Assembly (NCBI GenBank): GCA_002791575.1
Contig: PFXI01000002.1
Location: 1 to 43,481 of the forward strand
DNA length: 43,481 bases
Source of the DNA: Zetaproteobacteria bacterium CG_4_9_14_3_um_filter_54_145
GTDB lineage: Bacteria; Pseudomonadota; Zetaproteobacteria; Mariprofundales; Mariprofundaceae
Direction of reading: 5' to 3'
Notes under the pieces: generated by a model
What the model was told of the DNA's origin: nothing
Database searches by the model: none
The model's input: the letters and a program-made list of their open reading frames with translations, nothing else
Shown here: one piece after another, positions 1 to 43,481 of the stretch
Layout: every line of letters begins with the position of its first letter
How positions within the stretch are numbered: the stretch's first letter is position 1
Position numbers and translations under genes: made by a program

Positions 1-16
1 TGCGATCTACTTTCAC

Positions 17-48
17 TTGGGTGCTTTGGACCTGTATCCGGCACCCAA
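17..48. other. Inverted repeat, unassigned
   Basis: An 8-base perfect inverted repeat (17-24 pairing with 41-48) encloses a 16-base loop. No T-run follows on either strand, so it is not a convincing terminator. The rest of bases 1-93 shows no gene. Confidence 0.3.
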
Positions 49-93
49 TCAGGCAGGTTCGACTTGTGCTGCCCACACAACTTCGTGAAGCGC

Positions 94-324
94 CTATTTT
101 TTTATGACGCGCGGAGGGATTTTTCCTGACTTGCCCAGCAGATCGGAAAAGGTGGCAATATCTTCCTCTGAACCAAGCGTCTTGGAGTTAATCTTGATGC
201 CCAGTTGCTTGGCAACACTTTGCAGGCTTGCAATACACTCCTGCACTGCATCAGCCTTCTTATCTTTGCCGGCAATGCCTTTGGCTTTTAAATAGCCTTC
301 GAACTCTGCTTGATATCTGATCAT
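94..324 (-). CDS. Small hypothetical protein, possible truncated remnant
   Basis: A 76-residue charged, soluble protein. The ATG is preceded by a CTGGAG-type ribosome binding site, which supports the start. It has no signal peptide, membrane segment or cysteine cluster; one cysteine lies near the middle. The pattern of a helical FEGYL stretch followed by a long helix and a conserved-looking IATFSDLL segment faintly recalls the N-terminal helical region found in front of some restriction/HNH nuclease domains. The protein ends before any such domain, so it could be a remnant or simply a small free-standing protein. Function is unknown. It lies alone, with about 190 bases of apparently empty DNA between it and the next gene on the same strand. 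Confidence 0.5.
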   Translation of the reverse strand: MIRYQAEFEGYLKAKGIAGKDKKADAVQECIASLQSVAKQLGIKINSKTLGSEEDIATFSDLLGKSGKIPPRVIKK

Positions 325-512
325 GTTGGGACTCCAGGCGCGTAGAATGATGCGCGGTGACAGAATAGCAATGGCAACCGGTTTTCCACTCTTATATTGC
401 TGGTTGAATCTATATCAATCTGCATAGCAGCAGTTCGGAACATGGATGGAAGTGGGGTAAGGTACTGGCCCGGCAGATGTGTCACAGCCTCTGCTTATTG
501 TCGTCAACAGAA

Positions 513-1301
513 CTAATACTTCTCCGGCACAAAGGTTTGAGAATCAATAGCCGGACGCTGATAGTCCCCGTGTTTTTCTCTGGGCGGCAGCTCCATTGGT
601 ACCGGCATGATGTCTTCAAAAGGGATCGTGGCAAGGATATGGCTGAGGCAGTTCAGCCGTGCCCGTTTTTTATCATCGGCATCCACGACATACCAGTGTG
701 CTTCGGCAATATCGGTATAGAAAAACATCTGATCTTTGGCTTTTGAATACTCGACCCAGCGGTTGCGAGATTCCAGATCCATCGGGCTCAACTTCCAGTG
801 CTTGGTTGCATCATGTGCCCGCTTCTGAAAGCGGCTCTCCTGCACATCATCACTGACTGAGAACCAGTATTTCAATAAAATGATGCCGGAGTGGGCAAGC
901 ATGCGCTCAAATTCCGGACAGGAGCGCAGAAACTCCCGGTATTCCGCATCGCTGCAAAAATCCATCACGCGCTCGACACCTGCACGGTTGTACCAGCTCC
1001 GGTCAAAGATAACGATCTCTCCGGCAGCCGGAAAATGTTGTACATAGCGCTGAAAATACCACTGCGTTTTTTCCCTATCCGATGGGGCAGGCAGGGCCAC
1101 AACATTGCAGCCGCGCGGATTTAACGGCTCGATCAGGCGCTTGATGGTGCCGCCCTTACCGGCGGCATCACGCCCTTCGAAGACAATCATCACGCGCAGG
1201 CCTTTGGCCTTGACCCAGTGCTGCCATTTGACCAGGTCAACGTAGATGTCGGCCAGCGCTTTATGATAATCTTTCTTTGATATTTTCGTATCTTTACTCA
1301 T
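513..1301 (-). CDS. ppk2: Polyphosphate kinase 2 (PPK2 family)
   Basis: This 262-residue cytoplasmic enzyme belongs to the PPK2 family, which transfers phosphate between polyphosphate and nucleotides. The P-loop GRDAAGKGG is at residues 43-51 and the Walker B/lid region FDRSWYNR at 99-106, followed by AGVERVM, all family hallmarks. The length fits a single-domain class I-type PPK2. The ATG has an AGGAG ribosome binding site seven bases upstream. It is divergent from mntP, with about 115 bases between the start codons. Whether it mainly phosphorylates ADP or GDP, or works toward polyphosphate synthesis, cannot be read from the sequence. The family call is very secure. Confidence 0.95.
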   Translation of the reverse strand: MSKDTKISKKDYHKALADIYVDLVKWQHWVKAKGLRVMIVFEGRDAAGKGGTIKRLIEPLNPRGCNVVALPAPSDREKTQWYFQRYVQHFPAAGEIVIFDRSWYNRAGVERVMDFCSDAEYREFLRSCPEFERMLAHSGIILLKYWFSVSDDVQESRFQKRAHDATKHWKLSPMDLESRNRWVEYSKAKDQMFFYTDIAEAHWYVVDADDKKRARLNCLSHILATIPFEDIMPVPMELPPREKHGDYQRPAIDSQTFVPEKY

Positions 1302-1417
1302 GACAACACTCCTGCTGCTATCTTATCAGAACAGACGTGAATACCAAGTACGATGCTGTTTTTTCTTCTGCCGTTTGGCAGAGTGTGCGCGCAAAAAAAA
1401 CAGATGGGGTATGGACA

Positions 1418-1960
1418 ATGATTGAAGTGTTGTTTCTGTCGCTGGCGCTGGCTATGGATGCCTTTGCTGTGGCGATCGGGCTGGGCTCGAAAGAGGATGA
1501 GAAGCATCTGCTTACGCTGGCCATCAAGGCAGGCCTATGGTTTGGCATTTTTCAGGGGGTGATGCCGTTGATCGGTTACCTGGCCGGCCACGGCTTGCTG
1601 GGTTGGGTTGAGGCCTATGCATCGTGGATTGCCTTTGCGTTGCTGCTGCTCATCGGCGGTAAAATGATTTTTGAATCATTCGGCGAGGGTGTGGAAGAGG
1701 AGATCACGCAAACCAGCCATAAGGTGATGCTGATGCTGGCCATTGCCACTAGTATCGATGCCATGGCAGCGGGATTCACGCTGACCCTGCTTGAGGTTGA
1801 TGCCTGGCTTGCCTGCCTGATCATCGGTGTGACCACCTTTGTGATGAGCTGGGCCGGTGTTTATGTTGGCAAGCGCAGCGGCACCTGGCTGGAGAGTAAG
1901 GCGGAGCTGTTCGGTGGTGTGGTGTTGATTTTGATCGGTTTTAAAATGCTGCTATTCTGA
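1418..1960 (+). CDS. mntP: Manganese efflux pump MntP
   Basis: A 180-residue inner-membrane protein of the MntP (formerly DUF204) family, which exports Mn2+. Six hydrophobic helices are visible. The two pseudo-symmetric acidic motifs are present: [14 protein letters not shown] near the N terminus and [13 protein letters not shown] in the second half; their aspartates are the family's essential transport residues. The frame stays open upstream to 1337, but the extra residues are non-conserved and polar. The ATG at 1418, preceded by GGGG eight bases away, gives the family's usual length. I looked for a yybP-ykoY manganese riboswitch in the leader and found none, only a short CTGCC/GGCAG hairpin near 1370. 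Confidence 0.93.
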
Positions 1961-2010
1961 CAGGCTGAACACAGGGCTGCTGCTCCGGCAGATGGTTCGG
2001 AGCAAGCGCA

Positions 2011-2757
2011 TCAGTGCGCAGCTTCGTCTCCCCATGGGTGCAGTTTGGCGGGACTGATATATTCAATTTTCACACTGGGAATCGGTGCCAGTTCAACCTC
2101 CACATGGTTGAACGGCATGTCCGGGTCTTCCACCTTGTCCTGCAGCTTGCCCGCTTCGGCAATAGCCATAACCAGCGCCTTGCCAATCAGGTTATCGTGC
2201 AGTGCTTCCATGGCATGCTCGACATCCACATGCCCGCTACCATGATGGTGAAAATGCACAAATACCTTTGGTGGAACCCCGACCTCAATGTCGACTTCAG
2301 TCAGGGTGTACCCGGCTTTTTTCAAATATGGCATGGTTTTCTTGATATCTGAACTGACACGATCGAGAGACAACTCGTTATTGAATACCTGTGACATGGC
2401 ATCATTGGTCAGGCCGAGAAACTGACTGGCGGCCGCTGTATAGCGCCCCTGTTCGAGCTCTGTTTTCCATATATTGCCACGTTCACTGGTCATGACCATT
2501 TCAAACGAGCGGTATATTGCCCAGGAAGAGAGCAGTAGCGCCAGAGCCGTGCAGATCAGAATCAGGCGGAGCAGGCGGCGCTTGTGGTGATGCCAGCGAC
2601 CCGGTTTTGTATGAGCATGGCGTTTGTGTTGCGGTTTGTACTGCGATTTCTGGCGTGGTGCCGATGCTGTAGGGCCGGGTGCTCTTGAATCCGCCTGCTG
2701 CCGGGAGTTGTCAGCAGGGCCGCTTGTAGTGCCCGGTTCGCCTTGCTCTATTGTCAC
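2011..2757 (-). CDS. Single-pass membrane protein of unknown function
   Basis: This 248-residue protein starts with GTG; no ATG lies before the membrane helix. Residues 1-60 form a disordered region rich in Pro, Gln, His and Lys, ending in a basic patch. One transmembrane helix spans about 62-82, and the remaining ~165 residues are predicted to lie in the periplasm. This soluble part has a VFVHFHHHGSGH segment (about 165-176) and a second His/Asp-rich stretch, which might bind metal. I do not recognise the family. It is convergent with mntP, about 50 bases away. A link to metal handling through mntP is only a guess. The next gene on the same strand lies 46 bases upstream, so the two may be co-transcribed. 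Confidence 0.6.
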   Translation of the reverse strand: MTIEQGEPGTTSGPADNSRQQADSRAPGPTASAPRQKSQYKPQHKRHAHTKPGRWHHHKRRLLRLILICTALALLLSSWAIYRSFEMVMTSERGNIWKTELEQGRYTAAASQFLGLTNDAMSQVFNNELSLDRVSSDIKKTMPYLKKAGYTLTEVDIEVGVPPKVFVHFHHHGSGHVDVEHAMEALHDNLIGKALVMAIAEAGKLQDKVEDPDMPFNHVEVELAPIPSVKIEYISPAKLHPWGDEAAH

Positions 2758-2803
2758 TGTAGTGCTCTATCGGTTCTTGGCTTGGGCGCAGTGGAGGAGG
2801 GTA

Positions 2804-3220
2804 TCACTCTGTTTTTTCAACGCTGTCCATATTGTCTTTGGCATCCTCGATCAGGCAGCGGATTTCATCAATGGCGGCGGCATTGCCGGCTTCGATCAGG
2901 CCAATGATGAAATTTTCAATGGTACGCGGCAGCAGTGTCGGATCCTCCAGCGTACCTCGGGAGTAGAGGATAAACCCATTGAGAAAGCCTTCAAACTGTT
3001 CGTCTGAGAGCTTCTCATGATTCTTGTTCTGCGATCCGGCCATGAACGCCTTGATCTGGCTGCTGCTGAATTCAAAGCCACCCAGCTCAAAAATCTCTTT
3101 GATCTCAAAGTGCTTGAGATTGTTGGCAATGGATATTTTTTTGATAATGCTATTATTTTTCATGGGCGGCAGTTTAGGTATCAGGTGGTGATCAGGATAG
3201 CATTTTTTTATCAGTGACAT
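2804..3220 (-). CDS. DUF1456 (YehS-like) protein
   Basis: A 138-residue soluble protein. Residues 20-90 (NNSIIKKISIANNL, then EIFELGGFEFSSSQIKAFM, then LSDEQFEGFLNGFILYSRG) match the DUF1456/YehS helical repeat. E. coli YehS carries two such repeats; here the second half is strongly diverged (TLEDPTLLPRTIENFIIGLIE onward) or replaced. The start is ambiguous. The ATG at 3220 has an AGAG-rich ribosome binding site; an internal ATG at 3163 is where homology begins but has no such site. The family's function is unknown. It lies upstream of the membrane protein on the same strand. Confidence 0.7.
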   Translation of the reverse strand: MSLIKKCYPDHHLIPKLPPMKNNSIIKKISIANNLKHFEIKEIFELGGFEFSSSQIKAFMAGSQNKNHEKLSDEQFEGFLNGFILYSRGTLEDPTLLPRTIENFIIGLIEAGNAAAIDEIRCLIEDAKDNMDSVEKTE

Positions 3221-3413
3221 ATCTCTCTTACTCTTGCCTGTATGAATTATTCATGGTTTTCTCCAATTTAGCGGCAACATTTCAGTAAATCCGTTTCCCA
3301 AAGCAATAGAGCACTGGCATGCTTCGCGCGCATTTTTTTGCAGGTAGTCCGCCGCATGTAAATCCGGCTGCTGCACCAATGACAGGTTTCAATCACGGAT
3401 AGTGGAGAGGATT

Positions 3414-4247
3414 ATGAACAGACTGATTGTGCTCGCGGGTATCACTGCGATGCTGAGCGTGGGTAGCGCCGATGCCGGCGTTATCACTTCGGCAGGTTCG
3501 ACAACCGTTCAGCCGGCGATGAAGGCCTGCGCAAAAGCCTATAAAAAGAGCCATGCCGACATGCAGTTTATTATTGCCGGCGGTGGCTCAAGCAAGGGTG
3601 TGAAGACTGCCGCCAGAGGCAAGGTGGATATCGGCCGTGCATCGCGTGCGATCAAGGATAAAGAGGCAGTCGCCCATCCGGATCTGAAGACGTTCAAGCT
3701 GGCCACTGATGGCGTGGTTCTTGTGATCAATGCCGCCAATACCATTTCAGCACTGAGCTCGGCGCAAGTGGAGCAGCTGTTCAAAGGCGAGGTTGATAAC
3801 TGGCAGGCCGTGGGTGGGCCTGACGCTCCGGTTAAATTGATCTCCATGGGTACGGAGCATGGTACATACGAGTTGTTCTCCCATCACTTTCACCTCAAAG
3901 GAGTGGAGAGTGATGGCAACCTGATGTTTGATCACGGTCAGGCATGGATTGCTTTTTCGCAGGATATTGCGCTGGAAAAGGTGGCTCATGATAAAAACGC
4001 CATCACTTTTGCATCAGTCGGCGTTGCCGGTGAATTTGCCCAGAATGGTGATGTGAAGCTGCTCAATCTCGATGGTGTAGAGCCGACCACGGAGAATGTG
4101 GTGAATGGCACATACAAGCTCTCCAGACCGTTACTGCTGCTGACCAGGGGCGCACCAAGTGGTGAAATAAAAGATTTCATTGATTATATGCAGGCTGCCG
4201 AGTGCCAGTCGATTGTCAAAGAGCTGGGTTATATTCCCAATCTTTAA
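3414..4247 (+). CDS. pstS: PstS-type phosphate-binding periplasmic protein
   Basis: A 277-residue periplasmic solute-binding protein of the PstS/PBP-like group. The ATG at 3414 follows a GAGAGG site; an in-frame GTG at 3402 lies in the leader and is unlikely. A signal peptide (about residues 1-21) ends in ADA-G. The mature protein opens with the classic AGSTTVQP phosphate-loop motif, and IAGGGSSKG, KVDIGRASR and a lysine-rich C terminus complete the fold. It probably delivers phosphate to an ABC importer, but no pstCAB or phoU lies in this window, so it may instead serve in sensing or work with permeases elsewhere. A secreted unknown follows 42 bases downstream. Confidence 0.85.
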   Translation: MNRLIVLAGITAMLSVGSADAGVITSAGSTTVQPAMKACAKAYKKSHADMQFIIAGGGSSKGVKTAARGKVDIGRASRAIKDKEAVAHPDLKTFKLATDGVVLVINAANTISALSSAQVEQLFKGEVDNWQAVGGPDAPVKLISMGTEHGTYELFSHHFHLKGVESDGNLMFDHGQAWIAFSQDIALEKVAHDKNAITFASVGVAGEFAQNGDVKLLNLDGVEPTTENVVNGTYKLSRPLLLLTRGAPSGEIKDFIDYMQAAECQSIVKELGYIPNL

Positions 4248-4289
4248 GCGTTTCTGAAGACAAATATCTAACAGAATCAGGAGAGTGTA

Positions 4290-4808
4290 ATGCGTTATAT
4301 TATTTGTATGCTGCTTGCAGCGGGTATGGGCATGGTATCAGTAAGTGCGCAGGCCGAAGAATCCAGAAGTGTCAACTTCATGGTTTTTATGAAGGTGGAT
4401 CCGGCATTTGACTATGACCCGATCATGTTCGGCGGCTTCAGTGCGTTTATCAATAAAATGGACGGAGCCCGTTTGCTGTTGCTCTCGCACAGTGCAAAAT
4501 CGCTGAACGGCGATGTTATCAATCTACAGCAGGATGTGTTGAATGACAGAAAAGGCGGTGGCTTGAGCGATGTCGGCGTCAATTGTCAGCTGAGCTACCA
4601 TGCAGCCGGTGAAGCAGATGATATCGAATATCAATTCAATGGTGATTGCCAGATTATCGGCAGTTTTCATGGCAAGGAGATGACCATCAAGGCTCATATT
4701 CCCAGCACCGATCTGCCGGATGCGGCCAGAGGTACGGATGTCTGGATGGAAGTCTATGAGGATTCTAAATCCGGACTTGCCTTTTACGCCAACGTCAGCA
4801 AACGCTAG
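4290..4808 (+). CDS. Secreted protein of unknown function
   Basis: A 172-residue protein with a clear Sec signal peptide (hydrophobic to about residue 20, then AQA-EE). The mature part is rich in Asp and Gly and contains two cysteines (in VNCQLSY and GDCQIIG) that could form a disulfide. An AGGAG site sits properly before the ATG. It follows pstS by 42 bases in the same direction and may share its transcript, which hints at a phosphate-related or envelope role without proving one. No domain recognised. Confidence 0.65.
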   Translation: MRYIICMLLAAGMGMVSVSAQAEESRSVNFMVFMKVDPAFDYDPIMFGGFSAFINKMDGARLLLLSHSAKSLNGDVINLQQDVLNDRKGGGLSDVGVNCQLSYHAAGEADDIEYQFNGDCQIIGSFHGKEMTIKAHIPSTDLPDAARGTDVWMEVYEDSKSGLAFYANVSKR

Positions 4809-4844
4809 CCTGTCTGAGCTGGCAAACGCTCAGCCGGGGGTAGT

Positions 4845-6023
4845 ATGTTAAACAGCTTCGCATTTGCAGCCACACCGCTCATCCGTTTCGGCGCCGGCAC
4901 CCGGCGCGAGTTAGCCGGTCTGATTGCCGCATTCGGGAATCGGCTGCTGCTGGTTACCGGCGGCACCTCCTTTGACAGATCGCCCCGGGCCTGCATGCTG
5001 CTGGAAAGCCTGCAGCAGCGTTTTGAGCTTAAACGCCTGCGTGTTGGTGGTGAACCATCGCCGCAGCTGGTCGATGATGCGGTAGCGGCATTCGCCGCCT
5101 GGCAGCCGCAGTGCGTAGTCGCCATTGGCGGCGGCAGTACCATCGATGCAGCCAAGGCTATTGCAGGTCTGCTTCCCACAGGTGATTCGGTGATGGCATA
5201 TCTCGAAGGGGTGGGGCAGGGCAAGACCTACGGCGGAGAAGCCACGCCATTTATCGCACTACCCACCACTGCTGGAACGGGCGGAGAAACCAGTAAAAAT
5301 GCGGTACTGTCAGTAATTGGTGAGAATGGATTCAAGAAGTCCTTTCGTCATGAGAAGCTGGTGGCGCGCGCCATTATTCTCGATCCGGAACTCTCGCTGG
5401 GTTGTCCTGCAACCATCAGTGCGGCTTGCGGCATGGATGCGCTGACCCAGTTGCTGGAATCCTATCTGTCTACCGACGCAAACCCGATGACCGATGCGCT
5501 GGCGCTGAGCGGCCTGGAATATCTGCGCGATGCGCTTATTCCGGCTGTAGAGCAGGGTGATGATCTGGCTGCACGCGCAGGCATGCTGTATGCCTCATCG
5601 ATATCCGGTCTGACACTGGCCAATGCCGGGCTCGGCAGTGTGCATGGCCTGGCTTCACCATTGGGTGCTTTTTTTCCGATTCCGCACGGTGTGGTCTGCG
5701 GCACACTGGTGGCCGCGGCTGTCAGACAAAATATAGAGCTGCTGTCGACCGGGGAGCCGCTGCATCCGGCACTGGCCAAATATGCCGTAGCCGGCCGGCT
5801 GATGCTGAACAGGCAGGATCTGTCGGATCAGGATGCCATCACGGGGCTAATGAGCCTGCTGGATGCGTGGACAGAGCGACTGCATATGCCGCAGCTCTCG
5901 GCATTCGGCATTACTGTCGCCGATATCCCGCATATCGTTGCCCATGCCAGTGGCGGCATGAAAACCAATCCGGTACAACTTACCGCTGCACAGGCTGCAG
6001 CGCTGTTGGTATCCAGGCTGTAG
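4845..6023 (+). CDS. Iron-containing alcohol dehydrogenase family enzyme
   Basis: A 392-residue cytoplasmic NAD(P)-dependent oxidoreductase of the group III (iron-activated) alcohol dehydrogenase family. The dinucleotide-binding signature GGGSTIDAAKA is at residues 95-105, followed by LPTTAGTGGETS. The metal site lies in the C-terminal helical domain: a CGMDALTQLLES segment and the His-containing stretches GSVHGLASPLG and FPIPHGVV. The length is typical for the family. GGGGG six bases upstream serves as ribosome binding site. The substrate cannot be told from sequence; the family includes butanol, 1,3-propanediol and methanol dehydrogenases. It is followed by the ArsR gene after a 90-base intergenic promoter region. 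Confidence 0.9.
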   Translation: MLNSFAFAATPLIRFGAGTRRELAGLIAAFGNRLLLVTGGTSFDRSPRACMLLESLQQRFELKRLRVGGEPSPQLVDDAVAAFAAWQPQCVVAIGGGSTIDAAKAIAGLLPTGDSVMAYLEGVGQGKTYGGEATPFIALPTTAGTGGETSKNAVLSVIGENGFKKSFRHEKLVARAIILDPELSLGCPATISAACGMDALTQLLESYLSTDANPMTDALALSGLEYLRDALIPAVEQGDDLAARAGMLYASSISGLTLANAGLGSVHGLASPLGAFFPIPHGVVCGTLVAAAVRQNIELLSTGEPLHPALAKYAVAGRLMLNRQDLSDQDAITGLMSLLDAWTERLHMPQLSAFGITVADIPHIVAHASGGMKTNPVQLTAAQAAALLVSRL

Positions 6024-6080
6024 TTTTACGCTTCGTCACTTCGATCGGGGACTGTTTTCAGCAATATACATTAGGCATTG

Positions 6081-6106
6081 ATTATATTAGTGTAATTGAA
6101 TATTAT
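6081..6106. promoter_or_regulatory. Candidate ArsR/BigR-type operator
   Basis: An AT-rich imperfect inverted repeat: ATTATATT at 6081-6088 and AATATTAT at 6099-6106, seven of eight positions symmetric, separated by ten bases. It lies directly before the arsR start and contains a possible -10 (TATATT, 6083-6088). AT-rich dyads at the autoregulated promoter are typical of BigR/SqrR repressors. The assignment is inference. Confidence 0.4.
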
Positions 6107-6113
6107 TCGCCGC

Positions 6114-6434
6114 ATGACTAGGATCCCGAAGGAAAAAATCATTTCAGCCAGTGAAGGCTTACGTGCCATTGCACATGAGGTTCGACTTTCCGTGCTTTGT
6201 AATCTGCTCAACGGGCCGATGTGCGTGCAGGAATTGATGGAGGCAACCGGTGCCGCCCAATCCAATCTCTCCCAGCATCTGGCCAAGATGCGCCTGATGG
6301 GCGTGATCTGTAATGAGAAGCGCGGTCAGCAGGTTTATTACAGAATCGCCAATCCCGCTTTCTCCGAACTTGTCCATGCTTTACAAAACATCTATTGTCC
6401 TGAGATGTGCAAGATTGCAGTGAAGGAGGGCTGA
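6114..6434 (+). CDS. ArsR-family repressor, BigR/SqrR-like
   Basis: A 106-residue winged-helix repressor of the ArsR/SmtB family. The recognition helix is in AAQSNLSQHLAKMRLMG (residues 47-63), followed by the wing NEKRGQQVYYRI. Cysteines occur at 29, 37, 66, 95 and 99. Cys29 (in VLCNLL of helix 2) and Cys95 (in IYCPE of the last helix) sit where BigR/SqrR/YgaV have the pair that forms a per- or polysulfide bridge. The classical arsenic ELCVCDL metal motif is absent. This, plus the sulfur genes downstream, suggests a persulfide sensor. The start is uncertain: ATG 6114 or an in-frame TTG at 6096; neither has a ribosome binding site. The tolC homologue begins two bases after the stop. Confidence 0.85.
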   Translation: MTRIPKEKIISASEGLRAIAHEVRLSVLCNLLNGPMCVQELMEATGAAQSNLSQHLAKMRLMGVICNEKRGQQVYYRIANPAFSELVHALQNIYCPEMCKIAVKEG

Positions 6435-6436
6435 GG

Positions 6437-7789
6437 GTGTTTTTTTTCGCTAAAATATCAGTATTACGTTATACACTAATGCTTATGTCGGCAGTTTGTT
6501 TTATCATGCCGGCTGCAGCAGATACATTCACATTACAGCAGAGCGTGGCCATGGCACTGCAGCACAACCGGCTGCTCGCCGCTGATCAGTATCGTGTACA
6601 GGCGGCCGAGGCCGGCGTTGATGAGGCCAACGGGCATCTGCTACCAAGACTTGATGCCGGTTACAGCATGATGCGGAGTAACTCTCCATTGACCGTATTC
6701 GGTACCAAGCTGATGCAGCAGCGCGTAACCGCCGCCGACTTCAACCCGGTTACTTTGAATAACCCTTCAGCTATCAATAATTACCAGCCTAGCCTGACCT
6801 TGAGCATGCCGCTATATCAGGGCGGTGCCCTGTGGGCCGGACGTCGTCAGGCAGAGCAGGGCGTGCAGGCAAGCCATAGTCAGCATGCATGGCTGCGTCA
6901 GCAGACGATTTTTCAAACCATCCAGACCTATATGGCATGGCTCAATGCCGATGCCCAGCTTAAAGCTGCCGAGAAATCACTGGAGGCATCGAGCCGCCAT
7001 TTGAACAATGTGCGCGCCATGCGCAAGCGCGGCATTCTGATTGATTCTGATGTGATGGATGCAGAGGTACACCGTCTGCAGAATGAGGTGCGTGTGAACC
7101 AGAGCCGTAATGGCGTTGAGCACGCCCGTGATCTGCTGGCTCGCCTTACCGGCATGACAACAGAGGTGATGACTCAACCTGCTGCTGCACCGGAGCTGCA
7201 GGCTCCGGCAGCGGTCCAGCAACTGGAGCAGACGGCGATAAGGCAGCGGCCGGATTTTCAGGCCATGCAGTCCACACTGGAAGCCAGCAGGGCAGCGGTG
7301 GATGTGGAAAAGTCCTCATTCATGCCGCATGTCAGCCTGCAGGCCACACAGGAGTGGAACAGCGCTACACCTTCGGTACGTAATGGCAATGCTACGGTGG
7401 GAGCACAGGTGAGTATGAATCTGTTTGCCGGTGGATCGGATAAGGCAGCATTGAGCCGGCGCCGGGCGGATGCAGCACGTTTGTCACTGGAGCTTGATGA
7501 CAAACAGTCGCAGATCATCAATGAAGTCAGACAGGCCAGGCGTCAGCTAACCGAGGCAGAAAAGCGTAGCAGGGCAGAGTCCGAGGCCATGAATCAGGCG
7601 CTGGAATCCCTGCGCATTACAGAACTCAGGCACGCTCAGGGGCTGGAAAAAACATCGGATCTGCTCAATGCGCAGAGCCGTGCCGATATGGCTCAGGCGG
7701 AAGCGATCCGGGCCGGATACGATGTAAGTGTAGCCAAAGCAAACCTGTTACTGGTGAGCGGCAGCTTGAGTGAGGGGAGTATTCAATGA
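6437..7789 (+). CDS. TolC-family outer-membrane efflux protein
   Basis: A 450-residue outer-membrane channel component. I place the start at GTG 6437: a perfect AAGGAGG lies seven bases upstream, inside the end of arsR. The resulting N terminus is a signal peptide of about 30 residues ending in PAAA-D. The mature protein shows the alternating helical coiled-coil and strand pattern of the OEP family, with LQQSVAMALQHNRLL at the start and the internal duplication. It overlaps the adaptor gene by four bases (ATGA), so the proteins are translationally coupled. Together with the adaptor and RND pump it forms a tripartite exporter. Confidence 0.9.
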   Translation: MFFFAKISVLRYTLMLMSAVCFIMPAAADTFTLQQSVAMALQHNRLLAADQYRVQAAEAGVDEANGHLLPRLDAGYSMMRSNSPLTVFGTKLMQQRVTAADFNPVTLNNPSAINNYQPSLTLSMPLYQGGALWAGRRQAEQGVQASHSQHAWLRQQTIFQTIQTYMAWLNADAQLKAAEKSLEASSRHLNNVRAMRKRGILIDSDVMDAEVHRLQNEVRVNQSRNGVEHARDLLARLTGMTTEVMTQPAAAPELQAPAAVQQLEQTAIRQRPDFQAMQSTLEASRAAVDVEKSSFMPHVSLQATQEWNSATPSVRNGNATVGAQVSMNLFAGGSDKAALSRRRADAARLSLELDDKQSQIINEVRQARRQLTEAEKRSRAESEAMNQALESLRITELRHAQGLEKTSDLLNAQSRADMAQAEAIRAGYDVSVAKANLLLVSGSLSEGSIQ

Positions 7790-8814
7790 AGCGGTCTACT
7801 AGAATATTGAGCAGTTGTTGTCTGGCACTGCTGCTCTTGACCGGTTGCTCGGATGAGCAGCAGCAAGCTGATGCACTAACACCTGTCGACATCGCAGCGC
7901 AGACGAAGACGCTCGCTGCTATCGCCCTGCCGGTGCATTACCACACCAGCGGCACGGTCAGTTCCGATCATAAGGTGTCTGTCAGTTCACGTCTGTCCGG
8001 TTATATCCGTAGTATCAAGGTGCGAGAAGGTGACCGCGTCAAGGCCGGTCAGTTGCTCTTTGATGTGGATCCGGTGAATGCGCGTCAGGCCTATGCGCAG
8101 GCAAAGGCCGATCAGGCTGATGCAGCATCCGATCTGAATCGTTATCGCAGCCTGCTGGCCGATCATGCGGTGAGTCAGCAGCAGTATGATAAGGTGCGCC
8201 TGCGTTATGTGGTGGCCCAGTCGCGTGCCGTACAGGCAGAGAATTTACTGCAGTATGCTGAAGTGCGCTCGCCGGTGAGTGGTATCGTGGTAGAAAAGCA
8301 TGCCAGCAGTGGTGATCTGGCTTCGCCCGGTCAGTCCCTGCTGGTCCTGGAAGATCCCTCCAGCTTGCTGGTGGAGACCTATGTTTCCGAACAGTTTGTC
8401 GCCACCATTCATGAAGATGATGCCGTGCGTGTGTTTATCCCCGGTCTGGATAAAACAATTGATGGTCATATCCGCCAGATCGTCAAATCTGCCGATCGCC
8501 TGTCGCATCAGTTTCTGGTCAAGGTAGCACTCTCAGCCGATGGCGGGGCGTATCCGGGCATGTTTGCCGAGGTGAATTTTGCTGTGGGTAAGCGCATGGC
8601 TATTATGGTGCCCGAGACGGCTCTGCAGAAACGATCCGGGCTGGTCGGCATCTATGTGGTCGATGCACAGTCCATTGCCCATTACCGCCAATTGAGAACA
8701 GGTGAGCAGGGTGAGCAGGGCGTAGAGGTGCTGGCGGGTCTGAATGCGGGTGATGTGATTGCCTGGCGTCCCGACGGTGGTTTGCGCAGCGGCATGCGCG
8801 TAAAGGCTGAGTGA
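7786..8814 (+). CDS. RND efflux periplasmic adaptor (membrane fusion lipoprotein)
   Basis: A 342-residue periplasmic adaptor of the HlyD/AcrA type. The N terminus is a lipoprotein signal with lipobox LLTG-C (Cys21), so it should be anchored by lipid. The biotinyl-lipoyl-like half motif VSSRLSGYIRSIKVREGDRVKAGQ is at about 64-87 (written here as the region only) and the returning half YAEVRSPVSGIVVEKH follows the short helical hairpin. The C-terminal part shows the beta-barrel and membrane-proximal domains (VGIYVVDAQS). It overlaps both neighbours by a few bases, which indicates strict co-expression with the TolC and RND partners. Confidence 0.92.
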   Translation: MKRSTRILSSCCLALLLLTGCSDEQQQADALTPVDIAAQTKTLAAIALPVHYHTSGTVSSDHKVSVSSRLSGYIRSIKVREGDRVKAGQLLFDVDPVNARQAYAQAKADQADAASDLNRYRSLLADHAVSQQQYDKVRLRYVVAQSRAVQAENLLQYAEVRSPVSGIVVEKHASSGDLASPGQSLLVLEDPSSLLVETYVSEQFVATIHEDDAVRVFIPGLDKTIDGHIRQIVKSADRLSHQFLVKVALSADGGAYPGMFAEVNFAVGKRMAIMVPETALQKRSGLVGIYVVDAQSIAHYRQLRTGEQGEQGVEVLAGLNAGDVIAWRPDGGLRSGMRVKAE

Positions 8815-11800
8815 TGGATTACAAAGATCTGAATATCGCCGGGCGCCTCGGTGCTGCGGCAATGGGCAGCAGCATGACGCCCATTATCAGCATTCTTATT
8901 TTTCTCGTAGGGCTGGTGGTGCTGGTAATGACACCGCGTGAAGAAAATCCGGTGATTGATGTGCCTGCTGCCAATGTCATGGTCAGCATGCAGGGGGCAA
9001 GTCCCGAAGAGGTGCAGAACCTCATCGTGCGTCCGCTTGAGATGGTGCTGGGTGAAATGACCGGTGTGGATCACACCTACGGTACGGCGCTCGACTCGAT
9101 GGGCGTGGTAACCGTGATGTTCAAGGTGGGCGAGGATAAGGAAGCAAGCCTCGTCAAACTCTATGACCGCATGATGCACAACCTCGATCGCATTCCGCCG
9201 GGCGCGTCACAACCGTTGATCAAGCCGCTGGATGTCGATGACGTGCCGGTATCGGTGATTACCCTCTCTACCGATGCCATGGATGGTCTGGCTCTCAAAC
9301 GGCTGGCCGAACGAGTACGCGAGCAACTGGTCCCGCTGCATGGCGTATCTGTGGCCGATATTATCGGCGGGCGCGATCGCGAAGTACGCATCGAGCTGGA
9401 TCCGGCTCGCATGACAGCTTATGGCATTACGCTGGATCGTTTGCATCAGGTGCTCGCAGCCGCCAACAGTGGCGGGCCGGTTGGCGATCTGGTTGGCGAT
9501 AACCATGTCACCAAGGTGTGGCTGGACGGTTATCTGAAGTCGGCGGGCGATGTCGGCCGTCTGATTATTGGCGAGGCGGAGGGTAAACCGATCTACCTGC
9601 GCGATATTGCCAATGTCAGCGATGGCCCTGCCGAAGTGGAACAGTACCACCGTATAGGTTTTGGTGCGGCGGATAAACATTTCGGTGATGAGGAGCGGCC
9701 TGCTGTCTCCATTTCGCTGGCCAAAAAGCGCGGCACCAATGCCGTATTTGTCACCGAGCGTATTGCTGAAAAGCTGGAGAGCCTGAAGGGTGATCTGATA
9801 CCGGACAATGTAGAGGTGACCATTACGCGTGATTCCGGTGAGCGGGCGAACGCGGCAGTGAACATGCTGATTGAACATCTCGGCATCGCCATTGTTTCGG
9901 TGATTATTATTCTGCTGCTGTTTCTGGGCTGGCGGGAAGCGGCGATTGTCACGATGAATATACCGCTGATTCTGTTTATTGTACTGGCCATCGGTCTGCT
10001 GGCGGATCAGACCATTAACCGTATTACACTGTTTGCCCTGATTCTGGCGCTGGGGCTGCTGGTGGATGATGCCATTGTGGTGATCGAAAATATTCACCGT
10101 CATCTGCACCACGGCGCAAAGAGCATGAAAGAGAAGGCCGCCCTGATTATCCGTGCCACCAATGAAACAGGCAAGCCGACTATTATTGCCACAATTGCTG
10201 TTATCCTGGCTTTTATCCCGATGGCTTTTGTGACCGGTATGATGGGGCCGTATATGGCGCCGATTCCGTTTAATGCCCCTATTGCCATGGCAGCATCGCT
10301 GGTGATTGCCTATATGTTCACGCCGTGGATTGCCCAGCGCTGGTTGCCATGCCGGATGACTGAAGCGACGATGGAAGAAGAGGATGAAAAAACAACCGAC
10401 TGGGTACATCGCACCTATATGAAGCTGGCTACGCCGCTGATTGAGCGGCGCAGTATCCGCGCACTGTTCTGGCTGGTTGTGCTGCTGTTGTTCTCTTTTG
10501 GCATGTGGGAGCCAGCCTGGCAGTTCGTGCGTCCTGCCGGCATCAACGGGCCGCTGACAGCAGGCACGGTCGAGTTGAAAATGCTGCCCAAGGGCAATAA
10601 CAATACATTCAATATCACCATTGATATGCCGGAAGGCGCAACGCTGGAAGAGACCGATGGCATGGCCCGTCAGGTAGCCGATATCGTGCGCGTTTATCCT
10701 ATGGTCACCGACTACGAAGCCTATGTCGGGCAGGCCGGTCCCATCGATTTCAATGGCATGCTGCGCGGGGCACTGTTCAGGAGCAGTCCGTATCAGGCGG
10801 AGTTGCGCGTGAATCTGGTGGACAAGCAGGAGCGATCGATTCGTTCCGATCAGATTGTACTGCAACTGCGCAAGGCGCTGGCGCCGCTGATGGCAGCTAA
10901 TCCGCGCGCCAGTATCAAGCTGGTGGAAGATCCGCCCGGGCCACCGGTGCGGGCAACACTGCTGGCAGAGATATACGGACCGGATTATGGAACCCAGCGG
11001 GCAATCGCCACGCAGGTGAAAGAACGTTTTGCTGCCACCTATGATGTCACGGATATTGATGACTCGGTCGGTGAGGCGCAGACACAGCTGAATATTGTCG
11101 TGGATAAGGAGAAGGCTGCGCGTCTGGGAGTGGCGACACGTCAGGTGGAGTTAGTATTGCGTGATTTTCTGGGCGGCTATCGCGCCGGTGCCTTGCATGT
11201 GGATGCATCCCGGCATGCGGTCATCCTGCATGTGCAGCTGCCCAAAAAGCTGCGTGCCACCCCCGAGGATTTAAGCCGCCTCTATGTCAGCGGCAGGAAC
11301 GGAGCTGTGCAACTCTCTTCTATCGCAACGGTTGAGCAGACAACGGCCAGATTACCGATATTCAGCAAGGATTCGCATCCGGTTGTCTATGTGATGGGTG
11401 AGCCTGCAGCGGGTTCACAGGTCTATCCGCTGCTGGAGATGGACAGCCAGCTGGGTAACAGTCAGATCGCTCCGGGTACGACCATGAAAACGGGGGGTAT
11501 GCGTTTTACCGATACGCAACCGGACGATACCTTCGGTTATCATATGCTATGGGATGGCGAGATGCGTCTGACACTGGATGTGTTTCGTGACCTGGGGGCG
11601 GCGTTTATTGTCGGTCTTATTCTGATCTATTTGCTGATGGTGGCCTATTACGGCGAGTTTATTCTGCCCATGCTGGTGATGGCACCAACGGCGTTGACGA
11701 TGATCGGTATTTTTCCGGGCCACTGGATTACCGGCCAGCCGTTCACGGCTACATCGATGATCGGCATGATTGCGCTGGCCGGCATTGTTGTGCGCAACTC

Positions 11801-12083
11801 ATTGCTGCTGATCGACTTTATTCTCGATTATCGTAGTCGGGGTTATGATGTGAAAACGGCGGTACTGGAAGCGGGTGCAGTGCGGGCAAGGCCGATCCTG
11901 CTGACGGCACTGGCTGTTATTGCCGGTACATCGGTGATGATCTCCGATCCGGTGTTCGGTGGTCTGGGTGTTTCGATGGCCTTCGGCACGCTGGCGGCCA
12001 CAGTGCTGACCCTGTTCATCATTCCGATGATCTACTACCTGTGGCAGCGCAATAAGCCATGGGTTGAAGCTGAAGAAATTTAG
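8814..12083 (+). CDS. RND-family efflux transporter (AcrB/MexB type)
   Basis: A 1089-residue proton-driven inner-membrane pump. ATG 8814 overlaps the adaptor stop (TGATG); an in-frame GTG at 8811 is possible. Twelve membrane helices in two blocks flank two large periplasmic loops. The helix-4 acidic pair is present (Asp418-Asp419 in GLLVDDAIVVIEN), as is the C-terminal signature GMIALAGIVVRNSLLLIDF. The sequence looks like the subgroup of RND pumps commonly found beside rhodanese and DUF2892 genes rather than drug-type AcrB; the substrate is unknown. Sulfur context suggests export of a toxic sulfur compound or metal-thiol adduct, which is inference. Confidence 0.93.
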   Translation: MDYKDLNIAGRLGAAAMGSSMTPIISILIFLVGLVVLVMTPREENPVIDVPAANVMVSMQGASPEEVQNLIVRPLEMVLGEMTGVDHTYGTALDSMGVVTVMFKVGEDKEASLVKLYDRMMHNLDRIPPGASQPLIKPLDVDDVPVSVITLSTDAMDGLALKRLAERVREQLVPLHGVSVADIIGGRDREVRIELDPARMTAYGITLDRLHQVLAAANSGGPVGDLVGDNHVTKVWLDGYLKSAGDVGRLIIGEAEGKPIYLRDIANVSDGPAEVEQYHRIGFGAADKHFGDEERPAVSISLAKKRGTNAVFVTERIAEKLESLKGDLIPDNVEVTITRDSGERANAAVNMLIEHLGIAIVSVIIILLLFLGWREAAIVTMNIPLILFIVLAIGLLADQTINRITLFALILALGLLVDDAIVVIENIHRHLHHGAKSMKEKAALIIRATNETGKPTIIATIAVILAFIPMAFVTGMMGPYMAPIPFNAPIAMAASLVIAYMFTPWIAQRWLPCRMTEATMEEEDEKTTDWVHRTYMKLATPLIERRSIRALFWLVVLLLFSFGMWEPAWQFVRPAGINGPLTAGTVELKMLPKGNNNTFNITIDMPEGATLEETDGMARQVADIVRVYPMVTDYEAYVGQAGPIDFNGMLRGALFRSSPYQAELRVNLVDKQERSIRSDQIVLQLRKALAPLMAANPRASIKLVEDPPGPPVRATLLAEIYGPDYGTQRAIATQVKERFAATYDVTDIDDSVGEAQTQLNIVVDKEKAARLGVATRQVELVLRDFLGGYRAGALHVDASRHAVILHVQLPKKLRATPEDLSRLYVSGRNGAVQLSSIATVEQTTARLPIFSKDSHPVVYVMGEPAAGSQVYPLLEMDSQLGNSQIAPGTTMKTGGMRFTDTQPDDTFGYHMLWDGEMRLTLDVFRDLGAAFIVGLILIYLLMVAYYGEFILPMLVMAPTALTMIGIFPGHWITGQPFTATSMIGMIALAGIVVRNSLLLIDFILDYRSRGYDVKTAVLEAGAVRARPILLTALAVIAGTSVMISDPVFGGLGVSMAFGTLAATVLTLFIIPMIYYLWQRNKPWVEAEEI

Positions 12084-12134
12084 CCGAAGCTGTTTCAAAT
12101 TTAAAAATATCTATACACAACAAGGAGTATAACA

Positions 12135-12344
12135 ATGACCATTCAACGCGCTATTCGTATTATTGCAGGATCTTTTATCCTGCTTAGCCTCTATCTGGCT
12201 TCCATCTACAACGGTGTGATTCTAAGCGAGCCAAGCTGGCTCTGGTTTACCGCCTTTGTCGGCGCAAATCTGTTGCAATCAGGTTTTACGCAGTGGTGTC
12301 TGATGGAAGTGATTCTGGGCAAGCTGGGTCTGAAACACGGCTGA
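12135..12344 (+). CDS. DUF2892 membrane protein (YgaP-type C-terminal domain)
   Basis: A 69-residue protein with two transmembrane helices. QRAIRIIAGSFILLSLYL at the start and a second helix ending LLQSGFTQWCLMEVILGKLG match the DUF2892 family, which in E. coli YgaP is fused behind a rhodanese domain. Here it is a separate gene directly before a rhodanese gene, the split version of the same pair. AAGGAG precedes the ATG. A cysteine (in QWCLM) lies in or near the second helix. The family is thought to help move sulfane sulfur or its products at the membrane, but its function is not settled. Confidence 0.85.
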   Translation: MTIQRAIRIIAGSFILLSLYLASIYNGVILSEPSWLWFTAFVGANLLQSGFTQWCLMEVILGKLGLKHG

Positions 12345-12390
12345 TGCTGCTCGTTAGTTTCTATAATTTCTATATGACAAGGATGTGGAT

Positions 12391-12810
12391 ATGACTCCCA
12401 TTGATTTTATGCAACAATATGCAGTGTATATTTTTATAACGCTGTTGATCAGCTGGATGCTGTGGCAGCGGGTGATTGCACCGCGCCTCTCCGGCGTGAA
12501 AAACGTGTCGGCATCGACATACTTTGCCATGCGTGATGAACCACATACGCTGGTTGATGTGCGCTCTGGTGGTGAGTGGGCAGGGGGACATGCACCGAAC
12601 GCCGTCCATATTCCGCTGGGTGATATTGCCAGGCGCAAGCATGAAATTGCAGCAGACAAGGCGGTTGTGGTGATCTGTGCCTCCGGAAACCGCTCGGCTA
12701 TGGCAGCGACGGCCCTGGCCAATGCCGGTATGAAGCCCGTATACAATTTTTCAGGTGGCATGGGCGCCTGGCAAGGCGCCGGTCTGCCGGTACGCACGGG
12801 CACAAAATAA
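12391..12810 (+). CDS. Membrane-anchored rhodanese
   Basis: A 139-residue protein: one N-terminal transmembrane helix (about 10-26) followed by a single rhodanese domain. The catalytic loop is CASGNRS with Cys96; DVRSGGEWAGGHAPNAVHIP is the substrate-side signature. The residues after the helix are basic (QRVIAPRLSGVK), so the rhodanese domain most likely faces the cytoplasm. The ATG at 12391 has AAGGA seven bases upstream; an in-frame GTG at 12385 is less likely. It should accept or pass sulfane sulfur as a cysteine persulfide. The DUF2892 gene precedes it by 46 bases. Confidence 0.9.
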   Translation: MTPIDFMQQYAVYIFITLLISWMLWQRVIAPRLSGVKNVSASTYFAMRDEPHTLVDVRSGGEWAGGHAPNAVHIPLGDIARRKHEIAADKAVVVICASGNRSAMAATALANAGMKPVYNFSGGMGAWQGAGLPVRTGTK

Positions 12811-12893
12811 CAGGCTGTGTGACAAGGCCCCGGATCACTACTCTCACATGCGAGCGACCGGGATAAGCTGAATATTCACCAAGGAGAGCGTTA

Positions 12894-13304
12894 ATGAAAC
12901 GAATCATATGGACAATGGCTGCATTGATCATGATGCCTGTGATGGTCAGTGCCTGCGGCATGGGCGAGCAGACGCCCGAAGGCTATGAAAATGCCACGGT
13001 AGCCCATACCCACGAGCACTGGCAGCAGGGGGTGGCATCGCCTGTCCCGTTTATGCTGCTGGATGTACGTACCCAGGAAGAGTATGCAGAAGGGCATATT
13101 GCCGGCGCCATACTGATACCTGTGCAGGTATTGGCCGAGCGGCTAAGCGAGGTGCCACATGACAAGCAGGTCTATGTGTACTGCCATTCGGGCGCACGTT
13201 CGGCTCGTGCATCCACGCTGTTGGCCAGGAAAGGTTATACAAATATAGAAAATATGATGGGTGGCATTGTGGCATGGAAAGCTGCCGGCTACCCGGTGGA
13301 GTAG
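12894..13304 (+). CDS. Rhodanese lipoprotein
   Basis: A 136-residue single-domain rhodanese with a lipoprotein signal: hydrophobic residues 5-18 and lipobox VSA-C (Cys21). The catalytic loop CHSGARS holds Cys97; LDVRTQEEYAEGHIAGA is the N-terminal signature. It is therefore predicted to act in the periplasm, tethered to a membrane. AAGGAG precedes the ATG. A His-rich stretch (VAHTHEHWQQG, about 36-46) between the anchor and the domain might bind metal. It ends two bases before the next rhodanese start, so the two are coupled. Confidence 0.9.
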   Translation: MKRIIWTMAALIMMPVMVSACGMGEQTPEGYENATVAHTHEHWQQGVASPVPFMLLDVRTQEEYAEGHIAGAILIPVQVLAERLSEVPHDKQVYVYCHSGARSARASTLLARKGYTNIENMMGGIVAWKAAGYPVE

Positions 13305-13306
13305 AG

Positions 13307-13633
13307 ATGTTTGACTCAATGAATGTAAGCCAGCTCTATACGCGCTGGCTGGTAGCGCGAGAGAATGGACGCCCGTTAACGCTGATTGATGTGCGTTCTC
13401 TTGAAGAGTTTCAGTCTGGCCACGTGCCCGGAGCGCAACTGATTGCCCTTAATACGCTGATGGCCAGAGTCAGTGATATCCCGAAAAACGAGGATGTATT
13501 TCTGATCTGTCACTCTGGTGGCCGTTCGGCGCAGGCGGCTGATTATCTGGCCCGTCAGTGCGGGCACCGGAATCTGATCAATATCGAGGGTGGCACCTCG
13601 GCCTGGTTGCAGGCGGGCTACCCGTGCGAGTAA
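13307..13633 (+). CDS. Cytoplasmic rhodanese
   Basis: A 108-residue single-domain rhodanese without signal or membrane segment. The catalytic loop is CHSGGRS with Cys68; IDVRSLEEFQSGHVPGA gives the first signature. The ATG at 13307 has GGAG five bases upstream, formed by the last codons of the preceding rhodanese gene; the frame is open further upstream but that part overlaps the previous gene. Likely a cytoplasmic sulfur acceptor or carrier that completes the membrane-anchored, lipoprotein and soluble set. Confidence 0.9.
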   Translation: MFDSMNVSQLYTRWLVARENGRPLTLIDVRSLEEFQSGHVPGAQLIALNTLMARVSDIPKNEDVFLICHSGGRSAQAADYLARQCGHRNLINIEGGTSAWLQAGYPCE

Positions 13634-13695
13634 TAGAACCGGTGGCGCTGGATTTGCCGGCTCGACCGGTATATGATCAGAAGTAACGGGAGTTA

Positions 13696-14109
13696 ATGAT
13701 GAGTGAATATGGCATGCGCACGGTGTTTGAAGGTGACATCAATGCTGCTGAAGCGGCGATCACCCATGCATTGAAAGCGCTAGGATTCGGCATTTTGACC
13801 CGTATTGATGTGGCTGCCACCCTAAAGCAGAAAATTGATGTGGAGCGAGCACCGTATGTGATTCTTGGTGCCTGCAATCCAACACTGGCCAATCAGGCCT
13901 TGCTGCTGGAGCCGGAGCTTGGCTTGATGCTTCCTTGTAATGTCATTGTCTATCGGGATAAAGAGGGGAGAACCATCGTATCCATTATCGATCCGGCCGC
14001 CATGGTCGGCATGATCGATAATCCTGCACTCTCCTGTCTGGTCAATGAGGCCAGACCACTGTTGCAGCAGGCACTCAAGGCGATCAATCAGGATTTATCG
14101 GGCGGATGA
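13696..14109 (+). CDS. DUF302 protein
   Basis: A 137-residue soluble protein of the DUF302 family. GDINAAEAAITHALKALGFGILTRIDVAATLKQK (region about 13-46) and the following LGACNPTLANQALLLEPELGLMLPCNVIVY stretch are characteristic, with conserved cysteines in GACNP and LPCNV. DUF302 genes are often next to rhodanese, SQR and DUF2892 genes; a ligand-binding or sulfur-carrier role has been proposed but is not established here. Two consecutive ATG codons (13696, 13699) are possible starts behind GGGAG. Confidence 0.87.
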   Translation: MMSEYGMRTVFEGDINAAEAAITHALKALGFGILTRIDVAATLKQKIDVERAPYVILGACNPTLANQALLLEPELGLMLPCNVIVYRDKEGRTIVSIIDPAAMVGMIDNPALSCLVNEARPLLQQALKAINQDLSGG

Positions 14110-14138
14110 TCACCGCTCTGCGATCAGCCAATGCTTTG

Positions 14139-14151
14139 GTGACAATGTCAC
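14139..14151. promoter_or_regulatory. Candidate operator palindrome
   Basis: GTGACA and TGTCAC flank a single central base, giving a perfect 13-base palindrome 56 bases before the next start codon. It could be a regulator binding site or the base of a small hairpin. No regulator can be assigned. Confidence 0.35.
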
Positions 14152-14206
14152 TGAACTGTAAGTATCAGTTTATTAGCATGTGATCACTTTAAAGAGGAGG
14201 TTTGAT

Positions 14207-14410
14207 ATGAATGCAAATGTAGGTGGTGCAGATAGAATTATCCGTCTGGTGGCAGGGCTTGCCCTGATCGCATTCGGTGCGATGGGGGGGCTGGTTTCGC
14301 CATGGAATTTCGTGGCCATGGGTGTGGGTGTGGTGTTTACACTGACCGCAGTGATCCGTTTTTGCCCGCTCTATCCGTTGCTGGGCCTAAGTACCTGCAG
14401 TAAGAAATAA
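14207..14410 (+). CDS. DUF2892 membrane protein
   Basis: A 67-residue two-helix membrane protein of the DUF2892 family. NVGGADRIIRLVAGLALIAFGA at the start, a short glycine-rich turn, and the C-terminal RFCPLYPLLGLSTC motif with two cysteines are typical. The ATG at 14207 has a perfect AGGAGG six bases upstream; an in-frame GTG at 14180 is part of the leader. This differs from the DUF2892 gene at 12135 by having the CPLYxxLGxxTC motif, so the two copies are probably not interchangeable. Confidence 0.87.
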   Translation: MNANVGGADRIIRLVAGLALIAFGAMGGLVSPWNFVAMGVGVVFTLTAVIRFCPLYPLLGLSTCSKK

Positions 14411-14427
14411 ACCAGAGTCAGTCAATG

Positions 14428-14481
14428 GGTAGGGTAGGCTGACAGCGATGATGGTGTCATCTGCAGCTGGCCTATCCTGCC
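14428..14481 (+). terminator. Hairpin after the DUF2892 gene
   Basis: A 13-base stem with three G-T wobbles (14428-14440 with 14469-14481) and a smaller GACA/TGTC hairpin inside. It begins 18 bases after the stop codon. No T-run follows, so it may be a weak terminator or an RNA-stabilising end. Confidence 0.4.
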
Positions 14482-14559
14482 GATGATTGGTTTCATTATA
14501 TCTGTCGCGAGTCCTCTTATTTTACGCCATCGGGTGTGAGAACCATACGGATAAAAAAG

Positions 14560-14587
14560 TTGTAATTTAATATTACTATATTATGAT
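14560..14587 (+). promoter_or_regulatory. Putative promoter of the sqr leader
   Basis: TTGTAA (14560-14565), a 16-base AT-rich spacer and TATGAT (14582-14587) resemble a sigma-70 promoter: four and five matches to the consensus hexamers. Transcription would start near 14594, leaving a leader of about 325 bases before sqr. Confidence 0.45.
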
Positions 14588-14706
14588 ACGCAAAACTGAG
14601 TAAAACAGTATGGTAATAAGCGGTATGGCGGGAGCAGTATTGGCTTGACCTACAGGCAGTCGGTACCTTGTTTGGCAGCGATCGTGTTCGCTATTCAGTA
14701 TGGCTC

Positions 14707-14866
14707 ACCTGCCGCCATACAAGCAGGTATTAAACAGGATGCCCGGCATAACGACCGGGCATCCTGTCAGTTTCCATGCGGGTGTGTTACTGCAACACCT
14801 AGAGCCCGTATGGATGCGGGGCGAGGAGGAGCCCACCTCCTCGCTTCACTACTGCCGCAATGGCAG
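14707..14866 (+). ncRNA. Candidate structured RNA leader upstream of sqr
   Basis: Five hairpins follow each other. (1) 14707-14712 with 14723-14728, six pairs. (2) 14734-14746 with 14755-14767, thirteen perfect pairs and an eight-base loop. (3) 14774-14782 with 14805-14813, nine pairs, with an inner five-pair hairpin at 14784-14798. (4) 14821-14829 with 14836-14844, nine perfect pairs. (5) 14852-14856 with 14862-14866, five pairs. There is no T-run, and the sqr ribosome binding site lies 40 bases after the last hairpin. Small open frames cross the region but have no coding character. It could be a cis-acting leader of sqr or a processed small RNA. I recognise no known riboswitch class. Confidence 0.5.
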
Positions 14867-14920
14867 AATACTACAGGGGATCAACTATAACGGCCCCCGA
14901 TACAAAAGGAGAGGAATATT

Positions 14921-16198
14921 ATGGCCCATGTAGTCATTATTGGAGCGGGAATCGGGGGTATGCCGGCAGCTTATGAGATGAAAGAAGCCCTGAAAAAGTT
15001 TGGTGGTGAGCATGAAGTGACAGTTATATCCAATGTGGATTACTTTCATTTTACGCCATCCAATCCCTGGGTTGCCGTTGGTTGGCGTGACAAGGAACAG
15101 ATCAGTTTTCAGTGCTCTCCCTATCTGAACAAGAAGGGGATCAACTTCCTCTACTGTGGTGTGGATGAAATCCTTGCCGATGAGAGCAAGCTGCGCCTGG
15201 GTAATGGTCAGCATCTGGATTATGATTATCTGATTATCGCTACCGGTCCACGCCTGGCCTTTGAGCTGATTCCGGGCATGGGGCCGCAAGGTCATACCCA
15301 TTCAATCTGCCATGTCGATCACGCTGTTGAGGCGTATCACGCTTTTGAGGAGTTCTGCAAGAACCCCGGTCCGATCGTTGTCGGTGCGGTGCAGGGTGTA
15401 TCCTGCTATGGCCCGGCCTATGAGTATGCAGCCATTCTCGATACTGAGCTGCGTCGTCGCAAGATTCGCGATAAAGTACCGATGACCTTCATTACGCCCG
15501 AGCCGTATATCGGTCATCTGGGCCTTGGCGGTGTTGAAGATTCCAAGGCACTGCTGGAATCAGAGCTGAGAAAACGCGATATCAAGTTTATTACCAACTG
15601 TAAAACCGTGGCCGTGCACGAGCACACCATTGATTATGAAGAGGTTGATCGTCACGGTGAGGTGATTGCATCCGGATCACTGGATCATAATTTTGCTATG
15701 CTGATGCCGCCTTTCCGTGGTACGGGACCTGTGGCCAACTGCGAAGGACTGGTCAATCCGGCCGGTTTTGTGAACATCAATGAATTTCAACAGAGCCCCA
15801 CATTCAAGAATGTATTCGCTACCGGCGTCATCGTGGCTATTCCGCCTGTTGAGCCAACACCTCTGCCTGTCGGTACACCGAAGACCGGTTTTATGATCGA
15901 AACGATGACCACCGCCATTGTGCATAACATTATTCACGACCTGAAGGGTGAAGAACCGGAGCAATCCGGTACCTGGGGCGCAATCTGTTTGGCTGACTTT
16001 GGTGATGGTGGTGTGGCGCTGGTTGCCTATCCGCAGATTCCACCGCGCAATATGGTCTGGGCCAAGGGGGGGGCATGGGTGCATGTTGCCAAGGTGGGGT
16101 TCGAGAAATATTTCATGCGCAAGATGAAGACCGGTGTTTCCGAGCCATTCATTGAGAAGGCATTCCTCAAACGTATGGGTATCGAACGCCTTAAATAA
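14921..16198 (+). CDS. sqr: Sulfide:quinone oxidoreductase, type I
   Basis: A 425-residue flavoprotein that oxidises sulfide to zero-valent sulfur and passes electrons to membrane quinone. The FAD-binding motif GAGIGGMP starts at residue 8, and ATGP at about 107-110 is the second dinucleotide-fold motif. Cysteines 130, 162 and 356 match the three catalytic cysteines of the Acidithiobacillus ferrooxidans enzyme (128, 160 and 356 as I recall them). The C-terminal amphipathic region (FEKYFMRKMKTGVSEPF) is the membrane-attachment part seen in that enzyme. The ATG has AGGAG nine bases upstream. A long gene-free leader precedes it, and an imperfect terminator follows. Confidence 0.95.
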   Translation: MAHVVIIGAGIGGMPAAYEMKEALKKFGGEHEVTVISNVDYFHFTPSNPWVAVGWRDKEQISFQCSPYLNKKGINFLYCGVDEILADESKLRLGNGQHLDYDYLIIATGPRLAFELIPGMGPQGHTHSICHVDHAVEAYHAFEEFCKNPGPIVVGAVQGVSCYGPAYEYAAILDTELRRRKIRDKVPMTFITPEPYIGHLGLGGVEDSKALLESELRKRDIKFITNCKTVAVHEHTIDYEEVDRHGEVIASGSLDHNFAMLMPPFRGTGPVANCEGLVNPAGFVNINEFQQSPTFKNVFATGVIVAIPPVEPTPLPVGTPKTGFMIETMTTAIVHNIIHDLKGEEPEQSGTWGAICLADFGDGGVALVAYPQIPPRNMVWAKGGAWVHVAKVGFEKYFMRKMKTGVSEPFIEKAFLKRMGIERLK

Positions 16199-16211
16199 TG
16201 TCATACCGATG

Positions 16212-16241
16212 ATGCAGGCTGCCCGTTACGGCAGTCTGCAT
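16212..16241 (+). terminator. Probable terminator after sqr
   Basis: A 12-pair stem (16212-16223 with 16230-16241, one wobble) with a six-base loop, followed by TTATCATTT. The tail is only moderately T-rich, so some read-through into the methyltransferase gene is likely. Confidence 0.55.
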
Positions 16242-16266
16242 TTATCATTTGTCGGAGGATGATTGC

Positions 16267-16836
16267 ATGAGTGCATGGGAAGAGCGCTACCAACGTGGTG
16301 AAACAGGCTGGGATCGGGGCGGGGCAAGTCCCGCACTTTCGCAACTACTCGAACAGCTACCTGCAAAAGCCCGTGTAATGGTACCCGGCTGCGGCCATGG
16401 ACATGAAGTGGTGGCGCTGGCAAAGCGTGGCTTTGTGGTTACAGCCATTGATATTGCGCCATCACCCATTACCCATCTGCGTGAGAAGCTGCAGCAGAAT
16501 AATCTGCAGGCAGAGTTGATTCACGGGGACCTGTTCACTTATCTGCCAGAGCACGGTTTTGATGCTGTCTACGAGCAGACCTGTCTGTGTGCGATTGAGC
16601 CGCAACAACGCAAGGATTATGCAGCATTGTTACACAACTGGTTAAAGCCTGATGCCTCACTGTATGCCCAGTTTATGCAGACGGGCAGTGCGGGAGGTCC
16701 CCCGTATCACTGTGATCTGCTGAGTATGCATGTGTTGTTTGATGATTGCCGATGGCAGTGGCCGGCAACAGAACCGGCTTTGATACCGCATAGAAACGGC
16801 CGCTTTGAGCTGGCTTACAGACTGCGGCGGATTTGA
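16267..16836 (+). CDS. TPMT-like SAM-dependent thiol methyltransferase
   Basis: A 189-residue class I methyltransferase of the thiopurine S-methyltransferase (TPMT) group. WEERYQRGETGWDRGGASPAL at the N terminus and the SAM-binding motif VMVPGCGHGHEVVALA (about 37-52), then VTAIDIAPS, are the group's signatures; YEQTCLCAIEP follows. The group methylates small thiols, selenium or tellurium compounds, or halides; here a role in volatilising sulfide or thiols would fit the context but is inference. The ATG at 16267 is preceded by GGAGG nine bases away; an in-frame TTG at 16249 lies before that site and is rejected. Confidence 0.85.
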   Translation: MSAWEERYQRGETGWDRGGASPALSQLLEQLPAKARVMVPGCGHGHEVVALAKRGFVVTAIDIAPSPITHLREKLQQNNLQAELIHGDLFTYLPEHGFDAVYEQTCLCAIEPQQRKDYAALLHNWLKPDASLYAQFMQTGSAGGPPYHCDLLSMHVLFDDCRWQWPATEPALIPHRNGRFELAYRLRRI

Positions 16837-16866
16837 TGCGCGGATGGTTGCTAGCGGGGGGATACC

Positions 16867-17310
16867 ATGACTGAAACAGATCATATCTACCCATGCCTGC
16901 AATGCGGTGTACTTAACCGGATTGCAGCGGCTAGCAGTGCAACTGCAGTGCGTTGCGGACGCTGTAAAAAGCCTGTATTTCCCGGTTTTTCTGTGCCGAT
17001 CACAGACGCCAGTTTCAATGAGCGGGTGTTGAAATGTCCGCTGCCTGTTCTGGTTGATTTCTGGGCTGCCTGGTGCGCTCCTTGCCGTATGCTGGCGCCA
17101 ACGCTTGAGCGTCTTGCCGACACGTTTCGCGGCAGGGTGCTGATTGCCAAGGTTGATGTGGATCAGAATCAGCAGCTTGCATCGCGTTTTCAGATACGCT
17201 CAATCCCAACCATGATGATGTTTCGTGGGGGAGAGCTTGTTGATACCATGCAGGGGGCGGCTTCCGAGCAGGATTTGATAACCCGTTGTAACCGGCTGTT
17301 GCAATCCTGA
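16867..17310 (+). CDS. trxC: Thioredoxin 2 (TrxC-type)
   Basis: A 147-residue thioredoxin with an N-terminal zinc finger: cysteines 10, 13, 30 and 33 in two CxxC pairs, as in E. coli TrxC. The active site is WCAPC (Cys70, Cys73) instead of the usual WCGPC, a small but real difference that may shift the redox potential. The cis-proline is in SIPTMMMF. A GGGGGG site precedes the ATG. It can reduce persulfides and disulfides and would supply reducing power to the sulfur cluster it sits in. Confidence 0.93.
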   Translation: MTETDHIYPCLQCGVLNRIAAASSATAVRCGRCKKPVFPGFSVPITDASFNERVLKCPLPVLVDFWAAWCAPCRMLAPTLERLADTFRGRVLIAKVDVDQNQQLASRFQIRSIPTMMMFRGGELVDTMQGAASEQDLITRCNRLLQS

Positions 17311-17320
17311 CCGGTTGTTT

Positions 17321-17350
17321 GTTTGTCCCGGCGAAAGCGGGCAGGCAGCA
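17321..17350. repeat. Remnant of a widespread GCGAAAGC palindromic repeat
   Basis: The stretch CCCGGCGAAAGCGGG is close to the dispersed CCCGCGAAAGCGGG palindrome seen in many bacterial genomes, whose spurious translation reads like VIPAKAG; here the same frame reads FVPAKAG. Only one half-degraded copy is present, between trxC and the next gene. Confidence 0.4.
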
Positions 17351-17468
17351 CTTGCCTGAAGCCAAGCTGCAATCATACGGTTGTGCTACAGTTGCTCAGA
17401 TACCCTGTTTAGCTACGAGCCGAAGTGTTCCATTATTGCAGAGCGATGATAATGATAGAGGAGATGAT

Positions 17469-17813
17469 ATGAGTGATAAATATACAGAGCTGACCGCCAG
17501 ACTTAGTAGCCACATTGGCTCAGTACGGAAAACCATTCCAGCCACGACTCAGGCTTTTTCCGCCATGGCACAGGCGGCCATGGCGGAAGGGGCGCTGGAC
17601 ATGAAAACCAAGGAGTTCATCGCACTGGCGATTGGCGTTGCCATGCACTGCGAAGGTTGTATCGGATTTCATGTCAAAAAGCTGGTTGCCATGGGGGCCA
17701 CACGCGAAGAGGTGATGGAGGTGCTGGGGGTAGCCATTTATATGGGGGGCGGCCCCTCACTGATGTATGCCGCCGAAGCTGAAGAGGCCTTTGAGGAGTT
17801 TTCACGCCCATGA
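17469..17813 (+). CDS. AhpD-like / carboxymuconolactone decarboxylase family protein
   Basis: A 114-residue all-helical protein of the CMD/AhpD family. Glu49, Cys61, Cys64 and His68 (CEGCIGFH) have the spacing of the AhpD catalytic set (E-C-C-H), so it is more likely a peroxidase or disulfide reductase partner than a decarboxylase. GAGGAG precedes ATG 17469; the frame stays open upstream to 17319 but that segment is repeat-derived. The next gene overlaps it by four bases. Placed after thioredoxin, it may use thioredoxin or handle sulfane-sulfur oxidation; this is inference. Confidence 0.85.
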   Translation: MSDKYTELTARLSSHIGSVRKTIPATTQAFSAMAQAAMAEGALDMKTKEFIALAIGVAMHCEGCIGFHVKKLVAMGATREEVMEVLGVAIYMGGGPSLMYAAEAEEAFEEFSRP

Positions 17814-18061
17814 GCCTGAAGCTTCGTATGCTGAGCTGTCTGCACTGCCCGTCGATGACAATGCTGATCGTTGCAGCGATTCTATTGGGGATCATGCCGG
17901 TTACGCCGGAGCCACACCTGATCGAAAAGGTGCGCATGCTGCTCAACGGTACGCTGGTGAAACCGGTCGATATGTTTGATCTGTTCTGGCATGGCTGGCC
18001 ACTATTATGGATTGCGCTTCGCCTGCTGACACCGGGTGCCGGCGGTAGTTGCAAGGTGTAG
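17810..18061 (+). CDS. Small membrane protein, PEPHLxEK type
   Basis: An 83-residue membrane protein with two hydrophobic segments. Between them lies a conserved-looking loop: PEPHLIEKVRMLLNGTLVKPVDMFDLFWHG (about residues 33-62). Small proteins with this loop occur in other proteobacteria and are sometimes labelled 'RND transporter' without evidence. It overlaps the CMD gene by four bases (ATGA). The cysteines in SCLHC near the N terminus are notable in a sulfur cluster. Function unknown. Confidence 0.65.
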   Translation: MSLKLRMLSCLHCPSMTMLIVAAILLGIMPVTPEPHLIEKVRMLLNGTLVKPVDMFDLFWHGWPLLWIALRLLTPGAGGSCKV

Positions 18062-18064
18062 ATC

Positions 18065-18373
18065 GTGAGCAGTGTGATCGATTTTACCGTGCTGTTGCTG
18101 ATTGGCGGGATCTGCTGGCGGGCTTATCGCTACCGTCAGGCATGGTTTTGCATGATCCCTTATCTGTTGTGGCAACAGTGCCGGAACAGAAGTCTTGTCA
18201 GGCAACTGCTGGTATTCGGACCGGTTGTGGTCGGGTGGTTGCTGTTATGCCACTGGCTAAATGCCCATGCATGGCCTGCCACGGCAGCAGGCTTCATGCT
18301 GTTTGCCATGACCGTTGGACTGGAGTCCATGCGCAGTGCTGAAGAGCGACAGAAAATGGAGGATATACTATGA
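18065..18373 (+). CDS. Small membrane protein of unknown function
   Basis: A 102-residue protein starting with GTG, four bases after the preceding stop; AGGTG lies about eight bases upstream. Hydrophobic segments at about 5-20, 46-62 and 70-85 suggest three membrane helices with a basic middle loop. No family recognised. It overlaps the next gene by four bases (ATGA) and so belongs to the coupled trio 17810-18837. Confidence 0.6.
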   Translation: MSSVIDFTVLLLIGGICWRAYRYRQAWFCMIPYLLWQQCRNRSLVRQLLVFGPVVVGWLLLCHWLNAHAWPATAAGFMLFAMTVGLESMRSAEERQKMEDIL

Positions 18374-18837
18374 AGATGATGCGATGGATGGCGGCAGCCA
18401 TGCTCTACCCGGTTACCGCAGTGGCCGATCCGCTGGACAAGGGTGAAGCCTACACGACCCGTCAGGGGCCCCCGCCATGGATGGATAATGTCGATCTCAG
18501 CCTGTTGCTGGTGGATTATGGTATATTTGCCCTGATGCTGATCGGGTTGGGCTGGTTGCTGTTCAAACGCCCTCACTATTTCCTGCGTATGGAATCCATT
18601 ATTCGCTATCCTTTTGCTGCCATGTTTGCTGCAGCCAAACGGGCAGGCGGTGCGATAGAGTTTATACTGCAGATCATTACCGTGGTGGCGGCATTTATCG
18701 CTCTGGCTGCCTGGGTCTTCTTCTGTCAGTGGTTGAAGTCGGAAGGGCTGGGCGCACTCTCCATGATCGGTCTGGCCTTTATGGCACTGATGCTGGTGCG
18801 CCTGATCAAGGGCAATGAAAAATCACAACCGATTTGA
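18370..18837 (+). CDS. Membrane protein of unknown function
   Basis: A 155-residue protein. It starts with a signal-like hydrophobic stretch that ends in VAD, then a short periplasmic segment (PLDKGEAYTTRQGPPPWMDN) and three predicted membrane helices at about 45-65, 96-122 and 130-147. No cofactor motif is visible and I do not recognise the family. The four-base overlap with the gene before it, and the rhodanese gene just after it, tie it to the sulfur cluster. It might form a membrane complex with its two small upstream neighbours. Confidence 0.6.
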   Translation: MKMMRWMAAAMLYPVTAVADPLDKGEAYTTRQGPPPWMDNVDLSLLLVDYGIFALMLIGLGWLLFKRPHYFLRMESIIRYPFAAMFAAAKRAGGAIEFILQIITVVAAFIALAAWVFFCQWLKSEGLGALSMIGLAFMALMLVRLIKGNEKSQPI

Positions 18838-18866
18838 CGAATCGACATACGAATAAGGAGATTATG

Positions 18867-19247
18867 ATGGCAAAAGGATTAGCAGATTTCGTGGCGCAAG
18901 CCAAAGCAGTGGTGGAAGAGGTTTCAACAGCACAGGTGGCATCCATGCTCGGCAGCGAGGTGTTGCTGCTCGATGTACGCGAGCCGGGTGAGTTGCAAAC
19001 CGGCTTTTTGCCGGGTGCATTGAATATTCCGCGTGGCGTGCTGGAATTAAAAGCTGACCTTAATTTTCCGATGCGGGATCCCCGACTGACGGATCGTGAC
19101 CAGACGATTGTGGTCTATTGTGCCAGTGGCGGACGCAGTCTGCTCGCAGCAGCTACCTTGCAGGAGATGGGCTTCACGCAGGTGAAATCAATGGCCTGTG
19201 GCTTTGGCGGCTGGCAACAGGAAGAGCGCGAAATAGCCGGCTCCTGA
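18867..19247 (+). CDS. Cytoplasmic rhodanese
   Basis: A 126-residue single-domain rhodanese, the fourth in the cluster. The catalytic loop is CASGGRS with Cys85; LDVREPGELQTGFLPGALNIPRG (about 35-57) is the first signature. An extra helix of about 25 residues precedes the domain. AAGGAG at 18855-18860 favours ATG 18867 (spacing six) over the adjacent ATG 18864. A second cysteine, in SMACGFGGW, lies near the C terminus and could act in sulfur relay. The sigma-factor gene begins 20 bases downstream. Confidence 0.9.
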   Translation: MAKGLADFVAQAKAVVEEVSTAQVASMLGSEVLLLDVREPGELQTGFLPGALNIPRGVLELKADLNFPMRDPRLTDRDQTIVVYCASGGRSLLAAATLQEMGFTQVKSMACGFGGWQQEEREIAGS

Positions 19248-19266
19248 GACGAGACCTCCCTTTGCC

Positions 19267-19800
19267 ATGAAGTGCCTGATCCGTGCCTGGCTGCGCCACG
19301 AATGCGAGTTGCGGGGCTGGTTGATTAGCCGCCTCGGTAACAGGGCTGATGCCGAGGATCTGTTACAGGATCTGTTCGAGAAGGGCATGCTGCAGGGCGA
19401 GCGTTTCTGTTTGATCGATAATCCGCGCGCATGGCTGTTTCGTGTGGCGCGCAACAGACTGACAGACCATTATCGACTCAGTCGGGACCAGGTTGAACTG
19501 CCGGAGGATATGCCAGCATATGAGCAGGAGTCAGATGCCGTCGATAACCTGTCTGAATGCCTGCCGCGGGTACTGCTGGAGCTCTCCGCAGATGACAGAG
19601 AGGTGATTACGCTTTGCGATCTGGATGGCATGTCACAACAGCATTTTGCCAACCTCAAGGATATTTCTCTGCCGGCGGTAAAATCACGCATACAGCGCGC
19701 GCGCCGCAGATTACGCCGGACACTGGAGACAAACTGCAAGGTGTTGCTCAATGATAACGGAAATGTCTGCTGCTTCGTGCCGAGGCCTCCGCTGCAGTAG
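19267..19800 (+). CDS. ECF-type RNA polymerase sigma factor
   Basis: A 177-residue sigma factor. Region 2 is in GNRADAEDLLQDLFEKG (about 25-41) followed by PRAWLFRVARNRLTDHYR; region 4 is in VITLCDLDGMSQQHFANLKDISLPAVKSRIQRARRRL (about 115-150). There is no anti-sigma gene next to it. The C-terminal tail NCKVLLNDNGNVCCFVPRP has three cysteines, similar to the Cys tail of SigZ-like sigma factors, and could sense redox or metal directly. No ribosome binding site is evident before the ATG, so it may depend on translation of the rhodanese gene upstream. Confidence 0.85.
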   Translation: MKCLIRAWLRHECELRGWLISRLGNRADAEDLLQDLFEKGMLQGERFCLIDNPRAWLFRVARNRLTDHYRLSRDQVELPEDMPAYEQESDAVDNLSECLPRVLLELSADDREVITLCDLDGMSQQHFANLKDISLPAVKSRIQRARRRLRRTLETNCKVLLNDNGNVCCFVPRPPLQ

Positions 19801-20127
19801 TAGTATCCTGCATCTTTTTGAACTGCTGTTCGTCTTCTAAAGAGGAGGAGTGGGAGTGATAACGGGATCAAAATGATGACAGCTGTGGCAATATACAACT
19901 AACTGAATCTGCTCTCAGTGCTCTCTTGTTCAACATATCGGAGCGAGCCCGATCGCTATTTTCAGGGTTGCTGCGTGGGGCATCTATTCTGTTCGTCCGA
20001 GTGGTGTTCAGTGTTGTGCTATAAGGCGTTGAAATGAGAAGTATTAAAGTACTCGATAGCGGTTGTGATAGGTAATAGCGTGGTTGTAAGAGAGCGGGTA
20101 ACTGAAATCAGGAAATAGGAGTGTCAG
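19801..20127. other. Intergenic region, 327 bases
   Basis: No gene is supported here. A weak AGCGA/TCGCT hairpin lies near 19941-19956. A TATAAG at 20020-20025 could be a -10 element but has no fitting -35 box. The AAATAGGAG just before 20128 is the ribosome binding site of the cytochrome gene. No clear ECF-type promoter was found. Confidence 0.4.
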
Positions 20128-20667
20128 ATGAAATCAGTATGGATGTTGATGGGTGTGGCCGGGTTAACGCTCGGATCACTGAATGTTATGGCTGCCGATG
20201 GTGTTAATGGTCAGGCCGGCATGCGCATGGGCCAAATGCAGGGTGGTATGGCGCCCATGGCGGATGAACGTGAGTCTGCAGGTATCCCGGAGCAGATGAA
20301 AACCCGGCACCTGGCACGTATGCGCAACCACCTGGAAGCTGTGCACGATATTGTCGATGCCATGGCACGCGGTGAGTTTGGCGAGGCTTCTAAAAGTGCA
20401 CGGCTGGGGCTGACCATGCGTCCCGGCATGGGTGGTGGCAAAGGCATGGGCCCCGGCATGGGCATGGGTAAAGGTATGGGCGGGGGCATGATGTGCAGCA
20501 AAGGCAGCATGACCAACGAGGATTTTAAATCCATCGGCATGGCTTTCCATCAGAGTGCTGACAAGCTTGCCGATGTGCTTGAAAAAGGTGATGTGAAAGC
20601 ATCATTGCGTGCTCTGGGTGACACCATGAGCTACTGCATTCAATGCCATGCGACATTCCGCCAGTAA
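20128..20667 (+). CDS. Met-rich cytochrome c (c'/c556-like fold)
   Basis: A 179-residue periplasmic protein. A signal peptide (about 1-22) ends in MAA-D. A single heme c site, CIQCH (Cys170, Cys173, His174), lies at the very C terminus, as in cytochrome c'/c556 four-helix proteins, and the helices at 57-80 and 130-165 fit that fold. Unusual is the Met/Gly-rich insert at about 97-122, with repeated GMGMG-type units, plus a Met-rich N-terminal stretch; such segments can bind Cu(I). It is isolated by a 327-base gap from the sigma factor. The axial heme ligand cannot be identified from sequence. Confidence 0.8.
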   Translation: MKSVWMLMGVAGLTLGSLNVMAADGVNGQAGMRMGQMQGGMAPMADERESAGIPEQMKTRHLARMRNHLEAVHDIVDAMARGEFGEASKSARLGLTMRPGMGGGKGMGPGMGMGKGMGGGMMCSKGSMTNEDFKSIGMAFHQSADKLADVLEKGDVKASLRALGDTMSYCIQCHATFRQ

Positions 20668-20766
20668 GCACGTAGGTTTTGCTTTTGCAGCAGCAGGGCT
20701 GCGGTCCGGAGCGGCTGTAGCGATGATGATGTTCTGCGGTCATAAAAGCATGGAGAGTGATGACAT

Positions 20767-21216
20767 ATGACAACATTAAGCGTTCTGGTCGCAACGGCTG
20801 AACAGGAAGTTTTCCGTGGTGAAGCGCTTATGCTTATCGCCGCGAGCAAGGCAGGGGAGCTGGCCATTATGCCCGGGCATGCGCCACTGCTTGCTGATTT
20901 GCGTCCCGGTGCTCTGCGCATTCAGTGTCCAAATGCAAAGAAGGGTCAGGTAGATGAACTCTGTGTCGATATCGTGATTCATGGTGGTTATCTCGAGGTG
21001 CAGCCGAATGCAGTAACCGTGCTGGCTGATGCCGTGGAGCGCGCGGAAGAGATCGATTTGGCTCAGGCCGAGAGAGCAGTGATACGGGCAAAAGAGAAGC
21101 TGGCGTCAGCAACTGAAAAGGATATCAACCTGGCTATGTTACGGCTGGAGCTGGAACTGGCCCGGCTGCACGTTGTCTGCAGGGGGAAGGGTATTGCACC
21201 CAGGATTTCACGCTAA
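20767..21216 (+). CDS. atpC: F1 ATP synthase epsilon subunit, orphan copy
   Basis: A 149-residue protein with the ATP synthase epsilon fold: an N-terminal beta-sandwich (LSVLVATAEQEVFRGEALMLIAAS, then GELAIMPGHAPLLADLRPGALRI) and a C-terminal helical hairpin from about residue 100. GELAIMPGHAPLL is the family hallmark. No other ATP synthase subunit is nearby, so it stands outside any atp operon. It may be a second epsilon, a regulator, or belong to an alternative ATPase elsewhere. The ATG at 20767 has GGAG about eleven bases upstream, a rather long spacing. Confidence 0.85.
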   Translation: MTTLSVLVATAEQEVFRGEALMLIAASKAGELAIMPGHAPLLADLRPGALRIQCPNAKKGQVDELCVDIVIHGGYLEVQPNAVTVLADAVERAEEIDLAQAERAVIRAKEKLASATEKDINLAMLRLELELARLHVVCRGKGIAPRISR

Positions 21217-21224
21217 AGCTGTGT

Positions 21225-21665
21225 TTAGTCAGATAATTGTGCGCTGTCGCTGTCGGTCCGGCACGCAGGGCACAGACCTGTCCAGATACGCTGCTCACTC
21301 TGGATCTGCCAGTCCAGTAGTGATGCCGGTATCCATGGGGGCTCATCTTCTTCACCCGGCAGGTCGATGATGGTGGCGCAACGGCTGCAGCTGGCGTGAT
21401 CATGGCGGGCGGTATTGCTGTCAAATACAGCATTACCGTTCATTTCAAAGCGCTGCAGTAAGCCACATGCTTCGAATTGCCCCAGGGTCAGGTAGACGGT
21501 GTTCATGGAGAGGGCAGGGTGGTCATCCTTGAGCTGCTGATACACACCGCGTGCGGTGACATGGGCCTGTTTTGATAGTACCAGACCGGCCACGGTCAGT
21601 CGTTGTGGCGTTAAGCGCAAGTCATGACTGCGCAGCAGGGTGGGTATATCATGCATCATTGACAT
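21225..21665 (-). CDS. Fur-family regulator (PerR/Fur-like)
   Basis: A 146-residue metal-dependent repressor. The winged helix lies at about 18-75 (LRLTPQRLTVAGLVL to LSMNTVYLTLGQFEACGLLQRFE). The metal-sensing His motif HDH is at 88-90, and two structural-zinc CxxC pairs are at 93/96 and 132/135. The start is uncertain: ATG at 21665, 21686 or 21659 are possible and none has a strong ribosome binding site. It is divergent from a cytochrome c peroxidase gene with a palindrome between them, an arrangement typical of PerR control of peroxide defence. Whether it senses iron, peroxide or manganese cannot be told from sequence. Confidence 0.87.
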   Translation of the reverse strand: MSMMHDIPTLLRSHDLRLTPQRLTVAGLVLSKQAHVTARGVYQQLKDDHPALSMNTVYLTLGQFEACGLLQRFEMNGNAVFDSNTARHDHASCSRCATIIDLPGEEDEPPWIPASLLDWQIQSEQRIWTGLCPACRTDSDSAQLSD

Positions 21666-21686
21666 GGGCGCATGGTCACATACCAT

Positions 21687-21702
21687 TCTTAAATAGTAAA
21701 GA
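21687..21702. promoter_or_regulatory. Candidate Fur/PerR box between fur-like gene and ccp
   Basis: A 16-base imperfect palindrome, TCTT...AAGA, in which 12 of 16 positions are symmetric, rich in A and T. It lies just upstream of both divergent genes. The position suits autoregulation together with peroxidase control. It is not a perfect match to any Fur or PerR consensus. Confidence 0.4.
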
Positions 21703-21721
21703 TTCCTAACAGGAGGTAGAT

Positions 21722-22720
21722 ATGAAAAGATATATATCATGGCTGGCCATTGCATGTATGACAGCGGCTGCGGGCCTTGCACAGGCAGGAGAGCCACCTG
21801 CCGGTATTCCGGAGGGGATGGGAGCCTTGCCATCAACTGTACCGGTACCTGCCGATAATCCGATGAGTGCAGCAAAAACTGAGCTGGGCAAGCAGTTGTA
21901 TCTGGATCCGGTGCTATCCAAGAGCGGCCATATATCGTGCAACTCCTGTCATAATCTGGGTACATGGGGTGTGGATAATCAGGCACGTTCCATCGGACAT
22001 AAATGGCAACGTGGTGGCCGTAACGCTCCAACATCATTCAATGCCGCCTTCTGGTCTGCCCAGTTCTGGGACGGACGTGCGCCGCAACTGGAAGATCAGG
22101 CCAAGGGGCCACCGATGAACCCGGTGGAAATGGCTGACGACAGTGAAGAGCAACTGATTACCCGTCTGCAGGCAGCCGGCTATACACCACTGTTTGAGCA
22201 GGTTTTCGGCAAGAACAGCCTGAATTTTGATAATATGGCCAAAGCGATCGGGGCATTTGAACGTACACTGATTACACCGGATGCGCCGTTTGACCTTTAT
22301 GTGCGCGGAGAGGGTGATATATCTGCTGCTGCCAAACGCGGTATGCGGAAAGTGGCTGATATCGGATGTACTGCCTGTCATAGCGGGCCGTTGTTTACCA
22401 ATAACACGTTCCAGCAATTCAACTATGGCAGTGATGACGGACGCAAGTCCGTGACCGGCAATGCCGACGATGATCATTATTTCCGTGTCCAGTCATGGCG
22501 CAATGTGGCGATGACTGCTCCCTATTTCCACGATGGTGCGGTGAAAACCCTGCCTGAGGCGGTACGCATCATGGCCAAGGTGCAGTTGGATACTATACTG
22601 TCAGACGCCGATGTCGTTGATATCGTAGCCTTTCTGGAAACACTGACAGGTACGCCACCACAGGTAACATACCCTGTATTCCCACGTCCGGCCGGTCATG
22701 CGCTGAACTGGCAGGACTAA
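21722..22720 (+). CDS. ccp: Di-heme cytochrome c peroxidase
   Basis: A 332-residue periplasmic enzyme of the CcpA/MauG family that reduces hydrogen peroxide with electrons from small c-type cytochromes. A signal peptide (to about residue 22) ends AQA-GE. The two heme c sites are CNSCH (73-77) and CTACH (216-220). RSIGHKWQRGGRNAPTSFNAAFW (about 89-111) and FWDGRAPQLEDQAKGP carry the residues usual around the peroxidatic heme. AGGAGG precedes the ATG. A strong terminator follows, so it is monocistronic. Confidence 0.95.
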   Translation: MKRYISWLAIACMTAAAGLAQAGEPPAGIPEGMGALPSTVPVPADNPMSAAKTELGKQLYLDPVLSKSGHISCNSCHNLGTWGVDNQARSIGHKWQRGGRNAPTSFNAAFWSAQFWDGRAPQLEDQAKGPPMNPVEMADDSEEQLITRLQAAGYTPLFEQVFGKNSLNFDNMAKAIGAFERTLITPDAPFDLYVRGEGDISAAAKRGMRKVADIGCTACHSGPLFTNNTFQQFNYGSDDGRKSVTGNADDDHYFRVQSWRNVAMTAPYFHDGAVKTLPEAVRIMAKVQLDTILSDADVVDIVAFLETLTGTPPQVTYPVFPRPAGHALNWQD

Positions 22721-22751
22721 ACAACGGGCTTTTCGCCCCGGCTTGAATTAG

Positions 22752-22801
22752 AGGGATGCAGGTAAACCGGAACAACAGCGGTTACCTGCATCCCTTTTTT
22801 T
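22752..22801 (+). terminator. Rho-independent terminator after ccp
   Basis: A long stem pairs 22752-22769 with about 22778-22795, twelve or more perfect pairs plus four after one bulged A, and is followed directly by seven T residues. It is the best terminator in the window. Confidence 0.9.
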
Positions 22802-22853
22802 GTTGGCATGTTGCGTATCGTATATCGAACGAGCGGATAAAAAGGAGCAGGTG

Positions 22854-23438
22854 ATGGACGTTTTCGACAAGGCTGTTGGTGATGAAGATATATTATCCCA
22901 TTTGGGCCCGCTGGCTGTGTTGGCTGGCAGGTGGGAAGGGGATAGCGGTATTGATGTGGCACTTGGTCGTAACGGGCCTGTACAAACAGCCTACCGTGAA
23001 CAGATGCTCTTTGAGCCAGTTGGACCGGTTGTCAACGGGCCGCAGCTGCTCTATGGCTTGCGCTATGCCACCACGGCATGGCCAAGCGGCTGCGATGAGC
23101 CGTTCCATGAAGAGGTTGGTTACTGGCTGTGGGATGCATCTGCCGGCCTGGTGATGCGCTGCTTCATCGTGCCGCGTGGTGTCGCCATCAATGCCGGTGG
23201 GGAGGCATCAGCCGCAGCAACCGCTTTTAGCATGCAGGCGACACTCGCTTCAAACACTTTCGGTATACTCTCCAATCCATTTCTCGATAAGGCATTCAGA
23301 ACAGTATGTTATGATCTGTCTATTGAGGTACATGATGATGCCAGCTTCTCTTACCATGAGGATACGCAGCTGCAGATTCATGGGCAGGATGTGATCTTTC
23401 ACCATACCGATCAGAACAGATTGCAGCGGGCAGCCTAG
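22854..23438 (+). CDS. Nitrobindin-like heme-binding beta-barrel protein
   Basis: A 194-residue protein of the nitrobindin/THAP4-like beta-barrel (DUF1794, FABP-like) family. The N-terminal signature LGPLAVLAGRWEGDSGIDVA (about 17-36) and the C-terminal HHTDQNRLQR are typical; a His in this last segment is the expected heme ligand. Heme binding, NO interaction or peroxynitrite isomerisation are known for the family. AAGGAG precedes ATG 22854 at proper spacing; an upstream in-frame start at 22800 lies in the terminator and is rejected. The next gene follows after a few bases. Confidence 0.8.
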   Translation: MDVFDKAVGDEDILSHLGPLAVLAGRWEGDSGIDVALGRNGPVQTAYREQMLFEPVGPVVNGPQLLYGLRYATTAWPSGCDEPFHEEVGYWLWDASAGLVMRCFIVPRGVAINAGGEASAAATAFSMQATLASNTFGILSNPFLDKAFRTVCYDLSIEVHDDASFSYHEDTQLQIHGQDVIFHHTDQNRLQRAA

Positions 23439-23451
23439 ACAGGTGCAGAGT

Positions 23452-24024
23452 ATGCTGCTCATCTGGCTGGTTACGTTTCTGTTTGCCGTGATTCACAGTC
23501 TGTTGGCCACGCAACGATGCAAACAGTGGCTGGGCAGGCGTGGGCTTGTTGAGCCCCGCTACCGCCTTGGCTACACGATCCTCTCCCTGTTTCTCACGCT
23601 CATCTGGCTTGCCTGGATCCACGCCCTGCCGGATCAGCTCCTCTACCGTGCCGATGGCCTGTTGTTTTACATGCTGATTGCACTGCAGATCGCGGGGGTC
23701 ATCGTGGCGCTGGCGGCACTCAGGCCGATTGATACGATGGCTTTTCTGGGCTTCAAATCTGCAGGGGAGCAGGTGGATCCATTTGTCATCAGCGGCATCT
23801 ACCGCTACCTGCGTCACCCGATGTACAGCGGTGTGATGCTGATCCTGTTCGCAAGCCCGTGGCAGAGCATGAACAGTCTGAATATGGCACTGGCCGTTGC
23901 ACTCTACTTTCTCATCGGCTCCCGGCTGGAAGAACGTCGCATGCTGGATCAGCACCCTGCCTATGCCGCATACAAGCAGCAGGTAGGGGCCTTTTTACCG
24001 CGTATTTGTCCACGTCCTGACTGA
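23452..24024 (+). CDS. NnrU/ICMT-like membrane methyltransferase-family protein
   Basis: A 190-residue inner-membrane protein with about five hydrophobic segments. The C-terminal core YRYLRHPMYSGVMLILFAS, then LEERRMLDQHPAYAAYKQQVGAF, is the isoprenylcysteine carboxyl methyltransferase/phospholipid methyltransferase-like fold, shared with NnrU. ATG 23452 has AGGTG about eight bases upstream; a GTG at 23443 is in frame but has no site. It follows the nitrobindin-like gene by 13 bases. NnrU is named for nitrite and NO reductase clusters, which makes the pairing with a nitrobindin interesting. Confidence 0.8.
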   Translation: MLLIWLVTFLFAVIHSLLATQRCKQWLGRRGLVEPRYRLGYTILSLFLTLIWLAWIHALPDQLLYRADGLLFYMLIALQIAGVIVALAALRPIDTMAFLGFKSAGEQVDPFVISGIYRYLRHPMYSGVMLILFASPWQSMNSLNMALAVALYFLIGSRLEERRMLDQHPAYAAYKQQVGAFLPRICPRPD

Positions 24025-24086
24025 ACCCACGCCAGGGATCATCATCTGATGGATGCAATTCCAATTTGAGCCTTTAGGTTTTGCTT

Positions 24087-25154
24087 ATGACAACTTCTTT
24101 GGCCAGCGAAACAGCCGTACCCATTTCATCTTCCGATTTCGAAGCGATGCTCAGCTTTTCCCGCACCGTATTCCGTCTGAAGGATAACCCTGCCTACCTG
24201 GCGGCACTGGCCGGGACACTGCCGGATGCGGCCCGTATTCCGACAGCATGGCCCAGTGTATTGATGGGCTTTGATTTTCATCTGACATCCGCGGGACCGA
24301 AGTTGATCGAAATTAACAATAATGCAGGCGGCCTCTATATCGGAGACGGGCGCTGGTTACCGCAACCGGTCAATGCAACTATGGCAGGCACGTTGAGCGA
24401 GCGGCTTGTAGCCATGTTTCCACAGCAGTGGTCGAGCATTGCCATTATGGACGAGGATGTGACCGGGCAATATATGTATCCGGAGATGTGTGCCTATGCC
24501 GATCTGTTACGTGCAAATGGTCGCAGGGCCTGTGTGGTGAGTCCTGAAGATCTGCATGCAGAGCAGGGGCGACTGACCTACAAGGGGCAGGTGGTTGATG
24601 CCATCTACAACCGCCATACCGATTTTTATCTGGAGGGTGAAGATCTGTCCCATATCCGAGCGGCTTATGAGGCAGGAGCGGTAGTGATTAACCCGCACCC
24701 GCGCAGTTATGCGCTGATCGGCGATAAAACGCGTATGGTGGACTGGTGGCGTCCGGGCCTGCTGGAGTCCTGTATCGCTGCCGGGCAGGTGGCGCGTATT
24801 CGCGCTGTTACACCGGAAACCCACCGCATGCTTGAAATGGATAGTGATGCGCTATGGCGTGATCGCAAACAGTGGGTATTCAAGCCTGCTGCGCGCCATG
24901 GCGGCAAGGGTGTTGTGCTGGGCAAGAACATGAGTCGCAAACGTTTTGAATCTCTGGATCGGGATGACACGATTGTGCAACAACTGGTGCCTGCTTCCGA
25001 AATTGAGCTGGCAGGCAACCGTATGAAGCTGGATATCCGACTGTACATGCATGGTGAACAGCTGATTGCGCTGGCCGGGCGTGCATGGCGCGGTCAGGTG
25101 ACCAACTTTCGTGAGGAGGGCAGTGGCTGGGTATGGTTGAATATTGAAGGCTGA
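24087..25154 (+). CDS. ATP-grasp-like protein of unknown substrate
   Basis: A 355-residue cytoplasmic protein. LIEINNNAGGLYIGDG (about 72-87) and the C-terminal stretch KQWVFKPAARHGGKGVVLGK (about 261-280) followed by IVQQLVPASEIE and MKLDIRLYM fit an ATP-grasp ligase, with the Lys/Gly-rich ATP-binding loop and the late acidic ligands. Such enzymes join a carboxylate to an amine or thiol. The substrate is not known; similar free-standing proteins are often annotated as hypothetical or glutathione synthetase-like. The start is uncertain (ATG 24087, weak site). Its last codons overlap the start of the next gene, so the two are coupled. Confidence 0.65.
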   Translation: MTTSLASETAVPISSSDFEAMLSFSRTVFRLKDNPAYLAALAGTLPDAARIPTAWPSVLMGFDFHLTSAGPKLIEINNNAGGLYIGDGRWLPQPVNATMAGTLSERLVAMFPQQWSSIAIMDEDVTGQYMYPEMCAYADLLRANGRRACVVSPEDLHAEQGRLTYKGQVVDAIYNRHTDFYLEGEDLSHIRAAYEAGAVVINPHPRSYALIGDKTRMVDWWRPGLLESCIAAGQVARIRAVTPETHRMLEMDSDALWRDRKQWVFKPAARHGGKGVVLGKNMSRKRFESLDRDDTIVQQLVPASEIELAGNRMKLDIRLYMHGEQLIALAGRAWRGQVTNFREEGSGWVWLNIEG

Positions 25155-25833
25155 TCTGTCGATTGCCGTGATTGTACCGGTACTCAATGAGCAGGGCGCA
25201 CTACCGGCATTGATCAAGCGCATAGATGCCATGCCGTATGATGACGTGGTCATTGTTGATGGCGGATCAACAGATGGTAGTTGTCTGATACTGGATGCCT
25301 CTGCGCTGCGCTGGATCACTGCCCCCAGTGGCCGGGCGGCACAGATGAATGCAGGTGCAATCCTCTGCAGATCCGATATTCTGCTTTTTATTCACTCGGA
25401 TACAGAGATTGATGCATGCTGTTTTGCGGCAATAAAAGCGGCAATGCAGGATAGTGCTACGGTGGCAGGACGCTTTGATGTGACCCTCTCCGGCAGGCAC
25501 CCGGCTTTCCGGATCATCGAGCGGTTGATCAACCTGCGCTCGCGCCTGAGCGGTATCAGTACCGGTGATCAGTGCCTGTTTGTTCGTCGCTCTGTATTCG
25601 AGCGCATGGGTGGGTTTGCCCTGCAGCCTCTGATGGAAGACATCGAGTTCAGCAAGCGCTTGAAGCGGCGGGGGCGTATCGCCTGCCTGCATCAGCGCGT
25701 AACAACCAGCAGTCGTCGCTGGCAGCAGCACGGCATTATTAAAACAGTGCTGCTGATGTGGCGATTGCGCCTGTTGTACTGGTTGGGCGTGCCGGCCGAG
25801 CGTCTGGCAGCAGCATACCGGCAGGTGCGCTGA
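25144..25833 (+). CDS. Family 2 glycosyltransferase (TIGR04283 type)
   Basis: A 229-residue GT-A glycosyltransferase. LSIAVIVPVLNEQGALPALI is the N-terminal nucleotide-sugar-binding strand; VIVDGGSTDGS and LLFIHSDTEID (the DxD-like motif) follow; STGDQCLFVRRSVFERMGGF is typical of TIGR04283 ('rSAM/selenodomain-associated transferase 2'). The only start that keeps the first strand is TTG 25144, inside the end of the ATP-grasp gene. It overlaps the next gene by one base (TGATG). The pair with TIGR04282 is common, for instance in arsenosugar-type biosynthesis loci, but no radical SAM gene is here. Confidence 0.85.
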   Translation: MKADLSIAVIVPVLNEQGALPALIKRIDAMPYDDVVIVDGGSTDGSCLILDASALRWITAPSGRAAQMNAGAILCRSDILLFIHSDTEIDACCFAAIKAAMQDSATVAGRFDVTLSGRHPAFRIIERLINLRSRLSGISTGDQCLFVRRSVFERMGGFALQPLMEDIEFSKRLKRRGRIACLHQRVTTSSRRWQQHGIIKTVLLMWRLRLLYWLGVPAERLAAAYRQVR

Positions 25834-26441
25834 TGCAGCTGGAGCAGATACGGGTGATTATCATGTGCAAGGCGCCTGTAGCAGGGCGGGTCAAAACGCG
25901 GTTGATGTCGCGCTACTCGGCTGCAGAGGCCGCCCTGCTGCACAGGGCCATGGCGCAGACGGTCATTGATCGGGCTGCACGGCTGTTTGCAGATGTTGTG
26001 GTTGCCGCTGATGATATCACGCATCCCTTCTTTGCCGGCTTCGCTCTGCCCTGTTGTGCGCAGGGGGAGGGTGATCTGGGTGAGCGCATGCAACGGCAGG
26101 TGGATCATGGCTTTGCCACAGGTGCCAAAGCCGTGTTGCTGCTGGGTACTGATTCACCACAGATGGCAGACGCTCGCCTGTTGCAGGCTGCAAGCGCAGT
26201 AAAGCGTGCAGATGTCGTACTTGGACCGGTTGAGGATGGCGGCTATGATCTGGTCGCCATGCGCAGTGCTGAACCTATATTTACCAATGTCATCTGGTCA
26301 TCGGGCAAGGTGCTGGTGCAAACCATGGCGAATATCGGGCAACTCGGCCTTTCAGTCATACAACTGGAAACCGGTTTTGATGTCGATTTTCCTGAAGATG
26401 TGGATCGGGCTCGCCAATGTGGCTGGCAATCAGCATCTTGA
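25833..26441 (+). CDS. DUF2064/TIGR04282 nucleotidyl- or glycosyltransferase-like protein
   Basis: A 202-residue soluble protein of the TIGR04282 ('rSAM/selenodomain-associated transferase 1', DUF2064) group, related to nucleotide-sugar transferases. IIMCKAPVAGRVKTRLM (about 10-26) with the KTRL loop, then GDLGERMQRQVDHG, LLLGTDSPQM and the late LGPVEDGGYDLVAM are the group's motifs. ATG 25833 shares a base with the stop of the preceding gene. It has been linked to arsenosugar biosynthesis in some bacteria; here its partner enzymes are the ATP-grasp and TIGR04283 proteins, with no arsenic gene in sight. Confidence 0.85.
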   Translation: MQLEQIRVIIMCKAPVAGRVKTRLMSRYSAAEAALLHRAMAQTVIDRAARLFADVVVAADDITHPFFAGFALPCCAQGEGDLGERMQRQVDHGFATGAKAVLLLGTDSPQMADARLLQAASAVKRADVVLGPVEDGGYDLVAMRSAEPIFTNVIWSSGKVLVQTMANIGQLGLSVIQLETGFDVDFPEDVDRARQCGWQSAS

Positions 26442-26516
26442 TCAATCACGGGTTTACGAAATAGCCATGTTTCTTCAGCGTTGTGCATCATCAGGTTACA
26501 AGTCGGAGCGTCATGC

Positions 26517-27152
26517 ATGGGAAAACTGATCACATTCGAAGGCGGTGATGGCAGCGGCAAGAGTACGCAGTTGCGTCTGGCCGCGGCGTGGCTGCAGGCA
26601 AGAGGTGAGCGGGTCATCACCACGTTCGAGCCGGGCGATACGGCACTGGGGGTTAAAATCCGCCAGTTGCTGCTATCCGGTGCGCATATACCTGTACCTG
26701 AGTGCGAGTTGCTGCTGTTTCTGGCAGATCGTGCCCAGCACGTACGGGAGGTTGTGCAACCGGCGCTGCAACGAGGAGAGTGGGTATTGTGTGATCGATT
26801 CAGTGACTCGACAATGGCTTACCAGTTGGCTGCCAGAAAGCTGGGCACATCCAGTGAACTGCTGCGTCAGATGCTCACCTTTGCCGAATGCGGTGTAACG
26901 CCTGCGCTGACACTCTGGTTTGATCTGCCTGTAGCTGTTGCTGCCACGCGCATGCAGCAGCGACAGCTTGCCGGTGAAAAGAGTACGCGCCTGGATGATG
27001 AGGCTGCCTCATTCCATCAGCGGGTGGTGGCCGCCTTTGCCGGCCAGGCCGAAGCGAACCCTCTGCGGGTAATGCGTATCGATGCTGCCGCTGATGTCGA
27101 CAGTGTACAGCAGCAGGTAACTACAATACTGCAGCAGCGCTTCGCCCTGTGA
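26517..27152 (+). CDS. tmk: Thymidylate kinase
   Basis: A 211-residue enzyme that phosphorylates dTMP to dTDP. The P-loop GGDGSGKST is at residues 9-17; the DR motif is in LCDRFSDSTMAYQ, and the lid in QLAGEKSTRLDDEA. The start at ATG 26517 gives the usual length, with GGAG upstream. It overlaps holB by four bases (GTGA), the very common tmk-holB arrangement. Confidence 0.97.
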   Translation: MGKLITFEGGDGSGKSTQLRLAAAWLQARGERVITTFEPGDTALGVKIRQLLLSGAHIPVPECELLLFLADRAQHVREVVQPALQRGEWVLCDRFSDSTMAYQLAARKLGTSSELLRQMLTFAECGVTPALTLWFDLPVAVAATRMQQRQLAGEKSTRLDDEAASFHQRVVAAFAGQAEANPLRVMRIDAAADVDSVQQQVTTILQQRFAL

Positions 27153-28099
27153 ACAGCGAAGTTTTCGGGCACCAGCTGGTTGAGCAGCGTTTCATTGAGG
27201 CACTGACAGAGGGGCGCATGCACCACGCCTGGCTGTTGTATGGCATGAAGGGTATCGGCAAACACCTGCTGGCAGAGCATATGGCCGGGCTGCTGATGTG
27301 CGAATCGCATTCAGCATGCGGGGCATGCCATGGTTGCAAAATGCTGGTTGCCGGATCACATCCGGATGTATTTCGGGCCGGGCTGATTGAAGGTAAACGC
27401 GATGTGAATATCGAGCAGGTGCGTCAGATGCTCGGATTTTTATCCCTGAGCAGCAGCGAAGGCGATCGGCACGTGGTGATCCTTGATGATGCCGAACGCT
27501 TGAATAATCAGGCCGCCAATGCCCTGCTCAAGGGGCTGGAGGAGCCATCGGCCGGCAGTGTATTACTGATGATCTGTGCCGATCTGGAGCGGCTGCCGGC
27601 GACTATTCGTTCCCGCTGCATGCTGCAGCAGTGTATGCCCTTGCCGGATGCGGATGTAGAGCGGGTACTGGAGCGCATTCTGGCAGAGGATCATAAGCCG
27701 GATGCGGCGACACTGGCACTGGCGGTTGAGCTGGCGGACGGATGTCCGGGCACAGTCACCTGCCTGCAGGATAAAAAAGTCATCGATGGCCTGCTGCTCT
27801 GGCGGCAGTTGGTTGCGGAACTGGGCAGTGCCGATATCGGGCGCGTGGAGAGCTGGATCAGCCAGCATATTACCATCGTGCCGCATGCACTGATTGTGCG
27901 CATACTATTGGCGCCGGTTTACCCGCTGCTGCAGCAACAGCCTGATGCTGCTGCGTTCAAAGCACATGAACTGCTGCACAAGGCTGTTCATGACTGCGCC
28001 CGCTGGCCGGGTGATGTGATTCGCAACAGCTTGCGTGCCGCACCGACGCTGCTGGCAACTGTTCTGGCACTGCGCTCAGCCATCAGGGCCATGGCCTAG
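27149..28099 (+). CDS. holB: DNA polymerase III subunit delta-prime
   Basis: A 316-residue clamp-loader subunit. The AAA+ P-loop relic GMKGIGKH is at 32-39. The zinc module has the four cysteines 51, 57, 60 and 63 (CESHSACGACHGC). ILDDAERLNNQAANALLKGLEEP is the Walker B/sensor region and IRSRCM the conserved SRC motif. The start is GTG, overlapping the tmk stop. The C-terminal third is diverged, as usual for HolB. Confidence 0.95.
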   Translation: MNSEVFGHQLVEQRFIEALTEGRMHHAWLLYGMKGIGKHLLAEHMAGLLMCESHSACGACHGCKMLVAGSHPDVFRAGLIEGKRDVNIEQVRQMLGFLSLSSSEGDRHVVILDDAERLNNQAANALLKGLEEPSAGSVLLMICADLERLPATIRSRCMLQQCMPLPDADVERVLERILAEDHKPDAATLALAVELADGCPGTVTCLQDKKVIDGLLLWRQLVAELGSADIGRVESWISQHITIVPHALIVRILLAPVYPLLQQQPDAAAFKAHELLHKAVHDCARWPGDVIRNSLRAAPTLLATVLALRSAIRAMA

Positions 28100-28318
28100 G
28101 GTCATCTTCAGTGCTTGCCGTGCCGGCGGCAAAAATGACCGCTCGCCATGGATGAACGCATGCAGTGACCGGTATTTTATGGGTATAACTAAACGATAAT
28201 AATAACTTTTTAGTGGTATTGTGATATATGTTTGCTGCTGGCCCTGTTGTTGCTTCCTGTTTGTATGGATTGCGCAATAAACAGATACGACGGGATCGCG
28301 AATCATTGGCTCGCAATA

Positions 28319-29041
28319 GTGAAATATCTATGCTGTTCTCTGCTGTTGATGAGTGCCGTGATCGTCAGCCTGCCTGCACAGGCGTTGCCACTTAAAGGTG
28401 ACTTTGTTTATCACCGTGGCGTGGGCAGCGATCCGGTTTATTACCGGGTACATCCGATCGATTATCAGGGTATACCGGCGCAAGAGGTTGTCTGGGAAAA
28501 CAGGGCGATGCGGGCGCGACATGTATTGCGGCGGAGTGACGGGAAACCACTTTATACCCTGCGTGAAAATCTGCAGCGGCATGACAGTATTGAGGTGATT
28601 TATGCCCGCCGTCAGGGTGAGCCGACGTTGTACCGACAGCATAGTCATACAGGTGTAGTTGAGCGTAAAATCAGAGCGGAGGGGCTGCGTGATCTTGGCA
28701 GCCTGCCTGCTATTCTTGGCGCTGCACTGCTGCACCAGGATGAGATCCGTTTTTCCGCCCTGAATTATGCCGATGGTTCGGTTTATGCCTTCCGTGCCGC
28801 GGTGACCGGTTACCGCCAGATGACCACAGCCAGCGGGCTGGTTCGCTGTGCGCTGATAGAGGTGAGGCTGGACTCATGGATGGCGGCACTATTGCCGCGC
28901 GTGCAGCTGGTTGTGCCGCTGTTGCAAGCCGGGATGCCGTTTATCACGTACTCCGGGCCGGCGCTGGCCGGTGCCGGTGGCACAATGTCGCTTCACCTGT
29001 CCGGCATCACGGCTGATCTTGCCATGCTTAAAACACGCTGA
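28319..29041 (+). CDS. Exported protein of unknown function
   Basis: A protein of about 240 residues. The best start gives a signal peptide VKYLCCSLLLMSAVIVSLPAQA (GTG at 28319), cleaved before LPLKGD; longer starts (ATG 28265 and earlier) are also open and none has a clear ribosome binding site. The mature part is rich in beta-strand patterns (DFVYHRGVGSDPVYYRV, then HDSIEVIYARRQGEPTLYRQ), reminiscent of the outer-membrane-associated DUF3108-like proteins but not clearly one of them. It precedes the SpoIIE-type phosphatase by 60 bases. Confidence 0.6.
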   Translation: MKYLCCSLLLMSAVIVSLPAQALPLKGDFVYHRGVGSDPVYYRVHPIDYQGIPAQEVVWENRAMRARHVLRRSDGKPLYTLRENLQRHDSIEVIYARRQGEPTLYRQHSHTGVVERKIRAEGLRDLGSLPAILGAALLHQDEIRFSALNYADGSVYAFRAAVTGYRQMTTASGLVRCALIEVRLDSWMAALLPRVQLVVPLLQAGMPFITYSGPALAGAGGTMSLHLSGITADLAMLKTR

Positions 29042-29101
29042 TTTATTCACCCTTGTGCTTGGGGTTTGTCATGCCGCAGGCTGGCTCCTAGAGTCTGGGT
29101 A

Positions 29102-30736
29102 ATGCTACAACATCCATTCGCGCGATTTATACTTCATCTTTGGCCTCTGCTACTGGTTTTCGCCCTCGGGCAGGCCATGATGCGCTGGAGCGGCAATACC
29201 GAAGCACTGGGTATCACACTGACCCTGTCGCTGGCAGATATGCTGGCTTTCCTGCTCGCCTTCGGCACAGCGGCGTGGTCCTCCTGTCGTTCGTTACACC
29301 GTTGCCTGAAGCACGATCATCCGGAAAATAACGCCCGCAGAGTTGAAACCCTGATGGCTGATTTTCCCTGGCGGGTGCTGAAAGTATTCACGATTGCAGG
29401 CATCTGTTTTGCGCTTTACCTGCTGGCTGCAGTCACGCTGACCGCACTGGCCAGCAGCCGCGAACTGACCTCCAGTATGCTTATCTCGCTGGTGCTGAAC
29501 TTCGGTTTTGGTGCAGGTGTCCTGGCGCCGGCGCTGGCCGTGGCCAATGCCATTGTGTTTAGCGTCAATTTGCGTTTGCAACTCTCTTCGCGAGGACTGT
29601 TTCAGGGACATCTCGATGAGGGGCACTCCTTCCGCCAGTTTACCTCCGCTTCGCACAGGCCCTGGCTGGTATTCATGGTTACCGGTCTCATGCCGACACT
29701 GATCCTCTCCGTGTATGTCTATCTGGCCCTGAACGGCGATGAGGCAAGTCGTCATTTTATTCTGATGCAGGCGCTGGTGCTGCTGGTGATGTCGGTCTCG
29801 GCCAGTATGTTGCTTGTGTGGACGATCAGCCATACGCTCAAGCGCGTTACGGTGGCACTGGAGTCCTGTCTGAGGAAGCTGGCCAAGGGACAATTTGATG
29901 CGCGTGTGCCGGTGCTTATGGATGATGAGTTCGGCGATCTGGCACTTGGTCTGAATACAGCCATGCGGGGGCTGCGCGAGCGGGAAGATCTGAAAGATTC
30001 ACTGGAGATAGCCGCCGAGATTCAGCAGGGGCTGCTGCCTAAATTTGCGCCGGTAATTCCATTCTATCAGCTGCATGGATTCCAGCAGACCTGTTTTTCC
30101 GTGGGCGGCGACTATTACGATTATATTGAGCTGGAAGACGGGCGCGTCTGGCTGATGATTGCCGATGTCTCCGGCAAGGGTTACCCAGCGGCACTGACCA
30201 TGGCCAACCTTCAGGCCATGCTGCGCGGACTGGCGACACTGAACTGGCCCATTGAGGAAGCGGCGCTCTACCTCAATGATGCTTTGTGCGACACATTGAC
30301 TGCCGGCCGCTTTATCACGCTGTTTATGGGTAAGTTACAACCGCAGTCGAACTCACTGGTGTGGATTAATGCCGGCCATGTGCCGCCGTTTCTGCTGCAT
30401 AATAACGACGGCATTGAACCGCTGGCTGCACTGGCTCCACCGCTGGGGCTGGTTAAAGGCATGAACTACGAAATTACCCGTACGTCACTGGAGGAGGGCG
30501 ACACGCTCTTCTGCTACACCGATGGCGTTACTGAATCATCCAGCCGCAACGGGCATGATCGTTTTGGCGAGGCACGCCTGAAACAGTGGCTGCAGGAACA
30601 CAAACATACAGATATCAAACAGATGCCGGCTGAACTGCTGAGCACATTGAACGATTATGGACGCAGCGACCAGGATGATGATCTGACCCTGCTTTGCGTC
30701 CGCAGCAATGCAAAAAACAGGGAGCTATCAACATGA
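29102..30736 (+). CDS. HAMP/SpoIIE-type membrane serine phosphatase
   Basis: A 544-residue regulator. Residues 1-240 hold about six membrane helices, followed by a HAMP domain (about 245-300: LKRVTVALESCLRKLAKGQFDARVP) and a PP2C-type SpoIIE phosphatase domain. The metal ligands are in VGGDYYDYIELEDGRVWLMIADVSGKG (about 334-360), NAGHVPPF and the final QDDDLTLL; YTDGVTE is also conserved. Such phosphatases usually control an anti-sigma/anti-anti-sigma (RsbU-like) switch; no STAS or HATPase partner is in this window. The stop overlaps the fumC start (ATGA), an unexpected coupling. Confidence 0.88.
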   Translation: MLQHPFARFILHLWPLLLVFALGQAMMRWSGNTEALGITLTLSLADMLAFLLAFGTAAWSSCRSLHRCLKHDHPENNARRVETLMADFPWRVLKVFTIAGICFALYLLAAVTLTALASSRELTSSMLISLVLNFGFGAGVLAPALAVANAIVFSVNLRLQLSSRGLFQGHLDEGHSFRQFTSASHRPWLVFMVTGLMPTLILSVYVYLALNGDEASRHFILMQALVLLVMSVSASMLLVWTISHTLKRVTVALESCLRKLAKGQFDARVPVLMDDEFGDLALGLNTAMRGLREREDLKDSLEIAAEIQQGLLPKFAPVIPFYQLHGFQQTCFSVGGDYYDYIELEDGRVWLMIADVSGKGYPAALTMANLQAMLRGLATLNWPIEEAALYLNDALCDTLTAGRFITLFMGKLQPQSNSLVWINAGHVPPFLLHNNDGIEPLAALAPPLGLVKGMNYEITRTSLEEGDTLFCYTDGVTESSSRNGHDRFGEARLKQWLQEHKHTDIKQMPAELLSTLNDYGRSDQDDDLTLLCVRSNAKNRELST

Positions 30737-32112
30737 ACGAGTACAGACAGGAATCCGATTCGATGGGGGAGATGCAGGTGCCGGTTGATGCCATGTACGG
30801 CGCATCGACCGCACGGGCTGTCGAAAATTTCCCGGTATCGGATTTGCGTTTTCCGCGTGAATTCATCAAGGCTCTGGGGCGTATCAAACAGACCGCAGCC
30901 ACCGTCAATCAGGATCTGGGACGCTTGCCCAAGGCGCGGGCTGACCTGATACGCAAGGCTGCCGCGGAAGTGGTCGATGGTGAGTGGGATGCGCAGTTTG
31001 TCCTCGATATTTTCCAGACCGGATCCGGCACATCCACCAATATGAATGTCAATGAAGTGATTGCTCATCGTTGCACCCAGCTCAGCAGCAAGGAGAGTGT
31101 TCACCCCAATGATGATATCAATATGGGCCAGTCCTCCAACGATGTGATTCCCACGGCCATTCATCTGGCTGCCACAGACCTGCTGTTATCCGATCTGATT
31201 CCGGCACTGAAATTGTTGCATGGTGAGCTGGTGAAAAAAGCCAGAGAGAACGACACTGTTATCAAGATAGGCCGTACCCATTTGATGGATGCCACGCCGA
31301 TTACTCTCGGCCAGGAAATTTCAGGCTGGGCCAGACAGATCGAGTTGGGCATCAACAGGCTGGAATCGGTATTGCCGCGCATCACGGAACTGGCGCAGGG
31401 GGGTACCGCCGTCGGCACCGGTTTAAATACTCATGCGGAGTTTGGTGCACGTATTGCCATGGAGCTCTCGCGTGCTTACGGCATTAAATTCAACGAGGCG
31501 GCTAATCATTTTGAAGCGCAGGCGGCTCAGGATGCGGCGGTTGAGTTATCAGGGCAGCTCAAAACGCTGGCGGTGAGTCTGGTGAAAATCGCCAATGATG
31601 TACGTCTGCTTAATGCCGGACCGCGCTGCGGCATCGGTGAAATTACGGTGCCGGCTGTACAGCCCGGCTCATCGATCATGCCCGGCAAGGTGAATCCGGT
31701 CATCGCCGAGTCACTGGCTCAGGTCTGTGCGCAGGTGATAGGTAATGATGCCGCCATCAGTTTCGGCGGTGCTTCAGGCCTGCTTGACCTGAACGTCATG
31801 TTGCCGGTGATAGCGCATAATCTGCTTGAGTCCGAGCGCTTGCTGGCAGCCGCCTGCCGTATGTTTACCGACAAGTGCATCACCGGCCTGCAGGCCAATG
31901 TGGAGCGCTGTGCAGAGCAGATCGAATGGAGCATGAGTATGGTCACGGCTCTGGCGCCGGTGATCGGATATGATCTGGCATCAAAGCTTGCCAAGCAGGC
32001 GGTCAGCGAAGGAAAAACGGTTCGTCAGTTATGCGAAGAGCAGGATGTGCTGCCACTGGCAGAGTTAAAGCGGCTGCTCGATCCGACAACGATGCTGCAT
32101 CCGAACAGGTAA
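30733..32112 (+). CDS. fumC: Class II fumarate hydratase
   Basis: A 459-residue cytoplasmic enzyme that converts fumarate and malate, without an iron-sulfur cluster. The superfamily signature GSSIMPGKVNP begins at residue 312. TGSGTSTNMNVNEVIAHR, HPNDDINMGQSSND and GRTHLMDATPITLGQE carry the other active-site residues. ATG 30733 has GGGAGC upstream and overlaps the stop of the phosphatase gene by four bases. An oxygen-stable fumarase fits an aerobic or micro-oxic life with oxidative stress. Confidence 0.97.
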   Translation: MNEYRQESDSMGEMQVPVDAMYGASTARAVENFPVSDLRFPREFIKALGRIKQTAATVNQDLGRLPKARADLIRKAAAEVVDGEWDAQFVLDIFQTGSGTSTNMNVNEVIAHRCTQLSSKESVHPNDDINMGQSSNDVIPTAIHLAATDLLLSDLIPALKLLHGELVKKARENDTVIKIGRTHLMDATPITLGQEISGWARQIELGINRLESVLPRITELAQGGTAVGTGLNTHAEFGARIAMELSRAYGIKFNEAANHFEAQAAQDAAVELSGQLKTLAVSLVKIANDVRLLNAGPRCGIGEITVPAVQPGSSIMPGKVNPVIAESLAQVCAQVIGNDAAISFGGASGLLDLNVMLPVIAHNLLESERLLAAACRMFTDKCITGLQANVERCAEQIEWSMSMVTALAPVIGYDLASKLAKQAVSEGKTVRQLCEEQDVLPLAELKRLLDPTTMLHPNR

Positions 32113-32201
32113 CGGTGGCACTGCTGTTGTAGTACACTGTGGCATGCGCATGCATAGGCATGGCCCGAGCAAGGGCGTGTGTATGCAATCATGGAGGATG
32201 A

Positions 32202-35200
32202 ATGACGCTGACTATTGCTGATATAGTGACACGCCGGGTGGAAACGGTGTCGCCGGAGATGATGATGACGGCGGCAGCGGTGATCATGGCGGAGAAGAAG
32301 ATCTCGTGCCTGGTTGCGGTCAGCCAAGGTAAGCCGGTCGGCATCCTTACCGAGGTCGATCTGGTGCATGCCGGTTGCCAACAGATCGATATGGACAGCA
32401 CACCGGTGGCTGCGTTTATTTCACGCCCGCCGATTACCATCAGACTCAATCAGAATATTTACGACGCATTCGATTTTCTGGTTGAGCACCATATCCGCCA
32501 TGTCGTTGTTGTGTCAGCAGACGGTTTACTGGAGGGGCTGATCTCCTTTACCGACATTATCAAATCGCTCTCCTTTGACGATTACCTGAAAACCAAGCGC
32601 GTTGTCGATGAAATGAGTAAAACTGTGGCCACCATTACACCGCAAGCATCGGTACTGGATGCCATGATGCTAATGAACCGGTGCGGTATCAGTTGCGTGG
32701 TGATCAGCGGCGGGGAGAGGGCACAGGGAATTTTTACCGAGCGTGATGCCGTGCGCATGATTGCCGCTCATATTGATATGGCGAATACCGCTGTGGTCGA
32801 TGTGATGAGCACACCACTGCATGCACTGCCCCTCAACGCTTCATTACTGGAGGCATCCGATGCCATGCGTGAAGCAGGTATTCGGCGCATGGTCATTGTT
32901 GATGAGCTTGGCGCTGCTGCAGGTATCCTGACCCAGTTCGATGTGATTCGCGGTCTGGAGTCACTACGCATCAGACACTTCCGCCATATGCATGAACGCG
33001 TGGAAGAAAGACTAAGTGAAAGTCAGCAGTTGCTGGCCGAAAAATCGGAACTGGAACGTATCCTTAATGCATCATCTGCGGTGCTCTACCGCTGTGCATG
33101 GCAAGCCGATGGTGAGCATGGCCAGTTTGTCGGCACCTACATCAGTCCCGCCATCACATCGCTGTTGGGTTATGAACGGCAGGCGTGCCTGCAGCCCGGC
33201 TGGTGGCTTGATCACATCCACCCGGATGATATGCGCAAGGTGCAGGCAAATATGGCACGCTTGTTCGAGCGGGAGGAAGTGGATCATAGCTACCGTTTTG
33301 CCTCAAGTGCCGGTGACTATCGCTGGATACAGGATCATAGCCGCTTGCATAAAGGCGTGGACGGCAAACCGGATGAGCTGATCGCATCGTGGCTGGATAT
33401 CACCAGCAGTCGCAAAAGCGAACAACGCGTGCTGGAAAGTGAGGAGATGTACCGCTCACTGATCGAGCAGTCCTTCGATTGCATTATGATTCTTGATGCA
33501 GACGGTAAGATCGTTTTTGCCAATGCGGTTTGCGCCGCCTCCTTTGGCAGCACGAAGGATGAAATCATCGGTCGAAACCTGTTCGAGATCGTGCATCCGG
33601 ATGAGCAGGAGCAGATGAGACTCCGCTTTACACAGCGTATGAGTGGTGGTGGTCCTGATAGCTACTATGAATCGCGCATCGTGCGGAAAAACGGGGAGAT
33701 AGCATGGGTGGAGGTCTCCGGCAGACTGATTACATGGCATGGCGCTCCCGCGGATCTGATCACGCTACGCGATATTAGCGAGCGCAAGCAGGCGGCCGAG
33801 AGCCTGCTGCTGACCCAGTTCGCACTTGATCATGCCCCGGATGCTGTCTACTGGATGGAACCGGATGGTACATTTCGCTATGTGAATGAAGCGGCGGCCC
33901 GGATGCTCGGCTATCCCCGCGAGACCCTGCTCGGCATGGGCGTTGCCGATATTGATCCGGCCTTGCCTGACGGTATCCCGCCGGAAATGGCCAGAGCAAG
34001 CAGAGAGGCAGGAGCAGGCAGGATTGAGACCACCCACCGCACCAGGGATGGTCGTATCATTCCGGTAGAAATCACCGTCGGCTGTATTGCGTACCATGGT
34101 ATGGAGTATCACTGCTCTTTTGTGCGGGATATATCCGGGCGCAAGGCCGCTGAAGAGACGCTGCAAGCCAGTGAATATCGCTTCCGCAGTCTGTTCAATG
34201 AAGCACGTGACATGATGCATATTGTCGGCACTGATGGCCGTATTATTGATGTGAATCAGACGGAACTGGATATGCTCGGCTATAGCAGGGTAGAAATGAT
34301 CGGTAAACCGGTGGCCGAGATTACCTGTCCGGAATACCGCGATGATACACTCGCCCGCATCCGGCAAATCATGCGTGGCGAAATACTGCCGCTGATTGAA
34401 TCCGCACTGCATACAAGGGAAGGCGCCTGTATTCATGTTGAGCTATCTTCAACACCGCAATACAGCGATACCGGTCATGTTGTGGCAGGCCGTGCCATTT
34501 TGCGTGATATCACGGAGCGCAAACAGAAAGAGAAGCTGTTGGCCCGGCGGGAGCGCCAGCTGGCGTTGCTGGCCAAAGCCGGGCAGAGCATCAATGAGTC
34601 ACTGGATGAGGCCGAAATCGGTCGAAAGCTGGTCGATTTATCCCGTAAGCTGGTGGTTAGTGAATCAGGCATGGTCGGCTTTGTCCGCGAAGGTAAGGTC
34701 TGCTTCAGTGAATATGTGAATGCAGATGAGAGCATGGCCATTGACCTCTCCTTTGCATCCGGCTATGGCGTGCCGGGGCATGTGCTGCTTACCCGCAGTG
34801 CCTATATAAGTGATGATGCAGAGCACGATGAGCGAGTGATCCCTGAGATTCAGCAGGCGTTGGGCTTTTGCAAGCTTATCGATGTACCGCTGCTCGACAG
34901 TCAGGGTGAAGTGCTAGGTTGCTTTGAGATGCACGACCGATTGGATGGTGCCTGCTTCGATGCACAGGATCTGGAAATGATGCAGGGGCTAGCCGCTATT
35001 GCTGCGGCTGCACTGGTCAATGCCCGCCTGCTGGCCGAACAGCGTCTGAACCGACTTGAAATTGAGCAGGCTGCCGAGCGTATGCGCCGGATACTGGATG
35101 CCGATTTCGATGCCATTATTGTGCATCAGGATTTCAAAGTGGTATTCAGCAATCATCAGGCACAACAGCTGTTCGGCTACTCATCGTTGCAGGAGACGCT

Positions 35201-37346
35201 GGGTGTTGATGTTATGAGCTGCTATCCGGCTGAGTATCGACACTTTGCTGCCAGAGCAGGCAGAAGAGCCATGCGTACCGGCAAAGTGCTGGGCCGCATG
35301 GAAATGAGCGGCTTGAGTCGAACCAAAAGTGAGCCCTTTCCGATTGAGATTGCCAGTACACCGATTCAGTGGGCAGGCAAACCGGCTCTGGTCACCATCG
35401 TACGTGATATTACCCAACGCAAAGCTGCTCAGGAGCAAATTTTTTCATCCCTGAAACTGGCAGAGAGTGATCGGGCATCGATGCGCGCCATATTGAATAA
35501 CCTGCCTTTTATGGCATGGCTGAAGGATGAGAACAGTGTTTATCTTGCTGTGAATGAGCGCTTTGCTCATGCCTTTGGTGTTGATAATGCAGAGACGCTG
35601 GTCGGCAAGACAGACTTTGATATCTGTCCGCAAGATCTGGCGATTGCTTATCGTGCCGATGATTGCCAGGTCATGGAAAGTGGTCTGCCCAAGCATCTGG
35701 AAGAGTTGGCCGAACTTAACGGCGAACGACGCTGGTTTGAAACCTTCAAATCGCCGGTGTTCAATGGCTCCGGTCTTGTGATCGGCACCGCCGGTACGGC
35801 CGCTGATATCACCGCGCGCATGAACAGTGAGGAGCAGATGCGTCTGCTCAAGAGTGCTGTGGCATCGGTCAGCGAGAGTATCATCATTACCGATGTGGCA
35901 GGTGTCATCGTCTACGTCAATCCGTCGTTTACGCGCAATACCGGTTTCACTCTGGATGAAGCCATCGGTAAAACGCCGGCAATTCTGAACAGTAAAAGAC
36001 AGGCGAAATCCTTTTACCGCCATTTCTGGCAGACGATCATGGATGGCGAGCCATGGTCCGGCCGTATTCTGGATCGTCGCAAGGATGGCACGATCTTCCC
36101 TGTTCATCTGTCGGTGGCGCCGATTTTCGATGACACTGGCGCAACCACTCACTTTGTGGCGGTGCATGAGGATCTGACTGAAGCTGAAAAAATGCAGAAG
36201 CAGTTGATGCAGTCACAGAAGATGGAGTCGGTCGGTATCATGGCCGGCGGCATCGCCCATGATTTCAACAATTTGCTGGCCAGCCTTACCGGCAATATGT
36301 ACCTGTTGCGCTTGCATCATCAGGGCGATGAGGAGGTCGTTGAGCGTACGCGCAATATGGAAACATCCATGTATCGTGCGGCAAAAATGATACAACAGCT
36401 GCTGACCTTTGCCCGCAAGGACCGGCCTGAGATGCATGACATGGATCTCAGGGGTTTTATCAAGGAGGTACAAAAGCTGGTACAGGCATCATTGCCGGAG
36501 AATATTGCATTTGCACTGGATTGCCCGATGACAGAGCCGGTCTGGATCCATGGCGATGCCACACAGCTGCAGCAGGTGTTGCTGAATCTGGTGGTCAATG
36601 CCCGCCACGCCGTCAGCGGCAAGCCGGATGGACGCATTATCCTGCAACTGGGCCATGATCATCCGGATGCGCAGTTGATGGCCGAGCATGCCCAGGCGAG
36701 CAGCGATGAGGGGTGGTGCTATCTTCGCTGTACGGATAACGGTTGCGGGATTGAGCCTGCAGCACTGGAGCATATCTTTGATCCGTTTTTCACCACGCGG
36801 GAAGCAGGGCAGGGGACGGGACTGGGGCTGGCCATGGTCTATGGTGCGGTGCAGAATCACAGCGGCATTATTGATGTACAGAGCAGTGAAGGGGAAGGCA
36901 CAGTATTCACCATTTACCTGCCGCTGCGCAGTGCCCGTGAGGTGGATTTTTCCGACGACAACGATGTCTGTATCGACGGCACAGGCAAGGGTATCCTGCT
37001 GGTAGATGATGAGCCCGGTCTGCGCCTGGTGCTTGCCGAGGTGCTGCAGCAAAATGGCTTTGCAGTATGGGTGGCATCGGATGGAGAAGAGGCAGTGGAT
37101 CTGTTCAGAAAAAACAGTAACAGTATTGATCTGGTACTGATGGATGTGGTGATGCCTAATATGGGTGGTGTAGCTGCGGCTGAAGAGATACGGGCTATGC
37201 ATGCGGATCTGCCGATCATTTTCCAGACCGGTTATGGTGAGGATACGCAGCTGACTGCCGCACAGACCATCAGCCACAGTGAGTCATTGCAGAAGCCGGT
37301 AAAAATACCTGAACTGCTGCTGTTGATTGAGGAGAGTCTCCGATGA
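32202..37346 (+). CDS. CBS-PAS-GAF hybrid histidine kinase
   Basis: A 1714-residue soluble sensor kinase. Four CBS motifs come first (about 1-260), the usual nucleotide-binding Bateman pairs. Then PAS domains begin at about 284, 415, 539 and 658, a GAF domain is at about 780-946, and further PAS domains begin at about 961, 1094 and 1215. The dimerisation/phosphoacceptor region is at about 1340-1405 with the H-box GGIAHDFNN, His1353. The HATPase domain follows, with N-box LNLVVNARHAV and GQGTGLGLAMVYG. A C-terminal receiver domain (about 1597-1714) has acceptor Asp1648 in LMDVVMP. There is no membrane segment, so the signals are intracellular, possibly redox (PAS) and adenylate state (CBS). 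GGAGG precedes the ATG. Confidence 0.95.
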   Translation: MTLTIADIVTRRVETVSPEMMMTAAAVIMAEKKISCLVAVSQGKPVGILTEVDLVHAGCQQIDMDSTPVAAFISRPPITIRLNQNIYDAFDFLVEHHIRHVVVVSADGLLEGLISFTDIIKSLSFDDYLKTKRVVDEMSKTVATITPQASVLDAMMLMNRCGISCVVISGGERAQGIFTERDAVRMIAAHIDMANTAVVDVMSTPLHALPLNASLLEASDAMREAGIRRMVIVDELGAAAGILTQFDVIRGLESLRIRHFRHMHERVEERLSESQQLLAEKSELERILNASSAVLYRCAWQADGEHGQFVGTYISPAITSLLGYERQACLQPGWWLDHIHPDDMRKVQANMARLFEREEVDHSYRFASSAGDYRWIQDHSRLHKGVDGKPDELIASWLDITSSRKSEQRVLESEEMYRSLIEQSFDCIMILDADGKIVFANAVCAASFGSTKDEIIGRNLFEIVHPDEQEQMRLRFTQRMSGGGPDSYYESRIVRKNGEIAWVEVSGRLITWHGAPADLITLRDISERKQAAESLLLTQFALDHAPDAVYWMEPDGTFRYVNEAAARMLGYPRETLLGMGVADIDPALPDGIPPEMARASREAGAGRIETTHRTRDGRIIPVEITVGCIAYHGMEYHCSFVRDISGRKAAEETLQASEYRFRSLFNEARDMMHIVGTDGRIIDVNQTELDMLGYSRVEMIGKPVAEITCPEYRDDTLARIRQIMRGEILPLIESALHTREGACIHVELSSTPQYSDTGHVVAGRAILRDITERKQKEKLLARRERQLALLAKAGQSINESLDEAEIGRKLVDLSRKLVVSESGMVGFVREGKVCFSEYVNADESMAIDLSFASGYGVPGHVLLTRSAYISDDAEHDERVIPEIQQALGFCKLIDVPLLDSQGEVLGCFEMHDRLDGACFDAQDLEMMQGLAAIAAAALVNARLLAEQRLNRLEIEQAAERMRRILDADFDAIIVHQDFKVVFSNHQAQQLFGYSSLQETLGVDVMSCYPAEYRHFAARAGRRAMRTGKVLGRMEMSGLSRTKSEPFPIEIASTPIQWAGKPALVTIVRDITQRKAAQEQIFSSLKLAESDRASMRAILNNLPFMAWLKDENSVYLAVNERFAHAFGVDNAETLVGKTDFDICPQDLAIAYRADDCQVMESGLPKHLEELAELNGERRWFETFKSPVFNGSGLVIGTAGTAADITARMNSEEQMRLLKSAVASVSESIIITDVAGVIVYVNPSFTRNTGFTLDEAIGKTPAILNSKRQAKSFYRHFWQTIMDGEPWSGRILDRRKDGTIFPVHLSVAPIFDDTGATTHFVAVHEDLTEAEKMQKQLMQSQKMESVGIMAGGIAHDFNNLLASLTGNMYLLRLHHQGDEEVVERTRNMETSMYRAAKMIQQLLTFARKDRPEMHDMDLRGFIKEVQKLVQASLPENIAFALDCPMTEPVWIHGDATQLQQVLLNLVVNARHAVSGKPDGRIILQLGHDHPDAQLMAEHAQASSDEGWCYLRCTDNGCGIEPAALEHIFDPFFTTREAGQGTGLGLAMVYGAVQNHSGIIDVQSSEGEGTVFTIYLPLRSAREVDFSDDNDVCIDGTGKGILLVDDEPGLRLVLAEVLQQNGFAVWVASDGEEAVDLFRKNSNSIDLVLMDVVMPNMGGVAAAEEIRAMHADLPIIFQTGYGEDTQLTAAQTISHSESLQKPVKIPELLLLIEESLR

Positions 37347-37386
37347 ATCATCTGTTCAGGATGCGGCTGAACGGGGCTTTGGCGCC

Positions 37387-37872
37387 ATGATATTCCCGGT
37401 CGCTGATACTGACAAAAAACAGGCCCGCTGGCCGCATAATCTGTTTGTGCTCAATATCTTTTTTTGCAACCTGCTGATGACACCGGCAGCCATTGTCTTG
37501 AATGTCGGCATGTACGGCTTCCTGATACCGCTTGTCTGTTCGCTAAGCGTTATTGCCGCTATCTACCTGCGCTCAACAAAAAAAAGCGTCTGGTTTGTCG
37601 ATATGCACTGGCGACTCTGCTTCCAGCGCTGCCTGTGGTTGATGGGGGGGTACGGTATTACCGCGTTACTGATGCTTGTCGGTTGGCTGATCAGCCTGAC
37701 TGCTGCTGATGCCCGAATGGCCGATATCATGTTTACGGCCATCTCGCGTATTGCCGTGTTACCGACGCTGCTGGCTGTGATGGTGACTGTCGTTTTCGAG
37801 GCAGGAGGATTACAACTGGTGAGCAAGGGCGAGGTACCTGACAAGCTGGTGGAGCGCTACCCTCCTGCCTGA
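37387..37872 (+). CDS. Membrane protein of unknown function
   Basis: A 161-residue membrane protein if the ATG at 37387 is used. Three or four hydrophobic helices lie at about 20-63, 89-110 and 124-145. There are many basic residues in the second loop (LRSTKKSVWFVDMHWRLCFQR). A TTG at 37327 would add 20 residues overlapping the kinase end. No family recognised. It follows the large kinase at once and might be co-transcribed with it. Confidence 0.55.
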   Translation: MIFPVADTDKKQARWPHNLFVLNIFFCNLLMTPAAIVLNVGMYGFLIPLVCSLSVIAAIYLRSTKKSVWFVDMHWRLCFQRCLWLMGGYGITALLMLVGWLISLTAADARMADIMFTAISRIAVLPTLLAVMVTVVFEAGGLQLVSKGEVPDKLVERYPPA

Positions 37873-37952
37873 GCAGGGTGATCAGTTGCGGGAGGCCCGA
37901 TCTGCGCGTGATTGTGCTGGAAAGCGTGTAACGCATCGGTCACACTGCCGCC

Positions 37953-38921
37953 ATGCTTGAACTCTCTGATTTATCTCTTTCTGTATCGATTCAGGGTACT
38001 GCCGTTGAAGCGGTTTCCGGGGTCTCATTGAAACTGGAAGCCGGAACGGTGCTCGGCCTGGTGGGTGAGTCCGGTTGCGGGAAATCGCTTACCGCTCAGG
38101 CCATGTTACGCCTGGGTGAGCATCAGGGGGTGACTAAAACCCGTGGTGATATCCTGCTCGACGGGCAAAGCCTGTTCGCTCTGGATGATGAAGCGCTGCG
38201 CCGTATCCGTGGCGGCCGTTTGGCGATGGTGTTTCAGGAACCGATGACGGCGCTCAATCCGGTATTTTCAGTCGGCAGTCAGCTGATTGAAGTGATCCGG
38301 CTGCATCTGGATATGGATAAACAGCAGGCACGCGCACGTGCTGTCGGACTGTTGCAGGATGTCGGCATGCAGGATGCTGAACAGCTGCTGAGCCAGTATC
38401 CGGATGCGCTATCGGGTGGTATGCGCCAGCGTGTGCTTATTGCCATGGCCATGGCAGCCGATCCCGATTATATCATTGCCGATGAGCCGACTACGGCACT
38501 GGATGTGTCGGTACAGAAACGGATTATCGCGCTGCTGCTGAATCTGCAGAAAAAGCGTAATCTGGGACTGTTGCTGGTCACCCACGATTTCGGACTGGTG
38601 GCGGAGATGTGTGATGAGGTGGCTGTGATGTATGCCGGCCAGATTGTTGAAGCCGGTCCCGTCAAAGATATCTTCGATCATCCTGCCCATCCCTATACGC
38701 GTGCACTGATGGGGTGTCGTCCCGAGGTATCGGATCCGGGGCGTTTGATGCCTGTGATTGGCGGGCAGGTACCGCCACCCGGGCGCTGGCCTGCCGGTTG
38801 TCATTTTGCCCCGCGCTGCGCACTGGCCGATGACGCCTGCAAGGCAAACGTGGCTGCCGATGCTTGGGCAGACGGCGTGCATATTGCCCGCTGCCTGCAT
38901 GTTCGGGAGGTCGCGCAATGA
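37953..38921 (+). CDS. Oligopeptide-type ABC transporter ATPase (DppD/OppD-like)
   Basis: A 322-residue ATPase. Walker A GESGCGKS is at 38-45, the signature LSGGMRQR at about 153-160, and Walker B IIADEPTTALD follows. The C-terminal oligopeptide-transporter extension, with the Cys-rich CHFAPRCALADDACKA motif, is present and may hold an iron-sulfur cluster, as proposed for this subfamily. The next gene overlaps it by four bases and encodes the DppF-like partner. No permease or binding protein is in the window. Confidence 0.9.
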   Translation: MLELSDLSLSVSIQGTAVEAVSGVSLKLEAGTVLGLVGESGCGKSLTAQAMLRLGEHQGVTKTRGDILLDGQSLFALDDEALRRIRGGRLAMVFQEPMTALNPVFSVGSQLIEVIRLHLDMDKQQARARAVGLLQDVGMQDAEQLLSQYPDALSGGMRQRVLIAMAMAADPDYIIADEPTTALDVSVQKRIIALLLNLQKKRNLGLLLVTHDFGLVAEMCDEVAVMYAGQIVEAGPVKDIFDHPAHPYTRALMGCRPEVSDPGRLMPVIGGQVPPPGRWPAGCHFAPRCALADDACKANVAADAWADGVHIARCLHVREVAQ

Positions 38922-39868
38922 CAACAGTGCTGGCTGCCAGAAACCTGCATAAGAGCTTTGCTGCCGGGGGTATGTTCAGTGCCGGCGGTGCCGGCAAAAA
39001 GGCGGTTGTTGATGCCTCGTTCGAGCTGGCTGCCGGTGAAACACTGGCCATTGTCGGTGAGTCGGGTAGTGGTAAATCAACCACGGCGCGTATGGCCATG
39101 CGCCTGTTACCGATTGATTCAGGTGAGATGCTCTGGAATGACGAGGATGTCTCGACATTAAGCGCACACGCGCTGCGCAGCCGTCGCCACCATATCCAGA
39201 TGGTTTTTCAGGATCCGTTTGCCTCACTAAACCCGCGTATGAAAATATGGGAGTCGGTAGCTGAAGGTTTAAGGGTTCACCATAAAGGGCTGACGCGCGC
39301 CCAGCGGCGGCAGCGGGTGGCGGAAACACTGGCCCTGTGCGGACTCGACGATTCCGGTATGGATCGCTATCCGCACCAGTTCTCCGGCGGCCAGCGCCAG
39401 CGCATCGGTATTGCCCGCGCTCTGATTGTAGAGCCGAAGGTACTGGTACTCGATGAACCGGTTTCTGCACTCGATGTATCGGTACAGGCGCAAATCCTGA
39501 ACCTGCTCAACCAGTTGCAGCGCGAACGCGGACTCTCCTACCTGTTTATCTCGCATGACCTGTCGGTGGTTCGACATATTGCCGATCGCGTGGCAGTGAT
39601 GTTTGCCGGCCGCATTGTCGAGACCGGTACGGCCGAAGCTGTATTCCATCGTTGTCGCCACCCGTACACGCAGGCGTTGCTGGATGCGCGGCCGATCAGC
39701 CATCCGGATGAGCGCATCCATAACCGTCTGCCGATGGGGGCGGATGAGGGCGTGGCAGAGTCAGGTTGCCCGTTCCAGCCGCGCTGCCCGTTTGCGCAGG
39801 CTGATTGTGCCAGCTTTGATTGCCGGCTTAACGCGCAGGGCTTTGCCTGTTTGCACCCCTGCAGCTGA
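38918..39868 (+). CDS. Oligopeptide-type ABC transporter ATPase (DppF/OppF-like)
   Basis: A 316-residue ATPase paired with the previous gene (overlapping ATGA). Walker A is GESGSGKST, the signature SGGQRQRIGIARAL, and Walker B VLDEPVSALD. The C-terminal extension ends with a Cys motif (CPFQPRCPFAQADC) like its partner. The heterodimer would energise uptake of peptides or related compounds such as nickel chelates. The substrate is unknown because the permeases are elsewhere. Confidence 0.9.
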   Translation: MTTVLAARNLHKSFAAGGMFSAGGAGKKAVVDASFELAAGETLAIVGESGSGKSTTARMAMRLLPIDSGEMLWNDEDVSTLSAHALRSRRHHIQMVFQDPFASLNPRMKIWESVAEGLRVHHKGLTRAQRRQRVAETLALCGLDDSGMDRYPHQFSGGQRQRIGIARALIVEPKVLVLDEPVSALDVSVQAQILNLLNQLQRERGLSYLFISHDLSVVRHIADRVAVMFAGRIVETGTAEAVFHRCRHPYTQALLDARPISHPDERIHNRLPMGADEGVAESGCPFQPRCPFAQADCASFDCRLNAQGFACLHPCS

Positions 39869-39879
39869 AGGATCAACCG

Positions 39880-41742
39880 ATGAATGAACTGAACGGGCGC
39901 GTACAGCGCGATTTTGAGCCGGGAGGGCTGCTTGATGAGAAACTGCCGGGTTACGGGCGGCGGGAAGAGCAGATCCTGCTGGCCGGCGAAATAGCCGACT
40001 GCATCGAGCATGACACCTGCCTGTTGGCGGAAGCGGAAACAGGTACCGGCAAGACACTGGCGTATCTGATCCCGGCACTGCGCTCATCGGATAAAATCCT
40101 CATCTCCACCCATACCCGTTCCCTGCAGGATCAGCTGGTACATCGTGATCTGCCGGCCGTGCAGAAAGCCCTCGGGGCCAGGCGCCGCGTGGCACTGCTC
40201 AAGGGACGCTCCAACTACCTCTGCCCGCACCGGCTAAAAAACCATATCGCCAGTCCGCAGGTAGAGTTATGGGCGCAGAAATCGATGCTCAAGGTGCTGG
40301 ACTGGTCACACAAAACGCGTGATGGCGATCTGGCAGCACTGCCGTTTGATCCGTTTGCCAAAGGCATCGGCCAGATGATTACCTCAACGGCCGATCAGTG
40401 CGCCGGTTCCCGCTGCCCCGAATTTGAAAGCTGTCCGCTGATGAAGGCAAGGCAGAAGGCGCAGTGCGCGGATATCGTGGTGACCAACCACAGCCTGTTG
40501 CTGGCTGATGCGGCGCTGAAATCAGGCGACTTCGGCGAAGTGTTGCCGGAATTCGATGTCTATGTGCTGGATGAAGCGCATTCATTGCCGCAGCTGGCAG
40601 GCCAGCATTTCGGTATACAGCTGACCCGCATGCACTTTATCCAGTGGCTGAACGATATGCAGGCTGAGCTTGAAGAGATGGGCGATGAACCGGCACTGAA
40701 AAAAGATATACTCGAACAGGGACGTCTGGTGCTGGATGCATATCCGCAGTCCGGTCTGGAAGCACTGGAGAACAGCTGGAGCGAGATGCTGAAACTGTCC
40801 GACCTGCGCAGAGAACGCAGTGAGGCATTAACCAAGCTGGCTGAGCGGGCGGAGCAACTGGCGGAAGAGATCGCCATGGTGCGCAAGCCGGCCGATGGTT
40901 TTGTCGGCTGGTCGGACGGGGAGGGTGAGCAGTGCCGGCATACGGTGGCACCGGTTGAAACAGGTCCGGTACTGGCCAAACACCTGTGGAGCCGTAAAGC
41001 GTCATTTATCTTACTTTCCGCTACGTTGCGTGTATCCGGTTCATTTGATTATGCACGTAATCGCTTGGGCCTTGCCGATGCCGAGGAGACCTTCCATCCG
41101 TCACCGTTTGACTATGCGCAGCAGGCGATGATTTACCTGCCGCGCCATATGCCGGATTCTCGTGCACCCGGTGCGATAGAGGCGATGACCGATGAGATCG
41201 AAACGCTGCTGCGTGCATCCAGAGGCCGTGCGTTTGTGCTGTTCACAGCCTGGTCTATGCTCAAGCAGGTGGCACCCGAGCTTGCCCGCAGGCTACCGTG
41301 GGACGTGTTGATTCAGGGGGAGTCGGGCAGTCGCGACGCCATTCTCGATGCTTTCCGGGCCGATACCCATTCGGTGTTGTGCGGCACACGCAGCTTCTGG
41401 GAAGGTGTGGATGTACCGGGTGAATCACTGAGTATGGTTATTATCGATAAAATGCCGTTTGCTCCGCCCAATGACCCGCTGTTGCAGGCGCGCATCCGCC
41501 GCTGTGAAGAGCAGGGGGGGGGCGGTTTTCGCGATATCCAGTTGCCGGAAGCGATTGCCACCCTCAGGCAGGGGGCCGGTCGCCTTATTCGCAGTGAGCA
41601 GGATCGCGGTGTCATGGCGCTGCTTGATTCGCGCCTCTACCATAAAGCCTATGGTCGGGAGGCCGTGCGCAATCTGCCGCCAGCGCCCATCCGCGATGAT
41701 CTGGCCGATGTCCGCTGGTTCTTCGAGGAAGCAAGCGAATAG
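39880..41742 (+). CDS. ATP-dependent DNA helicase, DinG/YoaA type
   Basis: A 620-residue superfamily 2 XPD-like helicase. Walker A AETGTGKT is at 52-59 and the DEAH box at 231-234. An iron-sulfur cluster is expected: cysteines 115, 174, 179, 185 and 196 occur between motifs Ia and II, with C174, C179 and C185 in the CAGSRCPEFESC spacing. GVDVPGESLSMVIIDKMPF and QGAGRLIRSEQDRG are C-terminal helicase motifs. It probably unwinds damaged or structured DNA. AAGGA precedes the ATG. The stop codon lies inside a perfect 15-pair hairpin. Confidence 0.92.
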   Translation: MNELNGRVQRDFEPGGLLDEKLPGYGRREEQILLAGEIADCIEHDTCLLAEAETGTGKTLAYLIPALRSSDKILISTHTRSLQDQLVHRDLPAVQKALGARRRVALLKGRSNYLCPHRLKNHIASPQVELWAQKSMLKVLDWSHKTRDGDLAALPFDPFAKGIGQMITSTADQCAGSRCPEFESCPLMKARQKAQCADIVVTNHSLLLADAALKSGDFGEVLPEFDVYVLDEAHSLPQLAGQHFGIQLTRMHFIQWLNDMQAELEEMGDEPALKKDILEQGRLVLDAYPQSGLEALENSWSEMLKLSDLRRERSEALTKLAERAEQLAEEIAMVRKPADGFVGWSDGEGEQCRHTVAPVETGPVLAKHLWSRKASFILLSATLRVSGSFDYARNRLGLADAEETFHPSPFDYAQQAMIYLPRHMPDSRAPGAIEAMTDEIETLLRASRGRAFVLFTAWSMLKQVAPELARRLPWDVLIQGESGSRDAILDAFRADTHSVLCGTRSFWEGVDVPGESLSMVIIDKMPFAPPNDPLLQARIRRCEEQGGGGFRDIQLPEAIATLRQGAGRLIRSEQDRGVMALLDSRLYHKAYGREAVRNLPPAPIRDDLADVRWFFEEASE

Positions 41743-41767
41743 AAACCACGGGGTGGTTTCTATTCGC
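41735..41767 (+). terminator. Perfect 15-pair hairpin over the dinG-like stop codon
   Basis: 41735-41749 pairs perfectly with 41753-41767, with a GGG loop. It includes the last codons and the stop. No T-run follows, so termination is not assured. The inner eight pairs are also the first unit of the downstream hairpin array. Confidence 0.6.
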
Positions 41768-41976
41768 GCGATAGTGAACATAAAACAAGCCACGGGTGTG
41801 GCTTTATTGAACGCGATAATCAAAAGAGTCTAAAAGCATGGGTGTGCTTTTATTGGTCGCGTTAGTGCAGACCGAACAAAACCATGGTCATGCTTCTTAA
41901 TTACTGGATAGTTCGAAATAATATGAAGCCATGGGTTTATGATGGCGGATAAATAACGTAAAAGATGAAGAGGTGG
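41742..41976 (+). repeat. Tandem array of degenerate hairpin repeats, ~46-base period
   Basis: Five units follow each other. The hairpin loops are centred near 41751, 41796, 41842, 41887 and 41937, giving steps of about 44-50 bases. Each unit begins with a short inverted repeat around a GGG(T) loop (for example AAGCCAC-GGGT-GTGGCTT at 41787-41804 and AAAAGCAT-GGGT-GTGCTTTT at 41832-41851). In units 1-3 an arm ATT..CGCG(A/T)TA follows. Units 4 and 5 are decayed. The region has no gene and fills the gap between dinG and the ion-channel gene. It is not a CRISPR, because the copies differ and there are no unique spacers between constant repeats. Confidence 0.7.
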
Positions 41977-41983
41977 CCTGAAC

Positions 41984-42844
41984 ATGGATGACTCTAGTGG
42001 TTCTCAAGCAAACGCTGAAACGCCCAGGCGGCGGCTTGATTGTTATCTCAACGACATAAACTCAAACGTTGCCAAGTATGTGAACCTGACACTGGTATCG
42101 CTCATTATTATTTCAGTGATCTGTTCCATGCTGATCACTGTTAAAGACCTTCCCGTTGAATATTACAACCGCATAAAATTCGCCGAGTATGCTTTTGCTT
42201 CAATGTTTGCGATTGAGTATCTGGTGCGCATCTATTCAGCCCCAAACCGGTTGAGATATATATTCAGTTTTTACGGGTTGATCGATCTGGCAGCGATACT
42301 TCCCATGTTCCTGTTCGGTTCCAATGAAACATTCTCACTGCGCTTGGTCAGAACCATATCCCTCTTTCGCATGCTCAAACTTATTCGCTACACCAAAGAT
42401 GTGCAGGTGCTGCTGAACTCCCTGAGCAAAAGCCTGATGATTCTGGTGATGCTTATAACGGGTATTATTTTATTAACCCTTATTGGCGGAAATGTCATTT
42501 ATCTGGTTGAGCCGGAAAACTTCGCTTCCGCATTTGATGGTGTCTGGTGGAGCCTGGTTACCATGTCCACGGTCGGATATGGCGATTATGTGCCGCACAC
42601 ACTGGCCGGGCGGGTTGTTGCCGGGGCCGCCATGATTGCCGGCATTGTACTGTTTGCTATTGTGACCGGCCTGATCTCATCACGTATTATTGAAGCAACC
42701 CGGATTTATGAACGTATCCACTGCCGTGGTTGTCACGCCTCAATCGAGCGTGAAAGTGGCTATTGCTCAACTTGCGGGATTAAAAATCCTGATGAGGAGT
42801 TCAACCAACTCACGGCTGCGGAGCACGATACACCACTGCAGTAG
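41984..42844 (+). CDS. Voltage-gated-type potassium channel with zinc-ribbon tail
   Basis: A 286-residue channel subunit. S1-S4 are at about 35-140; S4 (LRLVRTISLFRMLKLIRYTKD) has regularly spaced arginines and lysines, so voltage sensing is possible. The pore loop has the potassium filter TVGYGD (196-201), followed by S6. The C-terminal cytoplasmic tail ends in a zinc ribbon with cysteines 247, 250, 261 and 264 (CRGCHASIERESGYCSTCG), not usual for bacterial Kv channels. This suggests gating or assembly by metal or redox. The ATG at 41984 has GAGGTGG upstream. Confidence 0.9.
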   Translation: MDDSSGSQANAETPRRRLDCYLNDINSNVAKYVNLTLVSLIIISVICSMLITVKDLPVEYYNRIKFAEYAFASMFAIEYLVRIYSAPNRLRYIFSFYGLIDLAAILPMFLFGSNETFSLRLVRTISLFRMLKLIRYTKDVQVLLNSLSKSLMILVMLITGIILLTLIGGNVIYLVEPENFASAFDGVWWSLVTMSTVGYGDYVPHTLAGRVVAGAAMIAGIVLFAIVTGLISSRIIEATRIYERIHCRGCHASIERESGYCSTCGIKNPDEEFNQLTAAEHDTPLQ

Positions 42845-42888
42845 CGTGTCTTTGCTGCGCAGCAGTGAACTGTTGCGGAGGTCAAACC

Positions 42889-43323
42889 ATGGCTGACCCG
42901 TTCAACCTGAACCGCTTTATCGATGCCCAGCTGTATAGCTATGCGGCAGGGCTATCCGAGCTGAAGGCTGGAGAGAAACGCTCCCACTGGATGTGGTTTA
43001 TTTTCCCGCAGATAGCGGGGTTGGGCCGCAGCCCCATCGCCAGAGAGTACGCCATAAAAAGCGTGGAAGAGGTCAGGGCTTATCTGGATCACCCTGTACT
43101 GGGCGCGCGTCTGATTGCCTGTACCAGAGCCGTAATCGAAATCAGGGGTAAGCCGCTGTCTGCAATCTTCGGCTATCCGGACAATCTGAAGTTCTGCTCT
43201 TCAATGACACTGTTTGAATATGTGTCCCCGGCAGGCTGCATCTTCTCTGATGCGCTAGAGCAGTGCTGCGGCGGCGAGAGGGATGCCAGAACAGTGGCAA
43301 TCCTTGAAGCAGGACAGGGTTGA
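42889..43323 (+). CDS. DUF1810 protein
   Basis: A 144-residue soluble protein of the DUF1810 family. FNLNRFIDAQLYSYAAGLSELKAGEKRSHWMWFIFPQIAGLGRS at the N terminus and FGYPDNLKFCSSMTLFE are the family signatures, and the length is typical, so the gene is intact. GGAGG precedes ATG 42889. The family is thought to bind calcium or nucleotide-related ligands; its role is unclear, although macrodomain-like NADAR relatives suggest nucleotide metabolism. It is followed by repeat sequences. Confidence 0.9.
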   Translation: MADPFNLNRFIDAQLYSYAAGLSELKAGEKRSHWMWFIFPQIAGLGRSPIAREYAIKSVEEVRAYLDHPVLGARLIACTRAVIEIRGKPLSAIFGYPDNLKFCSSMTLFEYVSPAGCIFSDALEQCCGGERDARTVAILEAGQG

Positions 43324-43393
43324 ACCGGAATGATTCGTTAGCTCCGAATATCAGGAAGCCATTGCCGAAGATGTTGGATTGCGCCATTCTATG

Positions 43394-43461
43394 CGTATTC
43401 CGGTGAAGTCGGCACCTGATTCCAGTCGAACGCGACACCCTATTCCGGTGAAGTCGACACC
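43394..43461. mobile_element. Direct repeats resembling an IS21-family end
   Basis: Three head-to-tail copies of a ~22-base repeat: 43394-43416, a diverged copy at 43418-43440, and 43441-43461. The outer two share ATTCCGGTGAAGTCG(G/A)CACC. IS21-family elements carry several such transposase-binding repeats at each end. No transposase gene is within the window, so this is either the edge of an element extending to the right or a solo end. The intact DUF1810 gene to the left excludes an element lying on that side. Confidence 0.45.
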
Positions 43462-43481
43462 CCCTTTGGGAGCCTGTTGCT

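Follow-up and report, generated by a model that had tools for sequence, protein, structure and literature searches.

A candidate structured RNA family associated with the sulfide:quinone oxidoreductase gene sqr in Zetaproteobacteria

The window considered here, the whole stretch of 43,481 nucleotides that was analyzed, belongs by its relatives to the genus Mariprofundus (Zetaproteobacteria) and carries the gene sqr, whose product matches the sulfide-quinone reductase structure entries 3sz0/3kpk over its full length (E about 1e-149). Upstream of sqr lie three rhodanese-domain genes, one DUF302 gene, and one gene for a YgaP-like membrane protein, whereas a TPMT-like methyltransferase gene and a thioredoxin gene are found downstream. 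The features of the sqr leader are collected in Table 1.

Table 1. Positions of sqr and of the predicted features of its leader in the window
Feature	Position	Strand	Description	Basis
Likely sqr promoter	14560–14591	+	TTGTAA-16-TATGAT, within an AT-rich block common to Mariprofundus leaders	Consensus match and block conservation
First short stem	14707–14728	+	6 pairs, 14707–14712/14723–14728	No counterpart at the same place in relatives
Hairpin A	14734–14767	+	G+C-rich; 13 perfect pairs, 14734–14746/14755–14767	Hairpin of differing sequence in relatives
Hairpin B	14771–14816	+	Conserved core	Covariation, strand signal, covariance-model matches
Motif in hairpin B	14795–14803	+	ACACC-N-R-G-A/C, here ACACCTAGA	ACACC and G invariant in 16 of 16 elements
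Hairpin C	14818–14847	+	GGGY-led, directly after B; 14818–14829/14836–14847	Covaries
Hairpin D	14852–14866	+	Small 5-pair stem, 14852–14856/14862–14866	Counterpart in many, not all, relatives
Hairpin E	14876–14897	+	Just upstream of the ribosome-binding site	More widespread than A–C
Shine-Dalgarno region of sqr	14906–14914	+	AAGGAGAGG	Predicted unpaired
sqr	14921–16198	+	Type I sulfide:quinone oxidoreductase, 425 aa	Full-length match to solved structures

A promoter-like sequence had been proposed at 14560–14587; the match is present, but on its own it does not rise above chance (3 such sites versus 3.7 expected), and its support comes from the AT-rich block that is kept in relatives. This block, TTATTATATTACnATATTATnATACGC (window 14568–14591), is retained upstream of sqr or ygaP, being 86–96% conserved in L044, L046, L048, L050, and L065 and recognizable in L045 and L064, the latter of which has two copies. 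In L066, where it stands upstream of ygaP, the block forms a perfect palindrome, ATATTATTA-TTCGC-TAATAATAT, a possible candidate for a repressor operator. Control of sulfide genes by SqrR/BigR/YgaV is exerted through repression at the DNA level (PMC5823870, PMC9774250). The upstream AT-rich palindromic block could be a candidate operator of this type. The element described below resembles these regulators in its putative control of sulfide oxidation but would differ from them in acting separately, at the RNA level.

The original prediction described a dense series of perfect stems at 14707–14866, every one of which is present where it was placed. The minimum free energy of this segment is −88.2 kcal/mol, compared with −52.6 ± 4.4 kcal/mol for 200 dinucleotide shuffles (z = −8.1), none of which (0/200) folds as low. 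Among 2,167 segments of 160 nt across the 43 kb, it ranks lowest after correction for G+C content, at −5.8 sd against −3.4 sd for the next independent region, which confirms the observation. The strongest-folding regions after the sqr leader, 25621–25860 and 22661–22900 (about −3.3 sd), overlap predicted reading frames. The extent of the proposed RNA needs correction: hairpins A, B, and C constitute a conserved unit at 14734–14847, whereas the short stem at the start of the series lacks conservation and probably lies outside the element, and one further conserved hairpin, E, falls beyond the range originally given.

Within the conserved unit, hairpin A is followed after 3–5 nt by a short U run, which is the start of B. 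Hairpin B consists of a stem P1 of 11 pairs, including one G-U (14773–14783/14804–14814), an inner helix of five nested pairs (14784–14788/14794–14798), and a 3′ bulge (14799–14803). Hairpin C has 12 pairs, of which the nine adjoining the loop are perfect Watson-Crick, and carries no U run in the window.

To assess conservation, 33 zetaproteobacterial sqr leaders were inspected. In eleven, a regular-expression search for ACACC-N-R-G-A located the motif at approximately −100 to −220 relative to sqr, and the L056 leader has the variant ACACC-A-A-G-C. Each occurrence falls in a hairpin B, on the 3′ side; nearly all of these B hairpins have a long G+C-rich hairpin A before them, and a second G+C-rich hairpin, C, comes only a few bases later. 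In a structure-free MAFFT alignment of seven sequences, which were picked because plain MAFFT put them in register and therefore favor the structure somewhat, 97.4% of the cells of the 11-pair B stem are paired and 7 of the 11 pairs show two-sided changes; sliding the partner by 1–3 columns reduces pairing to 31–44%. As plain MAFFT misaligned the stems of several sequences, a covariance model was seeded from this subset. The resulting alignment of 13 elements is itself fitted to the structure; in it, 98.5% of B cells are paired (34–42% in slid controls), two-sided changes occur in 9 of 11 pairs, and only 0–1 of 500 shuffles reach as high. The comparison of homologous sqr leaders that had been suggested as a check on the prediction thus yields compensatory changes in 9 of the 11 B-stem pairs. 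From 17 rows, of which 16 are elements and one is a palindromic minus-strand row, RNAalifold again predicts these 11 B pairs, 9 of them with two-sided changes. At least 47 pair-state changes in the B stem are required on the sqr tree, whose branching within the main clade has weak support. Stem B is therefore kept by compensatory changes beyond both shuffled and slid controls, the comparative signature expected of a conserved structured RNA.

Hairpin C behaves similarly: when its sequences are aligned manually with GGGY as the anchor, standard pairs occupy 120 of 121 cells, and its fourth pair occurs as C-G (8), U-A (7), and U-G (1). Both hairpins also carry a strand signal. G-U cells far outnumber A-C cells (20 versus 1 in B, 8 versus 1 in C), and these counts show, indirectly, that the predicted RNA has a single transcribed strand, the plus strand, sense to sqr. 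The minus-strand model match in L071 was dismissed as the palindrome read backwards.

Among 78 Zetaproteobacteria (five genera), the covariance model finds one copy of the element in each of 16 genomes (E < 1e-3). A search with the same model recovered no convincing second copy elsewhere in these 16 genomes, and within a 399-genome sample that includes the Zetaproteobacteria it detected the element in none of the approximately 320 other Pseudomonadota. Weaker matches in G009, G022, G005, G014, and G028 (E 0.007–0.4) were taken as chance; those inspected, in G009, G022, and G014, fall in coding genes. The element always directly follows the upstream operon and precedes sqr in 14 of the 16 genomes, that of the window included, while the other two have no sqr. 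In one of them, G026 (L139), sqr has been deleted, with the leader, the start codon, and a few codons remaining; in the other, G093 (L140/L144), a short frame and then cydA lie downstream of the element. Both genomes are nearly complete and belong to a single genus, and the leader remnant of G026 (L139/L145) is fused to the next gene.

Conversely, 25 of the 39 Zetaproteobacteria that possess sqr lack the element, which indicates that it is not essential for sqr expression; M. micogutta and strain EBB-1 are among those whose sqr leaders lack it. The deepest branch of the main SQR clade carries the element, as do scattered other branches, and the gain and loss of the element on the sqr tree amount to 7 changes, or to a minimum of 4 when only branches with good support are relied on. 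This pattern is best read as that of an old element that was lost repeatedly. The order A-B-C is mostly kept, and hairpin A has a counterpart in 14 of 16 elements, being poor in L044 and missing in L064. L060, an sqr leader without the element, bears other long hairpins at a similar place (GGGAGCCC..GGGCTCCC; GCCTGAAAAACGAC..GTCGTTTTTCAGGGC), which suggests turnover of structure at the junction upstream of sqr.

A hairpin a few bases before the Shine-Dalgarno sequence, corresponding to hairpin E, occurs in 25 of 35 zetaproteobacterial sqr leaders versus 6% in shuffles, and in 3 of 38 sqr leaders from gamma- and betaproteobacteria. Hairpin E is G+C-rich, and its loop carries CATAGTG in many Mariprofundus.

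None of the 4,227 families of Rfam 15 matched at its gathering score, and relaxed searches with the window and 15 related loci returned chance-level matches only. The best sub-threshold match, Pxr sRNA (RF01812), scored 19.4 bits (E 0.33), whereas its gathering score is 80; this weak covariance-model similarity lies on the wrong, opposite strand and was attributed to chance. Compensatory changes in homologous leaders, combined with the lack of an Rfam match, uphold the original suggestion of an undescribed structured RNA. The element is similar to orphan riboswitch candidates and cis-regulatory leader motifs (PMC2864571, PMC8632094, PMC11109978) in having a conserved stem, an invariant and partly unpaired motif, and a position in the leader of a metabolic gene, and in being found by covariation; it differs from them in its association with a single gene, its restriction to one class, and its lack of a visible expression platform. 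The main text of these three structured-RNA surveys makes no mention of Mariprofundus, Zetaproteobacteria, or a relevant gene. Literature searches likewise returned nothing on Mariprofundus riboswitches, small RNAs of Zetaproteobacteria, or sqr riboswitches, although subscription papers were mostly beyond reach and a prior mention is possible.

On comparative evidence, then, 14734–14847 is a member of a real, uncatalogued structured RNA family of Zetaproteobacteria that is linked to sqr. Its best reading, toward which we lean with modest confidence, is regulation in cis, through leader or intercistronic control or through processing of the sqr message; position, strand, single copy, and single locus favor such action. 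Within the sqr message, the element would lie between sqr and the sulfur-handling genes that precede it (rhodaneses, DUF302, YgaP-like). In L043, L139, and others the element follows the stop codon of the upstream gene so closely that no promoter would fit between them, and is therefore intercistronic, while in Mariprofundus the AT-rich promoter-like block lies between the upstream genes and the element. For the upstream genes, hairpin A may serve as a leaky terminator or protect the 3′ end: the U run after it is full in L051 but otherwise short or shifted, and no terminator is called in the window, so that any termination would be leaky. The bulge of B, within ACACC-N-R-G-A/C, would be the recognition site; as the only sequence-invariant part, the motif probably makes the contact with a protein, a nuclease, a small molecule, or a target RNA. 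Hairpin C may be stacked on B as a clamp, hairpin E may keep the ribosome-binding site free, and A, B, C, and E would jointly determine the amount of sqr message that is produced or preserved in relation to that of the upstream genes.

This cis reading has to accommodate the two genomes that retain the element without sqr, as well as the 25 of 39 sqr genomes that lack it. By inspection, moreover, stems A, B, C, and E do not overlap, the Shine-Dalgarno sequence is free, and no conserved switching partner for it or for a terminator is seen. A conserved aptamer-like core does precede a metabolic gene, but mutually exclusive structures of an expression platform were not found, and a classical riboswitch is not supported because there is no conserved alternative pairing with the Shine-Dalgarno sequence or between the motif and C. 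Pairing of the motif CACC with GGGYG of hairpin C fails where C begins with GGGCG, and bulge-C pairing is inconsistent; C (CUCCU) could sequester the Shine-Dalgarno sequence in the window, but not in relatives. Two further candidates were rejected, namely CsrA binding, since GGA in loops is not conserved in the Mariprofundus type, and a leader peptide (an 81-aa TTG frame, 14645–14890), since B alone varies between 44 and 52 nt without keeping frame.

The main rival to cis action, possible but rather unlikely in our view, is a trans-acting small RNA made from, or cut out of, the sqr leader, in which ACACC-N-R-G-A/C of B would be the seed and C the 3′ end. An invariant motif beside freely changing stems does resemble a conserved seed, the element survives in the sqr-less G026 and G093, and in L064 a second AT-rich promoter-like block separates the element from sqr, so that the two could be transcribed separately. 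UUUUU follows hairpin C in L071; however, apart from this case and a weak run in L051, C lacks a U run, which would leave the small RNA without a terminator of its own in nearly all elements. Nor would it have its own promoter where the element directly follows an upstream gene, the promoter-like block being found mainly in Mariprofundus, and its position in front of sqr in 14 of 16 genomes, with no copy away from this locus, speaks against this rival.

An unlikely alternative is a plain chain of mRNA-stabilizing or terminating hairpins at an operon junction, with no specific partner. Hairpin A, free in sequence and terminator-like in L051, would fit such a chain and resembles intrinsic terminators and intercistronic stabilizing hairpins in its long G+C-rich stem, its occasional U run, and its location at an operon junction; in L054 and L057, two leaders that lack the element, a comparable hairpin carrying a U run is found by itself, and dense stable stems together with a free Shine-Dalgarno sequence would suit protection from RNases. 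Unlike these known hairpins, however, B and C are built to a fixed plan and include an invariant motif, with a U run mostly missing, and a plain chain leaves the unchanging ACACC and motif G, as well as the constant B-C order and tight spacing, unexplained. We regard as highly improbable that the structure reflects chance or a mobile or repeated palindromic element (REP/BIME-like or attC-like). Perfect G+C-rich palindromes between genes, as present here, do resemble REP units, but covariation and the G-U strand preference argue against this origin, as does the occurrence of one copy per genome in one place only, where a REP/BIME or other repeat would be expected in many copies.

A further reading, speculative and distinctly unlikely at present, is that B and C together form an RNA sensor of a new type, either a riboswitch or the target of an RNA-binding protein, that responds to sulfide, persulfide, or a redox/iron signal and sets sqr expression in iron-oxidizing Zetaproteobacteria. 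To our knowledge, no RNA is known to sense sulfide or persulfide in nature.

The element thus represents a statistically solid predicted RNA family without an Rfam entry, tied to one enzyme of sulfide oxidation, in a class for which our search found no literature on RNA regulation. Its cultured hosts include Mariprofundus ferrooxydans PV-1 and M. erugo, and with a covariance model, an invariant motif, and these hosts in hand, RNA-level control of sulfide oxidation in microaerophilic iron oxidizers may now be tested directly.
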